A stretch of DNA of 64,000 nt from Nocardioides marinisabuli. Lineage in GTDB: Bacteria > Actinomycetota > Actinomycetes > Propionibacteriales > Nocardioidaceae. The stretch covers positions 806,001 to 870,000 of the forward strand of contig NZ_CP059163.1 in assembly GCF_013466785.1 (NCBI RefSeq), written 5' to 3'. Of the stretch, positions 1 to 64,000 are shown in pieces. A model generated the notes under the pieces. The model searched no databases, was not told where the DNA came from, and saw only the letters and a list, made by a program, of their open reading frames with translations. The position numbers and the translations under genes are program-made. How positions within the stretch are numbered: position 1 is the first letter of the stretch; the number at the start of each line of letters is the position of its first letter.

Positions 1-1
1 C

Positions 2-1027
2 AACACCAGCCAGGTCACCAACGAGCTGGTCCTGCAGGACGAGATCTTCGCGATGGTGGGCGGCCTCGGCACCCCCACCCACAGCGCCGTCGTCGACTTC
101 CTCAACTCCGAGGGCGTGCCCGACCTGTTCGTCTCCTCGGGCTCGCTGCAGTGGGGCGACGACGTCGAGTCCAAGCCCTACACCTTCGGCTGGCAGCCCG
201 ACTACGAGATCGAGGGCAAGATCATCGGCCAGTACATCGCCGAGAACATGCCCAAGGCGAAGGTCGGGCTGTTCCTCCAGGACGACGACTTCGGCGAGGA
301 CGGCGAGAAGGGTGTGCGCCAGTACCTCGACAAGCAGATCGTCGGCGTGGAGCGCTACACCTCCGGCAACACCGACGTCGGCCCGCAGGTGGCCGGTCTC
401 CAGGCGGCGGGCGCCGACCTCGTGATCGCCTTCAACACCCCGTCGTACACCGCGCTGACCCAGCTCACCTCGCTGGCCCTCGGCTACGACCCGACCTGGT
501 TCTACTCCAACGTCGGCTCCGACCCCCAGCTCGTCGGCTCGCTGCTCAACCGCTTCTCCGAGGGTGCCGTCGAGGGTGACAACAGCGCGCTCAACGGCGT
601 GCTGACCACCGAGTACATCCCCGGCGTCGACGCCGCCGACGACCCGTGGGTCCAGCTGTGGCAGAAGGTCTGGGACCAGGAGGGCGAGGGCGGCGAGCTG
701 ACCAACTACCGGATCTACGGCATGTCGCAGGCCTACGCCTTCGTGCAGGCCCTGCAGGCCGCCGGCGAGGACCTGACCCGCGACGGCCTGGTCGAGGCCG
801 TCGAGTCGTTCGAGGACATCGAGGGCCCGCAGCTGGCGCCGTTCCGCTTCAGCGCCGACAGCCACATGGGCATCTCCGGCATGCGCGTCGTGGAGCTCCA
901 GGGCGGCAAGGCCGAGGAGCTCACCCCGGTGCTCGTCAGCGACATCGGCGACGCCCCCATCGAGGAGGACTCCTCCGACCAGGCCAACGACGCCCCGCCC
1001 GAGAGCGGTGTCCCGGACGCCGGCTGA
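2..1027 (+). CDS. ABC transporter substrate-binding protein, branched-chain amino acid type (5' partial)
   Basis: Extracellular solute receptor of an ABC importer of the Leu/Ile/Val-binding (type I periplasmic-binding fold) family; it would hand substrate to LivHMGF-like partners, which are not in the window. The reading frame is open from base 2, so the signal peptide and N-terminal part are missing. About 341 residues are visible, including the family pattern GGLGTPTHSAVVDFLNSEGVP followed by a DYEIEGK region and FLQDDDFGEDG in the second lobe. The C-terminus is an acidic, Pro-rich tail. The true ligand cannot be told from sequence; members of this family also bind urea, amides and aromatic acids. 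A hairpin follows the stop codon. Confidence 0.88.
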   Translation, partial: NTSQVTNELVLQDEIFAMVGGLGTPTHSAVVDFLNSEGVPDLFVSSGSLQWGDDVESKPYTFGWQPDYEIEGKIIGQYIAENMPKAKVGLFLQDDDFGEDGEKGVRQYLDKQIVGVERYTSGNTDVGPQVAGLQAAGADLVIAFNTPSYTALTQLTSLALGYDPTWFYSNVGSDPQLVGSLLNRFSEGAVEGDNSALNGVLTTEYIPGVDAADDPWVQLWQKVWDQEGEGGELTNYRIYGMSQAYAFVQALQAAGEDLTRDGLVEAVESFEDIEGPQLAPFRFSADSHMGISGMRVVELQGGKAEELTPVLVSDIGDAPIEEDSSDQANDAPPESGVPDAG

Positions 1028-1067
1028 TCCGCACCACCCTGAGCACCATCCAGAGCACCACCACTGA

Positions 1068-1104
1068 CGGCGGCGCCCGGTCCCTCGCGGACCGGGCGCC
1101 GTCG
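1068..1104 (+). terminator. GC-rich hairpin terminator after the ABC binding-protein gene
   Basis: A 12-bp perfect stem (1072-1083 with 1089-1100), extended by further pairs to 1068 and 1104, with a 5-base loop CTCGC. It lies 40 bases after the stop codon. There is no T-run, as is usual for high-GC actinobacterial terminators. Confidence 0.65.
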
Positions 1105-1122
1105 TCGTGCTTGGATGGCTCG

Positions 1123-1803
1123 GTGCCCCACGACTGGAACCGGCTGCTGCAGACCACCACCGAGCGGCTGGCCGGGCTCGTGGACGACGCCGACCCGGCC
1201 GCACCGGTGCCGGGGTGCCCCGACTGGTGCGCGGCCGACCTGGTCGAGCACGTCGGCGGGGTCTACCAGTGGGCCGCCCACGTGGTCCGCACCGGCGACC
1301 CCGAGGTGCACCCCGTGCCGGCACCCACCGACCTCGGCGAGCTGCCGGTCTGGTTCCGCGGCCACGTCGAGGAGCTGGTGCGGGTGCTGACCGGCACCGA
1401 CCCCGACCAGGAGACCTGGACCTTCGGCCGCGGCCGCGGCACCGCCGGCTGGTGGACCCGCCGCCAGACCCTCGAGACCACGCTGCACACCTTCGACCTG
1501 CTCGACTCGCAGGGCCGGGCCGGGGAGTGGGACGTGCCGGCACCGCTGGCCTGGGAGGCCGTGCGCGAGGTGGTCACCCTCTTCTACCCCCGCCAGCTGC
1601 GGATGGGGCGCATCGACCCGCTGCCGGGCACCCTGCTGCTGACCCCCACCGACCTCGACGACGAGCCGGTCGCCGTCGGCGACGGACGCCCCGTGGTCGA
1701 GCTCAACGCCCCTGCGGGCGAGCTGGCGCTGCTGGCCTACCGACGTCGTACCAGCGACGACCCCGCCGCCGCGGCGCTCCTGGCGCTCGGGCTCACTCCC
1801 TGA
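1123..1803 (+). CDS. Maleylpyruvate isomerase family mycothiol-dependent enzyme
   Basis: 226 residues, the usual length for this DinB-like metal-binding family. It begins with the MDMPI N-terminal four-helix bundle. The expected metal ligands are visible: His43 in DLVEHVGG, and Glu118 and His122 in RRQTLETTLHTFD, matching the His/Glu/His set known from mycothiol-dependent maleylpyruvate isomerase. The family uses mycothiol, the actinobacterial thiol, in isomerisation or thiol-transfer reactions; the substrate here is unknown. The GTG start at 1123 is chosen because the family N-terminus begins here, and a TTGGAT hexamer 6 bases upstream suggests a leaderless mRNA. The 3' end overlaps the convergent methyltransferase gene by 11 bases. 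Confidence 0.8.
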   Translation: MPHDWNRLLQTTTERLAGLVDDADPAAPVPGCPDWCAADLVEHVGGVYQWAAHVVRTGDPEVHPVPAPTDLGELPVWFRGHVEELVRVLTGTDPDQETWTFGRGRGTAGWWTRRQTLETTLHTFDLLDSQGRAGEWDVPAPLAWEAVREVVTLFYPRQLRMGRIDPLPGTLLLTPTDLDDEPVAVGDGRPVVELNAPAGELALLAYRRRTSDDPAAAALLALGLTP

Positions 1804-2422
1804 CGGGTCCGGCGCCCACGTCCGCCGCGCGCCGGGTCTCCAGCACCCGGAAGCCCTTGGCGCTGGCGAGCCGGGTGGTGGGCCAGCCCTGCTCGCCGAG
1901 CCAGCGCTGCAGCGAGTCGCCGCCGAGGTTCTTGCCCACGACCATCACCGCACGACCGCCCGGCGCGAGCCGCGGCAGCCAGGTCAGCAGGAGCTCGTGC
2001 AGCGCCTGCTTGCCGATCCTGATCGGCGGGTTCGACCAGATCTCGTCGTACGCCGCCTCCGCCGGCACCTCGTCGGGCAGCAGCGCGGCGTAGCGCTCGG
2101 CGACCCCCACCGACCGGGCGTTCTCGCGGGCCAGCAGGAGGGCGCGCTCGTTGACGTCGACGGCGTCGACCTGCGCCGTGGGGGCCGCGACGGCCGCCGC
2201 CAGCCCGATGACGCCGTAGCCGCAGCCCAGGTCGAGCAGCCGGCCGCCGGTCGGCGGCGGCGTCTCGCGGAACAGCACGGCGGTGCCGACGTCGAGGCGG
2301 CCCTGCGCGAAGACGCCCGAGCCGGTGACCAGGTCGAGGTCGTGGCCCCAGACCGACACCGTGACCGGGGCCCGCTTGAAGGGCACCGACGGGTCGGCGG
2401 TGAAGTAGTGCTCGTCGCTCAC
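1793..2422 (-). CDS. Class I SAM-dependent methyltransferase, RsmC/MTS-like
   Basis: 209-residue methyltransferase with the SAM-binding motif LLDLGCGYGVIGLA near residue 60 and the catalytic-type motif SNPPIRIGK near residue 125. An NPP motif of this kind marks N-methyltransferases acting on rRNA guanines (RsmC/RlmG, MTS domain). It has only the C-terminal catalytic half of E. coli RsmC, as do most Gram-positive homologues, so the rRNA target is inferred. The GTG start at 2422 overlaps the truA stop codon as GTGA, implying translational coupling to truA, another RNA-modifying enzyme. Confidence 0.82.
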   Translation of the reverse strand: MSDEHYFTADPSVPFKRAPVTVSVWGHDLDLVTGSGVFAQGRLDVGTAVLFRETPPPTGGRLLDLGCGYGVIGLAAAVAAPTAQVDAVDVNERALLLARENARSVGVAERYAALLPDEVPAEAAYDEIWSNPPIRIGKQALHELLLTWLPRLAPGGRAVMVVGKNLGGDSLQRWLGEQGWPTTRLASAKGFRVLETRRAADVGAGPVRE

Positions 2423-3342
2423 GCCGTCTCCTCGGGGCTGTGCCTGTGCTTGATCGGGTGGGGCTCGCGCGGGTGGGGCTCGGGCAGCGCCGCCCGCCGC
2501 GCGCGCGTCTGGTCGGCGCGCTCGGCCAGCTCGTCGTCGCCGGGGTAGGCCACCTCCTCGAGGGTCAGCCCGTGCGCGTGCGCGACCGCGACCTGCGGCT
2601 GGCGCTCGCGGGAGAGCAGCACCTGGGCCGGCCACTCCACCGGGCGCCGCCCCTCCCCCACGGTCAGCAGGCAGCCCACCAGGGCGCGCACCATGGAGTG
2701 GCAGAAGGCGTCGGCGCGCACGCTCGCCTCGACCAGCCCGGTCGGGGTGCGCCGCCAGTCGAGGTCGAGCAGGGTGCGCACGGTGGTGGCGCCCTCGCGG
2801 CGCTTGCAGAACGCGGCGAAGTCGTGGTGCCCGACGAGCGCGGCCGACCCGGCCGCCAGCAGCCCGACGTCGAGCGGGCGGGGCCAGACCAGCACGTGGT
2901 GGCGGGCCAGCGGGTCGAGGCTCTCGGCGCGGTCGGCGACCCGGTAGGTGTAGCGGCGCCAGGTCGCCGAGAAGCGGGCGTCGAAGCCCTCCGGCGCCCG
3001 GCTCACGCGTCGTACGACGACGTCGGGCGGCAGGATCCCGTTGAGCCGGCGCACCAGCGCCTCCAGCGGCGGCGCCGGTGAGCGGCCGGCCGAGACGGTG
3101 ACCGCCTGCTCGTCGACGTCGGCGTGCAGCACCTGGCCGCGCGCGTGCACGCCCGCGTCGGTGCGCCCCGCGCAGACCACCGGCACCCGGGCGCTGCCCG
3201 GCGGGTCGTCGTCGCGCACCCCGACCCGCAGCGCGACGGCCAGGGCCGTCTCGACCTCGTGCTGGACGGTGCGCAGCCCCGGCTGGGTCGCCCAGCCCCG
3301 GAAGTCGGTCCCGTCGTAGGCGAGGTCGATCCGCAGGCGCAC
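2419..3342 (-). CDS. truA: tRNA pseudouridine(38-40) synthase TruA
   Basis: Converts uridines 38-40 of the tRNA anticodon arm to pseudouridine. 307 residues. The N-terminus MRLRIDLAYDGTDFRGWATQ is typical, and the catalytic aspartate is Asp62 in AGRTDAGVHA. It carries a C-terminal His/Pro/Arg-rich tail of about 45 residues that is longer than in E. coli TruA. The GTG start at 3342 is fixed by the family N-terminus. Its stop overlaps the start of the downstream RsmC-like methyltransferase by 4 bases. In many actinobacteria truA lies close to rplQ at the end of the ribosomal cluster; here about 2.7 kb of unrelated genes separate them. Confidence 0.95.
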   Translation of the reverse strand: MRLRIDLAYDGTDFRGWATQPGLRTVQHEVETALAVALRVGVRDDDPPGSARVPVVCAGRTDAGVHARGQVLHADVDEQAVTVSAGRSPAPPLEALVRRLNGILPPDVVVRRVSRAPEGFDARFSATWRRYTYRVADRAESLDPLARHHVLVWPRPLDVGLLAAGSAALVGHHDFAAFCKRREGATTVRTLLDLDWRRTPTGLVEASVRADAFCHSMVRALVGCLLTVGEGRRPVEWPAQVLLSRERQPQVAVAHAHGLTLEEVAYPGDDELAERADQTRARRAALPEPHPREPHPIKHRHSPEETA

Positions 3343-3357
3343 CCGCCCATCCTCTCC

Positions 3358-4257
3358 TCAGACCAGCTCGGCGCGGTACGGCGGGTCGGCGCCGGGGCGC
3401 GAGACGGTGATGGAGGCGGCGTGGGCGGCGTGGGCCAGCAGCCGCTCGACGACCTCGGGCGCCAGCGCCGGGAGGCGGCCGCCCAGGAGGCCCTCCTCGG
3501 CGAGCCCGTCGACGAGGGCGGCGGCGAAGGTGTCGCCGGCCCCGATCGTGTCGGCCACCTCGACGCGGCGCGGCGCCACCGTCACCTCGCGCTCGTGGTC
3601 GAACCAGGTCGCGCCCTCGGCCCCGCGGGTCAGCACCACGACCGACGGACCCATCGTCAGCAGCCGGGCGGCCGACCGCTCGACCGTGAGGTCGGGCCAG
3701 AGCAGCTCGAGGTCCTCGTCGCTGACCTTCACCAGGTCGGCGAGCGCCACGACGCTCTCGACGCTGGCCACCACGTCCGGCCCCGTGCCGGTCACGGCCG
3801 CACGCACGTTGACGTCGTAGGAGATGGTGGCGTGCTCGCGCAGGCGGTCGACCAGCGCGCGGACGGTGCCGGCGCCCGGCTCGATCACCGCGGAGAAGGA
3901 GCACACGTGCACGGCCGCCGGGGCCGGGTCGGTGGGCACGTCGCCCAGCCGCCAGTCGAGGTCGAACTCGTAGGACGCCGCGCCGTCCGCGCCGATCGTC
4001 GCGGCGGCCGTCGAGGTCCGCTCGACGACGTGCGGGTCGATCGCCAGCGCGACGCCGGAGCCCGCCAGGTGCTCGGCGAGCATCCGGCCGTGCGCGTCGT
4101 CGGCGTACGACGTGGCGAAGCGGACCGTGCGGCCCAGGCGGGCCAGCGCCACCGCGACGTTGGCCGCGCTCCCCCCGGGGTGCTCGCCGACCGACCCGTC
4201 GGCGGTGCGCACCACGTCGACCAGCGCTTCCCCGACCACCATCACGTCCCTGTCCAT
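3358..4257 (-). CDS. PfkB-family carbohydrate kinase (fructokinase/ribokinase-like)
   Basis: 299 residues. PfkB signature 1 region is GEHPGGSAANVAVALARLG (residues about 24-42) and signature 2 is DTIGAGDTFAAAL, with the catalytic base Asp242. It phosphorylates a sugar or nucleoside hydroxyl using ATP; the GGSAANVA motif and length resemble fructokinases, but the substrate is not certain. It stands alone on the minus strand, divergent from the GntR regulator gene at 4323, and ends 15 bases before truA, so it may be the first gene of a kinase-truA-methyltransferase transcript. Confidence 0.85.
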   Translation of the reverse strand: MDRDVMVVGEALVDVVRTADGSVGEHPGGSAANVAVALARLGRTVRFATSYADDAHGRMLAEHLAGSGVALAIDPHVVERTSTAAATIGADGAASYEFDLDWRLGDVPTDPAPAAVHVCSFSAVIEPGAGTVRALVDRLREHATISYDVNVRAAVTGTGPDVVASVESVVALADLVKVSDEDLELLWPDLTVERSAARLLTMGPSVVVLTRGAEGATWFDHEREVTVAPRRVEVADTIGAGDTFAAALVDGLAEEGLLGGRLPALAPEVVERLLAHAAHAASITVSRPGADPPYRAELV

Positions 4258-4310
4258 AGCGCGGGTCTACCACGCCGGGACGTCCGCGACCACCTCGGTC
4301 ACCGCCAGCC

Positions 4311-4316
4311 TAGGGT
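4311..4316 (+). promoter_or_regulatory. -10 hexamer TAGGGT of a leaderless promoter
   Basis: TAGGGT ends 6 bases before the ATG at 4323. There is no Shine-Dalgarno sequence, so transcription probably starts at the ATG. Confidence 0.6.
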
Positions 4317-4322
4317 TCGGGC

Positions 4323-4682
4323 ATGACCGTGCGACCGCTCGACCCGTCGTCCGACGAGCCGCCCTTCGAACAGCTGCGGCGCCAGGTGGCCGCCCGCGCC
4401 GCCTCGGGCGACCTGGTGCCCGGCACGAGGCTGCCCACGGTGCGGGCGCTGGCCGAGCAGCTGGGCGTCGCGGCGGGCACGGTGGCGCGCGCCTACCGCG
4501 AGCTCGAGGCCGACGGGGTGGTGGCGACCGAGGGGCGCCGCGGCACCTTCGTGGCCTCGGCCGCGCAGGCGGGCTCGGGCGACGCCGAGCGGGCCGCCGC
4601 CGAGTACGTCGCTGCGCTGCGCCGCCTGGGTCTCGGCGTGGGCGACGCGCTGCGCCTCGTCGAGCGCGAGTGGTCGCGGTGA
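4323..4682 (+). CDS. Short GntR-family transcriptional regulator (YtrA-like)
   Basis: 119 residues made of little more than a winged-helix DNA-binding domain (residues about 12-80, with PFEQLRRQVAARAASGDLVPGTRLPTVRALAEQLGVAAGTVARAYREL split across the fold) and a short C-terminal helical tail, as in the YtrA subfamily. Its operator and signal are unknown. Its TGA stop overlaps the GTG start of the reductase gene by 4 bases, so the two are translated together. YtrA-type regulators usually control ABC transporters, but none is adjacent here. The PfkB kinase gene on the other strand is a second possible target. Confidence 0.85.
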   Translation: MTVRPLDPSSDEPPFEQLRRQVAARAASGDLVPGTRLPTVRALAEQLGVAAGTVARAYRELEADGVVATEGRRGTFVASAAQAGSGDAERAAAEYVAALRRLGLGVGDALRLVEREWSR

Positions 4683-5665
4683 GCGAGCACCGCCCGCGCC
4701 GCTACGTCGTGGTCGGGGTGGGTGCCGTCGGCGGCGCCGTCGCCGCCCTGCTGCACGAGGCCGGCCTCGAGGTCACCGCCGTGGCCCGCGGCGAGCACCT
4801 GGCCCGGCTGCGCGCCGAGGGGCTGCGCCTGGCCGTCGGCCACGACGAGCGGGTGGTGCGCCTGCGCACGGCCGCCGGCCCGGCCGAAGTCGAGTGGCAC
4901 GACGACACCGTGGTCCTGCTCGCGGTGAAGTCCCAGCAGACCCAGGCGGCCCTGGCCGACCTCGCCGCCCACGCGCCCCCCGGCACCCCGGTGGTGTGCC
5001 TGCAGAACGGCGTCAGCAACGAGCGCGCCGTGCTGCGCCACTTCGGAGCGGTGCACGCCGTGACCGTGATGATGCCCGCCAGCCACCTCAGCCCCGGCCA
5101 GGTCGTCCTGCACTCCCTGGGCGCCCCGGGCCTGCTCGACATCGGCTCCTACCCCGCCGGCGTCGACGCGGTCGACGAGGCCGTGGCCGTCGACCTGCGC
5201 AGCGCCGGCTTCCAGAGCGTGCCCCGCCCCGACGCGATGGCCTGGAAGCACCGCAAGCTGCTGGTGAACCTCGGCAACGGCGTCGACGCCGCCTGCCAGG
5301 ACGGGCCCGCTGCCGAGCGGCTGGTCGAGCTGGTGCGCGAGGAGGGCGAACGGGTCCTGCACGCGGCCGGCGTGCCGGTGGTCAGCCGTGCCGACGACCT
5401 CGCCCGGCGCGGCGAGCTGCTGCGCCCGCTGGTGCGCCGCGACGAGGCGGGCTCGTCGACCTGGCAGAGCCTGGCCCGCCGCACCGGCGACGTGGAGGTC
5501 GACCACCTCAACGGCGAGATCGTGCTCCTGGGACGCCTGCACGGGGTCGCGACGCCGGCCAACGAGCTGGTGCAGCTCACCGTGAACCGGCTGGCCCGCG
5601 AGGGCGCCGCGGCCCGGCTGCTCGACGCCGCCGACCTGCTGGCCCGGCTCCCCGGCGGCGGCTAG
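4679..5665 (+). CDS. 2-dehydropantoate 2-reductase family protein (ketopantoate reductase-like)
   Basis: 328 residues. An N-terminal Rossmann domain has VVVGVGAVGGAVAALL (residues about 10-25), which binds NADP(H). The centre has VVCLQNGVSNE, and the conserved lysine lies in MAWKHRKLLVNLGN. ApbA/PanE C-terminal domain follows. PanE reduces ketopantoate to pantoate in CoA synthesis, but paralogues of unknown substrate are common in actinobacteria, so panE is not assigned. The GTG start at 4679 overlaps the upstream gntR stop (GTGA). The last 4 bases overlap the convergent YrhK gene. Confidence 0.82.
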   Translation: MSEHRPRRYVVVGVGAVGGAVAALLHEAGLEVTAVARGEHLARLRAEGLRLAVGHDERVVRLRTAAGPAEVEWHDDTVVLLAVKSQQTQAALADLAAHAPPGTPVVCLQNGVSNERAVLRHFGAVHAVTVMMPASHLSPGQVVLHSLGAPGLLDIGSYPAGVDAVDEAVAVDLRSAGFQSVPRPDAMAWKHRKLLVNLGNGVDAACQDGPAAERLVELVREEGERVLHAAGVPVVSRADDLARRGELLRPLVRRDEAGSSTWQSLARRTGDVEVDHLNGEIVLLGRLHGVATPANELVQLTVNRLAREGAAARLLDAADLLARLPGGG

Positions 5666-5937
5666 AAGTCGTCGCCGCTCTCGTGCCGCTGCCCGCCCTG
5701 GCCGCCCCGCCTGCGCAGGTGCACGCGTCGGGCGAGACGGATGGCGGGCCTGATGCCCAGCTGGGCACTGCCGACCACGAAGAGCCAGGTGCCGGCGTAC
5801 GCGGTCGACTCCTGGAAGAACAGGATGCTGCCGATCAGGAACCAGAGCGCGATGAGCAGGTCGTTGGCGATGCTCGCGACCTCGTAGCGGTCGCGCAGGA
5901 CCACTTCCTCGCTGGTTCCAGGGACGTGCAGGGCCAT
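5662..5937 (-). CDS. YrhK-domain small membrane protein
   Basis: 91 residues. Two hydrophobic helices (about residues 25-43 and 48-63) are separated by the short loop ESTAYAG, and the C-terminus is basic (RPAIRLARRVHLRRR) then Gly/His-rich. The pattern YEVASIANDLLIALWFLIGSILFF matches the YrhK domain, a small two-helix membrane family of unknown function. It stands between the reductase gene and the rplQ terminator with no clear operon partner. Confidence 0.75.
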   Translation of the reverse strand: MALHVPGTSEEVVLRDRYEVASIANDLLIALWFLIGSILFFQESTAYAGTWLFVVGSAQLGIRPAIRLARRVHLRRRGGQGGQRHESGDDF

Positions 5938-5971
5938 CTCTCCTCCTGGTGCGTGCCGGGGGCGGGAACGA

Positions 5972-6006
5972 CGACGACCCGCCCGAGGAGCTCGGGCGGG
6001 TCGTCG
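5972..6006 (-). terminator. Perfect 16-bp hairpin after rplQ
   Basis: Bases 5972-5987 pair perfectly with 5991-6006 around a GAG loop, 11 bases beyond the rplQ stop codon. It probably ends the infA-rplQ (alpha) transcript. The following minus-strand sequence has only a short TCGTT and no long T-run. Confidence 0.75.
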
Positions 6007-6016
6007 GCGGTGCGGG

Positions 6017-6580
6017 TCAGGACTTGGTGTCGTCCTCGTCGGCGACCTCGGCCTCGGCGACCACGGACTCCTCGGGGGAAGCCTCCTCGGTCATCTCGGT
6101 CGGGGTCTCCTCGACAGCGGTCTCCTCGGCGGGGGTCTCCTCGGCGGGAGCCTCCTCGGCGGGGGTCTCCTCGGCCGCCGGGGCGGCCGGGGCGGGCTTG
6201 GCCGCCTTCGGGGTGGCGCTGTAGGCCTCGGTGACGAGCTCGATCACGGCCATCGGCGCGTTGTCGCCCTTGCGGGGGCCGATCTTGGTGATGCGGGTGT
6301 AGCCGCCGGGACGCTCCGAGAAGGTCGGGGCGATCTCGGTGAAGAGCACGTGCACGACACCCTTGTCGCGGATGGTCTTGAGGACCTCGCGACGGTTGTG
6401 CAGGTCGCCCTTCTTGGCCTTCGTGATCAGCTTCTCGGCCCACGGACGCAGGGCACGGGCCCGCGACTCGGTGGTGGTGATCCGGCCGTGCTCGAAGAGC
6501 TGGGTGGCCAGGTTCGCCAGGATCAGGCGCTGGTGGGAGGGGCTGCCGCCGAGGCGGGGACCCTTGGTGGGCTTGGGCAT
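6017..6580 (-). CDS. rplQ: 50S ribosomal protein bL17 with a long acidic tail
   Basis: Large-subunit protein near the peptide exit tunnel. Residues 1-120 are a standard bL17 domain ([25 protein letters not shown] start; [14 protein letters not shown] near the end). The remaining 65 or so residues are an Ala/Pro then Glu-rich acidic tail made of repeated PAEE(T/A) blocks, encoded by imperfect 15-base repeats around 6112-6180. E. coli bL17 is 127 residues; such tails are known in actinobacteria, but their role is not. It is the last gene of the alpha cluster, after rpoA. Confidence 0.95.
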
Positions 6581-6687
6581 CGTTCTCTCTCTTCTCTCCG
6601 GCCGTACCAGGTACCGGGGTAGACGGTCGGCGGTCGCCGACCGGTTTGGGCGGGACCGGGGGCGCGGGCGCCCCCGGTCTCACCAGG

Positions 6688-7704
6688 TCAGTACTGCTCG
6701 TCCTCGACGAACGCGTCGTCGTCGTCGTCGCCGTACGCCGCGAGGGCGGCGTGCGGGTCGAAGCCGGGCGCGCTGTCCTTGAGGGACAGGCCCATCTCGA
6801 CCAGCTTGGCCTTGACCTCGTCGATCGACTTCGCACCGAAGTTGCGGATGTCGAGGAGGTCCTGCTCCGAGCGACCGATGAGCTCACCCACGGTGTGGAT
6901 GCCCTCGCGCTTGAGGCAGTTGTAGGAGCGGACGGTCAGCTGCAGGTCCTCGACCGGGAGGGCGAGGTCGGCAGCCAGCTGCTCGTCGACCGGCGAGGGG
7001 CCGATGTCGATGCCCTCGGCCTCGACGTTCAGCTCGCGGGCCAGGCCGAAGAGCTCGACCAGGGTCTTGCCGGCCGAGGCGATCGCGTCGCGGGGACGGA
7101 TCGAGGGCTTGGTCTCGACGTCGATGACGAGCTTGTCGAAGTCGGTGCGCTGCTCGACACGGGTGGCCTCGACCTTGTAGGTCACCTTCAGCACGGGGCT
7201 GTAGATCGAGTCGACCGGCATCCGGCCGATCTCGTTGTCGGCACCCTTGTTCTGCACGGCCGAGACGTAGCCGCGACCGCGCTCGACGACGAGCTCCATC
7301 TCCAGCTTGCCCTTGTCGGACAGCGTGGCGATCTTGAGGTCGGGGTTGTGCACCTCGACACCGGCCGGGGGCGCGATGTCGGCGGCGGTGACGTCACCGG
7401 CACCGGACTTGCGCAGGTACATCGTGACCGGCTCGTCGTGCTCGGAGGAGACGACGAGACCCTTGAGGTTGAGGATCACCTCGGTCACGTCCTCCTTGAC
7501 GCCCTCGATGGTCGAGAACTCGTGGAGCACGTTGTCGATCTTGATGCTGGTGACCGACGCGCCGGGGATCGAGCTGAGCAGCGTGCGGCGCAGCGAGTTG
7601 CCGAGCGTGTAGCCGAAGCCGGGCTCGAGCGGCTCGATGACGAAGCGCGAGCGGAACTCGTCGACGGTCTCTTCCGAGAGGGTGGGGCGCTGTGCGATGA
7701 GCAC
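6688..7704 (-). CDS. rpoA: DNA-directed RNA polymerase subunit alpha
   Basis: Scaffold subunit of RNA polymerase: the N-terminal domain (residues about 1-230) dimerises and binds beta/beta', and the C-terminal helix-hairpin-helix domain (about 245-315, [29 protein letters not shown]) contacts UP elements and activators. The GTG at 7704 ([12 protein letters not shown]) is chosen over an upstream in-frame start because it matches the family N-terminus and has GGAAAGGAAAGA just upstream. 338 residues, ending in an acidic tail. It is separated from rpsD by a strong hairpin. Confidence 0.95.
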
Positions 7705-7790
7705 TGGGTCTTTCCTTTCCGGGCCCACCCACTATTTGACGGGCCCGAACTGCGAGGTGGAAGGAAGATGGAGCGGTGGTGCAGGAGCCA

Positions 7791-7822
7791 GGCGCTGTCC
7801 CGGGCGGGCCCGGGACAGCGCC
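7791..7822 (-). terminator. 14-bp hairpin between rpsD and rpoA
   Basis: 7791-7804 pair perfectly with 7809-7822 around a CGGG loop (plus-strand reading), 6 bases past the rpsD stop. It could be an attenuator, an RNase processing site or a partial terminator that lowers or separates rpoA expression. No T-run follows. Confidence 0.6.
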
Positions 7823-7828
7823 CGAGGA

Positions 7829-8437
7829 TCACTTCTTCGAGTAGTACTCGACGATGAGCTGCTCCTGGACCGGGAGGTCGATCTGCGCCCGGGTGGGGAC
7901 CTGGTGGACCAGGACCCGCATCCGCTCGGGCAGCGCCTCGAGCCAGGCCGGGACGACGCGCTCGCCGTGGGTCTCGCGAGCCACGATGAAGGGCGTCATC
8001 TCCAGGGACTTCTCGCGCACGTCGATGATGTCGTGGGCGGTGACCTGGAACGACGGGATGTCGACCTTCTTGCCGTTCACCAGGAAGTGGCCGTGCGAGA
8101 CCAGCTGGCGGGCGTGACGACGGGTCCGCGCGAAGCCGGCGCGGTAGACCACGTTGTCGAGGCGGCACTCGAGCATCTGGAGCAGGTTGTCACCCGTCTT
8201 GCCAGAGCGGCGCGAGGCCTCCTTGTAGTAGTTCAGGAACTGCTTCTCCATCACGCCGTAGGTGAAGCGGGCCTTCTGCTTCTCCTGCAGCTGCGAGCGG
8301 TACTCGCTCTCCTTGATGCGGGCACGGCCGTGCGCGCCGGGAGGGTAGGGGCGACGCTCGAACGAAGCGTCACCGCCGACGAGGTCCACGCCGAGACGGC
8401 GGGACTTCCGGGTCATGGGACCGGTGTAACGGGCCAT
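7829..8437 (-). CDS. rpsD: 30S ribosomal protein uS4
   Basis: 202 residues. One of the first 16S rRNA binders in small-subunit assembly. The S4 RNA-binding domain is at about residues 94-155 (RLDNVVYRAGFARTRRHARQLVSHGHFLVNG). The N-terminal region lacks the four cysteines of the zinc-binding form, so this is the C-minus type. Order rpsM-rpsK-rpsD-rpoA-rplQ is the usual alpha operon. Confidence 0.97.
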   Translation of the reverse strand: MARYTGPMTRKSRRLGVDLVGGDASFERRPYPPGAHGRARIKESEYRSQLQEKQKARFTYGVMEKQFLNYYKEASRRSGKTGDNLLQMLECRLDNVVYRAGFARTRRHARQLVSHGHFLVNGKKVDIPSFQVTAHDIIDVREKSLEMTPFIVARETHGERVVPAWLEALPERMRVLVHQVPTRAQIDLPVQEQLIVEYYSKK

Positions 8438-8466
8438 CTCTCAAGTCTCCTGTTCTCGGGCGCGGG

Positions 8467-8874
8467 TCAGACGCGGCGGCGCTTGGGCGGGCGGCAGCCG
8501 TTGTGGGGCGTGGGCGTGACGTCCTGGATGGTGCCGACCTCGAGGCCGATCGCACCCAGCGAGCGGATCGCCGTCTCACGACCGGAGCCGGGGCCCTTGA
8601 CGAAGACGTCGATCTTCTTCATGCCGTGCTCCATCGCCCGACGACCGGCCGCCTCGGCGGCCATCTGCGCGGCGAACGGGGTGGACTTGCGCGAGCCCTT
8701 GAAGCCGACGGTGCCGGCCGAGGCCCACGAGATCACCGCACCGGTGGGGTCGGTGATGGTGACGATGGTGTTGTTGAACGTGCTCTTGATGTGGGCTTCG
8801 CCCTGCGCGACGTTCTTCTTCTCCTTGCGGCGCACCTTCTTGGCGCCGGCCGCGGAGCGGCTCTTGGGAGGCAT
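8467..8874 (-). CDS. rpsK: 30S ribosomal protein uS11
   Basis: 135 residues. Part of the small-subunit platform, contacting 16S rRNA near the E site. A basic N-terminal extension ([21 protein letters not shown]) precedes the conserved core ([20 protein letters not shown]-terminus [16 protein letters not shown]). It lies between rpsM (71-base gap) and rpsD (29-base gap). Confidence 0.97.
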
Positions 8875-8945
8875 AGATGTACTCCTGGGTTAGCTGGTCG
8901 GTGAGTTCGAGATCGAAGTGCAGTGAGACGCCCGGGGGCGTGCGA

Positions 8946-9320
8946 TCACTTGGACTTCTTCTTGCCGGCGACCGTGCGCTTGGGACCCTTGCGGGTGCGC
9001 GCGTTGGTCTTGGTGCGCTGACCGCGGACCGGGAGGCCCATGCGGTGACGGCGACCCTGGTAGCTGCCGATCTCGATCTTGCGACGGATGTCGGCCTGGA
9101 CCTCGCGGCGGAGGTCACCCTCGATCTTGAAGTTGGCGTCGATGGCGTCGCGGAGCTTGACCAGCTCGTCGTCGCCGAGCTCGTGCACGCGAGTGTTCGG
9201 GTTGACCCCGGTCTCGGCGAGCAGCTGCTGGGCGGAGGTACGGCCGATGCCGTAGATGTAGGTGAGTGCGATCTCGATGCGCTTGTCGCGCGGGAGGTCC
9301 ACACCAACGAGGCGTGCCAT
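8946..9320 (-). CDS. rpsM: 30S ribosomal protein uS13
   Basis: 124 residues. Sits in the head of the small subunit and contacts P-site tRNA and the bridge to 50S. The ATG at 9320 ([21 protein letters not shown]) is preceded by GAAAGG. A longer in-frame reading to 9416 is not supported. The tail is Lys/Arg-rich ([14 protein letters not shown]), as expected for the P-site contact. Confidence 0.97.
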
Positions 9321-9466
9321 GTGATGGCCTTTCGGTGGTTCGCAGAGGTGTCGGTCGTGACGCGTCCCGTCCCTCGTCGGTCGGGCCCCGGCCTTCTGCT
9401 CCGGGGGTGGTTTCACCGCGGTGTGCGGCTAAGCGTTCACGTATGGAGGTTGTTCAGTTGTGCGCT

Positions 9467-9488
9467 GCACCGGCCCTGGGGCCGGCGC
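9467..9488 (-). terminator. GC-rich hairpin just after rpmJ
   Basis: CCGGCC (9470-9475) pairs with GGCCGG (9480-9485) around a 4-base loop, with two further pairs outside one mismatch. It starts 4 bases after the rpmJ stop in a 172-base gap before rpsM. No T-run; possibly a processing or attenuation site. Confidence 0.4.
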
Positions 9489-9492
9489 CTGC

Positions 9493-9606
9493 TCAGCCCT
9501 GGCGCTGCTTGTGGCGGGGGTTGGAGCAGATGACCATGACGCGGCCGTGGCGACGGATCACCTGGCACTTGTCGCAGATGCGCTTGACGCTGGGCTTGAC
9601 CTTCAT
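9493..9606 (-). CDS. rpmJ: 50S ribosomal protein bL36 (zinc-ribbon form)
   Basis: 37 residues, reading [20 protein letters not shown] to a C-terminal NPRHKQRQG. Cys11, Cys14, Cys27 and His32 form the zinc site, so this is the C-plus form, in contrast to the zinc-free paralogues that some actinobacteria make under zinc starvation. The ATG at 9606 is 44 bases downstream of infA, with AAAGGACC upstream. It binds 23S rRNA near the GTPase-associated region. Confidence 0.95.
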
Positions 9607-9650
9607 GTCGAGGTCCTTTCGTGGCTCCCGCCGGGAACCGTCGGCTTCGC

Positions 9651-9872
9651 TTACTTGTAGCGGTAGACGATCCGACCTCGGGTGAGGTCGTACGGCGAGA
9701 GCTCCACCACCACGCGGTCCTCGGGGAGGATCCGGATGTAGTGCTGGCGCATCTTGCCGCTGATGTGGGCGAGAACCTTGTGCCCGTTGCTCAGCTCGAC
9801 GCGGAACATGGCATTCGGCAGGGCTTCCACGACGGAGCCCTCGATCTCGATCACGCCTTCTTTCTTCGGCAT
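9651..9872 (-). CDS. infA: Translation initiation factor IF-1
   Basis: 73 residues forming one S1/OB fold. It binds the ribosomal A site during initiation and helps IF-2 and IF-3. The ATG at 9872 ([16 protein letters not shown]) is preceded by GGAGGAC at proper spacing, so an in-frame ATG 3 codons upstream is rejected. It is the first gene of the infA-rpmJ-rpsM-rpsK-rpsD-rpoA-rplQ series; its promoter should lie in the 259 bases upstream. Confidence 0.97.
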
Positions 9873-10131
9873 GTCCTCCACAATCTGTTGTCTATCGTTT
9901 TCTGCACTGCCCCGACGGGTGCCGGAGCAGGTGGCCCGGGAACCTCCGGCGCCGAGGCGGACCTCGAGCCGGTGGACCTCGTGCGGTCGTCCCCTGGCCC
10001 CTCACCCGCACGCACGCGACCCTCTCTCACGAGGTGGTCGAGCACGGTGACGGGCAGCCGCGAGGCGCCACGAAACAGACCCACGTTGGGCCGACACGCC
10101 AGTTTAGACGCGCCCTGCTCGGGATCCCTAA
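9873..10131 (-). promoter_or_regulatory. Upstream region of the infA operon
   Basis: 259 bases between the monooxygenase gene and infA, without a credible gene. The minus strand has a GTCTAAACT stretch (TAAACT as a possible -10) around 10102-10107 and a GATAGACA stretch close to infA, but neither has a convincing -35 partner, so the exact promoter is not assigned. Confidence 0.35.
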
Positions 10132-11172
10132 TCAGGACGCGAGCAGCCGCAGCGTCTGCTCCCGAGCGGGCGAGGTGGCCGGGTCGGTGCCGGCGTACGC
10201 CGACGCCACCGGGTGCACCATCACCTCGTCGACGCCGTGCTCGGCCGCGAGGTCGCGCACGCGCGCCCGGGCGGTCTCGGCGTCGCCGATCACCCAGCGC
10301 CGCGACATCGCCTCGACCAGGGCCCGCTGCTCCTCGGGGATCCCGACCTCCTCGGCCTCCTCGACGAGGCGCTGCGGGCCCAGCGGCTGCCCGGTGCGCA
10401 GCGCCAGCATCATCTGCAGGTGCGGCAGCGCCAGGCGCTCGGCCTCCTCGGCGGTGGGGGCGACGGCGGCGTTGACGGTCAGGAAGGTGCGCGGGGCGTC
10501 GAGCACCTCCGAGGGCCGGAAGGTGTCGCGGTAGAGCGCCAGCGCCTCGGCGGTGCCCTGCCCGGAGAAGTGGTGCGCGAAGACGTAGGGCAGCCCCCGC
10601 TCGGCGGCCAGTCGCGCAGAGTAGTCGGAGGAGCCGAGCAGCCACAGGCTGGCCACGCTCGCCGCGACCGGGGTCGCGCGCAGCGGCTGGGTGCGGCCCT
10701 GGACCGCCACCCCGACACCCTCGGGAGCCATCATCGCCGCCACGTTGTCGACGTACTCGGGGAAGCGCGAGACGGCGTCGTCGCCCACTCCCCCGGCGCC
10801 GTGGCGCAGCGCGTACGACGTCACCGGGTCGGTGCCCGGCGCCCGGCCGATGCCCAGGTCGATGCGCCCGGGGAACGCGGCCTCCAGCAGGCTGAACTGC
10901 TCGGCCACCACCAGCGGGGCGTGGTTGGGCAGCATCACCCCGCCCGAGCCGACGCGCATCCGCGACGTGGCACCGGCGATGAGCCCGATCAGGACCGGCG
11001 GGTTGGTGGCCGCCACGGCCGGCATGTTGTGGTGCTCGGCGACCCAGTAGCGGGTGGCGCCGACCTCGTCGGCGGTGCGGGCCAGGTCGAGGCTGGCCCG
11101 CACCGCGTCGGCGGACGTCTGGTCGGTGCGCACGGGCACCAGGTCGAGGACGGAGAGGTTCGGCGAAGTCAC
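10132..11172 (-). CDS. LLM-class flavin-dependent oxidoreductase (luciferase-like monooxygenase)
   Basis: 346 residues with the TIM-barrel luciferase-like fold: [26 protein letters not shown] at the start, [61 protein letters not shown] (here described in pieces) and [25 protein letters not shown]. This subgroup (MsnO8/YhbW-like) uses FMN or F420; the substrate is unknown. The gene sits between terC and infA in the middle of the ribosomal cluster on the same strand. Confidence 0.87.
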
Positions 11173-11223
11173 CTCTCAGGAGCGTCCGTCGACCCGTCGC
11201 TTATTCCGGACCGCCGAGGTCCC

Positions 11224-12222
11224 TCACTCGGCCGGGCGCGGCGCCGGCGGGGTGGAGTCGGTGGCCTCCACCTCGGTGCGCTCGTCCTTCTTGGTCTTGG
11301 CGAGGCTGGCCAGGGCCGTGACGGCCAGCGCCACCAGGATCACCGCGAGGCTCAGCAGGGTCGGCACCTCCCAGCCGATGATCTCGCTCTCGTGCAGGGC
11401 GTGGATCACCAGCTTGGCGCCGATCCAGGCCAGGATGAAGGACAGCCCCAGGGAGAGGTAGACCAGGCGCTCGAGCAGGCCGCCGATCAGGAAGTAGAGC
11501 TGGCGCAGGCCCATCAGCGCGAAGACGTTGGCGGTGAAGACCAGGTAGGGCTCCTGGGTGATGCCGAAGATGGCCGGGATCGAGTCGAGCGCGAACAGCA
11601 CGTCGGTGAAGCCGAGCGCGATGATGACGATCAGCATCGGGGAGGCGAAGCGCACCCCGTTCTCGCGGTAGAAGAGCTTCAGGCCGTGCCACTGGTCGCC
11701 CACGTTGAGGTGGTTCTGGGCGAACTTCACGATGCGGGAGTCCTCGGGGTGCTCCTCCTCGTGCTTGCGGTAGGAGCGCACCAGGTTGACCGCGGTGTAG
11801 ATGAGGAAGGCACCGAAGATGTAGAAGACCCAGCTGAAGTTCTGGATCAGCGCGTAGCCGACCGCGATGAAGATGCCGCGGAAGACCAGGGCCAGGATGA
11901 TGCCCACCATCAGGGCCTCCTGCTGGTACTTGCGGGGCACCTTGAGGGCCGCCATCAGCACGATGAAGACGAAGAGGTTGTCGACCGAGAGGCTCTTCTC
12001 CACCACGAAGCCGGTGAAGTAGTCGACGCCGTACTCCTGGCCGTGGAAGCCCCAGGTCCACACGCCGAACGCGAACGCCGCGGCCATGTAGAGGATGAAC
12101 GCGACGGTGCTCTCGCGCATGGTCGGCTCGTGCGGGTTGCGCGAGATGATGATGACGTCGAAGAGCAGCACGGCACACGTGACGGTGATCGTGATGCCCC
12201 ATTCGAGGGCGGAGACGTCCAC
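11224..12222 (-). CDS. TerC-family integral membrane protein (likely Mn2+ exporter)
   Basis: 332 residues, 8-9 hydrophobic helices. The TerC signature is present: FTGFVVEKSLSVDNLFVFIVLM near residue 75 and FALDSIPAIFGITQEPYLVFTANVFALMGLRQLYF near residue 215, with conserved acidic residues within membrane helices. TerC/Alx/MeeF-type proteins are linked to manganese export and to metalation of secreted enzymes. The yybP-ykoY riboswitch directly upstream strongly supports manganese as the signal. The C-terminus is a cytoplasmic charged tail (SLAKTKKDERTEVEAT). Confidence 0.9.
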   Translation of the reverse strand: MDVSALEWGITITVTCAVLLFDVIIISRNPHEPTMRESTVAFILYMAAAFAFGVWTWGFHGQEYGVDYFTGFVVEKSLSVDNLFVFIVLMAALKVPRKYQQEALMVGIILALVFRGIFIAVGYALIQNFSWVFYIFGAFLIYTAVNLVRSYRKHEEEHPEDSRIVKFAQNHLNVGDQWHGLKLFYRENGVRFASPMLIVIIALGFTDVLFALDSIPAIFGITQEPYLVFTANVFALMGLRQLYFLIGGLLERLVYLSLGLSFILAWIGAKLVIHALHESEIIGWEVPTLLSLAVILVALAVTALASLAKTKKDERTEVEATDSTPPAPRPAE

Positions 12223-12248
12223 AGGGTTCCTCCTGGGTCAAAGGGTTG

Positions 12249-12360
12249 GCGGCAGCGCCGAGGTCTCTCCCGCCGCTGCTGCGACCCACCGCCCCGGACC
12301 GGTCGAGGACCGGTCGTGCTGACGAGGCGGTGGCGAAGGAATACTCCCCCCTGCGGGGGC
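12249..12360 (-). ncRNA. yybP-ykoY (manganese) riboswitch in the terC leader
   Basis: Read on the minus strand, the leader holds, in the right order, GGGGGAGTA (12350-12342), CGTCAGCACG (12324-12315), a CCGGTCC...GGACCGG hairpin, and CGGGAGAGACC (12272-12262). These are the conserved loop 1 and loop 3 elements and the central P2-type element of the yybP-ykoY class, which binds Mn2+ and usually controls Mn2+ exporters. It lies between map and terC, ending about 30 bases before the terC start. Ends are approximate. Confidence 0.85.
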
Positions 12361-12412
12361 CATCATCGCACGGGCGTGGTGGAGGACCCGCCTCGACGGC
12401 GTCGTACGACGC

Positions 12413-13231
12413 TCAGCGCCCACCGAAGGGCACACCGAGCTCGCGCAGCTCGGCCTCGCCGCCGTCGAGGGCGGTCAGCACCCAGGTGCCGGTCTCGGTG
12501 AGGGTGAAGGTGTGCTCGTAGTGCGCCGACCAGGAGCCGTCGGTGGTCACCACGGTCCAGTCGTCCTCGAGCACCGCGGTGTCCTTGCCACCCAGGGTGA
12601 TCATCGGCTCGACGGCCAGCGCCAGGCCCTCGACCAGGCGCGCACCGCGCCCGGGCCTGCCGTAGTTGGGCACGTCGGGGGGCAGGTGCATCTCGGTGCC
12701 GATGCCGTGCCCGACGTAGTCCTCGAGGATGCCGTATGAGCCCTGCGAGCGCACGTGGCTCTCCACCGCGTGGGAGATGTCGGTGACCCGCCCGCCCGAG
12801 CGGGCCGCGGCGATGCCCCGCCACAGCGCCTCCTGGGTGGTGCGCATCAGCTCGCGCACCTCGTGGGGCACCTCCCCGACCGCCACCGTGAGCGCCGCGT
12901 CGCCGTGCCAGCCCTCGACGATGGCGCCGCAGTCGATCGAGACGACGTCGCCGTCGGCGAGCACCCGCCCGTCGGGGATGCCGTGCACGACCACGTCGTT
13001 GACCGAGGTGCAGATCGAGCCGGGGAACCCGTAGTAACCCTTGAAGGACGGGGTGGCCCCGCGCGAGCGGATGCTGTCCTCCGCGATGGCGTCGAGCTCG
13101 GCGGTGGAGATGCCGGCACGCACCGAGCCGCGCAGCAGCTCGAGGGTCTCCCCCACCACCAGCCCGGCCCTGCGCATCAGGTCGACCTGCTCGGGGCTCT
13201 TGATCTCGAGCCCGCGGTCACGCAGTCCCAT
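12413..13231 (-). CDS. map: Type I methionine aminopeptidase
   Basis: Removes the initiator methionine from nascent proteins using a two-metal centre. 272 residues. Metal ligands are in the expected motifs: the two aspartates of DCGAIVEGWHGDAALTV, His of VGHGIGTEMH, Glu of VEPMITLG and Glu of HTFTLTETG; the substrate-positioning His is in VVVHGIPDG. The ATG at 13231 lies 12 bases after adk, and secY-adk-map is the common actinobacterial order. Confidence 0.96.
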   Translation of the reverse strand: MGLRDRGLEIKSPEQVDLMRRAGLVVGETLELLRGSVRAGISTAELDAIAEDSIRSRGATPSFKGYYGFPGSICTSVNDVVVHGIPDGRVLADGDVVSIDCGAIVEGWHGDAALTVAVGEVPHEVRELMRTTQEALWRGIAAARSGGRVTDISHAVESHVRSQGSYGILEDYVGHGIGTEMHLPPDVPNYGRPGRGARLVEGLALAVEPMITLGGKDTAVLEDDWTVVTTDGSWSAHYEHTFTLTETGTWVLTALDGGEAELRELGVPFGGR

Positions 13232-13243
13232 CGCGGGCGACCC

Positions 13244-13819
13244 TCAGCCGCGCGGGGAGGAGTCGAGCGCCTCGAGCACGCGCGCGGTCACATCGGCGAC
13301 CTCGCCCATGCCGTCGACCTCGACCAGCAGCCCGCGCTCGCGGTAGACCTCGATGAGGGGCTCGGTCTGCTCGGCGTAGATCTCCTGGCGCCGGCGGATG
13401 ACGTCCTCGGTGTCGTCGGCGCGGCCCTCGGTCTGCGCGCGCTGCAGCAGCCGCTGGACGATCTCGTCCATCTCGACCGTGAGCACGACGACGGCGTCGA
13501 TGCGCTCCTGGCGCTCGCCCACCATGGCGTCGAGCTCCTCGACCTGGGCCAGGGTGCGCGGGTAGCCGTCGAGCAGGAACCCGCCCTTGGCGTCGTCCTC
13601 CGCGATCCGGTTGGCGACCATGGAGTTGGTGACCTCGTCGGGGACGTAGTCGCCCGCGTCCATGTAGCGCTGGGCCTCGAGGCCCAGGGGCGTGCCCTGG
13701 GAGACGTTGGCCCGGAAGATGTCACCGGTGGAGATGGCGGGCACCGAGTAGTGCTCGGCCACGAACTTGGCCTGGGTGCCCTTGCCGGCCCCCGGGGGGC
13801 CCATCAGGATCAGCCTCAA
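13244..13819 (-). CDS. adk: Adenylate kinase
   Basis: Interconverts ATP + AMP and 2 ADP. 191 residues: P-loop GPPGAGKGT at 7-15, AMP-binding STGDIFRANV and the GFLLDGYPRT motif. It is the short form without the zinc-containing LID insert. Its ATG overlaps the secY stop codon by 4 bases, so it is translationally coupled to secY. Confidence 0.97.
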   Translation of the reverse strand: MRLILMGPPGAGKGTQAKFVAEHYSVPAISTGDIFRANVSQGTPLGLEAQRYMDAGDYVPDEVTNSMVANRIAEDDAKGGFLLDGYPRTLAQVEELDAMVGERQERIDAVVVLTVEMDEIVQRLLQRAQTEGRADDTEDVIRRRQEIYAEQTEPLIEVYRERGLLVEVDGMGEVADVTARVLEALDSSPRG

Positions 13820-15117
13820 CGCAGGAATCCTTCGTAGTTGCGCTGCTGGAGCTGGCTCTCGATCTGCTTCACCGTGTCGAGCGCGACACCCACCATGATC
13901 AGGATGGAGGTGCCTCCGAACGGGAAGTTCTGGTTGGCGTCGATCAGGACCAGGGCGATCAGCGGGATGAGCGCGATCAGACCCAGGTAGAGAGCGCCCG
14001 GCAGCGTGATGCGGGACAGGACGTAGGACAGGTAGTCCTCGGTCGGCTTACCGGCCCGGATCCCGGGGATGAAGCCGCCGTACTTCTTCATGTTGTCGGC
14101 CACCTCGTGCGGGTTGAAGGTGATCGAGACGTAGAAGTAGGTGAAGAAGACGATCAGCGCGAAGTAGGTGATCATGTAGAGCGGGTGGTCACCGTTGACG
14201 AAGTAGCGGCTGACGAAGGTGATCCAGGTCGAGTCGCTGTTCTGGTTGAACTGCACCGCCATCGCGGGCAGGTAGAGCAGCGACGAGGCGAAGATGACCG
14301 GGATGATGCCGGCCTGGTTCACCTTGAGCGGGATGTAGGTGGAGGAGCCGCCGAACATCTTGCGCCCCACCATGCGGCGCGCGTACTGGACCGGGATCCG
14401 GCGCTGGGCCTGCTCGATGAAGATGACGGCCGCCACGATGACCAGGCCGATGGCCAGCACGACCCCGAAGAGCCACCAGCCCTGCGACTTCTGGACCTCC
14501 CAGAGGGCGGCCGGGAAGGTCGCGACGACCTGGCAGAAGATCAGGATCGACATGCCGTTGCCGACGCCGCGCTCGGTGATCAGCTCGCCGAGCCACATGA
14601 TCACGGCGGTGCCGGCGGTCATGGTGATCACCATGACCAGGAAGGTCGAGGTGGAGTCGTCGTGCAGCAGCGGCAGGTTGCACTGCAGCAGGTTGCCCGA
14701 GCGCGCCAGGGCCACGATGCCGGTGGCCTGCAGGACCGAGAGGCCCAGGGTCAGGTAGCGCGTGTACTGCGTGATCTTGGTCTGCCCCGCCTGGCCCTCC
14801 TTCTTCAGCGCCTCGAGCCGTGGGATCACCACGACGAGCAGCTGCAGGATGATGCTGGCGGTGATGTAGGGCATGATCCCGAGCGCGAAGATCGTCAGCT
14901 GGAGCAGCGCTCCACCCGAGAACAGGTTCACCAGGCTGTACAGGCTCGCATTCTCGCCCTGGGAGGCCAGGTCGATGCACTGCTGCACGTTGGCGACGTT
15001 CACCCCCGGTGCCGGGATCTGCGATCCGGCCCGGAAGATCACGATGATCATCAGGACGAACAGCAGCTTGCGCCGCAGGTCCGGCGTCCTGAAAGCGTTG
15101 GCGAAAGCGCCTAGCAC
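13816..15117 (-). CDS. secY: Protein translocase subunit SecY
   Basis: Central pore of the SecYEG channel. 433 residues with ten predicted membrane helices; [36 protein letters not shown] and [12 protein letters not shown] regions are typical. The GTG at 15117 ([17 protein letters not shown]) is preferred over an upstream in-frame start because it fits the family N-terminus and has AGAGGA upstream. A strong hairpin separates it from rplO, so secY-adk-map may have its own promoter in the 199-base gap. Confidence 0.96.
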
Positions 15118-15254
15118 GAGATCCTCTTTCTCCACACAGAATTGCGGCTCCCCGGGCACACCCAGGAAGCCTCGGGAAGCCTAACAGGCTGTCGGGGCCA
15201 CGATGTCACGCTCCCTGGCGTGCGCGGGCACCGACACCGGCTACCGACGACGAA

Positions 15255-15295
15255 GGGCGCGGGAGGCCGCCTTGCGGCGGCGCTCTCCCGCGCCC
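15255..15295 (-). terminator. Extended hairpin between rplO and secY
   Basis: An outer 11-bp perfect stem (15255-15265 with 15285-15295) contains an inner 6-bp stem (15266-15271 with 15276-15281) around TTGC. It lies 22 bases past the rplO stop codon and probably ends or attenuates the S10-spc transcript before secY. Confidence 0.7.
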
Positions 15296-15316
15296 TCATC
15301 GTGGTGTCGCCGAGAC

Positions 15317-15760
15317 TCAGACCGTGGTGGTCGAGCCGCCGGCGGCCTCGATCTTCGAGACGGCCGAGGCCGAGAACGCCTGGGCGCTCACGTCGACCTT
15401 GACCGAGATGTCGCCCTGACCCAGCACCTTCACCGGGTGGCCGTCACGGACGGCCCCCTTGGCGACGAGGTCCTCGACGGTGACGGTGCCACCCTCGGGG
15501 AACAGCGTGCTGAGGCGGTCGAGGTTGACGACCTGGAACTCCACCTTGAACGGGTTCTTGAAGCCCTTGAGCTTCGGGAGCCGCATGTGGATGGGCATCT
15601 GGCCGCCCTCGAACGCGACCGGGACCTGGTACCGGGCCTTGGTGCCCTTGGTACCGCGACCCGCGGTCTTGCCCTTCGAGGCCTCACCGCGACCCACACG
15701 GGTCTTGGCGGTCTTGGCGCCCTTGGCCGGGCGCAGGTGGTGCAGCTTGAGCGTCGTCAT
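15317..15760 (-). CDS. rplO: 50S ribosomal protein uL15
   Basis: 147 residues. Late-assembly large-subunit protein with the Gly/Lys-rich N-terminal extension that threads into 23S rRNA ([31 protein letters not shown]). Last gene of the spc part before the rplO-secY hairpin. One base separates it from rpmD. Confidence 0.96.
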
Positions 15761-15761
15761 G

Positions 15762-15944
15762 TCACTCGACCTCCTCGACGGTCACCAGGTGGCGAACCGT
15801 GTTGACCATGCCGCGGATCTCCGGGCGGTCCTCCTTGACGACCACGTCACCGATCCGCTTGAGACCGAGGGTGCGCAGCGTCTCGCGCTGGTTGGCCTTG
15901 AGGCCGACCAGGCCCTTCTTCTGCTGGACCTTGAGCTGTGCCAT
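15762..15944 (-). CDS. rpmD: 50S ribosomal protein uL30
   Basis: 60 residues ([20 protein letters not shown] to LVTVEEVE). The ATG at 15944 shares its A with the rpsE stop codon (TGATG), and GGAGG lies inside the end of rpsE. A longer in-frame reading upstream overlaps rpsE and is rejected. Present in the usual rpsE-rpmD-rplO order. Confidence 0.96.
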
Positions 15945-16561
15945 CAGGAGGACACCTCCTGCGACACACCCGCCGGCACCTCGGTGCGCGCCTTGAGCAG
16001 CGCCGCCGGGGCGACGTCCTCGACCGGCAGGCCGCGACGGGCGGCCACGGCCTCGGGCTGCTCGAGCATGCGCAGCGCCTCGACGGTGGCGTGCACGATG
16101 TTGATCTGGTTGGACGACCCGAGCGACTTGCTCAGGATGTCGTGGATGCCGGCGCACTCGAGCACCGCACGCACCGGGCCACCGGCGATCACACCGGTAC
16201 CGGGCGCGGCCGGGCGGAGCATGACGACGCCAGCCGCCTTCTCCCCCTGGACCGGGTGCGGGATGGTGCCCTGGATGCGAGGGACGCGGAAGAAGTTCTT
16301 CTTCGCCTCCTCGACACCCTTGGCGATCGCCGCGGGCACCTCCTTGGCCTTGCCGTAGCCGACGCCGACCAGACCCTCACCGTCGCCGACGACCACGAGG
16401 GCGGTGAAGCTGAAGCGTCGACCACCCTTCACGACCTTGGCGACACGGTTGATCGCAACGACGCGCTCGATGTAGGCGGTCTTGTCCGCACCCTGGTTAC
16501 CGCGACGGTCGTCGCGACCACGGCGCTCGCCACCACGCTGTCCGCGCTGGGCTCCGCTCAT
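15944..16561 (-). CDS. rpsE: 30S ribosomal protein uS5
   Basis: 205 residues. Involved in decoding accuracy and the mRNA entry channel. An N-terminal Gly/Arg-rich extension ([20 protein letters not shown]) precedes the dsRBD-like core ([21 protein letters not shown]) and the C-terminal domain with [21 protein letters not shown]. Overlaps rpmD by one base. Confidence 0.96.
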
Positions 16562-16595
16562 GAGACTTTCCTCTTCTCTATTGCTTGACGTGCGA

Positions 16596-16979
16596 TCAGA
16601 AGGTCAGGCCGCCCGAGCGGGCGCCGTCCGCCAGGGCCGCGACGCGACCGTGGTACTTGTTGCCGGCGCGGTCGAAGACGACCTCGTCGACTCCGGCAGC
16701 CTTGGCGCGCTCGGCGACGAGCTCGCCGACCTTCTTCGCCTTGGCGGTCTTGTCGCCCTCGTCGCCCCGCAGGTCGCTCTCCATGGTGGAGGCGCTGGCC
16801 AGCGTCTTGCCGACCAGGTCGTCGACGACCTGGACGGAGATGTGCTTGGAGCTGCGGGTGACGACGAGACGCGGACGCTCGGCGGTGCCGTGCACCTTCT
16901 TGCGACCCCGCATCTGACGACGCAGGCGCGATCGGGTGCGCGTCGCAGTGTGCTTGTTGTTCGACAGCGAGATACCCAT
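16596..16979 (-). CDS. rplR: 50S ribosomal protein uL18
   Basis: 127 residues, binds 5S rRNA with uL5. Core motif [20 protein letters not shown]. The ATG at 16979 ([16 protein letters not shown]) is chosen from family N-termini; a GTG two codons upstream at 16985 overlaps the rplF stop as GTGA and is an alternative start. Confidence 0.94.
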
Positions 16980-16981
16980 GG

Positions 16982-17521
16982 TCACTTACCAGCCTTTCCG
17001 ACCTTGCGGCGGACCTGCTCGCCGGCGTAGCGCACGCCCTTGCCCTTGTAGGGCTCGGGCTTGCGCAGCTTGCGGATGTTGGCCGCGACCTCACCGACGA
17101 GCTGCTTGTCGATGCCCTGGACACCGAGCTTGGTGGGGCCCTCGACCGTGAACGTGATGCCCTGGGGGGCGTCGAAGATGATCGGGTGCGAGTACCCGAG
17201 CTGGAACTCCAGCTGGGTGGGGCCCTTGGAGAGGACGCGGTAACCCACGCCCACGATCTCGAGCTTCTTCTCGTAGCCGTCGGTGACACCGACGACCATG
17301 TTGTTGACCAACGTGCGGGTCAGCCCGTGCAACGAGCGCGACTCGCGCTCGTCGTCAGGACGCTTGACGTCGAGGACGCCGTCACCCTGCTCGACGGTGA
17401 TCGGGCTCGCCACGGAGTGCGAGAGGGTGCCCTTGGGCCCCTTCACAGTCACCAGCGGACCATCGATCGCCACGTCGACACCGGACGGGACCGCGACGGG
17501 GAGCTTGCCAATGCGCGACAT
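16982..17521 (-). CDS. rplF: 50S ribosomal protein uL6
   Basis: 179 residues, two similar alpha/beta domains. N-terminus [20 protein letters not shown] and C-terminal [25 protein letters not shown] bind 23S rRNA near the sarcin-ricin loop. Lies between rpsH and rplR. Confidence 0.97.
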
Positions 17522-17550
17522 GCTGTAGTTCTCCTATCTCGGTCTCGTCG

Positions 17551-17958
17551 TCACCAGACGTAGGCGAGGACTTCCCCACCCACGCCCTTCTGGTTTGCCT
17601 GGCGGTCGGTCAGCAGGCCCTGGCTCGTCGAGATGATCGCGACGCCCAGTCCGCCGAGCACCTTCGGGAGACCCGTGTGCTTGGCGTAGACCCGCAGGCC
17701 CGGCTTGCTGATGCGGCGAACGCCCGCGATGGAGCGCTCCCGGTTGCGGCCGTACTTCAGCGTGATGGTCAGCGTCTTGCCGACCTCACCCTCGGCCGGC
17801 TCGGCGACGTCGAAGGAGGTGATGTACCCCTCCTGCTTGAGGATCTCGGCGACGCCCTGCTTGAGCTTGCTGTAAGGCATGGTCACAGCGTCGTGGTACG
17901 CCTGGTTGGCGTTGCGCAGACGGGTCAGCATGTCTGCGATCGGGTCAGTCATCGTCAT
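17551..17958 (-). CDS. rpsH: 30S ribosomal protein uS8
   Basis: 135 residues ([21 protein letters not shown]-terminal [20 protein letters not shown]). Primary 16S rRNA binder; in E. coli it also represses the spc operon by binding its mRNA. A hairpin lies in the 91-base gap between rpsN and rpsH. Confidence 0.97.
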
Positions 17959-17987
17959 GGCCGTGAGGCCCTTTCTCCACCGTGGTA

Positions 17988-18010
17988 TCGCCCCTGCATC
18001 TCAGGGGCGA
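17988..18010 (-). terminator. Hairpin in the rpsN-rpsH gap
   Basis: TCGCCCCTG (17988-17996) pairs perfectly with CAGGGGCGA (18002-18010), a 9-bp stem with a 5-base loop. It lies about 30 bases before the rpsH start on the minus strand. It could be a processing site or a regulatory target, for example of uS8; it lacks a T-run. Confidence 0.4.
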
Positions 18011-18049
18011 CCTGCAGCGATCGTGTGTAGATGGAACGGGAGGTCTGGT

Positions 18050-18235
18050 TCACCAGCTGGACTTGGTCACGCCGGGCAGCTCGCCACGGTGCGCCATCTC
18101 CCGCAGGCAGATGCGGCACAGGCCGAACTTGCGGTACACGGCCTTGGGACGGCCGCAGCGCTGGCAACGGGTGTAGCCACGCACCGCGAACTTCGGCTTG
18201 CGAGCAGCCTTGACCTTCAGGGCGGTCTTCGCCAT
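18050..18235 (-). CDS. rpsZ: 30S ribosomal protein uS14, type Z (zinc form)
   Basis: 61 residues. The short zinc-binding form with two CxxC pairs ([10 protein letters not shown] and [10 protein letters not shown]). This is the zinc-dependent paralogue; actinobacteria often carry a second, zinc-free long S14 elsewhere that is induced under Zur control. Located in the usual place between rplE and rpsH, one base after rplE. Confidence 0.96.
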
Positions 18236-18236
18236 G

Positions 18237-18827
18237 TCAGTTCTCCTTGAACGGGAAGCCGAGCTGCTTGAGCAGCGCGCGGCCCTGGTCGTCAGTGGTG
18301 GCCGTGGTGACCACGGTGATGTCCATGCCGCGCGAGCGGTCGATCTTGTCCTGGTCGATCTCGTGGAACATGACCTGCTCGGTCAGACCGAAGGTGTAGT
18401 TGCCGCGACCGTCGAACTGGCCGGGGTTGAGGCCCCGGAAGTCGCGGATGCGGGGCAGCGCCAGGGTCAGCAGGCGGTCCAGGAACTCCCACATGCGGTC
18501 GCCGCGCAGCGTGACGTGCGCACCGATCGGCATGCCCTCGCGCAACTTGAACTGCGCGATGGACTTGCGGGCCTTGGTCACGGTCGGCTTCTGACCGGTG
18601 ATCGCGGTGAGGTCCTTGACCGCGCCCTCGATCAACTTCGAGTCGCGCGCGGCCTCGCCGACGCCCATGTTGACCACGATCTTGGTCAGGCCGGGCACCT
18701 GCATGACGTTCGCGATCTCGAACTCCGCCTTGAGCGCGGGGAGGATCTCCTCGCGGTAGCGGGTCTTGAAGCGCGGCGGGACCTTCGCCGAGATCTCCGG
18801 CGCGTCGGTGGTCTGGGTCTCAGTCAT
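18237..18827 (-). CDS. rplE: 50S ribosomal protein uL5
   Basis: 196 residues; binds 5S rRNA and contacts P-site tRNA. The ATG at 18827 ([21 protein letters not shown]) lies one base after the rplX stop; the upstream in-frame extension overlaps rplX and is rejected. Core motif [23 protein letters not shown]. Confidence 0.96.
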
Positions 18828-18828
18828 C

Positions 18829-19191
18829 TCAGATCTCCTTGCCGGACTTGCGCGAGATGCGGACGCTGCGCTCGGCCTCGTAGGTCGAGCCGTCGGGGCG
18901 GCGCTTGGTGACCTGGTCACGGCGGAAGCCGATCCGGGTCGTGCCGTCGCCCTCGACGAGCATCACGTTGGAGACGTGGATGGGGGCCTCGGCCGTGATG
19001 ATGCCGCCGGTGTTGCCGGCGCGACCACCCTGGTTGACGACCTTGGTGTGGCGCTTGATGCGGTTCACACCCTCGACGATCACCCGCTGCTCCTCACGGA
19101 GCACCTGGATGACCTTGCCCTCGGCACCCTTGTCCTTGCCGGCGATCACCTTCACGGTGTCGCCCTTCTTGATGTTCACACTCTTCGCCAT
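18829..19191 (-). CDS. rplX: 50S ribosomal protein uL24
   Basis: 120 residues with the KOW motif near the start ([20 protein letters not shown]). An early assembly initiator protein located at the tunnel exit. Starts 3 bases after rplN and ends one base before rplE. Confidence 0.96.
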
Positions 19192-19194
19192 GGC

Positions 19195-19563
19195 TCAGAG
19201 CACCTCCGGGGCGAGCGAGATGATCTTCATGAACTTCTTCTCACGAAGCTCACGACCGACGGGGCCGAAGATGCGCGTACCGCGCGGCTCGCCATCGGTC
19301 TTGAGGATCACTGCCGCGTTCTCGTCGAAGCGGATGTAGGACCCGTCGGCCCGGCGGCGCTCCTTGACGGTGCGCACGATGACGGCCTTGACGACGTCAC
19401 CCTTCTTCACGTTGCCGCCGGGGATCGCGTCCTTGACGGTGGCGACGATGGTGTCGCCGATACCGGCGTAGCGCCGACCCGAGCCGCCGAGAACACGGAT
19501 GCAGAGGATCTCCTTCGCACCGGTGTTGTCGGCGACCTTGAGTCGCGACTCCTGCTGAATCAT
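19195..19563 (-). CDS. rplN: 50S ribosomal protein uL14
   Basis: 122 residues ([20 protein letters not shown]). Forms an intersubunit bridge with 16S helix 14 and is the docking site of the silencing factor RsfS. Preceded by a 94-base gap after rpsQ. Confidence 0.97.
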
Positions 19564-19657
19564 CGATTTCTCCTGGTTGTCGTGCCGGTTCTCGGCGTCT
19601 CAGGGACGGCGAGCCTGGCCGAACTGGTGGGGTTGTTCTCTCGCGCGGGGCGAGGGG

Positions 19658-19939
19658 TCACTTGGCGCGCTCGAGGATCTCGACCACGCGCCAGCGCTTG
19701 GTCGCCGACAGCGGACGGGTCTCCATGATGAGGACCCGGTCGCCGGTGCCGCACTCGTTCTGCTCGTCGTGCGCCTTGAGCTTGCTGGTCTTGCGCAGCA
19801 CCTTGCCGTAGAGGGCGTGCTTGACGCGGTCCTCGACGGAGACGACCACGGTCTTGTCCATCTTGTCGCTGACGACGAGACCCTCGCGGACCTTGCGGTC
19901 GTTGCGCGGGGTGCCGTTGTCGACTGCCTGCTCGCTCAT
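19658..19939 (-). CDS. rpsQ: 30S ribosomal protein uS17
   Basis: 93 residues; an OB-fold primary 16S rRNA binder ([24 protein letters not shown]). The ATG at 19939 overlaps the end of rpmC by 4 bases. Confidence 0.97.
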
Positions 19940-20184
19940 GCGGCACCGTCCTCGTTCTCGTCGCTGCCCGGAGCGGTCCGGATGCCGAGCTCGCGCTCAC
20001 GCACCACGGTGTAGATCCGGGCGATGTCCTTCTTGACCGTCCGCAGACGACCGTGGCTCTCCAGCTGGCCGGTGGCCGCCTGGAACCGGAGGTTGAAGAG
20101 CTCCTCCTTGGCCTCGCGCAGACGTGCCTCGAGGTCGACGTCGTTCATCTCGTCGAGCTCGTGGGCCTTGACACCGTTGGCCAT
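19936..20184 (-). CDS. rpmC: 50S ribosomal protein uL29
   Basis: 82 residues, a two-helix hairpin at the tunnel exit near the SRP and trigger-factor docking site ([23 protein letters not shown]). It has a short acidic C-terminal extension ([12 protein letters not shown]). The ATG shares a base with the rplP stop codon, and its own end overlaps rpsQ. Confidence 0.96.
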
Positions 20185-20603
20185 CAGAATTCACCCGCCT
20201 CTCGCGAGATGAACCGGCACTTCATGGGGAGCTTGTGCATCGCGCGGCGCATGGCCTCGCGAGCGACGTCCTCAGAGACACCGGAAAGTTCGAACATGAC
20301 GCGGCCGGGCTTGACGTTCGCCACCCACCACTCGGGGGAGCCCTTACCCGAACCCATGCGGGTCTCGGCAGGCTTCTTGGTCAGCGGGCGGTCGGGGTAG
20401 ATGTTGATCCACACCTTGCCGCCTCGCTTGATGTGACGGGTCATGGCGATACGAGCCGACTCGATCTGTCGGTTCGTGACGTAGTGACCCTCCACCGCCT
20501 GGATACCGAAGTCACCGAAGGCGAGCTGCGTGCCGCCCTTGGCCATGCCGGTGCGCTTGGGGTGGTGCTGCTTGCGGTGCTTGACGCGACGGGGCATCAA
20601 CAT
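20184..20603 (-). CDS. rplP: 50S ribosomal protein uL16
   Basis: 139 residues, positioned near the A-site tRNA elbow and needed for late 50S maturation. Core [20 protein letters not shown] and [24 protein letters not shown] 20603 (MLMPRRVK) is used; ATG 20597 is an alternative two codons later. Confidence 0.96.
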
Positions 20604-20607
20604 TTTC

Positions 20608-21453
20608 TCAGGCCTCCGATCCGGCCGTGGACTCAGCGGGGGTGCTCGCGGGAGCGGCAGCCTGCGCCGGCGCGTCGGCGGCGGGGGCCGAGCCCTCGCG
20701 GTCCGAACGCGTCGGGCGGTCGCCGCGCGAACCGCGGCTGGGGCGCTCGCCACCGCGCTGGGGGCGGTTGCCGCCGCGGCCGGGGACACCGGCACGGGCA
20801 GCGGCCTGGGCCTGGCGCTCGGCACGCGAGCCGGACACCTCACCCTTGTAGATCCAGACCTTCACGCCGATGCGGCCGAAGGTGGTCTTGGCCTCGTAGA
20901 AGCCGTAGTCGATGTCGGCACGCAGGGTGTGCAGGGGCACGCGGCCCTCGCGGTAGAACTCCGTGCGCGACATCTCGGCGCCGTTGAGGCGGCCCGAGCA
21001 CTGGATCCGGATGCCCTTGGCACCCGAGCGCATCGTCGTCTGCATCGCCTTGCGCATCGCGCGGCGGAACTGCACACGACCGGCGAGCTGCTCGGCGACA
21101 CCCTGGGCGACCAGCTGCGCGTCGACCTCGGGGCTCTTGACCTCGAGGATGTTCAGCTGCACCTGCTTGCCGGTGAGCTTCTCGAGCTCGCCGCGGATGC
21201 GGTCGGCCTCGGCGCCACGGCGACCGATGACGATGCCGGGACGCGCGGTGTGGATGTCCACACGGACGCGGTCACGGGTGCGCTCGATCTCGACCTTGGC
21301 GATGCCGGCCCGCTCCATGCCCTTGCTGAGCAGCTTGCGGATGGCGACGTCCTCGCCGACGTAGGACTTGTACAGCTTGTCGGCGTACCAGCGCGACTTG
21401 TGGTCGGTGCTGATACCCAGACGGAAGCCGTTGGGGTTGATCTTCTGTCCCAT
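20608..21453 (-). CDS. rpsC: 30S ribosomal protein uS3 with a long C-terminal extension
   Basis: 281 residues against 233 in E. coli. The N-terminal KH domain and C-terminal domain are standard ([38 protein letters not shown]). The extra 60 or so C-terminal residues are first Arg/Gly-rich ([20 protein letters not shown]) then Ala/Pro-rich, and probably disordered. uS3 lines the mRNA entry channel. Confidence 0.96.
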
Positions 21454-21899
21454 CAGGCACTCTTTCCGTTCTTCGGGCCGCGCTTGGTGGCCTTGGCGGC
21501 CACGACGTCGGCGGGCTGGACGGCCAGGGTGATGTGGCTGGTGCGCTTGTTGATGCGCGTCGCCCGACCCTGGGCCCGGGGGCGCCAGCGCTTCATCGTG
21601 GGACCCTCGTCGACCATCGCGACGGAGACGACGAGGTCGGCAGCGGCCAGGCCCTCGGTCGTCTCGGCGTTCGCGATGGCGCTCTCGAGGACCTTGTAGA
21701 CGGTCTGCGCCGCGGCCTGGGGCGCGAACTTCAGCAGCGCCAGGGCCTCGTCGACGGCCATGCCGCGGACCATGTCCACGACGCGACGCGCCTTCATCGG
21801 CGTGATCCGCGTGAAGCGGGCGGTCGCGAAGGCTCCCGGCTGGTCGCCGAGAAGCGTCTCGCGGCGGGCACTCGTGCGCATGCGCTCGGTGGTGCTCAT
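21453..21899 (-). CDS. rplV: 50S ribosomal protein uL22
   Basis: 148 residues. Its long beta-hairpin lines the exit tunnel (region [24 protein letters not shown]), a site of macrolide-resistance changes. The ATG at 21899 overlaps the end of rpsS by 4 bases. It has about 20 extra N-terminal residues ([20 protein letters not shown]). Confidence 0.96.
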
Positions 21900-22177
21900 C
21901 GGCGACGTCCCTTCCGGTCTTCCTTGACGTGCCCGCGGTAGGTGCGGGTCGGGGCGAACTCGCCCAGCTTGTGACCGACCATCGAGTCGGTGACGAAGAC
22001 CGGGACGTGCTTGCGACCGTCGTGCACGGCGATCGTGTGACCGATCATGTCCGGCACGATCATCGACCGGCGCGACCAGGTCTTGATGACGTTGTGGGTG
22101 CCCTTCTCGTTCTCCGCGTCCACCTTCTTCTGCAGGTGGCCGTCGATGAAGGGGCCCTTCTTCAGGCTGCGAGGCAT
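21896..22177 (-). CDS. rpsS: 30S ribosomal protein uS19
   Basis: 93 residues, head of the small subunit, partner of uS13 ([20 protein letters not shown]). Begins 5 bases after rplB; GGAAGTAAACGAC lies upstream. Confidence 0.97.
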
Positions 22178-22182
22178 GTCGT

Positions 22183-23019
22183 TTACTTCCTACCCTTGCC
22201 GGACTTGCGGCGACGGATGATCTGGGAGTCGGAGGCCTTGCGCTTGCGCGTGCGGCCCTCGGGCTTGCCCCAGGGGGACACCGGGTGACGTCCACCGGAC
22301 GTCTTGCCCTCGCCACCACCGTGCGGGTGGTCGACCGGGTTCATGACCACACCGCGCACGGTCGGGCGCTTGCCCTTCCAGCGCATGCGGCCGGCCTTGC
22401 CCCAGTTGATGTTCGACTGCTCGGCGTTGCCGACCTCGCCGAGGGTCGCGCGGCAGCGCACGTCGACGAAGCGCATCTCGCCCGAGGGCATGCGCAGCGT
22501 GGCGCGCGAGCCCTCGCGGGCGACGAGCTGGGCGGAGTTGCCGGCCGAGCGGGCGATCTTGGCGCCGCCGCCGGGTCGCATCTCCACGCAGTGGATGGTC
22601 GAACCGACCGGGATGTTGCGCAGCGGCAGGTTGTTGCCGGTCTTGATGTCAGCGCCGGTGCCCGACTCGATCACGGTGCCCTGCGCCAGGCCACGAGGAG
22701 CGATGATGTAGCGCTTCTCGCCGTCGGCGTAGTGCAGCAGCGCGATGCGCGCGGTGCGGTTGGGGTCGTACTCGATGTGAGCGACCTTCGCGGGGACGCC
22801 GTCCTTGTCGTAGCGACGGAAGTCGATGATCCGGTAGGCGCGCTTGTGACCGCCACCCTGGTGCCGGGTGGTGATCCGGCCCTGGTTGTTGCGGCCGCCC
22901 TTCTTGGGCAGCGGCACCGTCAGCGACTTCTCCGGCGTCGTGCGAGTGATCTCGACGAAGTCGGCGACCGACGAGCCGCGACGGCCCGGCGTTGTCGGCT
23001 TGTACTTGCGGATAGCCAT
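22183..23019 (-). CDS. rplB: 50S ribosomal protein uL2
   Basis: 278 residues; essential for subunit association and peptidyl-transferase function. The conserved catalytic-region histidine is in [20 protein letters not shown]-terminus [20 protein letters not shown]. Confidence 0.97.
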
Positions 23020-23050
23020 GTGTGTTCAGTCCTCGTGTCGTCAGGCCCGG

Positions 23051-23356
23051 TCAGGAGACCGGACCTCCGAAGATGTCGATGCGGTGACCCTCGGCGAGGC
23101 TGACGATGGCGCGCTTGGTGTCCTTGCGCTTGCCCAGCCCGTTGCGCGTGCGACGGGTCTTGCCGGGGCGGTTCAGCGTGTTCACCGAGGTGACCTTGAC
23201 GTTGAAGATCTTCTCGACGGCGATCTTGATCTCGGTCTTGTTGGCGTCGGGCCGCACCACGAACGTGTACTTGTTCGTGTCGAGAAGGCTGTAGCTCTTC
23301 TCCGAGACGACCGGCGCGAGCAGCACGTCGCGGTGGTCCTTGTGCAGGGTGCTCAC
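23051..23356 (-). CDS. rplW: 50S ribosomal protein uL23
   Basis: 101 residues; docking site for trigger factor and SRP at the tunnel exit ([20 protein letters not shown]). The start overlaps the rplD stop codon by 4 bases. Confidence 0.96.
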
Positions 23357-23976
23357 TTGGAGGCCTCCTTGGTCGACGTGGCGGTGCCGGCGACGAGCGC
23401 GTCGTACGCGCCCTTGCTGAACACGATGTCGTCGGCCGCGAGCACGTCGTAGGTGTTGAGCTGGTCGACGGCCACGAGGTGGACCTCGGGCGCGTTGCGC
23501 AGCGAGAGCCAGGTCAGGGTGTCGGTGCGCTCGAGCACGACGAGGAACTTGGTGCGCACGGTGAGCTCGGCCAGCGAGGCCAGCGCGGCCTTGGTGGCGG
23601 GCTTGTCACCGGTGACCAGCGACTCGACGACGTGGATGCGGTCGTGGCGCGCCCGGTCGGAGAGGGCACCGCGCAGGGCGGCGACCTTCATCTTCTTGGG
23701 GGTGCGCTGGTCGTAGCTGCGCGGCTGCGGGCCGTGCACGGTGCCACCACCGGCGAACTGCGGAGCGCGGGTCGAGCCCTGGCGGGCGCGGCCGGTGCCC
23801 TTCTGCTTGTAGGGCTTGCGGCCACCGCCGCGAACCTCGCCGCGGGTCTTGGTGGCGTGCGTGCCCTGACGGGCGGCGGCCTGCTGCGCGACGACGACCT
23901 GGTGGATCAACGGGACGTTGACCTTGGCGTCGAAGATGTCGGCGGGCAGGTCGACCTTGACGGTCTTGACAGCCAT
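23353..23976 (-). CDS. rplD: 50S ribosomal protein uL4
   Basis: 207 residues. Its extended loop reaches into the exit tunnel ([21 protein letters not shown]). In E. coli uL4 also represses the S10 operon. Two bases separate it from rplC. Confidence 0.96.
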
Positions 23977-23978
23977 GC

Positions 23979-24638
23979 TCAGGCCTCCTGGATGTTCTTG
24001 GCGGCCGAACGCAGCACCACGAGACCACCCTTGGGGCCGGGGACGGCGCCCTTCAGCAGGATCAGGCCCTTGTCGGTGTCGACGGCGTGCACGGTGATGT
24101 TCTGGGTGGTGACGGTGTCGTTACCCATGCGACCGGCCATCCGCTGACCACGGAACACACGACCCGGCGTGGCGCAGGCGCCGATCGAGCCGGGCTTGCG
24201 GTGGTTGCGGTGGGCACCGTGCGAGGCGGAGACGCCGGCGAAGCCGTGACGCTTCATGACGCCGGCGAAGCCCTTGCCCTTGCTGGTGCCCGTCACGTCG
24301 ATCTCCTCGCCAGCGGCGAAGGTGTCGACCGCGAGCTCCTGGCCCACGGTGTAGCCGGAGGCCGCAGAGGTGCGGAGCTCGACGAGGTGGCGGCGCGGGG
24401 TGAGACCCGCCTTGGCGAAGTGACCGGCGCTGGGCTTGTTCACCTTGCGGCCCTCGATCTCGCCGTACCCGATCTGGACGGCGTTGTAGCCGTCGACCTC
24501 GGGGGTGCGGACCTGGGTGACCACGTTGGTGCTCGCAGCGATCACGGTCACGGGGACGACGCGGTTGTTCTCGTCCCACAGCTGGGTCATGCCGAGCTTG
24601 GTGCCCAGCAGCCCCTTCATGTTGTGTTCGATCGTCAT
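23979..24638 (-). CDS. rplC: 50S ribosomal protein uL3
   Basis: 219 residues, early assembly protein reaching toward the peptidyl-transferase centre. Typical [20 protein letters not shown] start and [24 protein letters not shown]-type tip region (in pieces). The ATG at 24638 ([12 protein letters not shown]) is used; an internal ATG at codon 7 is the start of shorter homologues. Confidence 0.96.
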
Positions 24639-24649
24639 GTCCTCGGACC

Positions 24650-24958
24650 TCAGAGCTTGATCTCGATGTCGACACCGGCCGGAAGGTCGAGACGCATGAG
24701 CGAGTCGACGGTCTTCGGGGTGGGGTCGATGATGTCGATGAGGCGCTTGTGGGTGCGCATCTCGAAGTGCTCGCGGGAATCCTTGTACTTGTGGGGCGAG
24801 CGGATGACGCAGTACACGTTCTTCTCGGTCGGCAGCGGCACCGGGCCGGCGACCTTGGCACCCGTGCGGGTGACCGTGTCCACGATCTTGCGCGCCGAGG
24901 TGTCGATCACCTCGTGGTCATAGGCCTTGAGCCTGATGCGGATCTTCTGTCCCGCCAT
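24650..24958 (-). CDS. rpsJ: 30S ribosomal protein uS10 (NusE)
   Basis: 102 residues ([20 protein letters not shown]). Head protein of the small subunit and also the NusE transcription antitermination factor that pairs with NusB. First gene of the S10 operon; its leader lies in the 391-base gap upstream. Confidence 0.97.
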
Positions 24959-25349
24959 AGGTCTCTCTCGTCCTTACTTCTCATCTGCCGCGTGCGTGTC
25001 CGGGACGTCCTCGGGCTTGAGTCGGTCCCCCCAGCTGCTCTTCATCCTCCAGCCGACCCCCGCGGTCGGGCGTGTCGCGGGCCGGACGCTGAGTCCGGGC
25101 GCAACACAGGACCGGGTCCTGCCTGCTGGTCGTGACCGGATGACGCCCGACGGTTCGTCAGGCTGATCGGGTCTCCCCCCTGCTGTGCAGCAGGAGCGGT
25201 GCGGCTGCACGCCGGACACCGAAGTCACGAACCATCATGTGATGGGGAGACGCGATTCAGTAGTCAAGGTGTGCCGCACCCCGGCGACCCGCCGGAGCAA
25301 CCTGAACATCTTGGCAGACCGTCGCGACGTCGTCCAAATCGAGGCGTGC
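24959..25349 (-). promoter_or_regulatory. 391-base leader/promoter region of the S10 operon
   Basis: No credible gene lies between trmB and rpsJ, so this gap must hold the S10 promoter and leader. Seen: a TTGACT hexamer on the minus strand at 25267-25262 without a good -10 at 17-18 bases, and a 7-bp inverted repeat CCTGCTG/CAGCAGG at 25179-25194. The sequence just before rpsJ, AAGGACGAGAGAGACC, is the ribosome-binding region. The exact promoter is not resolved. Confidence 0.45.
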
Positions 25350-26081
25350 TCAGCGCCTGCGGTAGGTCAGGTCGGTGATGGAGCGCCCCGCCTCGCGGCC
25401 CTTGCGCTCGAACTTGGTCACCGGACGCTCCGCCCAGCGCTCGACCTGCCCGCCCTCCAGGGCCGGCTCCGCGTCGAGCACCTCGAGCATCTGCTCGGCG
25501 TAGTCGCCCCAGTCGGTGGCCAGGCGCCAGCGGCCCCCGACCTCCAGCCGCGAGGCGACCATCGAGGCGAAGGGGGCGGAGACCAGGCGCCGCTTGTGGT
25601 GTCGCGTCTTGGGCCAGGGGTCGGGGAAGAAGGTCCACAGCTCCGCGAGCCCACCGGGCGCGACCAGGTGCTCCAGGCACCAGGCGGCGTCGACCGAGCA
25701 GAACCGGACGTTGTCGGCGCCGGCCGCCGCCACCTCGGCCAGCGAGGCGGCCACCCCCGGGAGCCAGACCTCGAGGGCCAGCACGTTGACGTCGGGCCGG
25801 GCCGCGGCGAGCACACCGGTGGCCTCCCCCACCCCGCACCCGATCTCGACGACCAGTGGGGCCTCGCGGCCGAACCAGGAGGCGATGTCGACGCCGGGGC
25901 GGTCGACCTCCTCGTCGGGCACCACCCACGCCTGTGCGTGGGCGTCCCAGGCCTCCTGCTGGCTGGGCGTGAACCGGCTGCCGCGCCGGGAGTAGCTGAG
26001 GACCTCGCGCATGCGGCGTCCGTCCTCGGTCAGCTTCTGGTGAGGACGGGCGGGGGCGACGCGCAGGTGCTGCTCGGGCAT
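25350..26081 (-). CDS. trmB: tRNA (guanosine(46)-N7)-methyltransferase
   Basis: 243 residues. Forms m7G46 in the variable loop of tRNA with SAM. SAM motif VVEIGCGVGEATGVL (residues about 75-90), the family motif FFPDPWPKTRHHKRRL (about 160-175), and the C-terminal TKFERKGREAGRSI substrate motif are all present. It lies between the sigma/anti-sigma-like pair and rpsJ, in the spot where many actinobacteria have tuf next to rpsJ. Confidence 0.95.
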   Translation of the reverse strand: MPEQHLRVAPARPHQKLTEDGRRMREVLSYSRRGSRFTPSQQEAWDAHAQAWVVPDEEVDRPGVDIASWFGREAPLVVEIGCGVGEATGVLAAARPDVNVLALEVWLPGVAASLAEVAAAGADNVRFCSVDAAWCLEHLVAPGGLAELWTFFPDPWPKTRHHKRRLVSAPFASMVASRLEVGGRWRLATDWGDYAEQMLEVLDAEPALEGGQVERWAERPVTKFERKGREAGRSITDLTYRRR

Positions 26082-26102
26082 GGGTCCATCATCGCCGCCG
26101 CT

Positions 26103-26132
26103 GCCGTCCGCCGCGGAATCGCGGCGGACGGC
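26103..26132 (-). terminator. 13-bp hairpin after the sigma-factor partner gene
   Basis: GCCGTCCGCCGCG (26103-26115) pairs with 26120-26132 around a GAAT loop, 6 bases after the stop codon of the gene at 26139. It should separate the sigE-partner transcript from trmB. Confidence 0.7.
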
Positions 26133-26138
26133 GTCGGC

Positions 26139-27293
26139 TCAGCCCGGCAGGTCGAGGTCCTCGCCCTGCACCGGCAGCATGCTGCAGGCGGAGCTCGCGT
26201 CGACCGGGCACAGGTGCAGGGTGCTGGTCCCGGCCCCTGGGTCGTCGGCGAGGACCAGGACGTACCGCTCGTCGAGCCAGGCCGCGTCCACCGCGCGACC
26301 CGGGACCGCCAGGACCTGGCTGCCGCCACCGGGGACGCGGCTCAGCGTCACCCGCGTCGTGCCTGCACCTGCCGGAGCGACCGAGGCCACGAGGCCGCCG
26401 TAGGGCGCCAGCTCGCCGGCGCCCCGGACCTCGTCGACGAGACGCGCGGCACCGGTCGCGACGTCATAGACCCGGGTGGACCCGTCGCGGTCGACCACCG
26501 CGACCTGGGAGCCGCCGGCCGAGGAGGCCCACCCGTACCCGTCGCCGACGGTGGGGACGGGCACGTCGCCGTCGGCCGTGAGCAGCACCAGCTCGCCGTC
26601 CTGGGAGACCAGGCCTGCTCCGCTGCCCTGGGCCACATCGGCCAGGTAGCTGTTGCCGGGCAGGCGCCGAGGTGTCGACGTGGTGCCCGCCACCAGGTCA
26701 CGCACCCACAACCGCTCGGCCCGGTCGATCCAGCCCAGGAACCGTCCGTCGCTCGAGAGCCGGGCGCCCAGGACGTCCTGCGGGGTCAGGGAGTCCACCT
26801 CCTCGAAGGCCCACGGGCTCCCCGGCCCCTCGTCGCCGTGGACCGCGTCGAAGCGTCGCACCGTGCTGGTCCGGTCCAGCACGTAGACGAACTCCCGGGT
26901 CGCACCGAGCACCTCCTCGACGTCGATGCCCAGCTCGTGGTCGACGCCCTGGGGGTCGAGCACGTGCAGCCGCCCTCCGAGCACGTAGGGCACCGGGCCC
27001 GGCACGCCGGTCTCCGACGAGGGTGCCGACGAGGGTGCCGACGAGGACGCCGCCGACGCCTGTTCCGCCGGGGCGCCGACCCCACCGGTCCCTCCCCCGG
27101 CGAACGGGAACCCGACGACGGAGACGAGCAGGGTGGCCGCTGCCGCGACCCCGACTCCGCCAAGGGCTCGGTAGCCCCGCAGTGCGCGTCGCTCCCGACC
27201 CACGCGCCGCTGGAGAGCGGTGCGGTCGAGGGTGGGGACGGTGGTGGACTCGGCGACGGCGTGCAGCGCGTCGCGGATCTCGGTGGTGCTCAT
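26139..27293 (-). CDS. Membrane-anchored beta-propeller-like protein, probable partner of the SigE-family sigma factor
   Basis: 384 residues: a short cytoplasmic N-terminus (about 40 residues, Arg-rich), one membrane helix at about 42-64 ([19 protein letters not shown]), a Ser/Ala/Pro linker, then an extracytoplasmic domain with repeated blade-like segments ([40 protein letters not shown]) resembling TolB/YncE-type propellers. Its ATG overlaps the stop of the sigma-factor gene by 4 bases. In SigE-family operons such a protein is often the anti-sigma or sensor, but no ZAS/HxxxCxxC zinc motif is visible, so that role is an inference. Confidence 0.7.
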
Positions 27294-27790
27294 GCGTGGT
27301 CCTTCGACAGCTCGAGCGCCGGCAGGGCCACGCGCAGGCGGCCGACGGCGTGGTGGGTCTGGCTCTTGACGGTGCCCTCGGAGCACCCGAGGGCGACGGC
27401 GGTCTCGCTCACGCTGAGGTCCTCGAAGTAGCGCAGCACGAGGACCGCACGCATGCGGGGCGGCAGCCGACGCACCTCGGTCCACAGGGCGACGTGGTCG
27501 GCTCGGGCTCCGAGGTGGTCGTGGCCGGCGTCGGGGAGGTGCTCGGTGGCCACCTCGCGACGCCGGCGTCGCCAGTGCCGCTGGGCCAGGTTGAGCATGG
27601 TGCGCCGGACGTAGGCGTCCGCCGCCCCCTTGTCGCGGATCTGGCCCCAGCGGACGCAGGTCGTGGCCAGCGCGGTCTGCAGCAGGTCCTCGGCCTCGTG
27701 GCTGGTGCCGCAGAGCAGGTAGGCGGTGCGGTAGAGCGGCGCCCAGCGCGCCGTCACGAAGTCCTCGAACCCCGGTTCGGGATCAGTCAT
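27290..27790 (-). CDS. SigE-family RNA polymerase sigma factor (ECF type)
   Basis: 166 residues. Sigma region 2 ([37 protein letters not shown], in pieces, about residues 8-44 onward) and region 4 ([35 protein letters not shown], about 110-145) make it the short SigE-family group common in Streptomyces and Nocardioides. It directs RNA polymerase to an unknown stress regulon. The ATG at 27790 has AAGGACG upstream; a longer frame to 27919 has no support. The next gene encodes its likely membrane partner. Confidence 0.88.
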
Positions 27791-27925
27791 GTGTCGTCCT
27801 TGTGCAGAGACAGTGTCGAGGGGAAGGAGCCGCCAGGACGCCTCGAGGTTGGGTGCGGTGCCCGAGAACTTCGCAGGCGTGCACCGGCAGCCCCTCCGCC
27901 CGCAGCGGGGCCCGGACATGCAGAA

Positions 27926-27953
27926 CGGCCCCGGACCGATAGGTCCGGGGCCG
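27926..27953 (-). terminator. 12-bp hairpin terminator after tuf
   Basis: CGGCCCCGGACC (27926-27937) pairs perfectly with 27942-27953 around a GATA loop. It is 45 bases past the tuf stop codon and should end the str-operon transcript. A short TTCTG follows on the minus strand. Confidence 0.8.
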
Positions 27954-27997
27954 ATCTGGTGCTGCTGTGCTGGGTGCCGGTCAGCGACCGGCGGGGA

Positions 27998-29191
<1,194 letters not shown>

Positions 29192-29263
29192 TGGGGGCTC
29201 CTCCTGGTGTGGGTTGGTACTTGACTCGTACTTGCTGGGATGGTGCCGAGGAACTCGGAGAGA

Positions 29264-31375
29264 TTACTCGCCGCGAACCTTCTTGATGATCTCGTCGGCG
29301 ATGTTCGAAGGAACCTCGGCGTACGAGTCGAACTCCATCGAGTACGACGCCTGACCGGAGGTCTTGGACCTCAGGTCGCCGACGTACCCGAACATCTCGG
29401 ACAGCGGGACGAGCGCGTCGATGACCATGTCACCGTGACGCTCCTCCTGGGCCTGGATCTGGCCGCGACGGCTGTTGATGTCGCCGATGACCGTGCCGAG
29501 GAAGCTCTCGGGGGTGGTCACCTCGACGGCGAACATCGGCTCGAGAAGAACCGGCTTCGCCATCCGGACGGCCTCCTTGAAGGCCTGGTTGCCGGCGATC
29601 TTGAAGGCCAGCTCGGAGGAGTCGACGTCGTGGTAGGCGCCGTCCTCGAGCGACATCTTCACGTCGACCATCGGGAAGCCGGCGAGCACGCCGAACTCCA
29701 TGCCCTCCTGGGCACCCTGGTCGACCGAGGGGATGTACTCCTTCGGCACGCGACCGCCGGTCACGTTGTTCTCGAACTGGTAGCCCGCGCCGGCGCCGGT
29801 CTCGGGGTCGATGCTGGGACCGACCGAGATGACGACCTTCGCGAACTGGCCCGAACCACCGGTCTGCTTCTTGTGGGTGTAGCTGTGGTTCTTGACCTCC
29901 TTGCGGATGGTCTCGCGGTAGGCGACCTGCGGCTTGCCGACGGTGGCCTCGACGCGGAACTCGCGCTTCATCCGGTCGACCAGGATCTCCAGGTGCAGCT
30001 CGCCCATGCCGGCGATGATGGTCTGGCCGGTCTCCTCGTCGGACTTGACCGTGAAGGTCGGGTCCTCGTCGGACAGGCGCTGGATCGCGGTGGAGAGCTT
30101 CTCCTGGTCGGACTTGGTCTTGGGCTCGATCGCGACCTCGATCACCGGAGCCGGGAAGGTCATCGACTCCAGGACCACCTGGTTCTGCGGGTCGCAGAGG
30201 GTGTGCCCGGTCTTGGTGTCCTTCAGGCCCATGACGGCCACGATCTGGCCGGCGCCGACCGACGCGATCTCCTCACGCTTGTTCGCGTGCATCTGGTAGA
30301 CCTTGCCGATCCGCTCCTTGCGGCCGTTGACCGAGTTGGTCACGGTCGCGCCGGCCTCGAGCTTGCCGGAGTAGACGCGCACGTAGGTCAGCTTGCCCAG
30401 GTGCGGGTCGGCGGCGATCTTGTAGGCCAGGCCGGAGAACGGCTCGTCGTCGCTGGGCTTGCGGACGACCGGCTTCTCCTCGTCGTTGACGGCGTGGCCG
30501 GTGATGCCCTCGACGTCGATCGGGGAGGGCAGGTACTTGACCACGGCGTCGAGCAGGGGCTGGACGCCCTTGTTCTTGAACGCGGTGCCGCACAGGACGG
30601 GGTTGACCTTGTCGGCGAGGGTGGCACGACGGATCGCGGCCTCGAGCTCCTCGACGGTGAAGTCCTCGCCCTCGAGGTACTTGAGCATGATCTCGTCGTC
30701 GGCCTCGGAGAGGGTCTCGAGGAACTTCTCGCGGTACTCGGCGGCCTGCTCGGCCAGCTCCGCGGGGATCTCCTCGATCTCGTAGTCCTCACCCATGGTG
30801 GTCTCGCCGCGCCAGGTCAGGGCACGCATGCCGACCAGGTCGACGACACCGAGGAAGTCGGACTCCGCGCCGATGGGCAGCTGGAGCACGAGCGGGGTGG
30901 AATTGAGGCGCTCGACCATCATGTCGACGCAGCGGAAGAAGTCCGCGCCGGTGCGGTCGAGCTTGTTGACGAAGCACATCCGGGGCACGGAGTACTTGTT
31001 GGCCTGGCGCCACACCGTCATGGTCTGGGGCTCGACACCGGCCACGCCGTCGAAGACGGCCACGGCACCGTCGAGCACCCGCAGGGAGCGCTCGACCTCG
31101 GCCGTGAAGTCCACGTGGCCGGGGGTGTCGATGATGTTGATCTGGTGGTCCTTCCACCAGCAGGTGGTCGCAGCGGACGTGATCGTGATGCCACGCTCCT
31201 GCTCCTGCTCCATCCAGTCCATCGTGGCGCCGCCGTCGTGGACCTCACCGATCTTGTAGGTGATGCCGGTGTAGAACAGGATGCGCTCGGTGGTGGTCGT
31301 CTTGCCGGCATCGATGTGCGCCATGATGCCGATGTTGCGGACGACTCGGAGGTCAGTGGTGATGTTGACAGCCAC
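29264..31375 (-). CDS. fusA: Elongation factor G
   Basis: 703 residues. GTPase that moves tRNA-mRNA after peptide-bond formation and, with RRF, splits ribosomes. Motifs: [15 protein letters not shown] (P-loop), DTPGHVDF and NKLDRTGAD. Domain IV tip and C-terminal region typical ([20 protein letters not shown]). In the str operon between rpsG and tuf. Confidence 0.98.
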
Positions 31376-31446
31376 GTGGGGTCGCGTTCCTTAAGTCGGA
31401 GGGGCGGTGGGGGCAGGGCGGCCGGGTCGCGGCCGCCCTGCGCAGA

Positions 31447-31917
31447 TCACCAGCGGTAGTGGGCGAAGGCCTTGTTGGACTCGGCCATCTTGTGGGTGTC
31501 CTCGCGCTTCTTCACAGCGGCACCGAGGCCGTTGGAGGCGTCGAGGATCTCGTTCATCAGGCGCTCGGACATCGTCTTCTCCCGACGGTCCGCGGCGTAC
31601 CCGACGAGCCAGCGCAGCGCGAGCGTGGTGCCACGCGTGCCCTTGACCTCGATCGGGACCTGGTAGGTGGCGCCACCGACGCGGCGCGACTTGACCTCGA
31701 TGGCCGGCTTCACGTTGTCCATGGCGCGCTTGAGCGTCACCACGGGGTCGGTGCCGGTCTTCTCGCGGCAACCCTCGAGCGCGCTGTAGACGATGCGCTG
31801 GGCGACCTGCTTCTTGCCGTCCTGGAGGACCTTGGAGACGAGCTGGGTGACCAGCTGCGACCCGTAGACCGGGTCGACGTCGAGCGGCCGCTTCGGTGCG
31901 GGACCCTTGCGCGGCAT
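31447..31917 (-). CDS. rpsG: 30S ribosomal protein uS7
   Basis: 156 residues ([20 protein letters not shown]). Organises the 30S head; in E. coli it represses the str operon. It begins one base after rpsL. Confidence 0.97.
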
Positions 31918-31918
31918 G

Positions 31919-32293
31919 TCAGCTCTTCTCCTTCTTCGCGCCGTACCGGCTGCGAGCCTGCTTGCGGTTCTTCACGCCCTGCGTGTCGAGCGAGCCGCGG
32001 ATGATCTTGTAGCGGACACCGGGGAGGTCCTTCACACGGCCGCCGCGCACGAGCACGATCGAGTGCTCCTGGAGGTTGTGACCGACACCCGGGATGTAGG
32101 CCGTGACCTCGACGCCGCTGGACAGGCGCACACGGGCGACCTTGCGCAGGGCGGAGTTCGGCTTCTTCGGGGTGGTCGTGTAGACGCGGGTGCAGACACC
32201 GCGTCGCTGGGGCGAACCCTTGAGGGCAGGCGTCTTGTTCTTGGACACCTTGTCCTGGCGGCCCTTGCGGACCAGCTGGTTGATCGTGGGCAC
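31919..32293 (-). CDS. rpsL: 30S ribosomal protein uS12
   Basis: 124 residues, decoding-centre protein. Lys43 ([11 protein letters not shown]) and Lys88 ([11 protein letters not shown]) are both wild-type lysines, so none of the common streptomycin-resistance changes is present at those sites. GTG start at 32293, preceded by GAAGGGGAACCACTCG. First gene of the str operon. Confidence 0.97.
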
Positions 32294-32513
32294 CGAGTGG
32301 TTCCCCTTCTGTTTCTCTCTCAGTGCGCCGCACTCTGCAGCGCACGATGTTCAAGCGGAGTCTCGACGGAGCTTCTCCGCCGTGTCCGGGTGGTGCTTGC
32401 GTTCCGGCGTCGCTCGCCCCCGAGGTCGGGCGTGTCGCCCTTGTCGGCAGCCACCCTGGTGCAGTGGCCTGCGGCTTGTCGGCCCGGTGCAGCGACGATC
32501 CTGATCCGCCGGT
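32294..32513 (-). promoter_or_regulatory. Upstream region of the str operon
   Basis: 220 bases without a gene. On the minus strand there is a GTGCGC...GCGCAC inverted repeat about 40 bases before rpsL and a CTTGAAC stretch as a possible -35, but no clear -10. It must carry the str promoter. Confidence 0.35.
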
Positions 32514-33803
32514 CTACTTCCGAGCACGCGCAACGGCCTGGTTGTCCCAGACACGAGGAACGAGGCTACCGGGCGCCCGGAGACCGGTCAAAACGCGCCG
32601 CCCCCCGAGGAACAGCAGGCTGCTGAGCAGCGTGCCGAGCACCGTCAGCAGCCCTCCGACCACCAGCGTCCAGCGCGCCCCGAAGGCCTCCCCGACCCAG
32701 CCGATGAAGGGCGCGCCCAGCGGCGTGCCCCCGATGAAGATCATCATGTAGAGCGCCATCACCCGCCCGCGCATCTCGGGAGCGGTCGAGAGCTGGAGGT
32801 GGGCGTTGGCGCTGGTGATCATGGTCAGCGCCGAGAGCCCGAGCAGCGGGCACAGCAGCGCGAAGACGACGTACGACGGCGCGAGGCCGGCGACGACCTC
32901 GAGCGAGCCGAACGCCAGCGCCGCACCGACCACGAGCCGGTGGCGCACCTGCACGCGCCGGGCGGCGACCAGGGAGCCGGTCAGCGAGCCGACGGCCAGG
33001 AAGGTGCCGAGGAGGCCGTACTCGGTGGGCCCCTTGTCGAAGACCTCGGTGGCCATCAGGGCGCTGGTCATCTGGAAGTTCAGCCCGAAGGTGCCCGCGG
33101 AGAAGACGATGCCCAGCAGCAGGAGCAGGTCGGGGCGCCCGCGCACGTAGGCCACGCCCTCGCGCACCTGGCCCGGCCGGCGCGACGACGGCTCGGGGGT
33201 GCGCAGCAGCGAGGCGTCGAGGGCGCGCAGGGTCAGCACCGGGGCGGCGTAGCTGAGCCCGTTGAGCAGGATCACCCAGCCGGTGCCGACCACTCCCCCG
33301 CCGAAGCCGGCGATCAGCAGCCCGGCCAGCGCGGGGCCGACCAGGCGGGCGGTGTTGAAGCTGGCGGAGTTGAGGCCGACCGCGTTGGTCAGGTCGTCGG
33401 GTCCGACGATCTCGGAGACGAACGACTGGCGGGCCGGTGCGTCGAAGGCCGAGGCCACCCCCAGCACGAGAGCCAGCACGTAGACGTGCCAGATCTCGGC
33501 GGTGCCGGTGACCGCGAGCAGGCCCAGCACCACGGCGGGCACGGCCATCCCGATGTTGGTCATCTGCAGCAGCCGACGCTTCGGGATGCGGTCGGCGACC
33601 AGCCCCGCCCACGGCGAGAGCAGCAGGAACGGCAGGAACTGCAGCCCCGTCGTGATGCCGATGGCCGCACCCGAGCCGGTCAGCAGCAGCACCAGCCAGT
33701 CCTGGGCCACCCGCTGCATCCAGGTGCCCGTGTTGGACACCAGCGAGCCGGCGGCGTAGCGCCGGTAGTTCGGGTGGGACAGGGAACGGAAGGTGGGGCT
33801 CAA
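32514..33803 (-). CDS. MFS transporter, MFS_3/EntS-like exporter
   Basis: 429 residues with 12 predicted membrane helices. The N-terminus (FRSLSHPNYRRYAAGSLVSNTGTWMQRVAQDWLVLLLTGSG) is the characteristic opening of the MFS_3 subgroup, followed by LAGLVADRIPKRRLLQMTN-type loop 2-3 (seen as GLVADRIPKRRLLQ). Family members export siderophores or drugs; the substrate here is unknown. It stands upstream of the str operon on the same strand, and its 3' end is 220 bases from rpsL. Confidence 0.86.
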   Translation of the reverse strand: MSPTFRSLSHPNYRRYAAGSLVSNTGTWMQRVAQDWLVLLLTGSGAAIGITTGLQFLPFLLLSPWAGLVADRIPKRRLLQMTNIGMAVPAVVLGLLAVTGTAEIWHVYVLALVLGVASAFDAPARQSFVSEIVGPDDLTNAVGLNSASFNTARLVGPALAGLLIAGFGGGVVGTGWVILLNGLSYAAPVLTLRALDASLLRTPEPSSRRPGQVREGVAYVRGRPDLLLLLGIVFSAGTFGLNFQMTSALMATEVFDKGPTEYGLLGTFLAVGSLTGSLVAARRVQVRHRLVVGAALAFGSLEVVAGLAPSYVVFALLCPLLGLSALTMITSANAHLQLSTAPEMRGRVMALYMMIFIGGTPLGAPFIGWVGEAFGARWTLVVGGLLTVLGTLLSSLLFLGGRRVLTGLRAPGSLVPRVWDNQAVARARK

Positions 33804-33861
33804 CCAGGCTCGCTCACACGGGGTCGTCGGTCACGGGGCACTCGTGGGCACGAACGTCGAG

Positions 33862-33887
33862 ACCCCGCCGGGCATTCCCGGCGGGGT
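33862..33887 (-). terminator. Hairpin after the purine permease gene
   Basis: ACCCCGCCGGG (33862-33872) pairs with CCCGGCGGGGT (33877-33887) around CATT, starting 6 bases after the stop codon at 33894. It separates the permease from the MFS gene. Confidence 0.75.
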
Positions 33888-33893
33888 GCCGCC

Positions 33894-35348
33894 TCAGGTG
33901 AGCAGGTCGGTGATCGGGTCGATGGCGAAGTAGACGACGAAGAGCGCCGAGACCAGCCACAGCAGCGGGTGCACCTGGCGGGCCTTGCCGAGCACCAGCT
34001 TGATCAGCACGAAGGCCAGGAAGCCGGCGCCGATGCCGACCGAGATGGAGTAGGTGAAGGGCATCAGCACGATGGTCAGGAACGCCGGGAGCGCGATCTC
34101 CACGTCGGACCAGCTGATCTGGCCGACCTGCTGCATCATCAGGAAGCCCACCAGCACCAGCGCCGGCACGGCCGCCTCCGAGGGGATCGCCTCGACCAGC
34201 GGGGTGAAGAACATCGTGAGCAGGAACAGCGCACCGGTCACGACCGAGGCGAGCCCGGTGCGCGCGCCCTCGCCGACGCCCGAGGCGGACTCGATGTAGG
34301 AGGTGTTGGACGAGACACCGCCGGCGCCACCGGCGATGGCGGCCATCGAGTCGACGATCAGGATCCGCTGCATGCTCGGCGGGGTGCCCTCCTCGTCGTT
34401 CAGGCCGGCCTCGGCACCGATGGCGGTCATCGTGCCCATGGTGTCGAAGAAGTCGGCCAGCATCAGCGAGAAGACCAGGAGCAGCGCGGCGACGACGCCG
34501 ATCGAGGCGAAGGCGCCGAAGAGGGAGAACTGGCCCAGGGTGCCGAAGTCGGGCAGGTCGACGAACCCGTCGAAGCGGGGCACCGTCAGCGACCAGCCGC
34601 CCGGGTTCTCGTTGCGCGCACCGAGGTCGAGGACGGCCTCCACGACCAGCGCCACGACGGTGGTGGTGAGGATCGCGATCAGGATCGCGCCGCGCACCTG
34701 GCGCACCCACAGCGCGACCAGCAGCACCAGGCCGCCGGCGAAGACCAGCACCGGCCAGCCCGACAGGGTGCCGGTGGTGCCCAGCTGGACGGGCACCGAG
34801 GTCCCCGCAGCGTCGGGGATGCGGCTGACGAAGCCGGCGTCGACGAAGCCGATGAGCGCGATGAACAGGCCGATGCCGACCGAGATCGCGACCTTGAGCT
34901 GGGTGGGCACGGCGTGGAAGACAGCGGTGCGGAAGCCGGTCAGCACCAGCACCAGGATCGCGATGCCCTCGAGCACGACCAGGCCCATCGCGTCGGCCCA
35001 GGTCGACTGGGTGGCGATCGAGAAGGCCACGAAGGCGTTGAGGCCGAGCCCGGCGGCCAGGGCCAGCGGGAAGTTGGCCAACGAGCCCATCAGGATCGTC
35101 AGCACCCCCGCCACCAGCGCGGTGCCCGCGGCGATCGCCGCCAGGTTGGGCTCGGTGCCGCCACCGAGGTAGTTGCCCTCCGAGTCCGGCACGTAGCCGA
35201 GGATCAGCGGGTTCAGCACGACGATGTAGGCCATCGTCAGGAACGTCACGATGCCGCCGCGCACCTCCCGCCCCACGGTGGAGCCGCGCTCGGAGATCTT
35301 GAAGAAGCCGTCGATACCGGACCTGGCCGGCGCCGTCTGGGTGCTCAC
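33894..35348 (-). CDS. NCS2-family permease, AzgA-like (hypoxanthine/guanine/adenine uptake)
   Basis: 484 residues with 12-14 hydrophobic segments. The N-terminal FFKISERGSTVGREVRGGIVTFLTMAYIVVLNP is diagnostic for the AzgA branch of nucleobase:cation symporters, and EASGVGEGARTGLASVV- and GAEAGLNDEEG-type segments fit. Purine bases are the known substrates. The GTG at 35348 (VSTQTAPARSGIDG) is preferred to an ATG-type start 20 codons upstream, which would run into the divergent promoter. Confidence 0.88.
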   Translation of the reverse strand: MSTQTAPARSGIDGFFKISERGSTVGREVRGGIVTFLTMAYIVVLNPLILGYVPDSEGNYLGGGTEPNLAAIAAGTALVAGVLTILMGSLANFPLALAAGLGLNAFVAFSIATQSTWADAMGLVVLEGIAILVLVLTGFRTAVFHAVPTQLKVAISVGIGLFIALIGFVDAGFVSRIPDAAGTSVPVQLGTTGTLSGWPVLVFAGGLVLLVALWVRQVRGAILIAILTTTVVALVVEAVLDLGARNENPGGWSLTVPRFDGFVDLPDFGTLGQFSLFGAFASIGVVAALLLVFSLMLADFFDTMGTMTAIGAEAGLNDEEGTPPSMQRILIVDSMAAIAGGAGGVSSNTSYIESASGVGEGARTGLASVVTGALFLLTMFFTPLVEAIPSEAAVPALVLVGFLMMQQVGQISWSDVEIALPAFLTIVLMPFTYSISVGIGAGFLAFVLIKLVLGKARQVHPLLWLVSALFVVYFAIDPITDLLT

Positions 35349-35418
35349 GGACGCAGAGCATCCCAGGAGCCGACCACCCGCTGTCAACGCGGGTCCGGTG
35401 GTGGACACCCCCGACCAC

Positions 35419-35424
35419 TACAGT
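35419..35424 (+). promoter_or_regulatory. -10 hexamer TACAGT of a leaderless promoter
   Basis: TACAGT ends 6 bases before the GTG at 35431; no Shine-Dalgarno sequence is present. Confidence 0.6.
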
Positions 35425-35430
35425 CGGCTC

Positions 35431-35751
35431 GTGGACCTGCGCGACGACCAGCCCGGCAAGCACGAGATCGGCAACCGCACGTTCCTCGTGGCCGACGTCG
35501 AGCCCCTCGACGTCGACGGGGTGCGCACCGTCGAGGTCGGCACCGGCGTGTGGCTGGTCGCCTTCGTGGCGCTGCTGCCCTTCTACGGCGAGCTGCAGAC
35601 CCAGGGGCGCACCTGGTGGCTGTGGACCTGCCTGACCGGCTTCGGGCTCGGGCTGCTGGGCCTGGAGTACTGCCGGCGCCGGCGCGCGACCCGCCGCGAG
35701 CTCGACGAGCAGGCGCACGGGACCACCGACGACGGGCCCGCGGCCCCGTGA
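35431..35751 (+). CDS. DUF2530 small membrane protein
   Basis: 106 residues. After a polar N-terminus, two membrane helices (GTGVWLVAFVALLPFYGEL and TWWLWTCLTGFGLGLLGLEY) and a basic end (CRRRRATRRELDEQ). The pattern WLWTCL.G.GLGLLGL is that of DUF2530, an actinobacterial family of unknown function. The GTG at 35431 is chosen because of the -10 hexamer 6 bases upstream. Its stop overlaps the next start by 4 bases (GTGA). Confidence 0.78.
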   Translation: MDLRDDQPGKHEIGNRTFLVADVEPLDVDGVRTVEVGTGVWLVAFVALLPFYGELQTQGRTWWLWTCLTGFGLGLLGLEYCRRRRATRRELDEQAHGTTDDGPAAP

Positions 35752-36389
35752 GCGACCCCGCACCGGTGCCGGCGAGTCGCTGGGCCCAGGCCGGCCCCGA
35801 GGCCACCGAGGGCTTCGGCCGGCGCTTCGCCGAGCTGGTCGCGACCGGCCAGGACGTCGACGGCGAGGCCCGCCTGGCCGACGCCCTCCTGCCCCGCGGT
35901 GGCCGGGTGCTCGACGTCGGGGCCGGGATGGGCCGGGTCAGCGCCGCGCTGCAGGCGCGGGGCCACCGGGTGACCGCCGTCGAGCCCGACGGCGCGCTGG
36001 TCGAGCAGTGCCGGGCGACGTACCCGGAGGTCGACGTGGTGCACGCCGACCTGCTCGAGCTCGACGACGCCCGGGTGGCCGGCGTGCTCGGCGACCGGCC
36101 GCACCAGGTCGACCTGGTGGTGTGCGTCGGCAACGTCGTGGTCTTCCTCGCCGAGGGCACCGAGCGCCGGGCGCTGGCGACGATGCGGTCCCGGCTGGCG
36201 CCGGGCGGGCGCGTCCTGGTCGGGTTCCACCTGGTCGGTGGCCCCGAGCACGCCCGCAGCTACCCGCCCGAGGAGTTCGTCGCCGACGTCGACGCCGCGG
36301 GGCTGCGCGTGCAGCACCGCTTCGGCTCCTACGAGCTGCACCCGCCCTCCGACGAGTACGCCGTGTGGGTGCTCAGCGCCGCCGACTGA
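35748..36389 (+). CDS. Class I SAM-dependent methyltransferase
   Basis: 213 residues. SAM-binding motif RVLDVGAGMGRVSAALQARG (about residues 52-71), post-I acidic VEPDG and the VDLVVCVGNVVVFL motif IV-like segment. Methyltransf_11/25 type; the acceptor is unknown. It is translationally coupled to the DUF2530 gene, suggesting a joint, uncharacterised role. Confidence 0.8.
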   Translation: MSDPAPVPASRWAQAGPEATEGFGRRFAELVATGQDVDGEARLADALLPRGGRVLDVGAGMGRVSAALQARGHRVTAVEPDGALVEQCRATYPEVDVVHADLLELDDARVAGVLGDRPHQVDLVVCVGNVVVFLAEGTERRALATMRSRLAPGGRVLVGFHLVGGPEHARSYPPEEFVADVDAAGLRVQHRFGSYELHPPSDEYAVWVLSAAD

Positions 36390-36401
36390 GTCGCGGCCGG
36401 C

Positions 36402-37181
36402 TCAGCGACCGGCGTCGAGCGGGTCGAGCGCGAGGGTGTCGAAGACGTGCTCGGGCAGCGGCTGCGGCTCGTGCTTCTTGGCCAGGCGCACCTCCGAGTG
36501 CGCCCCGCAGCCGTGGTCGAGCGACACGACCCGCCCGTCGTCGTTGGCGTCGCCGTTGGCGCAGACGCCGAACGTCTCCGACAGCGGCCCGGCCAGGCGC
36601 ATCAGGAACCCGCACGACCAGCAGCTCTGCGGGGCCTGCTTGGCGATCGCCGACCCCGGGCCCTGGTCGCTGTCGTACCAGCGCTGGGCCGCCATGTCCC
36701 GCCCCTCGGGCGAGAGGGTGCGCACCCGGCCCAGACCGAGGTCCTGCGCCACCTGGCGCACCTGCGCCTTCTCGTCGGGGTCGAGCGGGTCGTCGCCGAA
36801 GGAGTAGGTCGGCACCAGGCGCGGGTCGTCGTCGTCGACCGGCAGCAGGTCGCCGGGGCCCATGTCGCCGGGCTGCATCCGCTCGCGGTAGGGCACCCAC
36901 GGCGGCGCGACGATCGCCTCGTCGCCGGGGATCAGCACGACCTCGTCGACGGTCACGTGCTTCTGGCGCGGCGCGCGCGCCACGGTCACCGACCAGCGCC
37001 ACCCGACGTACCCCGGCTGGGTGCAGGCGAACTGGTGGGTGACGACGCGCTCGGCCTCGACGAGGTGACCGAGGTGCTCACCGACGACGGCAGCACCCAC
37101 GTCGGAGACGAGGGCCTCGCGCGCCACCTCGGCGGCGGCGACGGCGACGGCATCGGGCTTGACCCGGGCGATGGTGCTCAC
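36402..37181 (-). CDS. DUF3027 family protein
   Basis: 259 residues. The conserved core includes HLGHLVEAERVVTHQFAC, GYVGWRWSVTVARAPRQKHVTVDEVVLIPG and a C-terminal zinc-ribbon-like cluster of cysteines (CWSCGFLMRLAGPLSETFGVCANG then HGCGAH). DUF3027 is a conserved actinobacterial family of unknown function. The CxxC...C...C pattern suggests a structural metal. The 3' ends of this gene and the methyltransferase converge 12 bases apart. Confidence 0.82.
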   Translation of the reverse strand: MSTIARVKPDAVAVAAAEVAREALVSDVGAAVVGEHLGHLVEAERVVTHQFACTQPGYVGWRWSVTVARAPRQKHVTVDEVVLIPGDEAIVAPPWVPYRERMQPGDMGPGDLLPVDDDDPRLVPTYSFGDDPLDPDEKAQVRQVAQDLGLGRVRTLSPEGRDMAAQRWYDSDQGPGSAIAKQAPQSCWSCGFLMRLAGPLSETFGVCANGDANDDGRVVSLDHGCGAHSEVRLAKKHEPQPLPEHVFDTLALDPLDAGR

Positions 37182-37291
37182 GGCCCGACATCATGCCTGC
37201 CCGACCCCCGCCCCGGCGAGGGCGCCCCCTCCCCGGGCTCGCCCGGCGTGCTGGCGCCGCCGGCGTCGGGACCACCAGGCAGGATGGGGCC

Positions 37292-38773
37292 ATGCCCTCG
37301 CAGCGCCCCGGTCCCGACGCCACGGGGGGCCCGTCGGGGCCCTCCGGCGAGCGTGCCCGTGCGGTCGGGCGGGGGCTGGGCACGGGGGCCCGGGCCACCG
37401 CGCGAGGTGCCGCCGGCGCGGCCCGCGGGGCAACCCGCGCCACCACCAGGGCCGGACGCTACGTCGGTCGCCAGGCCCAGCGCGCCGCGAACGCCGAGGG
37501 GGCCGAGCAGTCGGGCCTCAACCGGCTGTTCTACCTGCACTTCTTCAACACCGCCGGCGACGCCGCGGTGGCCATCTCGCTGGCCGGCAGCCTCTTCTTC
37601 ACCGTGCCCTCGGGCGAGGCCCGGGGCCAGGTCGCGCTGTTCCTGGGGCTGACGATGCTGCCCTTCGCCATCGTGGCGCCGCTGATCGGCCCGTTCCTGG
37701 ACCGCTTCAGCCACGGCCGCCGCTGGGCGATCGGCTCGACGATGGCCATGCGCGCCTTCCTGTGCTGGGGGCTGGCCGGCGCGGTGACCGGGGAGTCGGC
37801 GTGGCTCTTCGCGGCCGCCCTCGGCGTCCTGGTCTCCTCCAAGGCCTACGGCGTCACCCGGGCCGCCGCGGTGCCCCGCCTGCTGCCCGCGGGCATCTCC
37901 CTGGTCAAGGCCAACGGCCGCGTCTCGCTCTCGGGCATCCTCGGCGCCACCATCTCCGCCCCGATCGCGGGGCTCGCCTCACTTGCGGGCCCGGAGTGGT
38001 CGCTGCGCTACGCGTTCGTGATCTTCGTGGTGGCCACCGTCTTCGCGATCCGGCTGCCCGAGCGGGTCGACTCCTCGGTCGGCGAGGAGGTGCTGGTGCT
38101 GATGGCGCCCGGCGACACGGTGCGCGTCAGCGCCCCGGCACCCGGTGAGCGGCTCGCCCCGCCCCGCGCCGGCGCCCGGCCCCGCACCCGCATCCCGACC
38201 TCGGTGGCGTTCGCCCTGCGGGCCAACTGCGGGCCACGCTGGCTCAGCGGCTTCCTGCTGATGTTCATGGCGTTCCTGCTGCGCGAGAACCCGCCCGAGA
38301 CCGGGCTGCGCGCCGAGGTGCTGGTGGGGATCGTGGTGGCCGCCGCCGGCCTCGGCAACGCCGGCGGGGTGGCGATCGCCTCCCTGCTGCGCAACCTGCA
38401 CCCCGGCACCACCGTCGTGGTCGTGCTCGTCCTCGACGCCGCGGCCGCCCTGCTGGCCACCCTGTTCTACGGCGTGCTGCCGCTGGTGGTGCTGGGCCTG
38501 TGCGCCGGACTGGCCCAGTCGCTGGCCAAGTTCTGCCTCGACGCCACCATCCAGAGCGACGTACCGACCAAGGTGCAGGCCAGCGCCTTCGCCCGCAGCG
38601 ACACCACCCTCCAGCTGGCCTGGGTCGTCGGCGGCTTCGTCGGCATCGCCCTGCCCCTCGACCCCGCCCGCCTCGGCCTGGGCGTCGCCTTCGCGGTGCT
38701 CTCGGCCTGGACCTTCTTCGTCCTGGCCGGGCGCAGCAGGCGCTACCCCGGCGAGGTGCCCGTCACCGGGTGA
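37292..38773 (+). CDS. MFS-like transporter with an Ala/Arg/Gly-rich N-terminal extension
   Basis: 493 residues with about 12 membrane helices from residue 75 on. The first 70 residues are Ala/Arg/Gly-rich (repeats such as GRGLGTGARATARGAAGAAR) and probably form a positively charged amphipathic or disordered segment. RFSHGRRWAIGSTMAMRAFL is the loop 2-3 region. Substrate unknown. The ATG at 37292 follows a CAGGAT hexamer at 6 bases, suggesting a leaderless mRNA. Just downstream lie two palindromic repeats. Confidence 0.8.
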   Translation: MPSQRPGPDATGGPSGPSGERARAVGRGLGTGARATARGAAGAARGATRATTRAGRYVGRQAQRAANAEGAEQSGLNRLFYLHFFNTAGDAAVAISLAGSLFFTVPSGEARGQVALFLGLTMLPFAIVAPLIGPFLDRFSHGRRWAIGSTMAMRAFLCWGLAGAVTGESAWLFAAALGVLVSSKAYGVTRAAAVPRLLPAGISLVKANGRVSLSGILGATISAPIAGLASLAGPEWSLRYAFVIFVVATVFAIRLPERVDSSVGEEVLVLMAPGDTVRVSAPAPGERLAPPRAGARPRTRIPTSVAFALRANCGPRWLSGFLLMFMAFLLRENPPETGLRAEVLVGIVVAAAGLGNAGGVAIASLLRNLHPGTTVVVVLVLDAAAALLATLFYGVLPLVVLGLCAGLAQSLAKFCLDATIQSDVPTKVQASAFARSDTTLQLAWVVGGFVGIALPLDPARLGLGVAFAVLSAWTFFVLAGRSRRYPGEVPVTG

Positions 38774-38790
38774 GCGGTCGCTGCGGGAGT

Positions 38791-38872
38791 TTCATCGGGT
38801 ACCCGATGAACCTGTCGCCACCACCACGAAGGTTCAGCCCGGTGGCGCGAGTTCCATCGGGTGCCCGATGAA
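38791..38872. repeat. Pair of palindromic repeats between convergent genes
   Basis: Copy 1 is a perfect 20-base palindrome, TTCATCGGGTACCCGATGAA, at 38791-38810. Copy 2 at 38853-38872 differs at two positions. Both copies share flanks (GAGT before, CCT after). Between them is an inverted repeat CGCCACC...GGTGGCG. The pair fills the gap between the MFS gene and the convergent cold-shock gene and could act as a two-way terminator or as a REP/MITE-like element. Confidence 0.75.
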
Positions 38873-38895
38873 CCTTCGAGCCGCCCCGAGCCGGC

Positions 38896-39291
38896 TCAGC
38901 GCTCGAGCTCGTCGGCGAGGGCGCGCAGCAGCTTCGCGGTGGGGGCGGCCGTACGCGCGTCGGGGTGGCGGCCGTGGCGGTAGGTCTCGCTGACGCCGTC
39001 GAGCAGGCGGATCAGGTCCTCCACGATCGGCGCCATGTCGTCGGGGCGCTTGCGGCGCGCGGCCTGCTGGTTGCGGCTGACCGAGGCGGGCTGGTCGAGC
39101 ACGCGCACCTGCAGCGCCTGGTCGCCGCGGCGGCCCTGGGCGATGCCGAACTCGACCCGGGTGCCGGCCTTGAGGGTCGTCGAGCCCTCGGGGAGGGCCT
39201 CGGCGCGCACGTGCACGTCGGGCCCGTCCTCCTGGGACAGGAAGCCGAAGCCCTTGTCGGCGTCGTACCACTTCACCTTGCCTCTGGGCAC
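38896..39291 (-). CDS. Cold-shock domain protein with a helical C-terminal extension
   Basis: 131 residues. Residues 1-68 are a cold-shock (OB-fold) domain: RGKVKWYDADKGFGFLSQED carries RNP1 (KGFGF), and DVHVRAEAL corresponds to RNP2 (VFVH), with V-to-V and F-to-V changes. The rest (residues 75-131, ARRKRPDDMAPIVEDLIRLLDGVSETYRH...AKLLRALADELER) is a predicted helical tail seen in longer actinobacterial Csp proteins. Binds single-stranded RNA or DNA. GTG start at 39291. Confidence 0.85.
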   Translation of the reverse strand: MPRGKVKWYDADKGFGFLSQEDGPDVHVRAEALPEGSTTLKAGTRVEFGIAQGRRGDQALQVRVLDQPASVSRNQQAARRKRPDDMAPIVEDLIRLLDGVSETYRHGRHPDARTAAPTAKLLRALADELER

Positions 39292-39383
39292 AGCACGTCC
39301 TCCGGTCGTCAACGGTTCTGCGGGCCGGCGGAGCGCCGGAGGCCGAAAGGATAGGCAGGCGCACGCGCGCCGCACCAACCGGT

Positions 39384-40110
39384 TCAGCGCTGCAGCAGGT
39401 CGGGCGCGAGGGTCGCGACGCCGACGACGAGCCCGGCGATGTTGGCCAGCAGCATCAGCAGCACCCAGACCACCGACGGCAGCCGGGTCAGGCGCGCCAG
39501 CTGGTCGGGGTCGGAGCCGCGACGCCCACGGGCGCCGCGGCCCCACAGCTCCAGCAGCGGGCGTGGCGCCGCGAGCAGCAGCAGCCACGCGACCAGGTGG
39601 GCCAGCACCGACTGGGCCAGCGGTGGCGCCCACCAGGTCACCGCCACCACGCCGGCGCCGAACGCCAGCAGCACCAGGACGCCGTACCCGTTGCGGACCC
39701 AGACCAGCAGCGAGACCAGGAGGGCGACCAGCAGCCACAGCAGCGCCAGCCCGCGCCCGTCGGCCAGCAGCAGCGCCGCGCCCAGACCGACCCCGGCGGG
39801 CGCCAGGTAGCCGGCGGCGAGCATCGCGACCATCCCGGGGGCCGCGGGGGCGCCCGCGCGAGAGCGTCACGCCGGAGGTGTCGGAGTGCAGCCGCACGCC
39901 CTGCAGACGACGCCCGACGAGCACGGCGACGACGGCGTGGCCGGCCTCGTGGACGACCGTGACGCCCAGCCGCACCCGCGGCCAGGTGCTCGGCAGCCAG
40001 ACCAGGACCAGGGCCAGCACCCCGGTCAGCAGCACCAGCGAGGCGTCGGGCAGCGGCTGGCGCGAGGTCACCTCGTCCCACAGCCGCGACACCACGTCGC
40101 GCGGGCTCAC
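39384..40110 (-). pseudogene. M50-family membrane metallopeptidase gene with a frameshift
   Basis: The GTG at 40110 opens a frame reading a membrane segment (LVLLTGVLALVLVWLPSTW), then TVVHEAGHAVVAVLVGRRLQ, the HExxH zinc motif of M50 peptidases, then LHSDTSGVTLSRGRP. The frame is then lost, and the continuation (GPGMVAMLAAGYLAPAGVGLGAALLL and four more hydrophobic segments to ALAPDLLQR-like end) is in the next frame from about 39841 on. A run of five G (39837-39841; C on the coding strand) has one base too many. It is either a pseudogene or a sequencing error. Its start overlaps the upstream HAD-LarE gene (GTGA). Confidence 0.8.
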
Positions 40111-41597
40111 CGCCAGCGCTCGGGCTCGTCGAGGAGCTCGTTCATCGAGCCCGACCGGAAGCCCCGGCGCGACAGCTCGGCCGTCGCGAAGCCCGTACGC
40201 CGCACGGCGGCGCACAGCTCGTCGACCAGCGCTCGGCCCTCGCCCAGCGGTCCACGCAGCAGCCCGGCGTCGACCTCGACCCGGGCGTGCTCCTCGCCGG
40301 GGCCGCCACCGAGGTCGCGCACCCGCAGGTCGCGAACCGCGACGCCGGCGCCGGCCAGCAGCTCGCGCACCGCGCCCTCGGCGCGCTCGACGCGGGCCAG
40401 CCGGTGCGGGGTGACCTCGATGCCGTAGGCGACCCGCGAGGACAGGCAGGCGGCGGCCGGCTTGTCCCAGGTCGGCAGGGCCCAGCGCCGCGAGAGCTCG
40501 CGCACCTGGGCCTTGGTCAGCCCGGCGTCGGCGAGCGGGGTGAGCGCCCCGCGCTCGGCGGCCGCACGGATGCCGGGGCGGAAGCCGGCGACCACGTCGT
40601 CGGCGTTGGTGCCGGTCGCGACGTGGGCCAGGCCGTGCTCGGCGGCCAGGGGCACGAGCGTGTCGAGCAGCTCGGCCTTGCAGAAGAAGCACCGGTCGCC
40701 CGCGTTGGCCCGGTAGCCCTCGCGCTCCATCTCGTGGGTCGGCGGGGTGAGCACCCGCACCCCCAGCGCCTCGGCGAAGGTGCGCGCCGGGTCGCGCTCG
40801 ATCTGCGGCAGCGCGTGGGAGTAGCCGGTGGCGGCCACGACCCGCTCGGGGCCCAGCGCGCGGGCCGCGGCGGCGAGCAGCAGCGCCGAGTCGGCGCCGC
40901 CGCTGTAGGCGACGAGCAGCGAGCCCCGCTCGCGCAGGTCGGCCTCGAGCGCGGCGGTGCGCTGCTCGAGCAGGTGCTCCTCGAGCCAGGGCGCGAACTG
41001 GTCGAGGTCGTCGAGCACCACGTGGGTGCCGGCGGCGAGCAGCTCCTCGCGGGTGGCCCCGCCGCTGAGCACCGAGACGCTGGTGGCGCCGGCCGCGAGC
41101 GCCCCCTCGACGTCGTGGACGTGGTCGCCGACGTAGATCGAGGCACCCTCGCGGCGCAGCACGTCGGCCTTCCCGACGCCCCACACCCGGCCCTCGACGA
41201 CGTCGACGTCGAGGGCGAGGTGCTCGACGTGCAGGCGGGCGTTGGGCGTGTGCTTGCCGGTGACGACCACGACCCGCCCGGCGTGGGCGCGCACCGCGGC
41301 CAGCGCCGCCGCGGCCCCCGGGAGCGAGGGGACGCTGCGCACGGCGCGCTCGGGGTAGAGCGCGCGGAAGCGGTCGACCGCCGGGCCGATGGCCTCCGCC
41401 GGCAGGTGCGGCTCGAGCATCAGGTCGAGGGGCGGGCCCAGGCGCGCGGTCATCTCGGCCACCGGCAGCACGACCCCGAGCTCGGCGGCCAGCACCTCCA
41501 GGACCTCGGCGATGCCCGGGCGCGAGTCGATGAGCGTCATGTCCAGGTCGAAGCCCACCACCAGCGACGGGGCCGCGGACGAGTTCGGGACGGACAC
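40107..41597 (-). CDS. Fusion of a HAD-family phosphatase and a LarE-type ATP-dependent sulfur transferase
   Basis: 496 residues. Residues 1-205 are a HAD hydrolase: FDLDMTLID at 16-24 with nucleophile Asp17 and acid/base Asp19, VVTGKHTP (motif II) at 112-118, and YVGDHVHD (motif IV) at 155-162. Residues 215-490 are LarE-like: PP-loop SGGADS at 232-237, CFFCK at 303-307 and KPAAACLSSRVAYG with Cys384. LarE donates sulfur to the nickel-pincer cofactor of lactate racemase; forms with CxxC plus this third Cys are reported to use a [4Fe-4S] cluster. No larA, larB or larC is near, so the product made is uncertain. The stop overlaps the M50 gene start by 4 bases. Confidence 0.85.
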   Translation of the reverse strand: MSVPNSSAAPSLVVGFDLDMTLIDSRPGIAEVLEVLAAELGVVLPVAEMTARLGPPLDLMLEPHLPAEAIGPAVDRFRALYPERAVRSVPSLPGAAAALAAVRAHAGRVVVVTGKHTPNARLHVEHLALDVDVVEGRVWGVGKADVLRREGASIYVGDHVHDVEGALAAGATSVSVLSGGATREELLAAGTHVVLDDLDQFAPWLEEHLLEQRTAALEADLRERGSLLVAYSGGADSALLLAAAARALGPERVVAATGYSHALPQIERDPARTFAEALGVRVLTPPTHEMEREGYRANAGDRCFFCKAELLDTLVPLAAEHGLAHVATGTNADDVVAGFRPGIRAAAERGALTPLADAGLTKAQVRELSRRWALPTWDKPAAACLSSRVAYGIEVTPHRLARVERAEGAVRELLAGAGVAVRDLRVRDLGGGPGEEHARVEVDAGLLRGPLGEGRALVDELCAAVRRTGFATAELSRRGFRSGSMNELLDEPERWR

Positions 41598-41793
41598 GGC
41601 CCCGAGGGTAGACGACCCGTCGGAGGGGCCCCGTCGTCCCCAACCACGGCGTTCGCCTGTCGTCGGACCGCCCCGTCGGTCACAATGGGCTGCTCACCCC
41701 CCGGACGCCGGCCAGTGACCGGCCGCGGGGGCGACCCCGCACGACCCCAGCCGCCCAGACCAGCCGCCCGGACCAGCCAGCCAGGAGCACCCC

Positions 41794-43968
41794 GTGACCC
41801 CGCCCCGCGACCGCAGCCCGCACCCCGGCGTACGCCGGGTGCTCGCGGCCGCCTGCGCGCTCGCGGCCGGCGCCGCCGCGACCCTGGGGGTGGCCGGCAC
41901 CGGCCACGCCGTGCGCGGGGCCGACGACGCCCGCGCGGAGCTCTACCTGGTGACCCTGGAGGGTCCCGGCACGTCGGGCACCGCCTCCGAGGTCGACCGG
42001 GGGCTGCAGCAGCTGCGGATGCAGACCCGCCAGCAGCGGGTGCTCGACGCCGTCGACGCCCCCGACCCCGTCTACCGCTGGACGACCGCGCTCAACGGCG
42101 TCGCGGTCGAGCTGACCCGCGAGCAGGCCGCACGCCTCGAGGCCACGCCCGGGGTGTCGATGGTCGAGCCCAACAGCGTGCGGCCGCTGGCGGCCGCCGA
42201 CGGCGTCGAGGGCCAGGACGCCCCGGGGCTGTCCCCCTCGGCACGCACCCGCGGGGGCCAGGGGGTGGTGATCGGCTTCGTCGACACCGGCCTCGACCCC
42301 GACGGTCCCGTCTTCTCCTCGGTGCCCGGGCTGGGCCCCGCCCCCGAGGGCTTCGGCGGCGTCTGCGCCGACGCCGACGACTGGGGCCCGGCCACCTGCA
42401 ACGGCAAGGTCGTGGCGGGCGACTGGTTCGTCGAGGGCTTCGGCGCCGACGCCGTGCGCTCCTCCTCCTCGCTCTCCCCGCGCGACGACGACGGCCACGG
42501 CACCGCCATGGCCTCGATCGCGGCCGGCAACGCCGAGGTGGCGGTCCGGGTCGGCGACCAGGACCTCGGCCGCTACGCGGGGGTCGCGCCGCAGGCGCGG
42601 ATCGCGGTCTACAAGGCCTGCTGGAGCGCCCCGGACCCCGCCGACGACGGGTGCGCGACCGCCGACCTGGTCTCCGCGGTCGACCGGGCCACCGCCGACG
42701 GTGTCGACGTGCTCAACCTGTCGGTGGGCGGGCCGCCCCGCCTCGACACCGTCGAGACGGCGCTGCTCGGCGCCGCCGAGGCCGGCACGGTCGTGGTGGC
42801 CGCCGCCGGCGACCGCAGCACCAGCGGCACCGCCGCGCACCCCTCGCCGTGGGTGAGCACGGTCGGGGCGAGCAGCGGCACCGTGCGCGAGGGCCGGCTG
42901 CGGCTGGGCTCCGACGGCCCGCGCGTCGACGGCGCGATGATCGCCGACGAGGCGGTCGGGCCGTCCCGGTGGCTCCGCGGCGCCGACGCGGCCGCACCCG
43001 GCGCCACCCGCCAGCAGGCCTCGCTGTGCACCCCGGGCAGCCTCGACGCCGCCCGCGTCGCCGACCGGGTCGTGCTGTGCGAGCGCGGCGGCGTGGGCCG
43101 CACCGACAAGTCCGCGGCCGTCGAGCGCGCCGACGGCGTCGGCATGGTCCTGCTCAACAGCGGCCCCGACTCCGTCGACGCCGACTTCCACAGCGTGCCC
43201 ACCGTGCACGTGGGCGCCACCGACGCGGGCGTCGTACGCCGCTGGGCGCGTGCGCACCCCGACGCGAAGGTGCGGCTGGTGCCGCGCGGGGCCCGCTCCC
43301 TCGACCTGCGGGTGCTGGGCTTCTCGGCCACCGGCGACCCCGCCGGGCCGGTGCTCAAGCCCGACCTCGTCGCACCCGGCGCGGGCCTCGTGGGCGCCGC
43401 CCCCACCGGTGCCGTGGGGCGCCGGTGGGACACCCAGACCGGCACCTCGCCGGCCACGGCCTGGACCAGCGGCACGGCGGCGCGGCTCCTGGCCCGGCGC
43501 GGGTGGAGCGCCACCTGGGTGCGCTCGGCGCTGGTCAGCACCGCCGACGCGGTGCCCGGCGCCTCGGCGCTGGCCTCCGGCTCCGGACGGGTGCGGGGCC
43601 AGCGGGCCCTGCGACCGGGCCTGGTGCACGACCTCGACCTCGGCGACTACCGCGCCTGGCTCGAGGGGGCGCTGCCCGCCGGCGAGCCGCTGAACCTGCC
43701 CTCGGTGCTGCTCAGCGGCGGCCGGTCGACCACCACCCGCACGGTCACCAACGCCGGCACCAAGGCCCGCTACTTCTCGTCCTCGACCGCCGGCTTCGAG
43801 GCCCACGACGTGAGCGTCACCCCGGCGGCGCTGCGCCTGGCCCCCGGCGAGTCCGCGACGTACACGGTGCGCGTCGCCGGCGGCACCCGCACCAGCGACG
43901 ACGGCTACGTGCTGTGGCGCGGCGGGAACGGCACCCGCACCCGGGTGCCGGTGCAGCTCACCCGCTGA
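41794..43968 (+). CDS. Secreted subtilisin-like serine protease (S8 family)
   Basis: 724 residues. Signal peptide at 1-39 (Ala-rich, ending AGTGHA), an inhibitor-type propeptide (about 45-130), then the catalytic domain: Asp164 in GFVDTGLDPD, His235 in DGHGTAMA and Ser552 in TGTSPATAW. A PA-like insert lies at about 370-500. The usual oxyanion Asn (AAGNxG) is replaced by Asp340 (AAAGDRSTSG). A C-terminal Fn3-like region starts near 630. The GTG start at 41794 has AGGAG upstream. It is exported and probably degrades proteins outside the cell; the altered oxyanion residue may change activity. Confidence 0.88.
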   Translation: MTPPRDRSPHPGVRRVLAAACALAAGAAATLGVAGTGHAVRGADDARAELYLVTLEGPGTSGTASEVDRGLQQLRMQTRQQRVLDAVDAPDPVYRWTTALNGVAVELTREQAARLEATPGVSMVEPNSVRPLAAADGVEGQDAPGLSPSARTRGGQGVVIGFVDTGLDPDGPVFSSVPGLGPAPEGFGGVCADADDWGPATCNGKVVAGDWFVEGFGADAVRSSSSLSPRDDDGHGTAMASIAAGNAEVAVRVGDQDLGRYAGVAPQARIAVYKACWSAPDPADDGCATADLVSAVDRATADGVDVLNLSVGGPPRLDTVETALLGAAEAGTVVVAAAGDRSTSGTAAHPSPWVSTVGASSGTVREGRLRLGSDGPRVDGAMIADEAVGPSRWLRGADAAAPGATRQQASLCTPGSLDAARVADRVVLCERGGVGRTDKSAAVERADGVGMVLLNSGPDSVDADFHSVPTVHVGATDAGVVRRWARAHPDAKVRLVPRGARSLDLRVLGFSATGDPAGPVLKPDLVAPGAGLVGAAPTGAVGRRWDTQTGTSPATAWTSGTAARLLARRGWSATWVRSALVSTADAVPGASALASGSGRVRGQRALRPGLVHDLDLGDYRAWLEGALPAGEPLNLPSVLLSGGRSTTTRTVTNAGTKARYFSSSTAGFEAHDVSVTPAALRLAPGESATYTVRVAGGTRTSDDGYVLWRGGNGTRTRVPVQLTR

Positions 43969-44395
43969 CGCGCTCGCCCCGCGCGGCCGCTCGGGCCTCG
44001 GCCTGGGCCGCCAGGAGCCGCAGCGCCTCGGGCGCCTGGGCCACCACCATCGGGCCCACCTCGTCGGCGCCGGGGCCGCTGACGCGGGTCTCGACGGTGA
44101 CCACGGCACCCTCGCCCTGCGGCTCGACCCGGTGGTCGATGCGCAGGTGCAGCCCGCCGAGCTCGAGCTCGTCGCAGTAGCGCACGTCGGGGCTCACCGC
44201 GACCAGCGTGAAGGGCGCCTCGGCGCCCCCGGCCAGGCGCATCGTGCCGGTCGTGCCGAGACGGAAGGGCCCGTCGAGCACCACGCGCTCGACCGCGGGG
44301 TCCCACGCGGCCCAGGTGGAGGTGTCGGACCACAGTGCCCAGACGTCGCCCGGCGAGGCGGAGGTCGAGGCGGTCTCGGTGTGCACGAAGTCCAT
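43958..44395 (-). CDS. SRPBCC-family protein (START-like)
   Basis: 145 residues. Typical polyketide-cyclase/START-like fold: TASTSASPGDVWALWSDTSTWAAWDPAVERVVLDGPF at the start and LRIDHRVEPQGEGAVVTVETRVSGP in the middle. These bind hydrophobic ligands; ligand unknown. The 3' end overlaps the convergent protease gene by 11 bases. Confidence 0.75.
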   Translation of the reverse strand: MDFVHTETASTSASPGDVWALWSDTSTWAAWDPAVERVVLDGPFRLGTTGTMRLAGGAEAPFTLVAVSPDVRYCDELELGGLHLRIDHRVEPQGEGAVVTVETRVSGPGADEVGPMVVAQAPEALRLLAAQAEARAAARGERVSG

Positions 44396-44406
44396 GACCG
44401 GGCAAC

Positions 44407-44991
44407 CTAAGCGAGTTTTTGCAATCCCGCCAGGTACTCGTGGGCGAGGTGCTCGTCCCAGCCGTGCGACTCCCCCAGGCCCCGGGCCATGGTGGCCAGG
44501 TACGTCGGCGAGGGACGGGTGCGCTCGGCGGTCGCGGCACCGTGCGGAGCGGTGAAGGTCAGCATCGGCGCCCCCTCGTGGCGGCCCACGTCGACCACCG
44601 TCTCGTAGGCCCCGGGCCCGGCCTCGTGGCGTCCCGCGGCCAGCGGGGCGAGCACGAGCTGCTCGAGCGGGTCGTCGGCGCGCGGCTCGCGGTGCATCTC
44701 CTGGGCGGCGATGTCGGCGAACTGGCCCGCGGTGACCAGGTAGCCGCGCGCCGCGGTGCGCCCGGGGGTCGCGTGGTCGTAGTAGGCGACCCCGCCGCCC
44801 CACTGGGCCGAGCGTCCCGCGAAGTAGGTGGTGCCCGGGAGCTCGACCGGCACGCTGCGCTCGGGCAGGGTCCGGTCGCGGGCCCCCGGGTGGCTGCGCG
44901 TGCCGCCGGGCGGGCGCCCGCCGGCGACGTAGCAGGCGAGGCGGTCGAGGCTGAGGTTGGAGCCGTAGGCGACGTACCAGACGTGGGTCAT
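44407..44991 (-). CDS. Gamma-glutamylcyclotransferase-like protein (YGSN motif)
   Basis: 194 residues. The N-terminal YVAYGSNLSLDRLACYVAGG carries the YGSN motif of the GGCT/AIG2 cyclotransferase fold; PVELPGTTYFAGRSAQWGGGVAYY and ARGYLVTAGQFADIAAQEM follow. Some homologues in databases are labelled histone deacetylase, but no deacetylase motif is visible. The reaction is unknown. ATG 44991 is used; a GTG at 45003 is possible. Confidence 0.6.
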   Translation of the reverse strand: MTHVWYVAYGSNLSLDRLACYVAGGRPPGGTRSHPGARDRTLPERSVPVELPGTTYFAGRSAQWGGGVAYYDHATPGRTAARGYLVTAGQFADIAAQEMHREPRADDPLEQLVLAPLAAGRHEAGPGAYETVVDVGRHEGAPMLTFTAPHGAATAERTRPSPTYLATMARGLGESHGWDEHLAHEYLAGLQKLA

Positions 44992-45031
44992 GACGCGACC
45001 CACCGTAACCAGGGACGGGGGCGGGCGCGGC

Positions 45032-46201
45032 TCAGCCCCGCTGCAGCACCCGCAGGCTGCGGTCCCCCAGCCGCACGGTGTCGCCCTCGAGCAGGGTCAG
45101 CGGCTTGCCGGGGGTCAGCTCGCGCGAGACGCCCGCGCGCAGCACGACCGAGCCGTTGGTGGAGCCGCGGTCCATCACCACCAGGGCGCCGTCGGCGGCG
45201 ACCTGCAGCTGGGCGTGGGTCTTGGAGACCGACATGTCCTGCGAGCGCAGCGGCACCAGGTGGCGCACCTGCTCCCCGGAGCCGGCCACCGGGCCGCGCC
45301 CCAGCAGCACCAGGCCGTCGACGACGACGCGCTCGCCGGAGTCGAGCTCGACCTGCCAGCCGGCGGGCGGGGTGGGTGAGTCGGTGGGGACCGCGCGGCG
45401 CCGCGCCCCGGCAGGCGGGTCTGCCGGGGGGCTGCTGGGTGGGCTGCTGGGTGGGCTGCTGGGGCGCGAACCCCGCGGCGGGGTGGTCGGCGCCCGGGGT
45501 GTGCGGGCCGGGGCCGGTGTGGTCGGCGGGGTGGTCGGCGCCCGGGGTGTGCGGGCCGGGGCCGGTGTGGTCGGCGGGGTGGTCGGTGGACGGGTGGCGG
45601 TGACCGCCGGTCGCACCGTCGCGGGCACGAGCCGCATCGCGGTGAGGTTGACGATGGCCCGGGGCCGGGCGTCGTCGGGCTCCTCGGCCTCGGGCACCGG
45701 GCGCAGGTCGACCACGACGGTGCCGGCGAGGTGGTCGTGCCAGCCGCGGCGCTGCCGGTCGCGGTCGGAGGCGCTGGTCCACGCCAGGGTGGCGGCGCCG
45801 AGCAGCAGCGTGGGCAGCCCCGCCAGGCCGACGACGAGGCCGCGCAGCAGGGCGGCCCCCACCCCGACCGGGCGACCGGTGGCGGCCGAGACCGCGCGCA
45901 GCCCGAGCAGCGCCTTGCCGGGGCTGAGCCCGCGCAGGCCCAGCAGCACCGCGAGCGCCACCTGCACGACCAGCGCCCAGCCGAGCACCAGCAGCGCCAC
46001 GACCACGGGGCCGTCGAGCAGCCACCAGCCGAGACCCGCGACGGCGGCGTACGTCGTCCAGGCCAGGGCCCGGTCGACCACGTGGGCGTAGTAGCGGCGC
46101 TCGAGGTCGGCGGTCGGCAGGTCGGTGCGCGCCGGCGGCGCGGGCGGCGGGGGCGGCGGGGGGCCGGGCGGGGGGCCGGGCGGTGCGACGGGGGTGGACA
46201 C
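45032..46201 (-). CDS. RDD-FHA fusion membrane protein
   Basis: 389 residues. A Pro-rich start (about 25 residues), then an RDD domain (about 28-170) with membrane helices, then a long Pro/Thr/Ala linker with a twice-repeated 16-residue unit, then an FHA domain (about 300-385). The FHA phosphothreonine-binding residues are present: LLGRGP, SVSKTHAQL and DRGSTNGSVV. It probably docks a threonine-phosphorylated protein at the membrane. With the next two genes (FHA, PP2C) it forms a Ser/Thr-kinase signalling set, but no kinase is in the window. Confidence 0.85.
   Translation of the reverse strand: MSTPVAPPGPPPGPPPPPPPAPPARTDLPTADLERRYYAHVVDRALAWTTYAAVAGLGWWLLDGPVVVALLVLGWALVVQVALAVLLGLRGLSPGKALLGLRAVSAATGRPVGVGAALLRGLVVGLAGLPTLLLGAATLAWTSASDRDRQRRGWHDHLAGTVVVDLRPVPEAEEPDDARPRAIVNLTAMRLVPATVRPAVTATRPPTTPPTTPAPARTPRAPTTPPTTPAPARTPRAPTTPPRGSRPSSPPSSPPSSPPADPPAGARRRAVPTDSPTPPAGWQVELDSGERVVVDGLVLLGRGPVAGSGEQVRHLVPLRSQDMSVSKTHAQLQVAADGALVVMDRGSTNGSVVLRAGVSRELTPGKPLTLLEGDTVRLGDRSLRVLQRG
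45481..45586. repeat. 48-base tandem repeat in the RDD-FHA linker
   Basis: Two perfect 48-base units plus 10 bases of a third (45481-45528, 45529-45576, 45577-45586) encode a repeated 16-residue Pro/Thr/Ala/Arg block. A second run of 12-base GCTGGGTGGGCT-type repeats lies just before it (about 45431-45463). Because the unit is a multiple of three, copy-number change would alter linker length without a frameshift. Confidence 0.85.
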
Positions 46202-46206
46202 GGCGC

Positions 46207-47328
46207 TCAGGGCCGGACGACCTGGATGCTGACCCCGTCACCGAGGTCGATGATGGCGCCGGGGATGAGCTGCACCGCGATGCCGGGCTGCAGCGACTCG
46301 GGGGGCAGCCCCGGCTGGACCAGCACGGTGCCGTTGGTGGAGCCGAGGTCGGTGACGACGGCGCTGCCGTGGTCGGCGCCCGACCCCGGCCGCACCTCGA
46401 GGTGCGTGGAGGAGATCTCCTGCTGCGGGCTCGGCACGGTCACCAGGCGCGGCTGCTCGGTGGAGGTGAAGCGGCGGGCCTCGGGGGCGCGGCCCACCAG
46501 GACGACCCGGTCGACCTCGACCTCCTCGCCGTGCGAGACGACGAGCCGGGCCACCGGGGACGCGGTGATGCTGGGCGCCTGCGGCTGGCCGGGGATGCCC
46601 GGCTGGTGGCGCTGGAACTCCTCGCGGCCCCAGTCGCCGCTCTTGGTCATCCCGTCGTGGTCGGACTGCCCGGGGCTCCACGCCGACGGGGTCACCGGTG
46701 TCTCGTCCACGGGCTCCGGCTCGGGCTCCGGCTCGGACGGGGGCTCAGGATCGGGCTCAGGATCGGGATCGGGCTGGGCCGCCGGCGCGACGGCGGCGGC
46801 GGGGGCCTCGGGCCGGGCCAGGACCGCGCCGTGCCGCACGCAGGCGGCGCGCACCAGGCCCGCGGCGACCGGCCACCCCTGCTGCTCCGGGTCGTGGTCG
46901 GGCTCGCCGGCGTGGGCTCCCCGCTCGACGACGGCACCGGGCAGGTCGAGGGTCCAGGACCGCACGCCACGCACCCGCTGCTCGTGCCAGGTGGAGGCGA
47001 GCCCGCCGGTGGCCTCCACCGGCCCGTCGGCGCCGTCGCCGGACCAGCCGGCCCGGCCGCGCAGCAGGACCCGGGTGGCGCCGTCGTGCTCGCTGACCAG
47101 CGCGAGGCCGCCCAGGGTGCTGAGGCCCGCCCCGAGCAGCGCGTCGAGCACCTCGTCGGCGCTCGCGCCGGCCTCGACCAGCGACCACGCCGCGGCGGCG
47201 CGCTCGCGCTCCTCGCTCGGCAGCGCCACGACCACCTCGGCGCCCAGGACGACGTACCACTCGCCCGGCAGGTAGGCACGGGTCGGGACGGCAGCGGTGT
47301 CGACGGCAGCGGTGTCGGGGGACGTCAC
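46207..47328 (-). CDS. FHA-domain protein
   Basis: 373 residues. N-terminal region of unknown function (YLPGEWYVVLGAEVVVALPSEER), a Pro/Glu-rich linker (QPDPDPEPDPEPPSEPEPEP) and a C-terminal FHA domain (about 265-370): LVGRAPEARRF, ISSTHLEV and DLGSTNGTVL. The GTG at 47328 overlaps the PP2C stop codon (GTGA), so a longer upstream reading is rejected. A soluble reader of phosphothreonine in the same operon as the phosphatase. Confidence 0.85.
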   Translation of the reverse strand: MTSPDTAAVDTAAVPTRAYLPGEWYVVLGAEVVVALPSEERERAAAAWSLVEAGASADEVLDALLGAGLSTLGGLALVSEHDGATRVLLRGRAGWSGDGADGPVEATGGLASTWHEQRVRGVRSWTLDLPGAVVERGAHAGEPDHDPEQQGWPVAAGLVRAACVRHGAVLARPEAPAAAVAPAAQPDPDPEPDPEPPSEPEPEPEPVDETPVTPSAWSPGQSDHDGMTKSGDWGREEFQRHQPGIPGQPQAPSITASPVARLVVSHGEEVEVDRVVLVGRAPEARRFTSTEQPRLVTVPSPQQEISSTHLEVRPGSGADHGSAVVTDLGSTNGTVLVQPGLPPESLQPGIAVQLIPGAIIDLGDGVSIQVVRP

Positions 47329-48143
47329 GGCAGGGCTCCCAGCTTCTGCTCCATGCTCATGCGCTGGCGCTCGGAGTCGTAGGGGTGGTCTCGGGCCAAC
47401 CCAACCACATCGACGACCACCACGGTCGCGTTGTCGCGACCCCCGGCGGCCAGGGCGGCGGCGATCATCGTGTCGGCGGCGTCGCGGGGGTCGGCGGCCC
47501 CGTCGAGGATGCCGGCCATCTCGTCGTCGTCGATCATCCCGCTGACCCCGTCGGAGCACAGCACGAGCCGCTCGACCGCCGGCAGCGGGAGCAGGAAGTA
47601 GTCGGCCTCGGAGGTCTCGGAGGTGCCCAGCGCCCGGGTGATGACGTGCCGCTCGGGGTGGTGGGCGGCTGCCTCGACGGTGATCGCGCCCGCGTCGACG
47701 AGCTCCTGGACGACCGAGTGGTCGACGCTGACCTGGTCGAGCCGGCCGTCGTTGAAGCGGTAGATGCGCGAGTCGCCGAGGTTGGCCAGCAGCCACTTGG
47801 GCTGCCCGTCGTCCTCGACGAGCAGCGCCACCACCGCGGTGGTGCCGGCCGAGAAGCCGCCCTGACCCCCGGCCCGCTGCTCGGCCCCGTAGGCGTCGAT
47901 GCGACGCCGGCAGGTCTCCAGCGTCCGCGCGACCGCCTCGGCACCGCGCTGGGGGTCGTAGCCCTCGTCGGCGAGGTGGGCGAACTCCTCGACCACGATC
48001 GCGCTGGCGACGTCGCCGCCGTCGTGGCCGCCCATCCCGTCGGCCACCACGAAGACCGGGGGCGCAGCCAGGAAGGCGTCCTCGTTGACCTCCCGCACGA
48101 GCCCCACGTCGGTCGAGGCGCCGTGGTGCAGCTCGACCTGCAT
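47325..48143 (-). CDS. PP2C-family serine/threonine phosphatase (PstP-like)
   Basis: 272 residues, soluble catalytic domain only; PstP of mycobacteria has an added membrane anchor and extracellular part. PP2C motifs: VREVNEDAFL, VVADGMGGHDGG (metal-binding Asp), LVLCSDGVSGMIDDDEM and DNATVVVVDV. It removes phosphate from Ser/Thr kinase targets. First gene of the PP2C-FHA-RDD/FHA operon, divergent from the helicase-associated gene at 48201 with only 57 bases between. Confidence 0.9.
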   Translation of the reverse strand: MQVELHHGASTDVGLVREVNEDAFLAAPPVFVVADGMGGHDGGDVASAIVVEEFAHLADEGYDPQRGAEAVARTLETCRRRIDAYGAEQRAGGQGGFSAGTTAVVALLVEDDGQPKWLLANLGDSRIYRFNDGRLDQVSVDHSVVQELVDAGAITVEAAAHHPERHVITRALGTSETSEADYFLLPLPAVERLVLCSDGVSGMIDDDEMAGILDGAADPRDAADTMIAAALAAGGRDNATVVVVDVVGLARDHPYDSERQRMSMEQKLGALP

Positions 48144-48187
48144 CAGCCGACCACCGCGTCGTGTGCCGGCTCGTGGCTCGGTGGCGC

Positions 48188-48193
48188 TAGCGT
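48188..48193 (+). promoter_or_regulatory. -10 hexamer TAGCGT of a leaderless promoter
   Basis: TAGCGT ends 7 bases before the ATG at 48201; no Shine-Dalgarno sequence is visible. Confidence 0.6.
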
Positions 48194-48200
48194 GTCAGCG

Positions 48201-50471
48201 ATGTCCGCCGAGGGGTTCCGCACGCTCGCCGACCAGCTGCGCAGCTGGCCGGACGCGCGGCTGTCCCGCCTGCTGCTGGCCCGTCCCGATCTCGCCACTC
48301 CAGCCCCTCACGACTCCGGCCAGCTGGCGTCGCGTGCCGCCACCCGGTCCTCGTTGCTCCGCGCGCTCGACCAGCTGACCCGGCTCGAGCTCTGCGTGCT
48401 TGATGCCCTCGTGGTGGCGGGTCAAACCACCCGCGCCGAACTCGTCTCCCTCGTGCACGCCGACCCGGCCGCGACGACCGCCGCGCTCGAGCACCTCACC
48501 GACCTCGCGCTGGTCTGGGACTCCCCCACCGGGCCCCGGGTCCTCAGCGGTGTCGCCGAGGGCCTGGCCGGAGGTCCGGGAGCCGGCGTGAGCGGGCTGC
48601 GCACCCGCTCCCCCGAGCCGGTCGACCCCGCGGTCGTGGCCGCCCGCCTCGCCGAGCTGTCGGCCCCGGCCCGCACGCTGCTCGAGCACGTGCTCGACCA
48701 CGGCGGCGAGGCCACCACCGGCACCTCGCGCCACACCGTCACCGCCGCCGAGGCCGCCACCCCCGCCGAGGAGCTGCTGGCCCGCCGGCTGCTGGTGCCG
48801 CGCGGCGGCGGGTCGGTGGTGCTGCCCGGCGAGGTGGGCCTGGTCCTGCGCGGTGGGCGCACCACCACCGAGCCCGTCGACGACGTGCCCGCGCTGCCGA
48901 CCACCGAGCGCTCCGCCGCGATGGTCGACAAGGTCGCGGCCGGCGCCGCCTTCGAGGCCGTACGCCGGGTCGAGCTGCTGCTGGACCACTGGGGCACCCA
49001 GCCGCCGGCGGCGCTGCGCAGCGGCGGGCTGGGGGTGCGCGACCTGCGGGCCGCCTCGGCGCTGCTGCACGTCGACGAGCCCACCACCGCCCTGCTCGTC
49101 GAGACCGCCTCGGCCGCCGGGCTGCTGGCCACCGGCCAGGGCGCCGAGGGCGAGGCCGCGTGGCTGCCCACCGACGAGCTCGACCGGTGGAGCACCCGCT
49201 CGCCCGCCGAGCGCTGGTGGGTGCTGGCGCGCGCCTGGTGGGACAGCGCCCGCCTCCCCGGGCTGGTCGGCACCCGCGACCCCGCGGGCAAGACCTGGAA
49301 CGCGCTGGCCCCCGAGCTGGCGGGCGTGCACCAGGTCGAGACCCGCCACCTCACCCTGCGCGAGCTGGCGGCGGTGCCGGCCGGCGAGGTGCTGGCCTCC
49401 GGCACCGGCCTGCCGGCGCTGGTGGCCCGCGTCGCCTGGCTGCGCCCGCGACGGCCCCGCACCCGCGCCGACCAGGTCGCCTGGGCCCTCAGCGAGGCCG
49501 AGGCGCTCGGCGTCGCCGGGCTGGGCGGGGTGGCGTCGTACGTCGCGGGGCTGGTGGGCGACGGCGACGGCGCCGCCGCGGTCGCCGCCCTCGACGCGCT
49601 GATGCCGCCGCCCGTCGACCACGTGCTGCTGCAGGCCGACCTGACCGCGGTGGCCCCCGGCCCGCTGGAGTCGACGCTGGCCAAGCGGCTCCAGCTGCTC
49701 GCCGACGTCGAGTCGCGCGGCGGGGCGACGGTCTACCGCTTCACCTCCTCCTCGGTGCGCCGCGCCCTCGACACCGGGTGGTCGGCGGTCGAGGTGCACG
49801 ACTTCATCTCCTCGGTCTCGCGCACCCCGGTGCCGCAGCCGCTGAGCTACCTCGTCGACGACACCGCCCGCACCTTCGGCTCGATCCGGGTCGGGCACGC
49901 CGAGGCGTTCCTGCGCGCCGACGACGAGGCCGCGCTCAGCGAGGTGCTGCACCACCCCAAGGCCGCCTCGCTGGGCCTGCGCCGCATCGCCCCCACCGTC
50001 CTCGTCTCCGCCACGCCCCTCGACGTGCTGCTGCCGCGGCTGCGCGAGCTCGGTGCCGCCCCGGTCGTGGAGGGCCCCGACGGCACGGTGCGGGTGGCCC
50101 GACCCGACCAGCTGCGCGCCCGCACCCCGCGCGACCGGCGCCCCGAGGGGCTCAGGGCGGCGCGGGGCAGCGCCACCGTCGCGGCCGTGGTCACCGCGGT
50201 GCGCGCCGGCGACCGGGCCGCCTCCAGCAGGCCCGCCGGTGCCGGGCAGGCGCTGAGCCCGTCGGGCTCGCTGGCCGCGCTGCGCGAGGCGGTCGAGACC
50301 GGCGCCAGCGTGCTGATCGGCTACGTCGACAACCACGGCACCCGCTCCGAGCGCGTCGTCGACCCCCGCAGCGTCGAGGGCGGCACCCTGACCGCCCACG
50401 ACCACCGGGCCGACGACCTGCGCAGCTTCGCGGTGCACCGGATCACCTCCGTGGCCCCCGTCTCGCCCTGA
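48201..50471 (+). CDS. Helicase-associated protein with WYL-like C-terminus, partner of XPB
   Basis: 756 residues, mostly helical and Ala/Leu/Arg/Glu-rich. A middle part matches the helicase C-terminal-type (Helicase_C_3, XPB/Ssl2-associated) domain at about residues 450-600 (DHVLLQADLTAVAPGPLE; YRFTSSSVRRALDTGWSAVEV). The last 60 residues (VLIGYVDNHGTRSERVVDPRSVEGGTLTAHDHRADDLRSFAVHRI, in pieces) resemble a WYL domain. No Walker motifs are seen. Such genes sit directly before XPB in many actinobacteria; its biochemical role is unknown. Leaderless start. Confidence 0.82.
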   Translation: MSAEGFRTLADQLRSWPDARLSRLLLARPDLATPAPHDSGQLASRAATRSSLLRALDQLTRLELCVLDALVVAGQTTRAELVSLVHADPAATTAALEHLTDLALVWDSPTGPRVLSGVAEGLAGGPGAGVSGLRTRSPEPVDPAVVAARLAELSAPARTLLEHVLDHGGEATTGTSRHTVTAAEAATPAEELLARRLLVPRGGGSVVLPGEVGLVLRGGRTTTEPVDDVPALPTTERSAAMVDKVAAGAAFEAVRRVELLLDHWGTQPPAALRSGGLGVRDLRAASALLHVDEPTTALLVETASAAGLLATGQGAEGEAAWLPTDELDRWSTRSPAERWWVLARAWWDSARLPGLVGTRDPAGKTWNALAPELAGVHQVETRHLTLRELAAVPAGEVLASGTGLPALVARVAWLRPRRPRTRADQVAWALSEAEALGVAGLGGVASYVAGLVGDGDGAAAVAALDALMPPPVDHVLLQADLTAVAPGPLESTLAKRLQLLADVESRGGATVYRFTSSSVRRALDTGWSAVEVHDFISSVSRTPVPQPLSYLVDDTARTFGSIRVGHAEAFLRADDEAALSEVLHHPKAASLGLRRIAPTVLVSATPLDVLLPRLRELGAAPVVEGPDGTVRVARPDQLRARTPRDRRPEGLRAARGSATVAAVVTAVRAGDRAASSRPAGAGQALSPSGSLAALREAVETGASVLIGYVDNHGTRSERVVDPRSVEGGTLTAHDHRADDLRSFAVHRITSVAPVSP

Positions 50472-50502
50472 CAGCGGCCGGGGCGGCCCCTGGCCCGCCC
50501 CG

Positions 50503-50508
50503 TAGGCT
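50503..50508 (+). promoter_or_regulatory. -10 hexamer TAGGCT of a leaderless promoter
   Basis: TAGGCT ends 6 bases before the GTG at 50515. Confidence 0.65.
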
Positions 50509-50514
50509 TGCCCG

Positions 50515-52164
50515 GTGACAGACGGCCCCCTCATCGTCCAGTCGGACAAGACGCTCCTGCTCGAGATCGACCACGAGCGCGCGCAGGACTGCCGCAAGGC
50601 GATCGCGCCGTTCGCCGAGCTCGAGCGCTCCCCCGAGCACATGCACACCTACCGGCTCACGCCGCTGGGTCTGTGGAACGCGCGCGCGGCGGGCCACGAC
50701 GCCGAGCAGGTCGTCGACACGCTGCTGGAGTTCAGCCGCTACGCGGTGCCGCACTCGCTGCTGGTCGACGTCGCCGAGACGATGGCGCGCTACGGGCGGC
50801 TGCGGCTCGAGAAGCACCCCACCCACGGGCTGACCCTGGCCACCACCGACCGCCCGGTGCTCGAGGAGGTCCTGCGCGCCAAGAAGGTGCAGGGGATGAT
50901 CGGGGAGCGCATCGACGCCGACACCGTGGTCGTGCACGCCTCCGAGCGCGGCAACCTCAAGCAGGCGCTGCTCAAGATCGGCTGGCCGGCCGAGGACTAC
51001 GCCGGGTACGTCGACGGCGAGGCGCACCCCATCGAGCTCGACGAGAGCGGCTGGACGCTGCGCGACTACCAGCGCGACGCCGCCGAGTCGTTCTGGCACG
51101 GCGGCTCGGGGGTCGTGGTGCTGCCCTGCGGCGCCGGCAAGACCCTGGTCGGCGCCTCGGCCATGGCGCACGCGAAGGCCACCACGCTGATCCTGGTCAC
51201 CAACACCGTCTCCGCGCGCCAGTGGAAGGACGAGCTGGTGCGCCGCACCTCGCTGACCGAGGACGAGATCGGTGAGTACAGCGGCGCGGTCAAGGAGGTG
51301 CGCCCGGTGACCATCGCGACGTACCAGGTGCTGACGATGAAGCGGAAGGGCGTCTACCCGCACCTCGAGCTGCTCGACGCCCGCGACTGGGGCCTCATCG
51401 TCTACGACGAGGTGCACCTGCTGCCCGCGCCGATCTTCCGGATGACCGCCGACCTGCAGGCGCGGCGCCGGATCGGGCTGACCGCGACGCTGGTGCGCGA
51501 GGACGGCCGTGAGGGCGACGTCTTCTCCCTGATCGGGCCCAAGCGCTACGACGCGCCCTGGAAGGACATCGAGTCGCAGGGCTGGATCGCTCCCGCCGAC
51601 TGCGTCGAGGTGCGCGTCACGCTGCCCGACAGCGAGCGCCTGGTCTACGCGACCTCCGAGCCCGAGGAGCGCTACCGGATCGCCTCCTGCACCCACCGCA
51701 AGACCCAGGTGGTGCGCGAGCTGGTCGAGCGCCACGGCGACCAGCCGACCCTGGTGATCGGGCAGTACCTCGAGCAGCTCGACGAGCTCGCCGCCGCCCT
51801 CGACGCCCCCGTCATCAAGGGCGAGACGTCGGTCAAGGAGCGCCAGCGGCTCTTCGACGCCTTCCGCTCCGGCGAGGAGCGGCTGCTGGTGGTCTCCAAG
51901 GTCGCGAACTTCTCCATCGACCTGCCCGACGCCGAGGTGGCGATCCAGGTCTCGGGGTCCTTCGGGTCGCGCCAGGAGGAGGCCCAGCGGCTGGGCCGGC
52001 TGCTGCGCCCGGGCCACGACGGCAAGGTGGCGCGCTTCTACACGGTGGTCTCGCGCGACACCGTCGACGCCGAGTTCGCCCAGAACCGCCAGCGGTTCCT
52101 GGCCGAGCAGGGCTACGCCTACCGCATCGTCGACGCCGAGGACATCGCCGACCTGGCCATGTGA
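50515..52164 (+). CDS. XPB-type DNA repair helicase (SF2)
   Basis: 549 residues. N-terminal damage-recognition-like region (about 1-170), then helicase domain 1: LPCGAGKT Walker A at 203-210, DEVH box at 298-301 and the XPB-specific RED motif (VREDGREGDVF) near 325; then helicase domain 2 with QEEAQRLGRLLRPG. Homologue of the eukaryotic TFIIH helicase XPB and of mycobacterial Ercc3 (3'-5' helicase). Paired with the gene at 48201; the start is leaderless. Confidence 0.93.
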   Translation: MTDGPLIVQSDKTLLLEIDHERAQDCRKAIAPFAELERSPEHMHTYRLTPLGLWNARAAGHDAEQVVDTLLEFSRYAVPHSLLVDVAETMARYGRLRLEKHPTHGLTLATTDRPVLEEVLRAKKVQGMIGERIDADTVVVHASERGNLKQALLKIGWPAEDYAGYVDGEAHPIELDESGWTLRDYQRDAAESFWHGGSGVVVLPCGAGKTLVGASAMAHAKATTLILVTNTVSARQWKDELVRRTSLTEDEIGEYSGAVKEVRPVTIATYQVLTMKRKGVYPHLELLDARDWGLIVYDEVHLLPAPIFRMTADLQARRRIGLTATLVREDGREGDVFSLIGPKRYDAPWKDIESQGWIAPADCVEVRVTLPDSERLVYATSEPEERYRIASCTHRKTQVVRELVERHGDQPTLVIGQYLEQLDELAAALDAPVIKGETSVKERQRLFDAFRSGEERLLVVSKVANFSIDLPDAEVAIQVSGSFGSRQEEAQRLGRLLRPGHDGKVARFYTVVSRDTVDAEFAQNRQRFLAEQGYAYRIVDAEDIADLAM

Positions 52165-52230
52165 GGCGCGCCCCGCGGCGTCGCCTGTCCACGCCCGCGG
52201 CCACGAGTCGGCGTACGCCGCGGTTGTCTC

Positions 52231-52236
52231 TAGGCT
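52231..52236 (+). promoter_or_regulatory. -10 hexamer TAGGCT of a leaderless promoter
   Basis: TAGGCT ends 7 bases before the GTG at 52244. Confidence 0.6.
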
Positions 52237-52243
52237 GGACGGC

Positions 52244-53443
52244 GTGAAGGCGCTGCTGCTGGAGAACATCCACCCCCTGGCCGTCGAGATCCTCGAGGGC
52301 CGAGGTTTCGAGGTCGAGCTGCTCACGCACTCGATGAGCGAGGACGAGCTGGTCGAGGCCCTGCCGGGCGTGAGCCTGCTCGGCATCCGCTCCAACACCA
52401 ACGTGACCGCGCGCGTGCTCGACGCCGCGCCCGACCTGCTGGCGGTCGGCTGCTTCTGCATCGGCACCAACCAGGTCGACCTGGTCGGCGCCGCCGAGCG
52501 GGGGGTCGCGGTCTTCAACGCGCCGTTCTCCAACACCCGCAGCGTCGTCGAGCTCGTCATCGGCGAGATCATCGTGCTCGCGCGCCGCCTGGCCGAGAAG
52601 ACCGAGAAGATGCACGCCGGCATCTGGGACAAGTCGGCCCAGGGCAGCCACGAGATCCGCGGCCGCACGCTCGGCATCGTCGGCTACGGCAACATCGGCA
52701 CCCAGCTGTCGAACCTGGCCGAGGCGATGGGGCTGCGGGTCATCTTCTTCGACACCGCCGACCGCCTCGCCCACGGCAACGCGCAGCGGATGAAGACCCT
52801 CGACGAGCTGCTCGAGAAGGCCGACGTCGTCTCGCTGCACGTCGACGGGCGCCCCGGCAACGCGGGTCTCTTCGGGGCCGAGCAGTTCGCGAAGATGAAG
52901 CCGCGCTCGCTGTTCATCAACGCCGCGCGCGGCATGGTGGTCGACACCGAGTCGCTGCGCGAGCACATCCTGTCGGGCCACATCGCCGGCGCCGCCATGG
53001 ACGTCTTCCCGATCGAGCCGAAGGCCCAGGGCGACCCGTTCGAGTCGCCGCTGCGCGGTCTCGACAACGTCATCCTGACGCCCCACGTGGGCGGGTCGAC
53101 CCAGGAGGCGCAGGAGGAGATCGGCTACTTCGTGGCCAACAAGCTCGCCGGCTTCGCCCTCGAGGGCCGCACCGAGCTCTCCGTCGACCTGCCGACGGTC
53201 AGCGCGCCGGCGCTGCAGACCGGGCACCGCCTGGGCTACCTGCACGACAACGTCCCCGGCGTGCTCGCCGCGGTCAACCAGCTGATCGCCGAGGCCGGCG
53301 CCAACGTCGTGGGTCAGTACCTCGCCACCACCGGCGAGCTCGGCTACGTCGTCACCGACTCCACCGAGGCGATCCCCGCCGAGGTCGTCGCGGCCCTGGC
53401 CGCCAACGAGCACTGCCGCTGGGTGCGCACCTGGGACGTCTGA
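52244..53443 (+). CDS. serA: D-3-phosphoglycerate dehydrogenase (SerA-like, ACT domain)
   Basis: 399 residues, similar in size to E. coli SerA (410). NAD-binding GIVGYGNIGTQLSNLAEAMG (about 145-164), active-site Arg/Glu/His region (LFINAARGMVVDTESL; DVFPIEPKAQ; ILTPHVGGSTQEAQ) and a C-terminal ACT domain (about 325-399, GVLAAVNQLIAEAGANVVGQYL). First step of serine synthesis. The genome may have another SerA of the longer type, so the physiological role is inferred. A 22-base repeat array follows. Confidence 0.85.
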   Translation: MKALLLENIHPLAVEILEGRGFEVELLTHSMSEDELVEALPGVSLLGIRSNTNVTARVLDAAPDLLAVGCFCIGTNQVDLVGAAERGVAVFNAPFSNTRSVVELVIGEIIVLARRLAEKTEKMHAGIWDKSAQGSHEIRGRTLGIVGYGNIGTQLSNLAEAMGLRVIFFDTADRLAHGNAQRMKTLDELLEKADVVSLHVDGRPGNAGLFGAEQFAKMKPRSLFINAARGMVVDTESLREHILSGHIAGAAMDVFPIEPKAQGDPFESPLRGLDNVILTPHVGGSTQEAQEEIGYFVANKLAGFALEGRTELSVDLPTVSAPALQTGHRLGYLHDNVPGVLAAVNQLIAEAGANVVGQYLATTGELGYVVTDSTEAIPAEVVAALAANEHCRWVRTWDV

Positions 53444-53460
53444 CGTCCCGGGGCCGGTTC

Positions 53461-53537
53461 GCGCCGGGTCGGCGCGAGATCCGCGCCGGGTCGGCGCGAG
53501 ATCTGCGCCGGGTCGGCGCGAGATCTGCGCCGGGTCG
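53461..53537. repeat. Tandem array of a 22-base repeat (copy A)
   Basis: Three full units (53461-53482, 53483-53504, 53505-53526) and half of a fourth, with core GCCGGGTCGGCGCGAGAT. Units differ only at the last base (C or T). Each contains the small hairpin GCGCC-GGGTC-GGCGC. The same unit forms a second array at 58655. The array lies between serA and the MpaB gene, about 18 bases upstream of the TAGGCT promoter hexamer. Confidence 0.9.
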
Positions 53538-53554
53538 GGTGAGGGCGCGGTCCG

Positions 53555-53560
53555 TAGGCT
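53555..53560 (+). promoter_or_regulatory. -10 hexamer TAGGCT of a leaderless promoter
   Basis: TAGGCT ends 6 bases before the ATG at 53567. Confidence 0.65.
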
Positions 53561-53566
53561 CGTCCC

Positions 53567-54508
53567 ATGACCGCCAGCGCGACGACCGCACCCCGGCGCG
53601 GGGTGCGCGCCTCGCTGCCGGCCGCCCGCAGCTCGCTCGACGGGGTGCGTGAGCGGCTCGGCTCGGCGCTGTTCGCGCGGGTCGCGGGCCCCGACGGGCC
53701 GCGCCAGCGCGACCGCATCCACGGCCGCCCGGGGCCCCGCTGGTTCGCCCCCGACAGCGCGATCGCGCAGGTGCACGGCGACGCCTCTATGTTCGTCGGC
53801 GGCATCCGCGCCCTGCTGCTGCAGACCCTGCACCCCGCCGCGATGCGGGGCGTCGCCGAGCACAGCGACTACCGCACCGACATGTGGGGCCGGCTGGCCA
53901 GCACCAGCACCTACCTGGCCGTGACGACCTTCGGCCACGCCGACGACGCCCAGGCCGCGGTCGACGCGGTGCGCCGCATCCACGAGCGGATCCGCGGCAC
54001 CATGCCCGACGGGACGACGTACGCCGCCTCCGACCCGCACCTGCTCGGCTGGGTGCACGCCGCCCAGGTCGACTCCTTCCTGCTGGCCCACCAGACCTAC
54101 GGGGCGCGCCCGCTCGACCAGGCCCGCCGCGACGAGTACGTCGCCCAGGCCGGCGAGGTCGCGGCCCGGCTCGGCGTCCTCGACCCGCCGCGGACCGAGG
54201 CGGCGCTGCGCGAGGTGCTGGCGTCGTACCGCCCGGAGCTGCGCGGCAGCCCCGAGGCCCGCGAGGCCGTGGGCTTCCTGCTGCTCAGGCCACCGCTGCC
54301 GGTGCTCGCGCGGGCGCCCTACCTGGTGCTGGTGGCCGCGGCCGTCGGGCTGATGCCGCGGTGGACGCGCGGCCCGCTGCGGCTGCCGTGGCTGCCGGTC
54401 TCGGAGCGCACGGTCGTGCGGGCCCTCGGGTCGCTGGCCACCGGCACGATCCGCTGGGCGATGAGCGCCCAGGGGCCCTCCTCCTCAGCGGCCGCGACCG
54501 GCGCCTGA
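53567..54508 (+). CDS. MpaB-family oxygenase-like protein (DUF2236)
   Basis: 313 residues. Family signature: HGDASMFVGGIRALLLQTLHPAAMRGVAEHSDYRTDMWGRLASTSTY (given here as described around residues 70-115), with conserved His residues. Homologues include fungal MpaB, an oxygenase cleaving terpenoid side chains, and bacterial Lcp-like rubber oxygenases are distant relatives; substrate unknown. A hydrophobic stretch at about 250-265 may be membrane-associated. The 3' end overlaps the convergent kinase-like gene by 24 bases. Confidence 0.83.
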   Translation: MTASATTAPRRGVRASLPAARSSLDGVRERLGSALFARVAGPDGPRQRDRIHGRPGPRWFAPDSAIAQVHGDASMFVGGIRALLLQTLHPAAMRGVAEHSDYRTDMWGRLASTSTYLAVTTFGHADDAQAAVDAVRRIHERIRGTMPDGTTYAASDPHLLGWVHAAQVDSFLLAHQTYGARPLDQARRDEYVAQAGEVAARLGVLDPPRTEAALREVLASYRPELRGSPEAREAVGFLLLRPPLPVLARAPYLVLVAAAVGLMPRWTRGPLRLPWLPVSERTVVRALGSLATGTIRWAMSAQGPSSSAAATGA

Positions 54509-55060
54509 GGCCAGCCCGGCCAGGTCGGCCACCCAGCGCTCGACGTCGCGGTCGCCGGTGAGCCGCACGACCGGCAGGTCGGGGTGCTCTCGCCGTGCCC
54601 ACGGCACCAGGTCGCGGCGGTACTTGTGGCGGTGCACCCACTGGTAGCGCACGACGTGCTCGGGGTCGGTGAACAGGTGGTGCAGCGGCCCCTCGACGTT
54701 GCCGTTCCACAGCACCTCGCGGCGCACGCGCCGGCGCACGGTGCGCCGCACCAGCCGCGCGAGCACCAGGGGGTAGGGCTGGTCGAGCCAGACGAGCAGG
54801 TCGGCGCGGGCCGCCAGCAGCGGCCGGGCGGAGCGGTACTGCCACTCGGTGACCCAGGCCTCGGAGCCGGCCAGGGCCCTGACGTCGTCGAGGAACTGCG
54901 GGCGCGGCACCCAGCCGGGGCCGTGGTGCAGCGCGTCGATCTCGGTGTGGGGCACGTCGAGGACGCCGGCCAGGCGACGCGCCAGGGTGGTCTTGCCCGC
55001 CCCGCTCAGCCCCGCGACCAGCACCCGACGGGGCAGGGCGGGAGCGTCGGCGTCGAGCAC
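54485..55060 (-). CDS. P-loop nucleotide kinase-like protein (topology-modulation type)
   Basis: 191 residues. Walker A VAGLSGAGKTTLARRLA near residues 13-29, EIDALHHGPGWVPRP (typical of the adenylate-kinase-like/FlaR topology modulation group) and a C-terminal basic helix (RRTVRRRVRREVLW). Substrate unknown. The GTG at 55060 is chosen because TATCCT stands 6 bases upstream and the family N-terminus begins here; an open frame extends to 55132. Confidence 0.75.
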   Translation of the reverse strand: MLDADAPALPRRVLVAGLSGAGKTTLARRLAGVLDVPHTEIDALHHGPGWVPRPQFLDDVRALAGSEAWVTEWQYRSARPLLAARADLLVWLDQPYPLVLARLVRRTVRRRVRREVLWNGNVEGPLHHLFTDPEHVVRYQWVHRHKYRRDLVPWARREHPDLPVVRLTGDRDVERWVADLAGLASGAGRGR

Positions 55061-55066
55061 CCGGGG

Positions 55067-55072
55067 AGGATA
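55067..55072 (-). promoter_or_regulatory. -10 hexamer TATCCT of a leaderless promoter
   Basis: On the minus strand TATCCT (55072-55067) ends 6 bases before the GTG at 55060. Confidence 0.6.
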
Positions 55073-55173
55073 CGGGGTTTCTTGAGCGAGTCCTTGCGAG
55101 AACTTGAGCCTGGCCCGAGGTGGCGGTGCCACAGTGGTCGCACCACCCCTCCCCCGCGACCCGAGGACTCACC

Positions 55174-56544
55174 ATGGCGCCCCTCCAGCGACCACCGCAG
55201 CGACCGCTGCTCGTAGCCGTCGTGGCGGCACTGGTCGTCCCGCTCCTGCTCGGGGCCGGGGCCGCCCCCGCCGTCGCGACCGACCCCGACCCCACCATGC
55301 AGCCGGGCGTGGCCGCCCAGGAGCGCCAGGCCCGCCAGGAGGCCAGGCAGTCGCCCACCACCGCCGAGCGCACCACCAAGGTCCGCGGCAGCATCAAGGC
55401 CGCCGACAAGGGCGTGAAGTACCGGGTGCGCTGGTTCACCAAGGACTGGACCTACATCGACGAGCGCAAGGTCACCGGCGGCATCTACTCGCTGAGCCTG
55501 CAGCCGGGCACCTACTACCTGCAGTTCGTCGACCTGCGCCCGGCGTACAACGTCACGAAGTACGCCCCCACCGACATCAAGGTGAAGGTCGGCGACACGT
55601 CGGTGCAGAAGAACGTGCGGATGAAGCGCGGCGCCGCGATCACCGGGACCGTGCGCGCCGGCGGCAGGGTCGCCGGCGGCGCCGAGGTGGTCGCCGCCAA
55701 CGCCGCCGAGCAGTCCTACCGGGTCACGGCCAACAAGCGCGGCCAGTTCGCGCTGGGCGGTCTGCCGGCCGGCAGCTACTCGGTCTTCACCTACGACCGC
55801 AAGAAGGCCTACGTCGGGCGCTCGACCTACCTGGCGGGCATGAAACTGGGCCAGGTCCGCAACACCCCGATCAGCCTGGGGACCCGGGCGGGGCGGCTGC
55901 TGGTCGACCTGCGCACCAGGGACGGCAAGGTCAAGGAGAAGGTGTTCGTGACGGCCGTCAGCAAGGCCACCGGGCAGTTCTGGACCGTCAAGGCACGGGG
56001 CGGCGAGGCGATCTTCTCCGGGCTCTTCCCCGGCAAGTACCGCATGGTCGCCCCCGGCGTCGGCAGCTTCCTGCCCCAGAGCGGCGCCATCAAGGGGGCG
56101 ATGGTGCGGTCCGGCAAGGACGACCTGGCCAGCACCTTCACCTGGACCAAGCGCGGGGCCACCATCAGCGGCGCCGTCGTCGACGAGGAGCACCCCGACG
56201 CGCCCATGGAGGACGTGGAGGTGCTCGCCTTCGACCAGTCCGGCGCGCGGCTCGGCTCGGCCACCACCGGCGCGGACGGCCTCTTCACGATCACCGGAGC
56301 GATCACCACCCAGCAGGGCGTCACCGTGAAGATCCAGCCCGGCGGTGCCAACCCGCCGTACCTGCAGGGCACCTACTACTGCAAGTACGGCACCGCGAGC
56401 CAGGGCGGCGTCTCGGTCCGCACCGGGGAGGACACCGTCCTGGGCATCCTGGCGCTGCCCCAGCTGCCGACCGCCCAGCAGGACAACCGGTCCAACTGCG
56501 GCCCCGACGCCACCGCGCCACGTCAGGCGGACGCCCGACGATGA
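55174..56544 (+). CDS. Secreted protein with repeated carboxypeptidase-regulatory-like (CnaB-type) beta-sandwich domains
   Basis: 456 residues. Signal peptide at about 1-35 (LLVAVVAALVVPLLLGAGAAPAVA region), then four or more Ig-like segments of the GxV...G....TDxxGxFxxxGLPAGxY type (GSIKAADKGVKYRVRW; ITGTVRAGGRVAGGAEVVAANAAEQSYRV..GGLPAGSYSV; ISGAVVDEEHPDAPMEDVEV). Similar domains occur in carbohydrate- or peptide-related surface proteins. No catalytic motif or sortase signal is seen. The ATG at 55174 has GAGGA upstream. ATGA overlap with the next gene. Confidence 0.75.
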   Translation: MAPLQRPPQRPLLVAVVAALVVPLLLGAGAAPAVATDPDPTMQPGVAAQERQARQEARQSPTTAERTTKVRGSIKAADKGVKYRVRWFTKDWTYIDERKVTGGIYSLSLQPGTYYLQFVDLRPAYNVTKYAPTDIKVKVGDTSVQKNVRMKRGAAITGTVRAGGRVAGGAEVVAANAAEQSYRVTANKRGQFALGGLPAGSYSVFTYDRKKAYVGRSTYLAGMKLGQVRNTPISLGTRAGRLLVDLRTRDGKVKEKVFVTAVSKATGQFWTVKARGGEAIFSGLFPGKYRMVAPGVGSFLPQSGAIKGAMVRSGKDDLASTFTWTKRGATISGAVVDEEHPDAPMEDVEVLAFDQSGARLGSATTGADGLFTITGAITTQQGVTVKIQPGGANPPYLQGTYYCKYGTASQGGVSVRTGEDTVLGILALPQLPTAQQDNRSNCGPDATAPRQADARR

Positions 56545-57476
56545 GCCCCGCCCCCGCCGGCACCGGCATCGCGCTGCGCCTCGTGCGCGCGCGGCCGTGC
56601 GTCGCGCGGGTGCGGTGGTGGGGCCCCGACGGGCGGCTCGGGGGCGACAAGCGGGTGCACGACGCGACGACCCTCATCACGGTGCCCGCCGGCACCTGGC
56701 TCCTCGACGTCGAGGACGACCACTCCTCGCACGACCCCTCGCGGCTGGCCCCGGCCCGCCTCGAGGTGCAGGTGCGCGACGGCTGGCGCACCGCGGCTCA
56801 GGCGCACCTGCTGCCCGGCGCGGTGCTCACCGGCAGCGTCCGCACCGCCCAGGACACCCGCGCCCGCTGGGCCGAGGTCGAGGCGAGCGGCCCCGACGGC
56901 ACGCTGGTGCGCACCCGCACCGACGGGCTCGGCGTCTTCACCCTGGCGGGGCTCGGCGCCGGCACCGTCGTGCTGGTCTCGGCGCGCAGCCGCTGGCACC
57001 AGGCCACACCCGTGCTGGCGCGGCCCACCCGCCCCGCCGGTCCCCGGCTGGTGCTGCGGCTGGCCCAGCCGCTGCTGGGCGCCTCACGTCCCGGGGGCAC
57101 CGACCCCGTGGTCGGCGGCGCGCTGCGCGGGGTGGTCCTCGACGCCGACGGCAAGCGGGCGTCGTACGCCGCGGTGGTGGAGCTGCGCGACGCGCGCGGG
57201 TCGCTGCTGGCGCGCACCCGCACCGACCGCGAGGGCCGGTTCGTGGTCGGCGGCGACCTGCCGGCCGCGGCGGGCCTCACCGTCGTGGTGAAGTCCGGCC
57301 CGGGCGACGTCGTGGTCGACCGGGTGCACCTGCGCGGGCTCGCGGTGGGCGCCGGTCAGCTCGTCGACCTCGGGACGGTGCGGATGACCCGCGCCGCGCG
57401 GCGCCCGCGCCCCGCGCGCGCCAGCCTGCCGCGCGCCACCGCGGCCGCGCTGCGGCTGCCCAGCACGCGGGTGTGA
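56541..57476 (+). CDS. Carboxypeptidase-regulatory-like beta-sandwich protein without signal peptide
   Basis: 311 residues with the same domain style as the previous gene (VLTGSVRTAQDTRARWAEVEASGPDGTLVRTRTDGLGVFTLAGLGAG; GVVLDADGKRASYAAVVELRDARGSLLARTRTDREGRFVVGG) but no obvious signal peptide and a very basic C-terminus (RAARRPRPARASLPRATAAAL). The ATG at 56541 overlaps the previous stop (ATGA), so the two are translated together. Unknown function; it may be the cytoplasmic or non-classically exported partner of the secreted protein. Confidence 0.65.
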   Translation: MSPAPAGTGIALRLVRARPCVARVRWWGPDGRLGGDKRVHDATTLITVPAGTWLLDVEDDHSSHDPSRLAPARLEVQVRDGWRTAAQAHLLPGAVLTGSVRTAQDTRARWAEVEASGPDGTLVRTRTDGLGVFTLAGLGAGTVVLVSARSRWHQATPVLARPTRPAGPRLVLRLAQPLLGASRPGGTDPVVGGALRGVVLDADGKRASYAAVVELRDARGSLLARTRTDREGRFVVGGDLPAAAGLTVVVKSGPGDVVVDRVHLRGLAVGAGQLVDLGTVRMTRAARRPRPARASLPRATAAALRLPSTRV

Positions 57477-57486
57477 GCCGGCTGGG

Positions 57487-57861
57487 TCAGCCGACGCTCA
57501 TGTCGGTGTCGGACCAGAAGGCACGCATGGTGGTGATGCGCCCCTCGTCGTCGAAGGTCATCACGTCGATGGGCGCGAGGGTGAAGGTGCCGCCGTCGGT
57601 GATGGTGCGGACCTCGAACAGGAAGGCGGCCTCGCCCGCCGCGATGCGGCAGTCGATGAGCCGGGTCTCCTGCTGCAGGCCCTCGAGCGTGCCGTAGAAC
57701 GCGGCGATCTCCTCACGCGTAGTCCGCACCGCCGACCCGACCGGGTCCTCGACGGTGGCGCCCTCCGCGAAGAGGTCCACGATCTCGGCGGCGGTGCCCC
57801 CGGCGATCAGGGACACGTAGGCCTCCACGACCTCACGGATCCGCTCGTTGCTCGCTGCCAC
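57487..57861 (-). CDS. NTF2-like/SnoaL-type protein (ketosteroid isomerase fold)
   Basis: 124 residues of the cone-shaped NTF2-like fold: VVEAYVSLIAGGTAAEIVDLFAEGATVEDPVGS at the start and IDVMTFDDEGRITTMRAFWS at the end. The D/E-containing pocket is as in steroid delta-isomerases, but the fold has many functions. GTG 57861 is chosen since GAGGAG sits 6 bases upstream; GTG 57867 is too close to it. Confidence 0.72.
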   Translation of the reverse strand: MAASNERIREVVEAYVSLIAGGTAAEIVDLFAEGATVEDPVGSAVRTTREEIAAFYGTLEGLQQETRLIDCRIAAGEAAFLFEVRTITDGGTFTLAPIDVMTFDDEGRITTMRAFWSDTDMSVG

Positions 57862-58014
57862 GTCCACTCCTCGTACGTCGTCGGGGCCCGGCCAGAACAC
57901 GTTCCAGTTCCGGGGGTGTGCGGCGAGAGTAGCGTGCGCAGGGCCCGGCGCGTTTCAATGGCCGGGCCGGCGCTGCCGGCAGCACCGTCCGTCGATCGAG
58001 GAACCGTCTCCCGC

Positions 58015-58647
58015 ATGCTGCACGACCCCCGGCCCTGGTGGCCCCTGACCGATGCCGACGACCTGCGCGAGGAGCTCGTGGCGGCCTACGCCTCGCCGCA
58101 GCGCGGCTACCACGACGTGCAGCACCTCGTGGAGGTGCTGACCCGCCTCGACGAGCTCGGCGAGCACGGCGCGGTGGTGCGGCACCTGCCGGTCGTGCTG
58201 GCCGCCTGGTTCCACGACGCGGTCTACGACGGCGAGCGCGACGCCGAGGAGCGCTCGGCCGCCTGGGCCGAGGACGCGCTCACCGGCCGGGTCGAGCCCG
58301 ACCTGGTCGAGGAGGTGGTGCGGCTCGTGCGGCTCACCGAGACCCACACCCCCGAGCCCGACGACACCCTCGGCTGCCTGCTCTCCGACGCCGACCTGGC
58401 CATCCTCGCCGCGCCGCAGGAGCGCTACGACGAGTACGTCGCCGCGGTGCGCGCGGAGTTCGCCCACCTCGACGACGCGACGTTCGCCGAGGGGCGGGCC
58501 CAGGTGCTGCTGGGCCTGGCGCAGAAGCCGACCCTCTTCCACACCGCCTACGCCCGGGAGCGCTGGGAGGACGACGCCCGCGCGAACCTGGGGGCCGAGC
58601 TCGAGCGGCTGGGCGTCCAGGACGTGCCGGGGCGCCGGGTCTCCTGA
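58015..58647 (+). CDS. HD-domain protein, predicted metal-dependent phosphohydrolase
   Basis: 210 residues. HD-type metal ligands: GYHDVQHLVEVL (His), AAWFHDAVYDGERDAEERSA (HD pair), and LLSDADLAILAAPQERYDEYVAAVRAEFAH (later Asp). The substrate is unknown; relatives act on nucleotides or are uncharacterised. The ATG at 58015 is preferred to an in-frame ATG at 57958 because the family begins at WWPLTDADDLREEL. Confidence 0.78.
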   Translation: MLHDPRPWWPLTDADDLREELVAAYASPQRGYHDVQHLVEVLTRLDELGEHGAVVRHLPVVLAAWFHDAVYDGERDAEERSAAWAEDALTGRVEPDLVEEVVRLVRLTETHTPEPDDTLGCLLSDADLAILAAPQERYDEYVAAVRAEFAHLDDATFAEGRAQVLLGLAQKPTLFHTAYARERWEDDARANLGAELERLGVQDVPGRRVS

Positions 58648-58654
58648 CCGCACA

Positions 58655-58720
58655 CGAGATCCGTGCCGGGTCGGCGCGAGATCCACGCCGGGTCGGCGCG
58701 AGATTCAGGCCGGGTCGCGC
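58655..58720. repeat. Tandem array of the same 22-base repeat (copy B)
   Basis: Two full units (58663-58684, 58685-58706) with partial units on both sides, sharing the core GCCGGGTCGGCGCGAGAT with the array at 53461. The last part forms the final codons and the stop codon of the DUF4031 gene on the minus strand, so the repeat and the gene end overlap. Confidence 0.85.
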
Positions 58721-58971
58721 TTGCGCCGGCGCAGCCCGGCGGCGACCAGGCGGGCCACCAGCTCGCGGCTGCTGACCGGCGAGGCGCCGGCGGCGACCAC
58801 GGCGTCGTACCACTCCGCCGGCACGTCGTAGTGGTCGCGGTCGAAGCCGCGCTCGGGGATCTCGAGGCCGCGCGCGAAGGCGTGCAGCTCGTCGTAGGAG
58901 GTGTCACTGGCCAGGTGCGACCAGAGCCGCCCGTGCCCGGCCGCGTTGGGCGGGTCGATGAGGATGCCCAC
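58705..58971 (-). CDS. DUF4031 family protein
   Basis: 88 residues. Starts MGILIDPPNAAGHGRLWSHL and has YDELHAFARGLEIPERGFDRDHYDVPAEWYD, the DUF4031 pattern, a small actinobacterial family of unknown function. Its last codons (RKRDPA) and stop lie in the tandem repeat array, which suggests the repeat inserted at or replaced its original 3' end. Confidence 0.8.
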   Translation of the reverse strand: MGILIDPPNAAGHGRLWSHLASDTSYDELHAFARGLEIPERGFDRDHYDVPAEWYDAVVAAGASPVSSRELVARLVAAGLRRRKRDPA

Positions 58972-59028
58972 ACCGCCACCCTACGAGCAGCCCGCGGGCT
59001 CCGGCGCGACGGCGCCTTGCCCCGGGGG

Positions 59029-59034
59029 GACAAT
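59029..59034 (+). promoter_or_regulatory. -10 hexamer GACAAT of a leaderless promoter
   Basis: GACAAT ends 7 bases before the GTG at 59042; weaker match than the other leaderless promoters. Confidence 0.45.
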
Positions 59035-59041
59035 GGGGGGC

Positions 59042-59413
59042 GTGGACAACGCACTGCTCTTCGATGCCCGGTCCCGGGTGCTGGCCGACCTCCAGGCGCG
59101 GGGGCACGCGACCCCGGGTGCGGTCTCGGCGCTCGAGGACGCCGTCTCCTCACGCACCTGGTGGGCCGAGCAGTGGCCCGAGGGGGTCGTGTACGTCGCT
59201 GGGCTGGTCGCCCAGGACGTGCAGGACGCGCTGCTGGAGCAGGTGGGCCGCTGGCCGCTGTGCCTGGGCTGCACCGAGGGGCCCGAGCACGCGCTCTACA
59301 TCCACCCCGACCTCGGGGGGCCCGACCCGACGTGGGTCTGCGAGGAGTCCGGGACGCCGGTCGCGGCGCTGGGGACGCTCAGCAGTCCTGGCCCAGCTGG
59401 ACCCACAGCGTGA
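59042..59413 (+). CDS. Conserved hypothetical protein with a CxxC...C motif
   Basis: 123 residues; I do not recognise the family. A helical N-terminal half (NALLFDARSRVLADLQARGH) is followed by LCLGCTEGPEHALYIHPDLGGPDPTWVC-type Cys/His-rich segment that could hold a metal. The end overlaps the convergent GntR gene by 35 bases. GTG 59042 is supported by the -10 hexamer; an in-frame ATG at 59033 is the alternative. Confidence 0.6.
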   Translation: MDNALLFDARSRVLADLQARGHATPGAVSALEDAVSSRTWWAEQWPEGVVYVAGLVAQDVQDALLEQVGRWPLCLGCTEGPEHALYIHPDLGGPDPTWVCEESGTPVAALGTLSSPGPAGPTA

Positions 59414-60098
59414 AGCGGTCGGCACGGTAGACGGTGCGAGAGACCTCGACGACCTTGTCCTCGCACAGGGCGCGCCGCGAGTGGCGCAGCACCACGCTGG
59501 ACGGCTCGACCTCGAGCAGCCCCGCCTCCTCGGTGGTGGCCTTGTCGGCGTTGATGGAGTCCTCGGCCCAGGTCGGGCGCAGCCCGCGGGCGTCGAGGGA
59601 GTCGTAGAGGCTGGTGGGCATCCCCTGCTGGAGGAACCCCGGCAGCAGCACCTCGTTGAGGTAGGCGTCCTCCAGGCACATCGGCACGCCGTCGGCGCGC
59701 CGCAGCCGGCGCCAGTGGATGACCGCGTCGCCCTCGGTCAGCGACAGCGCGCGGGCCACGCCCGGCCCCGCCTGCTCGCGCCGCGCGAGCAGCGTCTGCG
59801 ACTCCGCCAGCATCCCGCGGCGGGTCATCTCCTCGGTGTAGCCGGTGATCCTGCTGGCGGTGCGGCGCGGGCGGGCCACGAAGGTGCCCCGGCCGGGGAT
59901 GCGCTCGAGCAGGCCCTCGCCCACCAGCGCGTCCATCGCCTGGCGCACCGTCATCCGGGCCACGCCGAAGCGCTGCACCAGCTCGCGCTCCGAGGGCGCC
60001 GGGGAGCCCGGCGCGCTGCCCGCCACCAGGCCGCGCACGTACTCGCGCACCTGCACGTGCTTGAGCGCACGTCCCACAGGAGCCATCACGTCGTCCAC
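59379..60098 (-). CDS. GntR-family regulator with UTRA domain (HutC subfamily)
   Basis: 239 residues. N-terminal winged helix (HVQVREYVRGLVAGSAPGSPAPSERELVQRFGVARMTVRQAMDALVGEGLLERIPGRGTFV, residues about 13-72, described in pieces) and a C-terminal UTRA ligand-binding domain (about 90-235: YTEEMTRRGMLAESQTLL; VEPSSVVLRHSRRALCEDKVVEVSRTVYRADRF). Members such as DasR sense phosphorylated sugars. GTG 60098 is used because TAGTCT is 7 bases upstream; ATG 60086 is an alternative. Divergent from alkB. Confidence 0.88.
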   Translation of the reverse strand: MDDVMAPVGRALKHVQVREYVRGLVAGSAPGSPAPSERELVQRFGVARMTVRQAMDALVGEGLLERIPGRGTFVARPRRTASRITGYTEEMTRRGMLAESQTLLARREQAGPGVARALSLTEGDAVIHWRRLRRADGVPMCLEDAYLNEVLLPGFLQQGMPTSLYDSLDARGLRPTWAEDSINADKATTEEAGLLEVEPSSVVLRHSRRALCEDKVVEVSRTVYRADRFTLWVQLGQDC

Positions 60099-60105
60099 GC
60101 CAGGC

Positions 60106-60111
60106 AGACTA
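60106..60111 (-). promoter_or_regulatory. -10 hexamer TAGTCT of a leaderless promoter
   Basis: On the minus strand TAGTCT (60111-60106) ends 7 bases before the GTG at 60098. Confidence 0.6.
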
Positions 60112-60131
60112 GACAGGTCCCGGGCCGCGCG

Positions 60132-60148
60132 TCCCCGCTTTGCGGGGA
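60132..60148. promoter_or_regulatory. Inverted repeat between gntR and alkB, possible operator or terminator
   Basis: TCCCCGC-TTT-GCGGGGA, a 7-bp perfect stem, lies about 20 bases upstream of the gntR -10 and 32 bases upstream of the SOS box. It may be the operator of the GntR protein. Confidence 0.35.
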
Positions 60149-60179
60149 TTGAGCCGCGACGGGACACGCCCGACCGATG

Positions 60180-60195
60180 TCGAACACGCGTTCGA
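60180..60195 (+). promoter_or_regulatory. LexA (SOS) box upstream of the AlkB homologue
   Basis: TCGAACACGCGTTCGA is a near-perfect palindrome matching the actinobacterial LexA site (GAAC-N4-GTTC with flanking TC/GA). It lies 9 bases upstream of the TACGAT -10 hexamer, where bound LexA would block RNA polymerase. Confidence 0.85.
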
Positions 60196-60204
60196 GGTCC
60201 GGCG

Positions 60205-60210
60205 TACGAT
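60205..60210 (+). promoter_or_regulatory. -10 hexamer TACGAT of the alkB promoter (leaderless)
   Basis: TACGAT ends 6 bases before the ATG at 60217 and follows the SOS box. Confidence 0.7.
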
Positions 60211-60216
60211 ACCCCC

Positions 60217-60843
60217 ATGGACTTCCAGACCACGCTGTTCGCGGCACCGGCCGGCGGGGTGCCCGCACTGGTGGACGCCCTGGCCGGCACCGAGCGCCAC
60301 CACCTCGACCACGGCGCGTGGGTCGACGTGCGCCGCTCCTGGCTGCCCGAGGCCGACGACGTGATGCGCGCCCTCGTCGAGGAGGTGCCCTGGCGCGCCG
60401 AGCGGCGCCAGATGTACGACCGGCTCGTCGACGTGCCGCGGCTGCTGCACACCTACATGATCGGCGAGGAGCTCCCCCACCCCGTCCTCACCCAGGCCCG
60501 CGAGGCGCTCAGCGAGCACTACCTGCCCGAGCTCGGCGAGCCCTTCCGCACCGCCGGGTGCTGCTACTACCGCGACGGGCGCGACTCGGTGGCCTGGCAC
60601 GGCGACACCATCGGCCGGGGCAGCACCCACGACACGATGGTCGCGATCGTCTCGGTCGGCGACCCGCGCAAGCTGCACCTGCGCCCGCGCGGCGGGGGCG
60701 AGAGCCGGGTCTTCGAGACCGGGCACGGCGACCTGCTCGTGATGGGCGGCAGCTGCCAGCGCACCTGGGAGCACGCGGTGCCCAAGGTCGCCCACGCCGG
60801 CCCGAGGCTCTCGGTGCAGTTCCGGCCGTTCAACGTCTTCTGA
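60217..60843 (+). CDS. AlkB-family alpha-ketoglutarate-dependent dioxygenase (DNA/RNA dealkylation)
   Basis: 208 residues. Fe(II) ligands His128 and Asp130 (AWHGDTIGRG) and His186 (TWEHAVPK); 2-oxoglutarate-binding Arg197 and Arg203 (GPRLSVQFRPF). The N-terminal nucleotide-flipping lid region contains CCYYRDG. AlkB repairs 1-methyladenine and 3-methylcytosine by oxidative demethylation. Sequence type is the actinobacterial short AlkB; E. coli AlkB itself is Ada-controlled. Here the SOS box at 60180 makes LexA control likely. Confidence 0.9.
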   Translation: MDFQTTLFAAPAGGVPALVDALAGTERHHLDHGAWVDVRRSWLPEADDVMRALVEEVPWRAERRQMYDRLVDVPRLLHTYMIGEELPHPVLTQAREALSEHYLPELGEPFRTAGCCYYRDGRDSVAWHGDTIGRGSTHDTMVAIVSVGDPRKLHLRPRGGGESRVFETGHGDLLVMGGSCQRTWEHAVPKVAHAGPRLSVQFRPFNVF

Positions 60844-60960
60844 GCTCGCAGCGACGAGCCGGACGGCGACCCGACCCTGGTACGGCGCCGGAGGCGTGTC
60901 CCGGAGCGACCTCGCAGGCGCCGGTCCAGGCCTGGGTCGTCAGCACCGGAAGCACCGCCT

Positions 60961-61887
60961 CTAGGGCGCCGAGCCGAGGGACCCGGGGAGCTCACCGGTC
61001 CGCAACCAGCCGAAGACGGTGACGATCTCGGCGTGGAGGTCCTGCGGCAGGTGCCCGCCGGTCTCGTCCTCGATGACCAACGCCGTCGGAAGGTGACGCG
61101 CGAGCCACCGTCCGTGGTCGGGCGGGCAGGAGAAGTCCTGCAACCCATAGGTGAGCAGCACCGGCACGGAGACGGAGCTCAGGGCGAAGCCCCACGGCCG
61201 CGCGAAGGCCAAGGTGTCGTCGACCGCACCCCCGACACCGTGCGCGGACTGCTCCGCCATGATGCGCGTGAACACCTCGACCACCTCCGGACGGGCCAGG
61301 ACCTCCCGGTCCCCCTGTCCCATGCCCTCGCCCAGCAGCGACGAGGGGTCAGAGACCAGGGCGTGCTCCATCCGGGTCAGCGCGGACCGGATCCTGGTCT
61401 CGAGGTAGGCCTCGCCGTCCTCGGCCCACTCCAGCGACTCAGCGGCCTCGGGCGCCATGTCGTGGAGCCACTCGGAGCGACTCAGGCCTCCCTCGCCCAA
61501 GGGGGCCAGGCTGGACTGGCAGGCGACGCGCTCGACCCGGTCTGCCAGCAAGGCGGCGCACGCCAAGGCGTGCGGGCCGCCCCCGGACCCGCCGATGACG
61601 GAGAACTGGTCCAGGTCGAGCGCGTCGGCCACGGCACGCACGTCCGCGGCCTCGTCGGCCACCGAGCGCCCCCGGTGGCGCGAGGACTGCCCGTAGCCGG
61701 CGCGGTCGGTCGTGATGTAGCGAACGCCCGACCGGGCGTACACCGAGTCGTCGGGCGAGCGGTTCAGACGACATCCCGGCGTGCCGTGCAGTCCGAGCAC
61801 CGGGTAGCCGGCGGGGTCGCCGCCGTCGACGTACGCGATCTGTCGCCCGTCGGGGAGAGCGGCAGTGAGGGGAGCCATGTGGTCCAT
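60961..61887 (-). CDS. Alpha/beta hydrolase
   Basis: 308 residues (305 if ATG 61878 is used). Alpha/beta-hydrolase fold: GLHGTPGCR (oxyanion), nucleophile Ser in VIGGSGGGPHAL, Asp in TYGLQDFSCPP and His in DETGGHLPQD. Substrate unknown; no cap-domain signature I recognise. It stands alone, convergent with alkB (117-base gap). Confidence 0.83.
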   Translation of the reverse strand: MDHMAPLTAALPDGRQIAYVDGGDPAGYPVLGLHGTPGCRLNRSPDDSVYARSGVRYITTDRAGYGQSSRHRGRSVADEAADVRAVADALDLDQFSVIGGSGGGPHALACAALLADRVERVACQSSLAPLGEGGLSRSEWLHDMAPEAAESLEWAEDGEAYLETRIRSALTRMEHALVSDPSSLLGEGMGQGDREVLARPEVVEVFTRIMAEQSAHGVGGAVDDTLAFARPWGFALSSVSVPVLLTYGLQDFSCPPDHGRWLARHLPTALVIEDETGGHLPQDLHAEIVTVFGWLRTGELPGSLGSAP

Positions 61888-62011
61888 CGTGCCGGTCCAC
61901 GCGGCTGCGGCACCGATCTTTGCCCCTGGGTGTGGCGCCGAGCACGCTGCGAGCGTTCAATGGAAGGAGCCAGGGCGCCGCTCGGGGCGCCTGCGAACCG
62001 GAGGTACCCCC

Positions 62012-62281
62012 ATGACCCGCCACGACGACCCAGGCGCCGGCGAGACCGGCCGGCACCGCCAGCACCACGACCGACCGCCCGCCGACCACGTGCGCGGCGA
62101 CCATCCCGTCGGGGCCAGCACCGACCCGTCGATGGGCTTCGGCACCTCCCCGGAGGACCGGCTGCACCTGCCCGAGACACCGCTCGACGCCGGCAGCCGC
62201 ACCGGCAGCACGCTGTGGCTGGTGCTCACGCTCGCCCTGGTGGCGGCGCTGGTGGCCGCACTGGTCATCGCCCTGCTGTGA
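62012..62281 (+). CDS. Small tail-anchored membrane protein of unknown function
   Basis: 89 residues. A His/Asp/Gly-rich polar N-terminal half (HDDPGAGETGRHRQHHDRP) and a single C-terminal membrane helix (LWLVLTLALVAALVAALVIALL region). Possibly related to DUF6480-like small actinobacterial proteins, but this is uncertain. Clear ribosome-binding site GGAGG before the ATG at 62012. A 14-bp terminator follows. Confidence 0.7.
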   Translation: MTRHDDPGAGETGRHRQHHDRPPADHVRGDHPVGASTDPSMGFGTSPEDRLHLPETPLDAGSRTGSTLWLVLTLALVAALVAALVIALL

Positions 62282-62282
62282 G

Positions 62283-62320
62283 CCGACCCCCGTGCGGCCG
62301 ATCGGTCGCACGGGGGTCGG
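62283..62320. terminator. 14-bp hairpin terminator between convergent genes
   Basis: CCGACCCCCGTGCG (62283-62296) pairs perfectly with 62307-62320, leaving a 10-base loop. It serves both the small membrane-protein gene (plus) and coxG (minus). Confidence 0.75.
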
Positions 62321-62345
62321 TGGGGCTCGGTCGTGGTCGCGGCCC

Positions 62346-63074
62346 TCAGCGGCGGCGGTGCGTCACCCACCACACCAGCAGGAGAGCGAGCAGCCCGGCG
62401 CCGACCTTCGGGCCGTAGCTGCGCAGCAGCACCGGCAGCACGGTGGAGCCGAGGTCGAGCGCCTCGTCACCGCCGCCCGCCTGCGCGGCCGCGGCCGGTG
62501 CCGGCCGGTGCTCACCCGGCCGCGTGGAGGCCGGCGGCGGCTCGGGGGCACCGGGGTCCGCCCCCATGTGCTTCCCGGGCGGCGCCGGTGCCGCGGGCGG
62601 CGGCTCGGCCGGCGCCTCGGGCGCCTCGGGCGCGGTCAGGCGCTGCTCGAGACAGCTCACGAACTGGCCCAGCAGCTTGTCGGAGACGTCCTGCATCACC
62701 CCCCGCCCGAACTGGGCCGGCTTGCCGGTGATGGCCAGGTCGGTCACCACCTCGACGTCGGTGCGGTCGGCGCCGGCGGCGCTCATCGAGAGCGTCACCT
62801 TCGCCCCCGCGGTGCCGTTGCCGCGCTTGTCCTTGCCCTTGGCGTCGACCACGTAGCGGTGGGCAGCGTCGTCCTTCTCCACGAAGGTGCCCGAGCCGGT
62901 GTAGAGCAGCGCGATCGGGCCGAGCTTGACCTTGACCGTGCCCTTGAACGTGTCGTCCTCCACCCCGGTCACGGTGGCGCCGGGGAAGCACTCGGCCAGG
63001 GCGCCGATGTCCTGGAAGTGCTCCCAGGTCTCCTCGACGCCGAGCGGGACGCTGAACTCGTGGCGGAGATCCAC
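62346..63074 (-). CDS. CoxG-like carbon monoxide dehydrogenase accessory protein (SRPBCC, membrane-anchored)
   Basis: 242 residues. SRPBCC/CoxG domain (about 1-150): HEFSVPLGVEETWEHFQDIGALAECFPGATV and LAITGKPAQFGRGVMQDVSDKLLGQFVSCLEQRL; then a Pro/Ala-rich linker and a C-terminal membrane helix (VGAGLLALLLVWWVTHRRR). CoxG is known to help tie CO dehydrogenase to the membrane. The GTG at 63074 shares a base with the stop of the FAD-subunit gene, showing tight coupling. Confidence 0.85.
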   Translation of the reverse strand: MDLRHEFSVPLGVEETWEHFQDIGALAECFPGATVTGVEDDTFKGTVKVKLGPIALLYTGSGTFVEKDDAAHRYVVDAKGKDKRGNGTAGAKVTLSMSAAGADRTDVEVVTDLAITGKPAQFGRGVMQDVSDKLLGQFVSCLEQRLTAPEAPEAPAEPPPAAPAPPGKHMGADPGAPEPPPASTRPGEHRPAPAAAAQAGGGDEALDLGSTVLPVLLRSYGPKVGAGLLALLLVWWVTHRRR

Positions 63075-63931
63075 TACGCCCCCGCAGCCGCGAGCACCGC
63101 TCGCCGGGTCAGCACCGTCGCCAGGTGGCGGCGGTAGTCGGCGTCGCCGTTGAGGTCGGAGGGCGGGGTGCAGCCCTCGGCGGCCCGGGAGGCCGCCTCG
63201 CGCACCGCGTCCTCGGTGGCCGGCTGGCCCCGCAGCGCCTCCTCGACCGCGCGCGCCCGCAGCGGCGTGGAGCCCATGTTGGTCAGGCCCACGCGCGCCT
63301 CGGTGATGGTGCCGCTCTCGGCCTTGACCGCGGCGGCGACCGCCACGATCGGCCACTGGTGGGCCACGCGCACGAACTTCTCGTAGTGCGCCCCCCAGCC
63401 GGTGTGCTTGGGCAGCCGGACCTCGGTGAGCAGCTCGTCCTCACCGATGGCGGTCTCGAAGAGGTCGACGAAGAAGTCGTCGGCCTCCACGGTGCGCGTG
63501 GTCCCGCCCTGCCCGGCGATCACGAACTGCGCCCCCAGGGCCAGGGCGGGGGCGCCCAGGTCGCCGGCGGGGTCGGCGTGGGCCAGCGCCCCGCCGAAGG
63601 TGCCGCGGTGACGGATCTGGGCGTCGGCCAGGTGCTCCACGGCGCGCGAGACCAACCCGGCGTGCTCGGCCACCAGCGGGTCGGAGGCCACCACGCTGTG
63701 CGGGGTCATCGCGCCCACGACGATGGCGTCGCCGTCGTCGCGGACCCCGCGCAGCGCCTCGATGCGCCCGAGGTCGATGACCATCTCGGGGGCGTTGAGG
63801 CGCATCCGCAGCACCGGCAGCAGGCTCTGCCCGCCAGCCAGCACCTTGGCGTCGTCACCGTGCTCGGCGAGCGCGGCGAGCGCCTCCTCCACCGAGGTGG
63901 GGGCCAGGTAGTCGAACGGTGCGGGGATCAC
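63074..63931 (-). CDS. FAD-binding (medium) subunit of a xanthine-dehydrogenase/CO-dehydrogenase family enzyme
   Basis: 285 residues. FAD-binding signatures: KVLAGGQSLLPVLRMRL near residue 30 (AGGQS motif) and RHRGTFGGALAHADPAGDL near 110 (TxGG motif), as in CoxM/CutM. It passes electrons from the Mo-FeS centres to FAD. The GTG at 63931 overlaps the upstream gene by 4 bases. The neighbours make CoxM of a molybdenum hydroxylase most likely, but form I or II cannot be told without the large subunit. Confidence 0.9.
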   Translation of the reverse strand: MIPAPFDYLAPTSVEEALAALAEHGDDAKVLAGGQSLLPVLRMRLNAPEMVIDLGRIEALRGVRDDGDAIVVGAMTPHSVVASDPLVAEHAGLVSRAVEHLADAQIRHRGTFGGALAHADPAGDLGAPALALGAQFVIAGQGGTTRTVEADDFFVDLFETAIGEDELLTEVRLPKHTGWGAHYEKFVRVAHQWPIVAVAAAVKAESGTITEARVGLTNMGSTPLRARAVEEALRGQPATEDAVREAASRAAEGCTPPSDLNGDADYRRHLATVLTRRAVLAAAGA

Positions 63932-64000
63932 AGCGCGCCTCCGGTGGTGCGGTCGACGGTGCCGTCCATGCCCGTCGAGGGGTCGAAGTGCGGGGCCGCC
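63928..64000 (-). CDS. Molybdopterin-binding large subunit, C-terminal fragment (5' end beyond window)
   Basis: Only the last 23 codons are visible, ending ...DPSTGMDGTVDRTTGGAL, with the stop overlapping the FAD-subunit start (GTGA). By position this is the large subunit (CoxL/CutL-type) of the same molybdenum hydroxylase; the active site is outside the window. Confidence 0.6.
   Translation of the reverse strand, partial: AAPHFDPSTGMDGTVDRTTGGAL

Follow-up and report, generated by a model that had tools for sequence, protein, structure and literature searches.

Most LarE proteins belong to the three-cysteine type, in which the three cysteines hold a [4Fe-4S] cluster; sulfur is delivered from this cluster, and no cysteine is sacrificed (PMC9283937). 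In the LarE of Thermotoga maritima, single substitutions of these cysteines had mild effects (PMC9283937). In the LarE of Lactiplantibacillus plantarum, S180, R212, and R214 have been proposed as the residues that bind the phosphate of the substrate (PMC9283937). Here, we describe a LarE that forms one half of a larger protein encoded in Nocardioides marinisabuli, whose genome is a single contig of 4.17 Mb. The window, that is, the whole stretch of DNA that we analyzed, comprises 64,000 nucleotides (positions 806001 to 870000 of that contig).

A two-domain HAD-LarE protein

A previous reading based on sequence only had proposed that a single 496-residue frame joins a full HAD hydrolase to a LarE-like PP-loop domain, and both the open reading frame and the family matches bore this out. 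Residues 14 to 200 matched Pfam HAD_2 above the cut-off (E value, 3e-12), while residues 214 to 486 matched the NCBIfam equivalog TIGR00268 (LarE) with an E value of 1e-77 and 260.9 bits (cut-off, 150). The motif positions given in that reading, namely, those of D17/D19, SGGADS, CFFC, and Cys384 in ACLSSR, were all correct (Table 1). Motif conservation was counted over 108 fused, 27 HAD-only, and 18 separate LarE loci. The catalytic set of the HAD superfamily (DxD, T/S, K, and D) was complete, being formed by D17/D19, T113, K143, and D162, the last of which was conserved in 108/108 fused loci, with either Thr or Ser at position 113. Along similar lines, S232 and D236 of the PP-loop were retained in all 108 fused loci (G233 was conserved too), and every fused locus (108/108) as well as every separate LarE locus (18/18) had C303, C306, and C384.

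Table 1. Coordinates within the window of the HAD-LarE gene, its domains and motifs, and two conserved neighbors
Feature	Position	Strand	Basis or remarks
HAD-LarE fusion gene	40107..41597	-	496 aa, GTG start; one ORF; 94 distinct fused homologues
HAD half (residues 9-208), with the fold of C1-cap HAD phosphatases	40974..41573	-	HAD_2; 3mc1 match
HAD motif I, D17-L-D19	41541..41549	-	Kept in 108/108 fused and 27/27 HAD-only loci
HAD motif III, Lys143	41169..41171	-	Kept in 107/108 fused and 27/27 HAD-only loci
HAD motif IV, GDHVHD, residues 157-162	41112..41129	-	Motif conservation
Linker helix, residues 198-224, single and continuous, joining the halves	40926..41006	-	AlphaFold2 model, DSSP
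LarE half, residues 208-496	40110..40976	-	TIGR00268 score; 5unm/8cnz structural matches
PP-loop SGGADS, residues 232-237, predicted ATP binding	40887..40904	-	Motif conservation
CFFC, residues 303-306, first two predicted [4Fe-4S] ligands	40680..40691	-	Alignment to C-x-x-C of 8cnz
Cys384 in ACLSSR, third predicted [4Fe-4S] ligand	40446..40448	-	Alignment to third Cys of 8cnz
Cold-shock-domain-like protein, conserved neighbor of the HAD / HAD-LarE / LarE locus	38896..39291	-	Synteny; named by eye
DUF3027 protein, also part of the conserved block	36402..37181	-	PF11228, 2.4e-83; synteny

Structure prediction, which had been suggested together with the sequence-only reading, gave an AlphaFold2 model (pLDDT, 91.4; pTM, 0.86) with two well-folded domains connected by one continuous helix (residues 198 to 224), each matching its own family. 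Residues 208 to 481 matched LarE structures (5unm, Z score of 26.7; the [4Fe-4S] LarE 8cnz, Z score of 26.6), and residues 9 to 208 matched C1-cap HAD phosphatases with Z scores of 23 to 24, including 3mc1 (24.4) and AlnB. CFFC and Cys384 aligned with the cysteines of 8cnz, and those at the CxxC position are missing from the L. plantarum LarE. Thus, the assignment of this half to the [4Fe-4S] type on the grounds of its three cysteines stands, although not as a special kind, three-cysteine LarE being the common one (PMC9283937). The residues for the phosphate of P2CMN in L. plantarum LarE (S180, R212, and R214) align to S387 of an SSR motif and to R425 and R427 of an RVR motif here. Judging from these residues, the LarE half is predicted to bind the cluster and to carry out LarE chemistry.

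A full-length single match to the fusion was found in 45 of 116 related genomes (57 to 100% identity), belonging to the same genus and two further families, and a search of named genomes also detected it in Kribbella, Actinopolymorpha, Marmoricola, Actinocatenispora, and others. The loci collected comprise 94 distinct fused proteins, from several actinobacterial families and at one conserved locus. A frame or assembly error, named in the sequence-only reading as what could undo the proposal, is ruled out because fused homologues occur in many independent assemblies. The halves do lie apart in close relatives, as one would expect if the joined frame were an error, and no other support was found; against this, the 94 distinct fused proteins are spread over many independent assemblies and families, and the LarE tree of the order fits few state changes, so that an error or a recent functionless accident is hardly credible. 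One locus considered as separate (L064) was rejected as such and is fused, since its stop comes only four codons after the match starts, right where the HAD begins. HAD-LarE is a genuine two-domain protein, widespread among soil actinobacteria.

Scattered lar genes and their co-occurrence with LarE

There are no lar genes beside the fusion gene in the scanned neighborhood because the genes of the pathway are scattered over the chromosome, not absent. The larB and larC genes are adjacent at C1:1.68 Mb, about 0.83 Mb from the fusion gene, and the gene for a LarA-family protein (PF09861, 143.5 bits) lies at 4.09 Mb. LarB reached 261 bits (cut-off, 175) and LarC 411 bits with PF01969, with both the LarC1 and the LarC2 models matching. 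The earlier observation that no lar genes lie nearby therefore holds for the scanned neighborhood but fails as a statement of absence. A LarE acting without LarB and LarC was ruled out, given that both are encoded in the genome and that the presence of LarE tracks them across relatives.

The search for the fusion across relatives and the mapping of larA, larB, and larC, proposed beforehand as a check, revealed that the LarE half tracks larB and larC almost perfectly. Among the 116 relatives, LarB and LarC were each present in 45/45 fused genomes, while genomes with a separate LarE had LarC in 14/14 cases and LarB in 13/14; in the fourteenth, a fragment of LarB lies at the end of a contig. Altogether, larC accompanied LarE, fused or separate, in 59/59 carriers, and larB, larC, and larA were found in none of the 33 HAD-only genomes. 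The Fisher value for this association between LarE and larB/larC in the 116 genomes (1.7e-34) ignores relatedness and overstates the significance because the tree holds only 4 well-supported independent pairs, all of them agreeing (P = 0.125 in the phylogenetically independent test). The pattern recurred in a wider draw of 198 genomes from the class, with LarC detected in 25/30 fused, 32/33 LarE-only, and 0/48 HAD-only genomes. The fused genomes without a LarC match (G516, G559, G577, G586, and G626) are mostly fragmented or incomplete assemblies, though the completeness of G516 (230 contigs) is 98%. In G520 and G539 (family f88) and in G587 (f89), LarC was matched but LarE was not at the thresholds applied.

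Genomes G028, G050, and G061, as well as the incomplete G004, encode LarB, LarC, and HAD-LarE, whereas LarA (PF09861) was not matched in them; the cofactor may therefore serve some other enzyme there. The first three could also be taken to indicate that the LarE half has another substrate and makes another thiolated compound. However, the equivalog-level LarE score, the conserved substrate-binding residues, and the near-perfect co-occurrence with LarB and LarC make this very improbable, and genomes with larB, larC, and larE but without larA were already known (PMC11796402). The LarE half appears to be a LarE of the ordinary [4Fe-4S] type with three cysteines, acting in the usual pathway to the nickel-pincer (NPN) cofactor.

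Separate histories of the two halves

The fusion is surrounded by a conserved block with the cold-shock-like protein, an MFS transporter, and the DUF3027 protein, with a helicase-like gene further off. The window also contains a 198-residue frame (44407 to 45003, minus strand) that has a homologue at the equivalent position in two relatives and gave no match in Pfam and NCBIfam searches.

The fusion locus is often occupied by a HAD-only gene in species of the same genus as the window, and the translations that were read stop at about residue 206 to 210, where the linker to LarE begins. Matches that continue beyond the stop in G034, G060, and G068 had suggested LarE remnants, an idea that was discarded since the translations show no LarE-like sequence. 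In another family of the class, genomes without LarE have a HAD alone (about 50% identical) in the same block (L149 to L154). In the HAD tree, the HAD-only genes were nested among the fused ones, with 12 state changes, at least 4 of them forced by well-supported branches, and a grouping of the sampled HAD-only genes of the genus in one clade was rejected (p-AU, 3e-10). Within the fused clade, the HAD-only state has thus arisen more than once. The reciprocal case is found in the LarE-only genomes G015, G052, G039, G011, and G001, where LarE is in the same neighborhood, larA, larB, and larC are present, and no HAD match was detected.

As for the fusion event, all fused proteins fell within one supported clade in the LarE tree of the order (three state changes), while the tree of the wider class, with nine state changes, is poorly resolved and therefore fits one or several events. 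In family f86 (L175 to L177), the two proteins are encoded by separate genes with a stop-start overlap of GTGA; such a pair could have preceded the fusion or could reflect subsequent splitting.

Free-standing HADs were also seen outside the usual block (L109, L112, L116, L113, L136, L142, and L137), and among these relocated genes, no neighbor was shared across different groups and none hinted at a substrate. One of these genomes, G051 (L116 and L117), has a compact larB-larE-larC cluster elsewhere, with larA close by; there, the fused LarE half was lost, and an operon LarE is present instead.

Because the HAD is kept without larB/larC and the NPN genes are kept without the HAD, the latter is a separable phosphatase-type domain, apparently dispensable for NPN synthesis. 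Its catalytic residues suggest phosphatase activity. Identification as a phosphoglycolate phosphatase was rejected, since TIGR01449 gave 51.6 bits, below the equivalog cut-off of 180. The proposal that the phosphatase serves the LarE pathway gains no support from this comparison, given that the HAD also occurs where LarE is absent and that genomes with LarE can do without it.

We also considered that the HAD half could work in the NPN pathway, removing by-products (PPi, AMP, or CMP) or dephosphorylating P2CMN, P2TMN, or damaged intermediates, with the fusion serving for channeling or proofreading. The retention of the fusion in many families with intact HAD catalytic residues (107 to 108 of the 108 loci), the overlapping HAD and LarE genes of f86, and the presence of AlnB (alnumycin P phosphatase) and a pyrophosphatase among the structural neighbors would fit such a role. 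Nevertheless, we deem it unlikely, considering that the HAD is kept in the absence of larB/larC by 33 members of the genus and by genomes of other families that have no LarE, that the five LarE-only genomes mentioned above have larA, larB, and larC without a HAD match, and that the structural neighbors, being general HADs, do not fix the substrate. A combined version is likewise unlikely. In it, the HAD half would be a dedicated phosphatase for proofreading or channeling in NPN synthesis in Actinomycetes, with PPi, CMP/AMP, or damaged pyridinium mononucleotides as examples of its substrates, and it would survive alone thanks to an additional, more general role.

A probable explanation: an ordinary LarE joined to a resident HAD

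The explanation that we favor, and regard as probable, is that of an ordinary LarE with scattered partners and an older separable HAD with an independent job, joined at one locus. The fusion, the families, the motif conservation, the co-occurrence, the synteny, and the repeated separate loss are the parts of it read directly from the genomes. The LarE half would carry out the ATP-driven adenylylation of P2CMN, the product of LarB, followed by two sulfide transfers from a [4Fe-5S] cluster to give P2TMN, which LarC would load with nickel for LarA, all these partners being encoded at other sites of the chromosome. In Actinomycetes, the HAD half is probably the older resident gene of the locus, of the phosphoglycolate/sugar-phosphate phosphatase type with a small C1-cap, to which LarE would have become joined, perhaps via an overlapping gene pair. 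Genomes that dropped larB/larC also dropped the LarE half and retained the HAD, and one clade dropped the HAD with its NPN pathway intact. Most likely, the HAD has an independent metabolite-phosphatase job. Points against this explanation are the small number of independent pairs and the five fused genomes without a LarC match. Moreover, the fusion has long been retained in many genera, hinting at some benefit of the linkage; co-translation, protein stability, or a weak benefit to the pathway are possible reasons.

The sequence-only reading had envisaged a new route to a thiolated cofactor, an idea that finds no support, with LarB, LarC, and LarA in the genome, a LarE that tracks LarB and LarC, and a separable HAD. 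The LarE enzyme and its pathway are already known, and what seems new is the two-domain variant; we found no description of a HAD-LarE fusion in open-access papers (subscription journals were outside that search). A large actinobacterial group would use a two-domain LarE to make the nickel-pincer cofactor, its gene lying far from larB, larC, and larA, and therefore annotation based on gene neighborhood misses the link. The repeated loss of either half at one locus is a natural experiment that tells which half serves the cofactor pathway; the genomes with half losses provide matched strain pairs for finding the role of the HAD, and the fusion genomes without larA are leads to cofactor users other than LarA.

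Among described systems, the LarE proteins of Thermotoga maritima and Methanococcus maripaludis (PMC9283937; 8cnz) share SGGxDS, the CxxC plus a distant Cys, and the fold of the whole half, but they are free-standing and have no HAD domain. The sacrificial LarE of L. plantarum (5udq/5unm) has the same fold and the equivalents of S180, R212, and R214, but it lacks the CxxC cysteines, sacrifices Cys176, is encoded in a lar operon, and has no HAD domain either. With C1-cap HAD phosphatases (the predicted phosphatase 3mc1, AlnB [4ex6/4ex7], and the phosphoglycolate phosphatases [PGPs] 2nyv and 2yy6), the HAD half has in common the fold and the Asp/Thr/Lys/Asp set, while differing in its fusion to LarE and in falling below the cut-off of TIGR01449 (PGP). 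Further counterparts are the free-standing HADs at the same locus in congeneric species and in other Actinomycetes (L108 and L149 to L154), 49 to 74% identical, with the same catalytic residues and in the same block, which end at about residue 206 to 210 without a LarE half and belong, where tested, to genomes without larB/larC.
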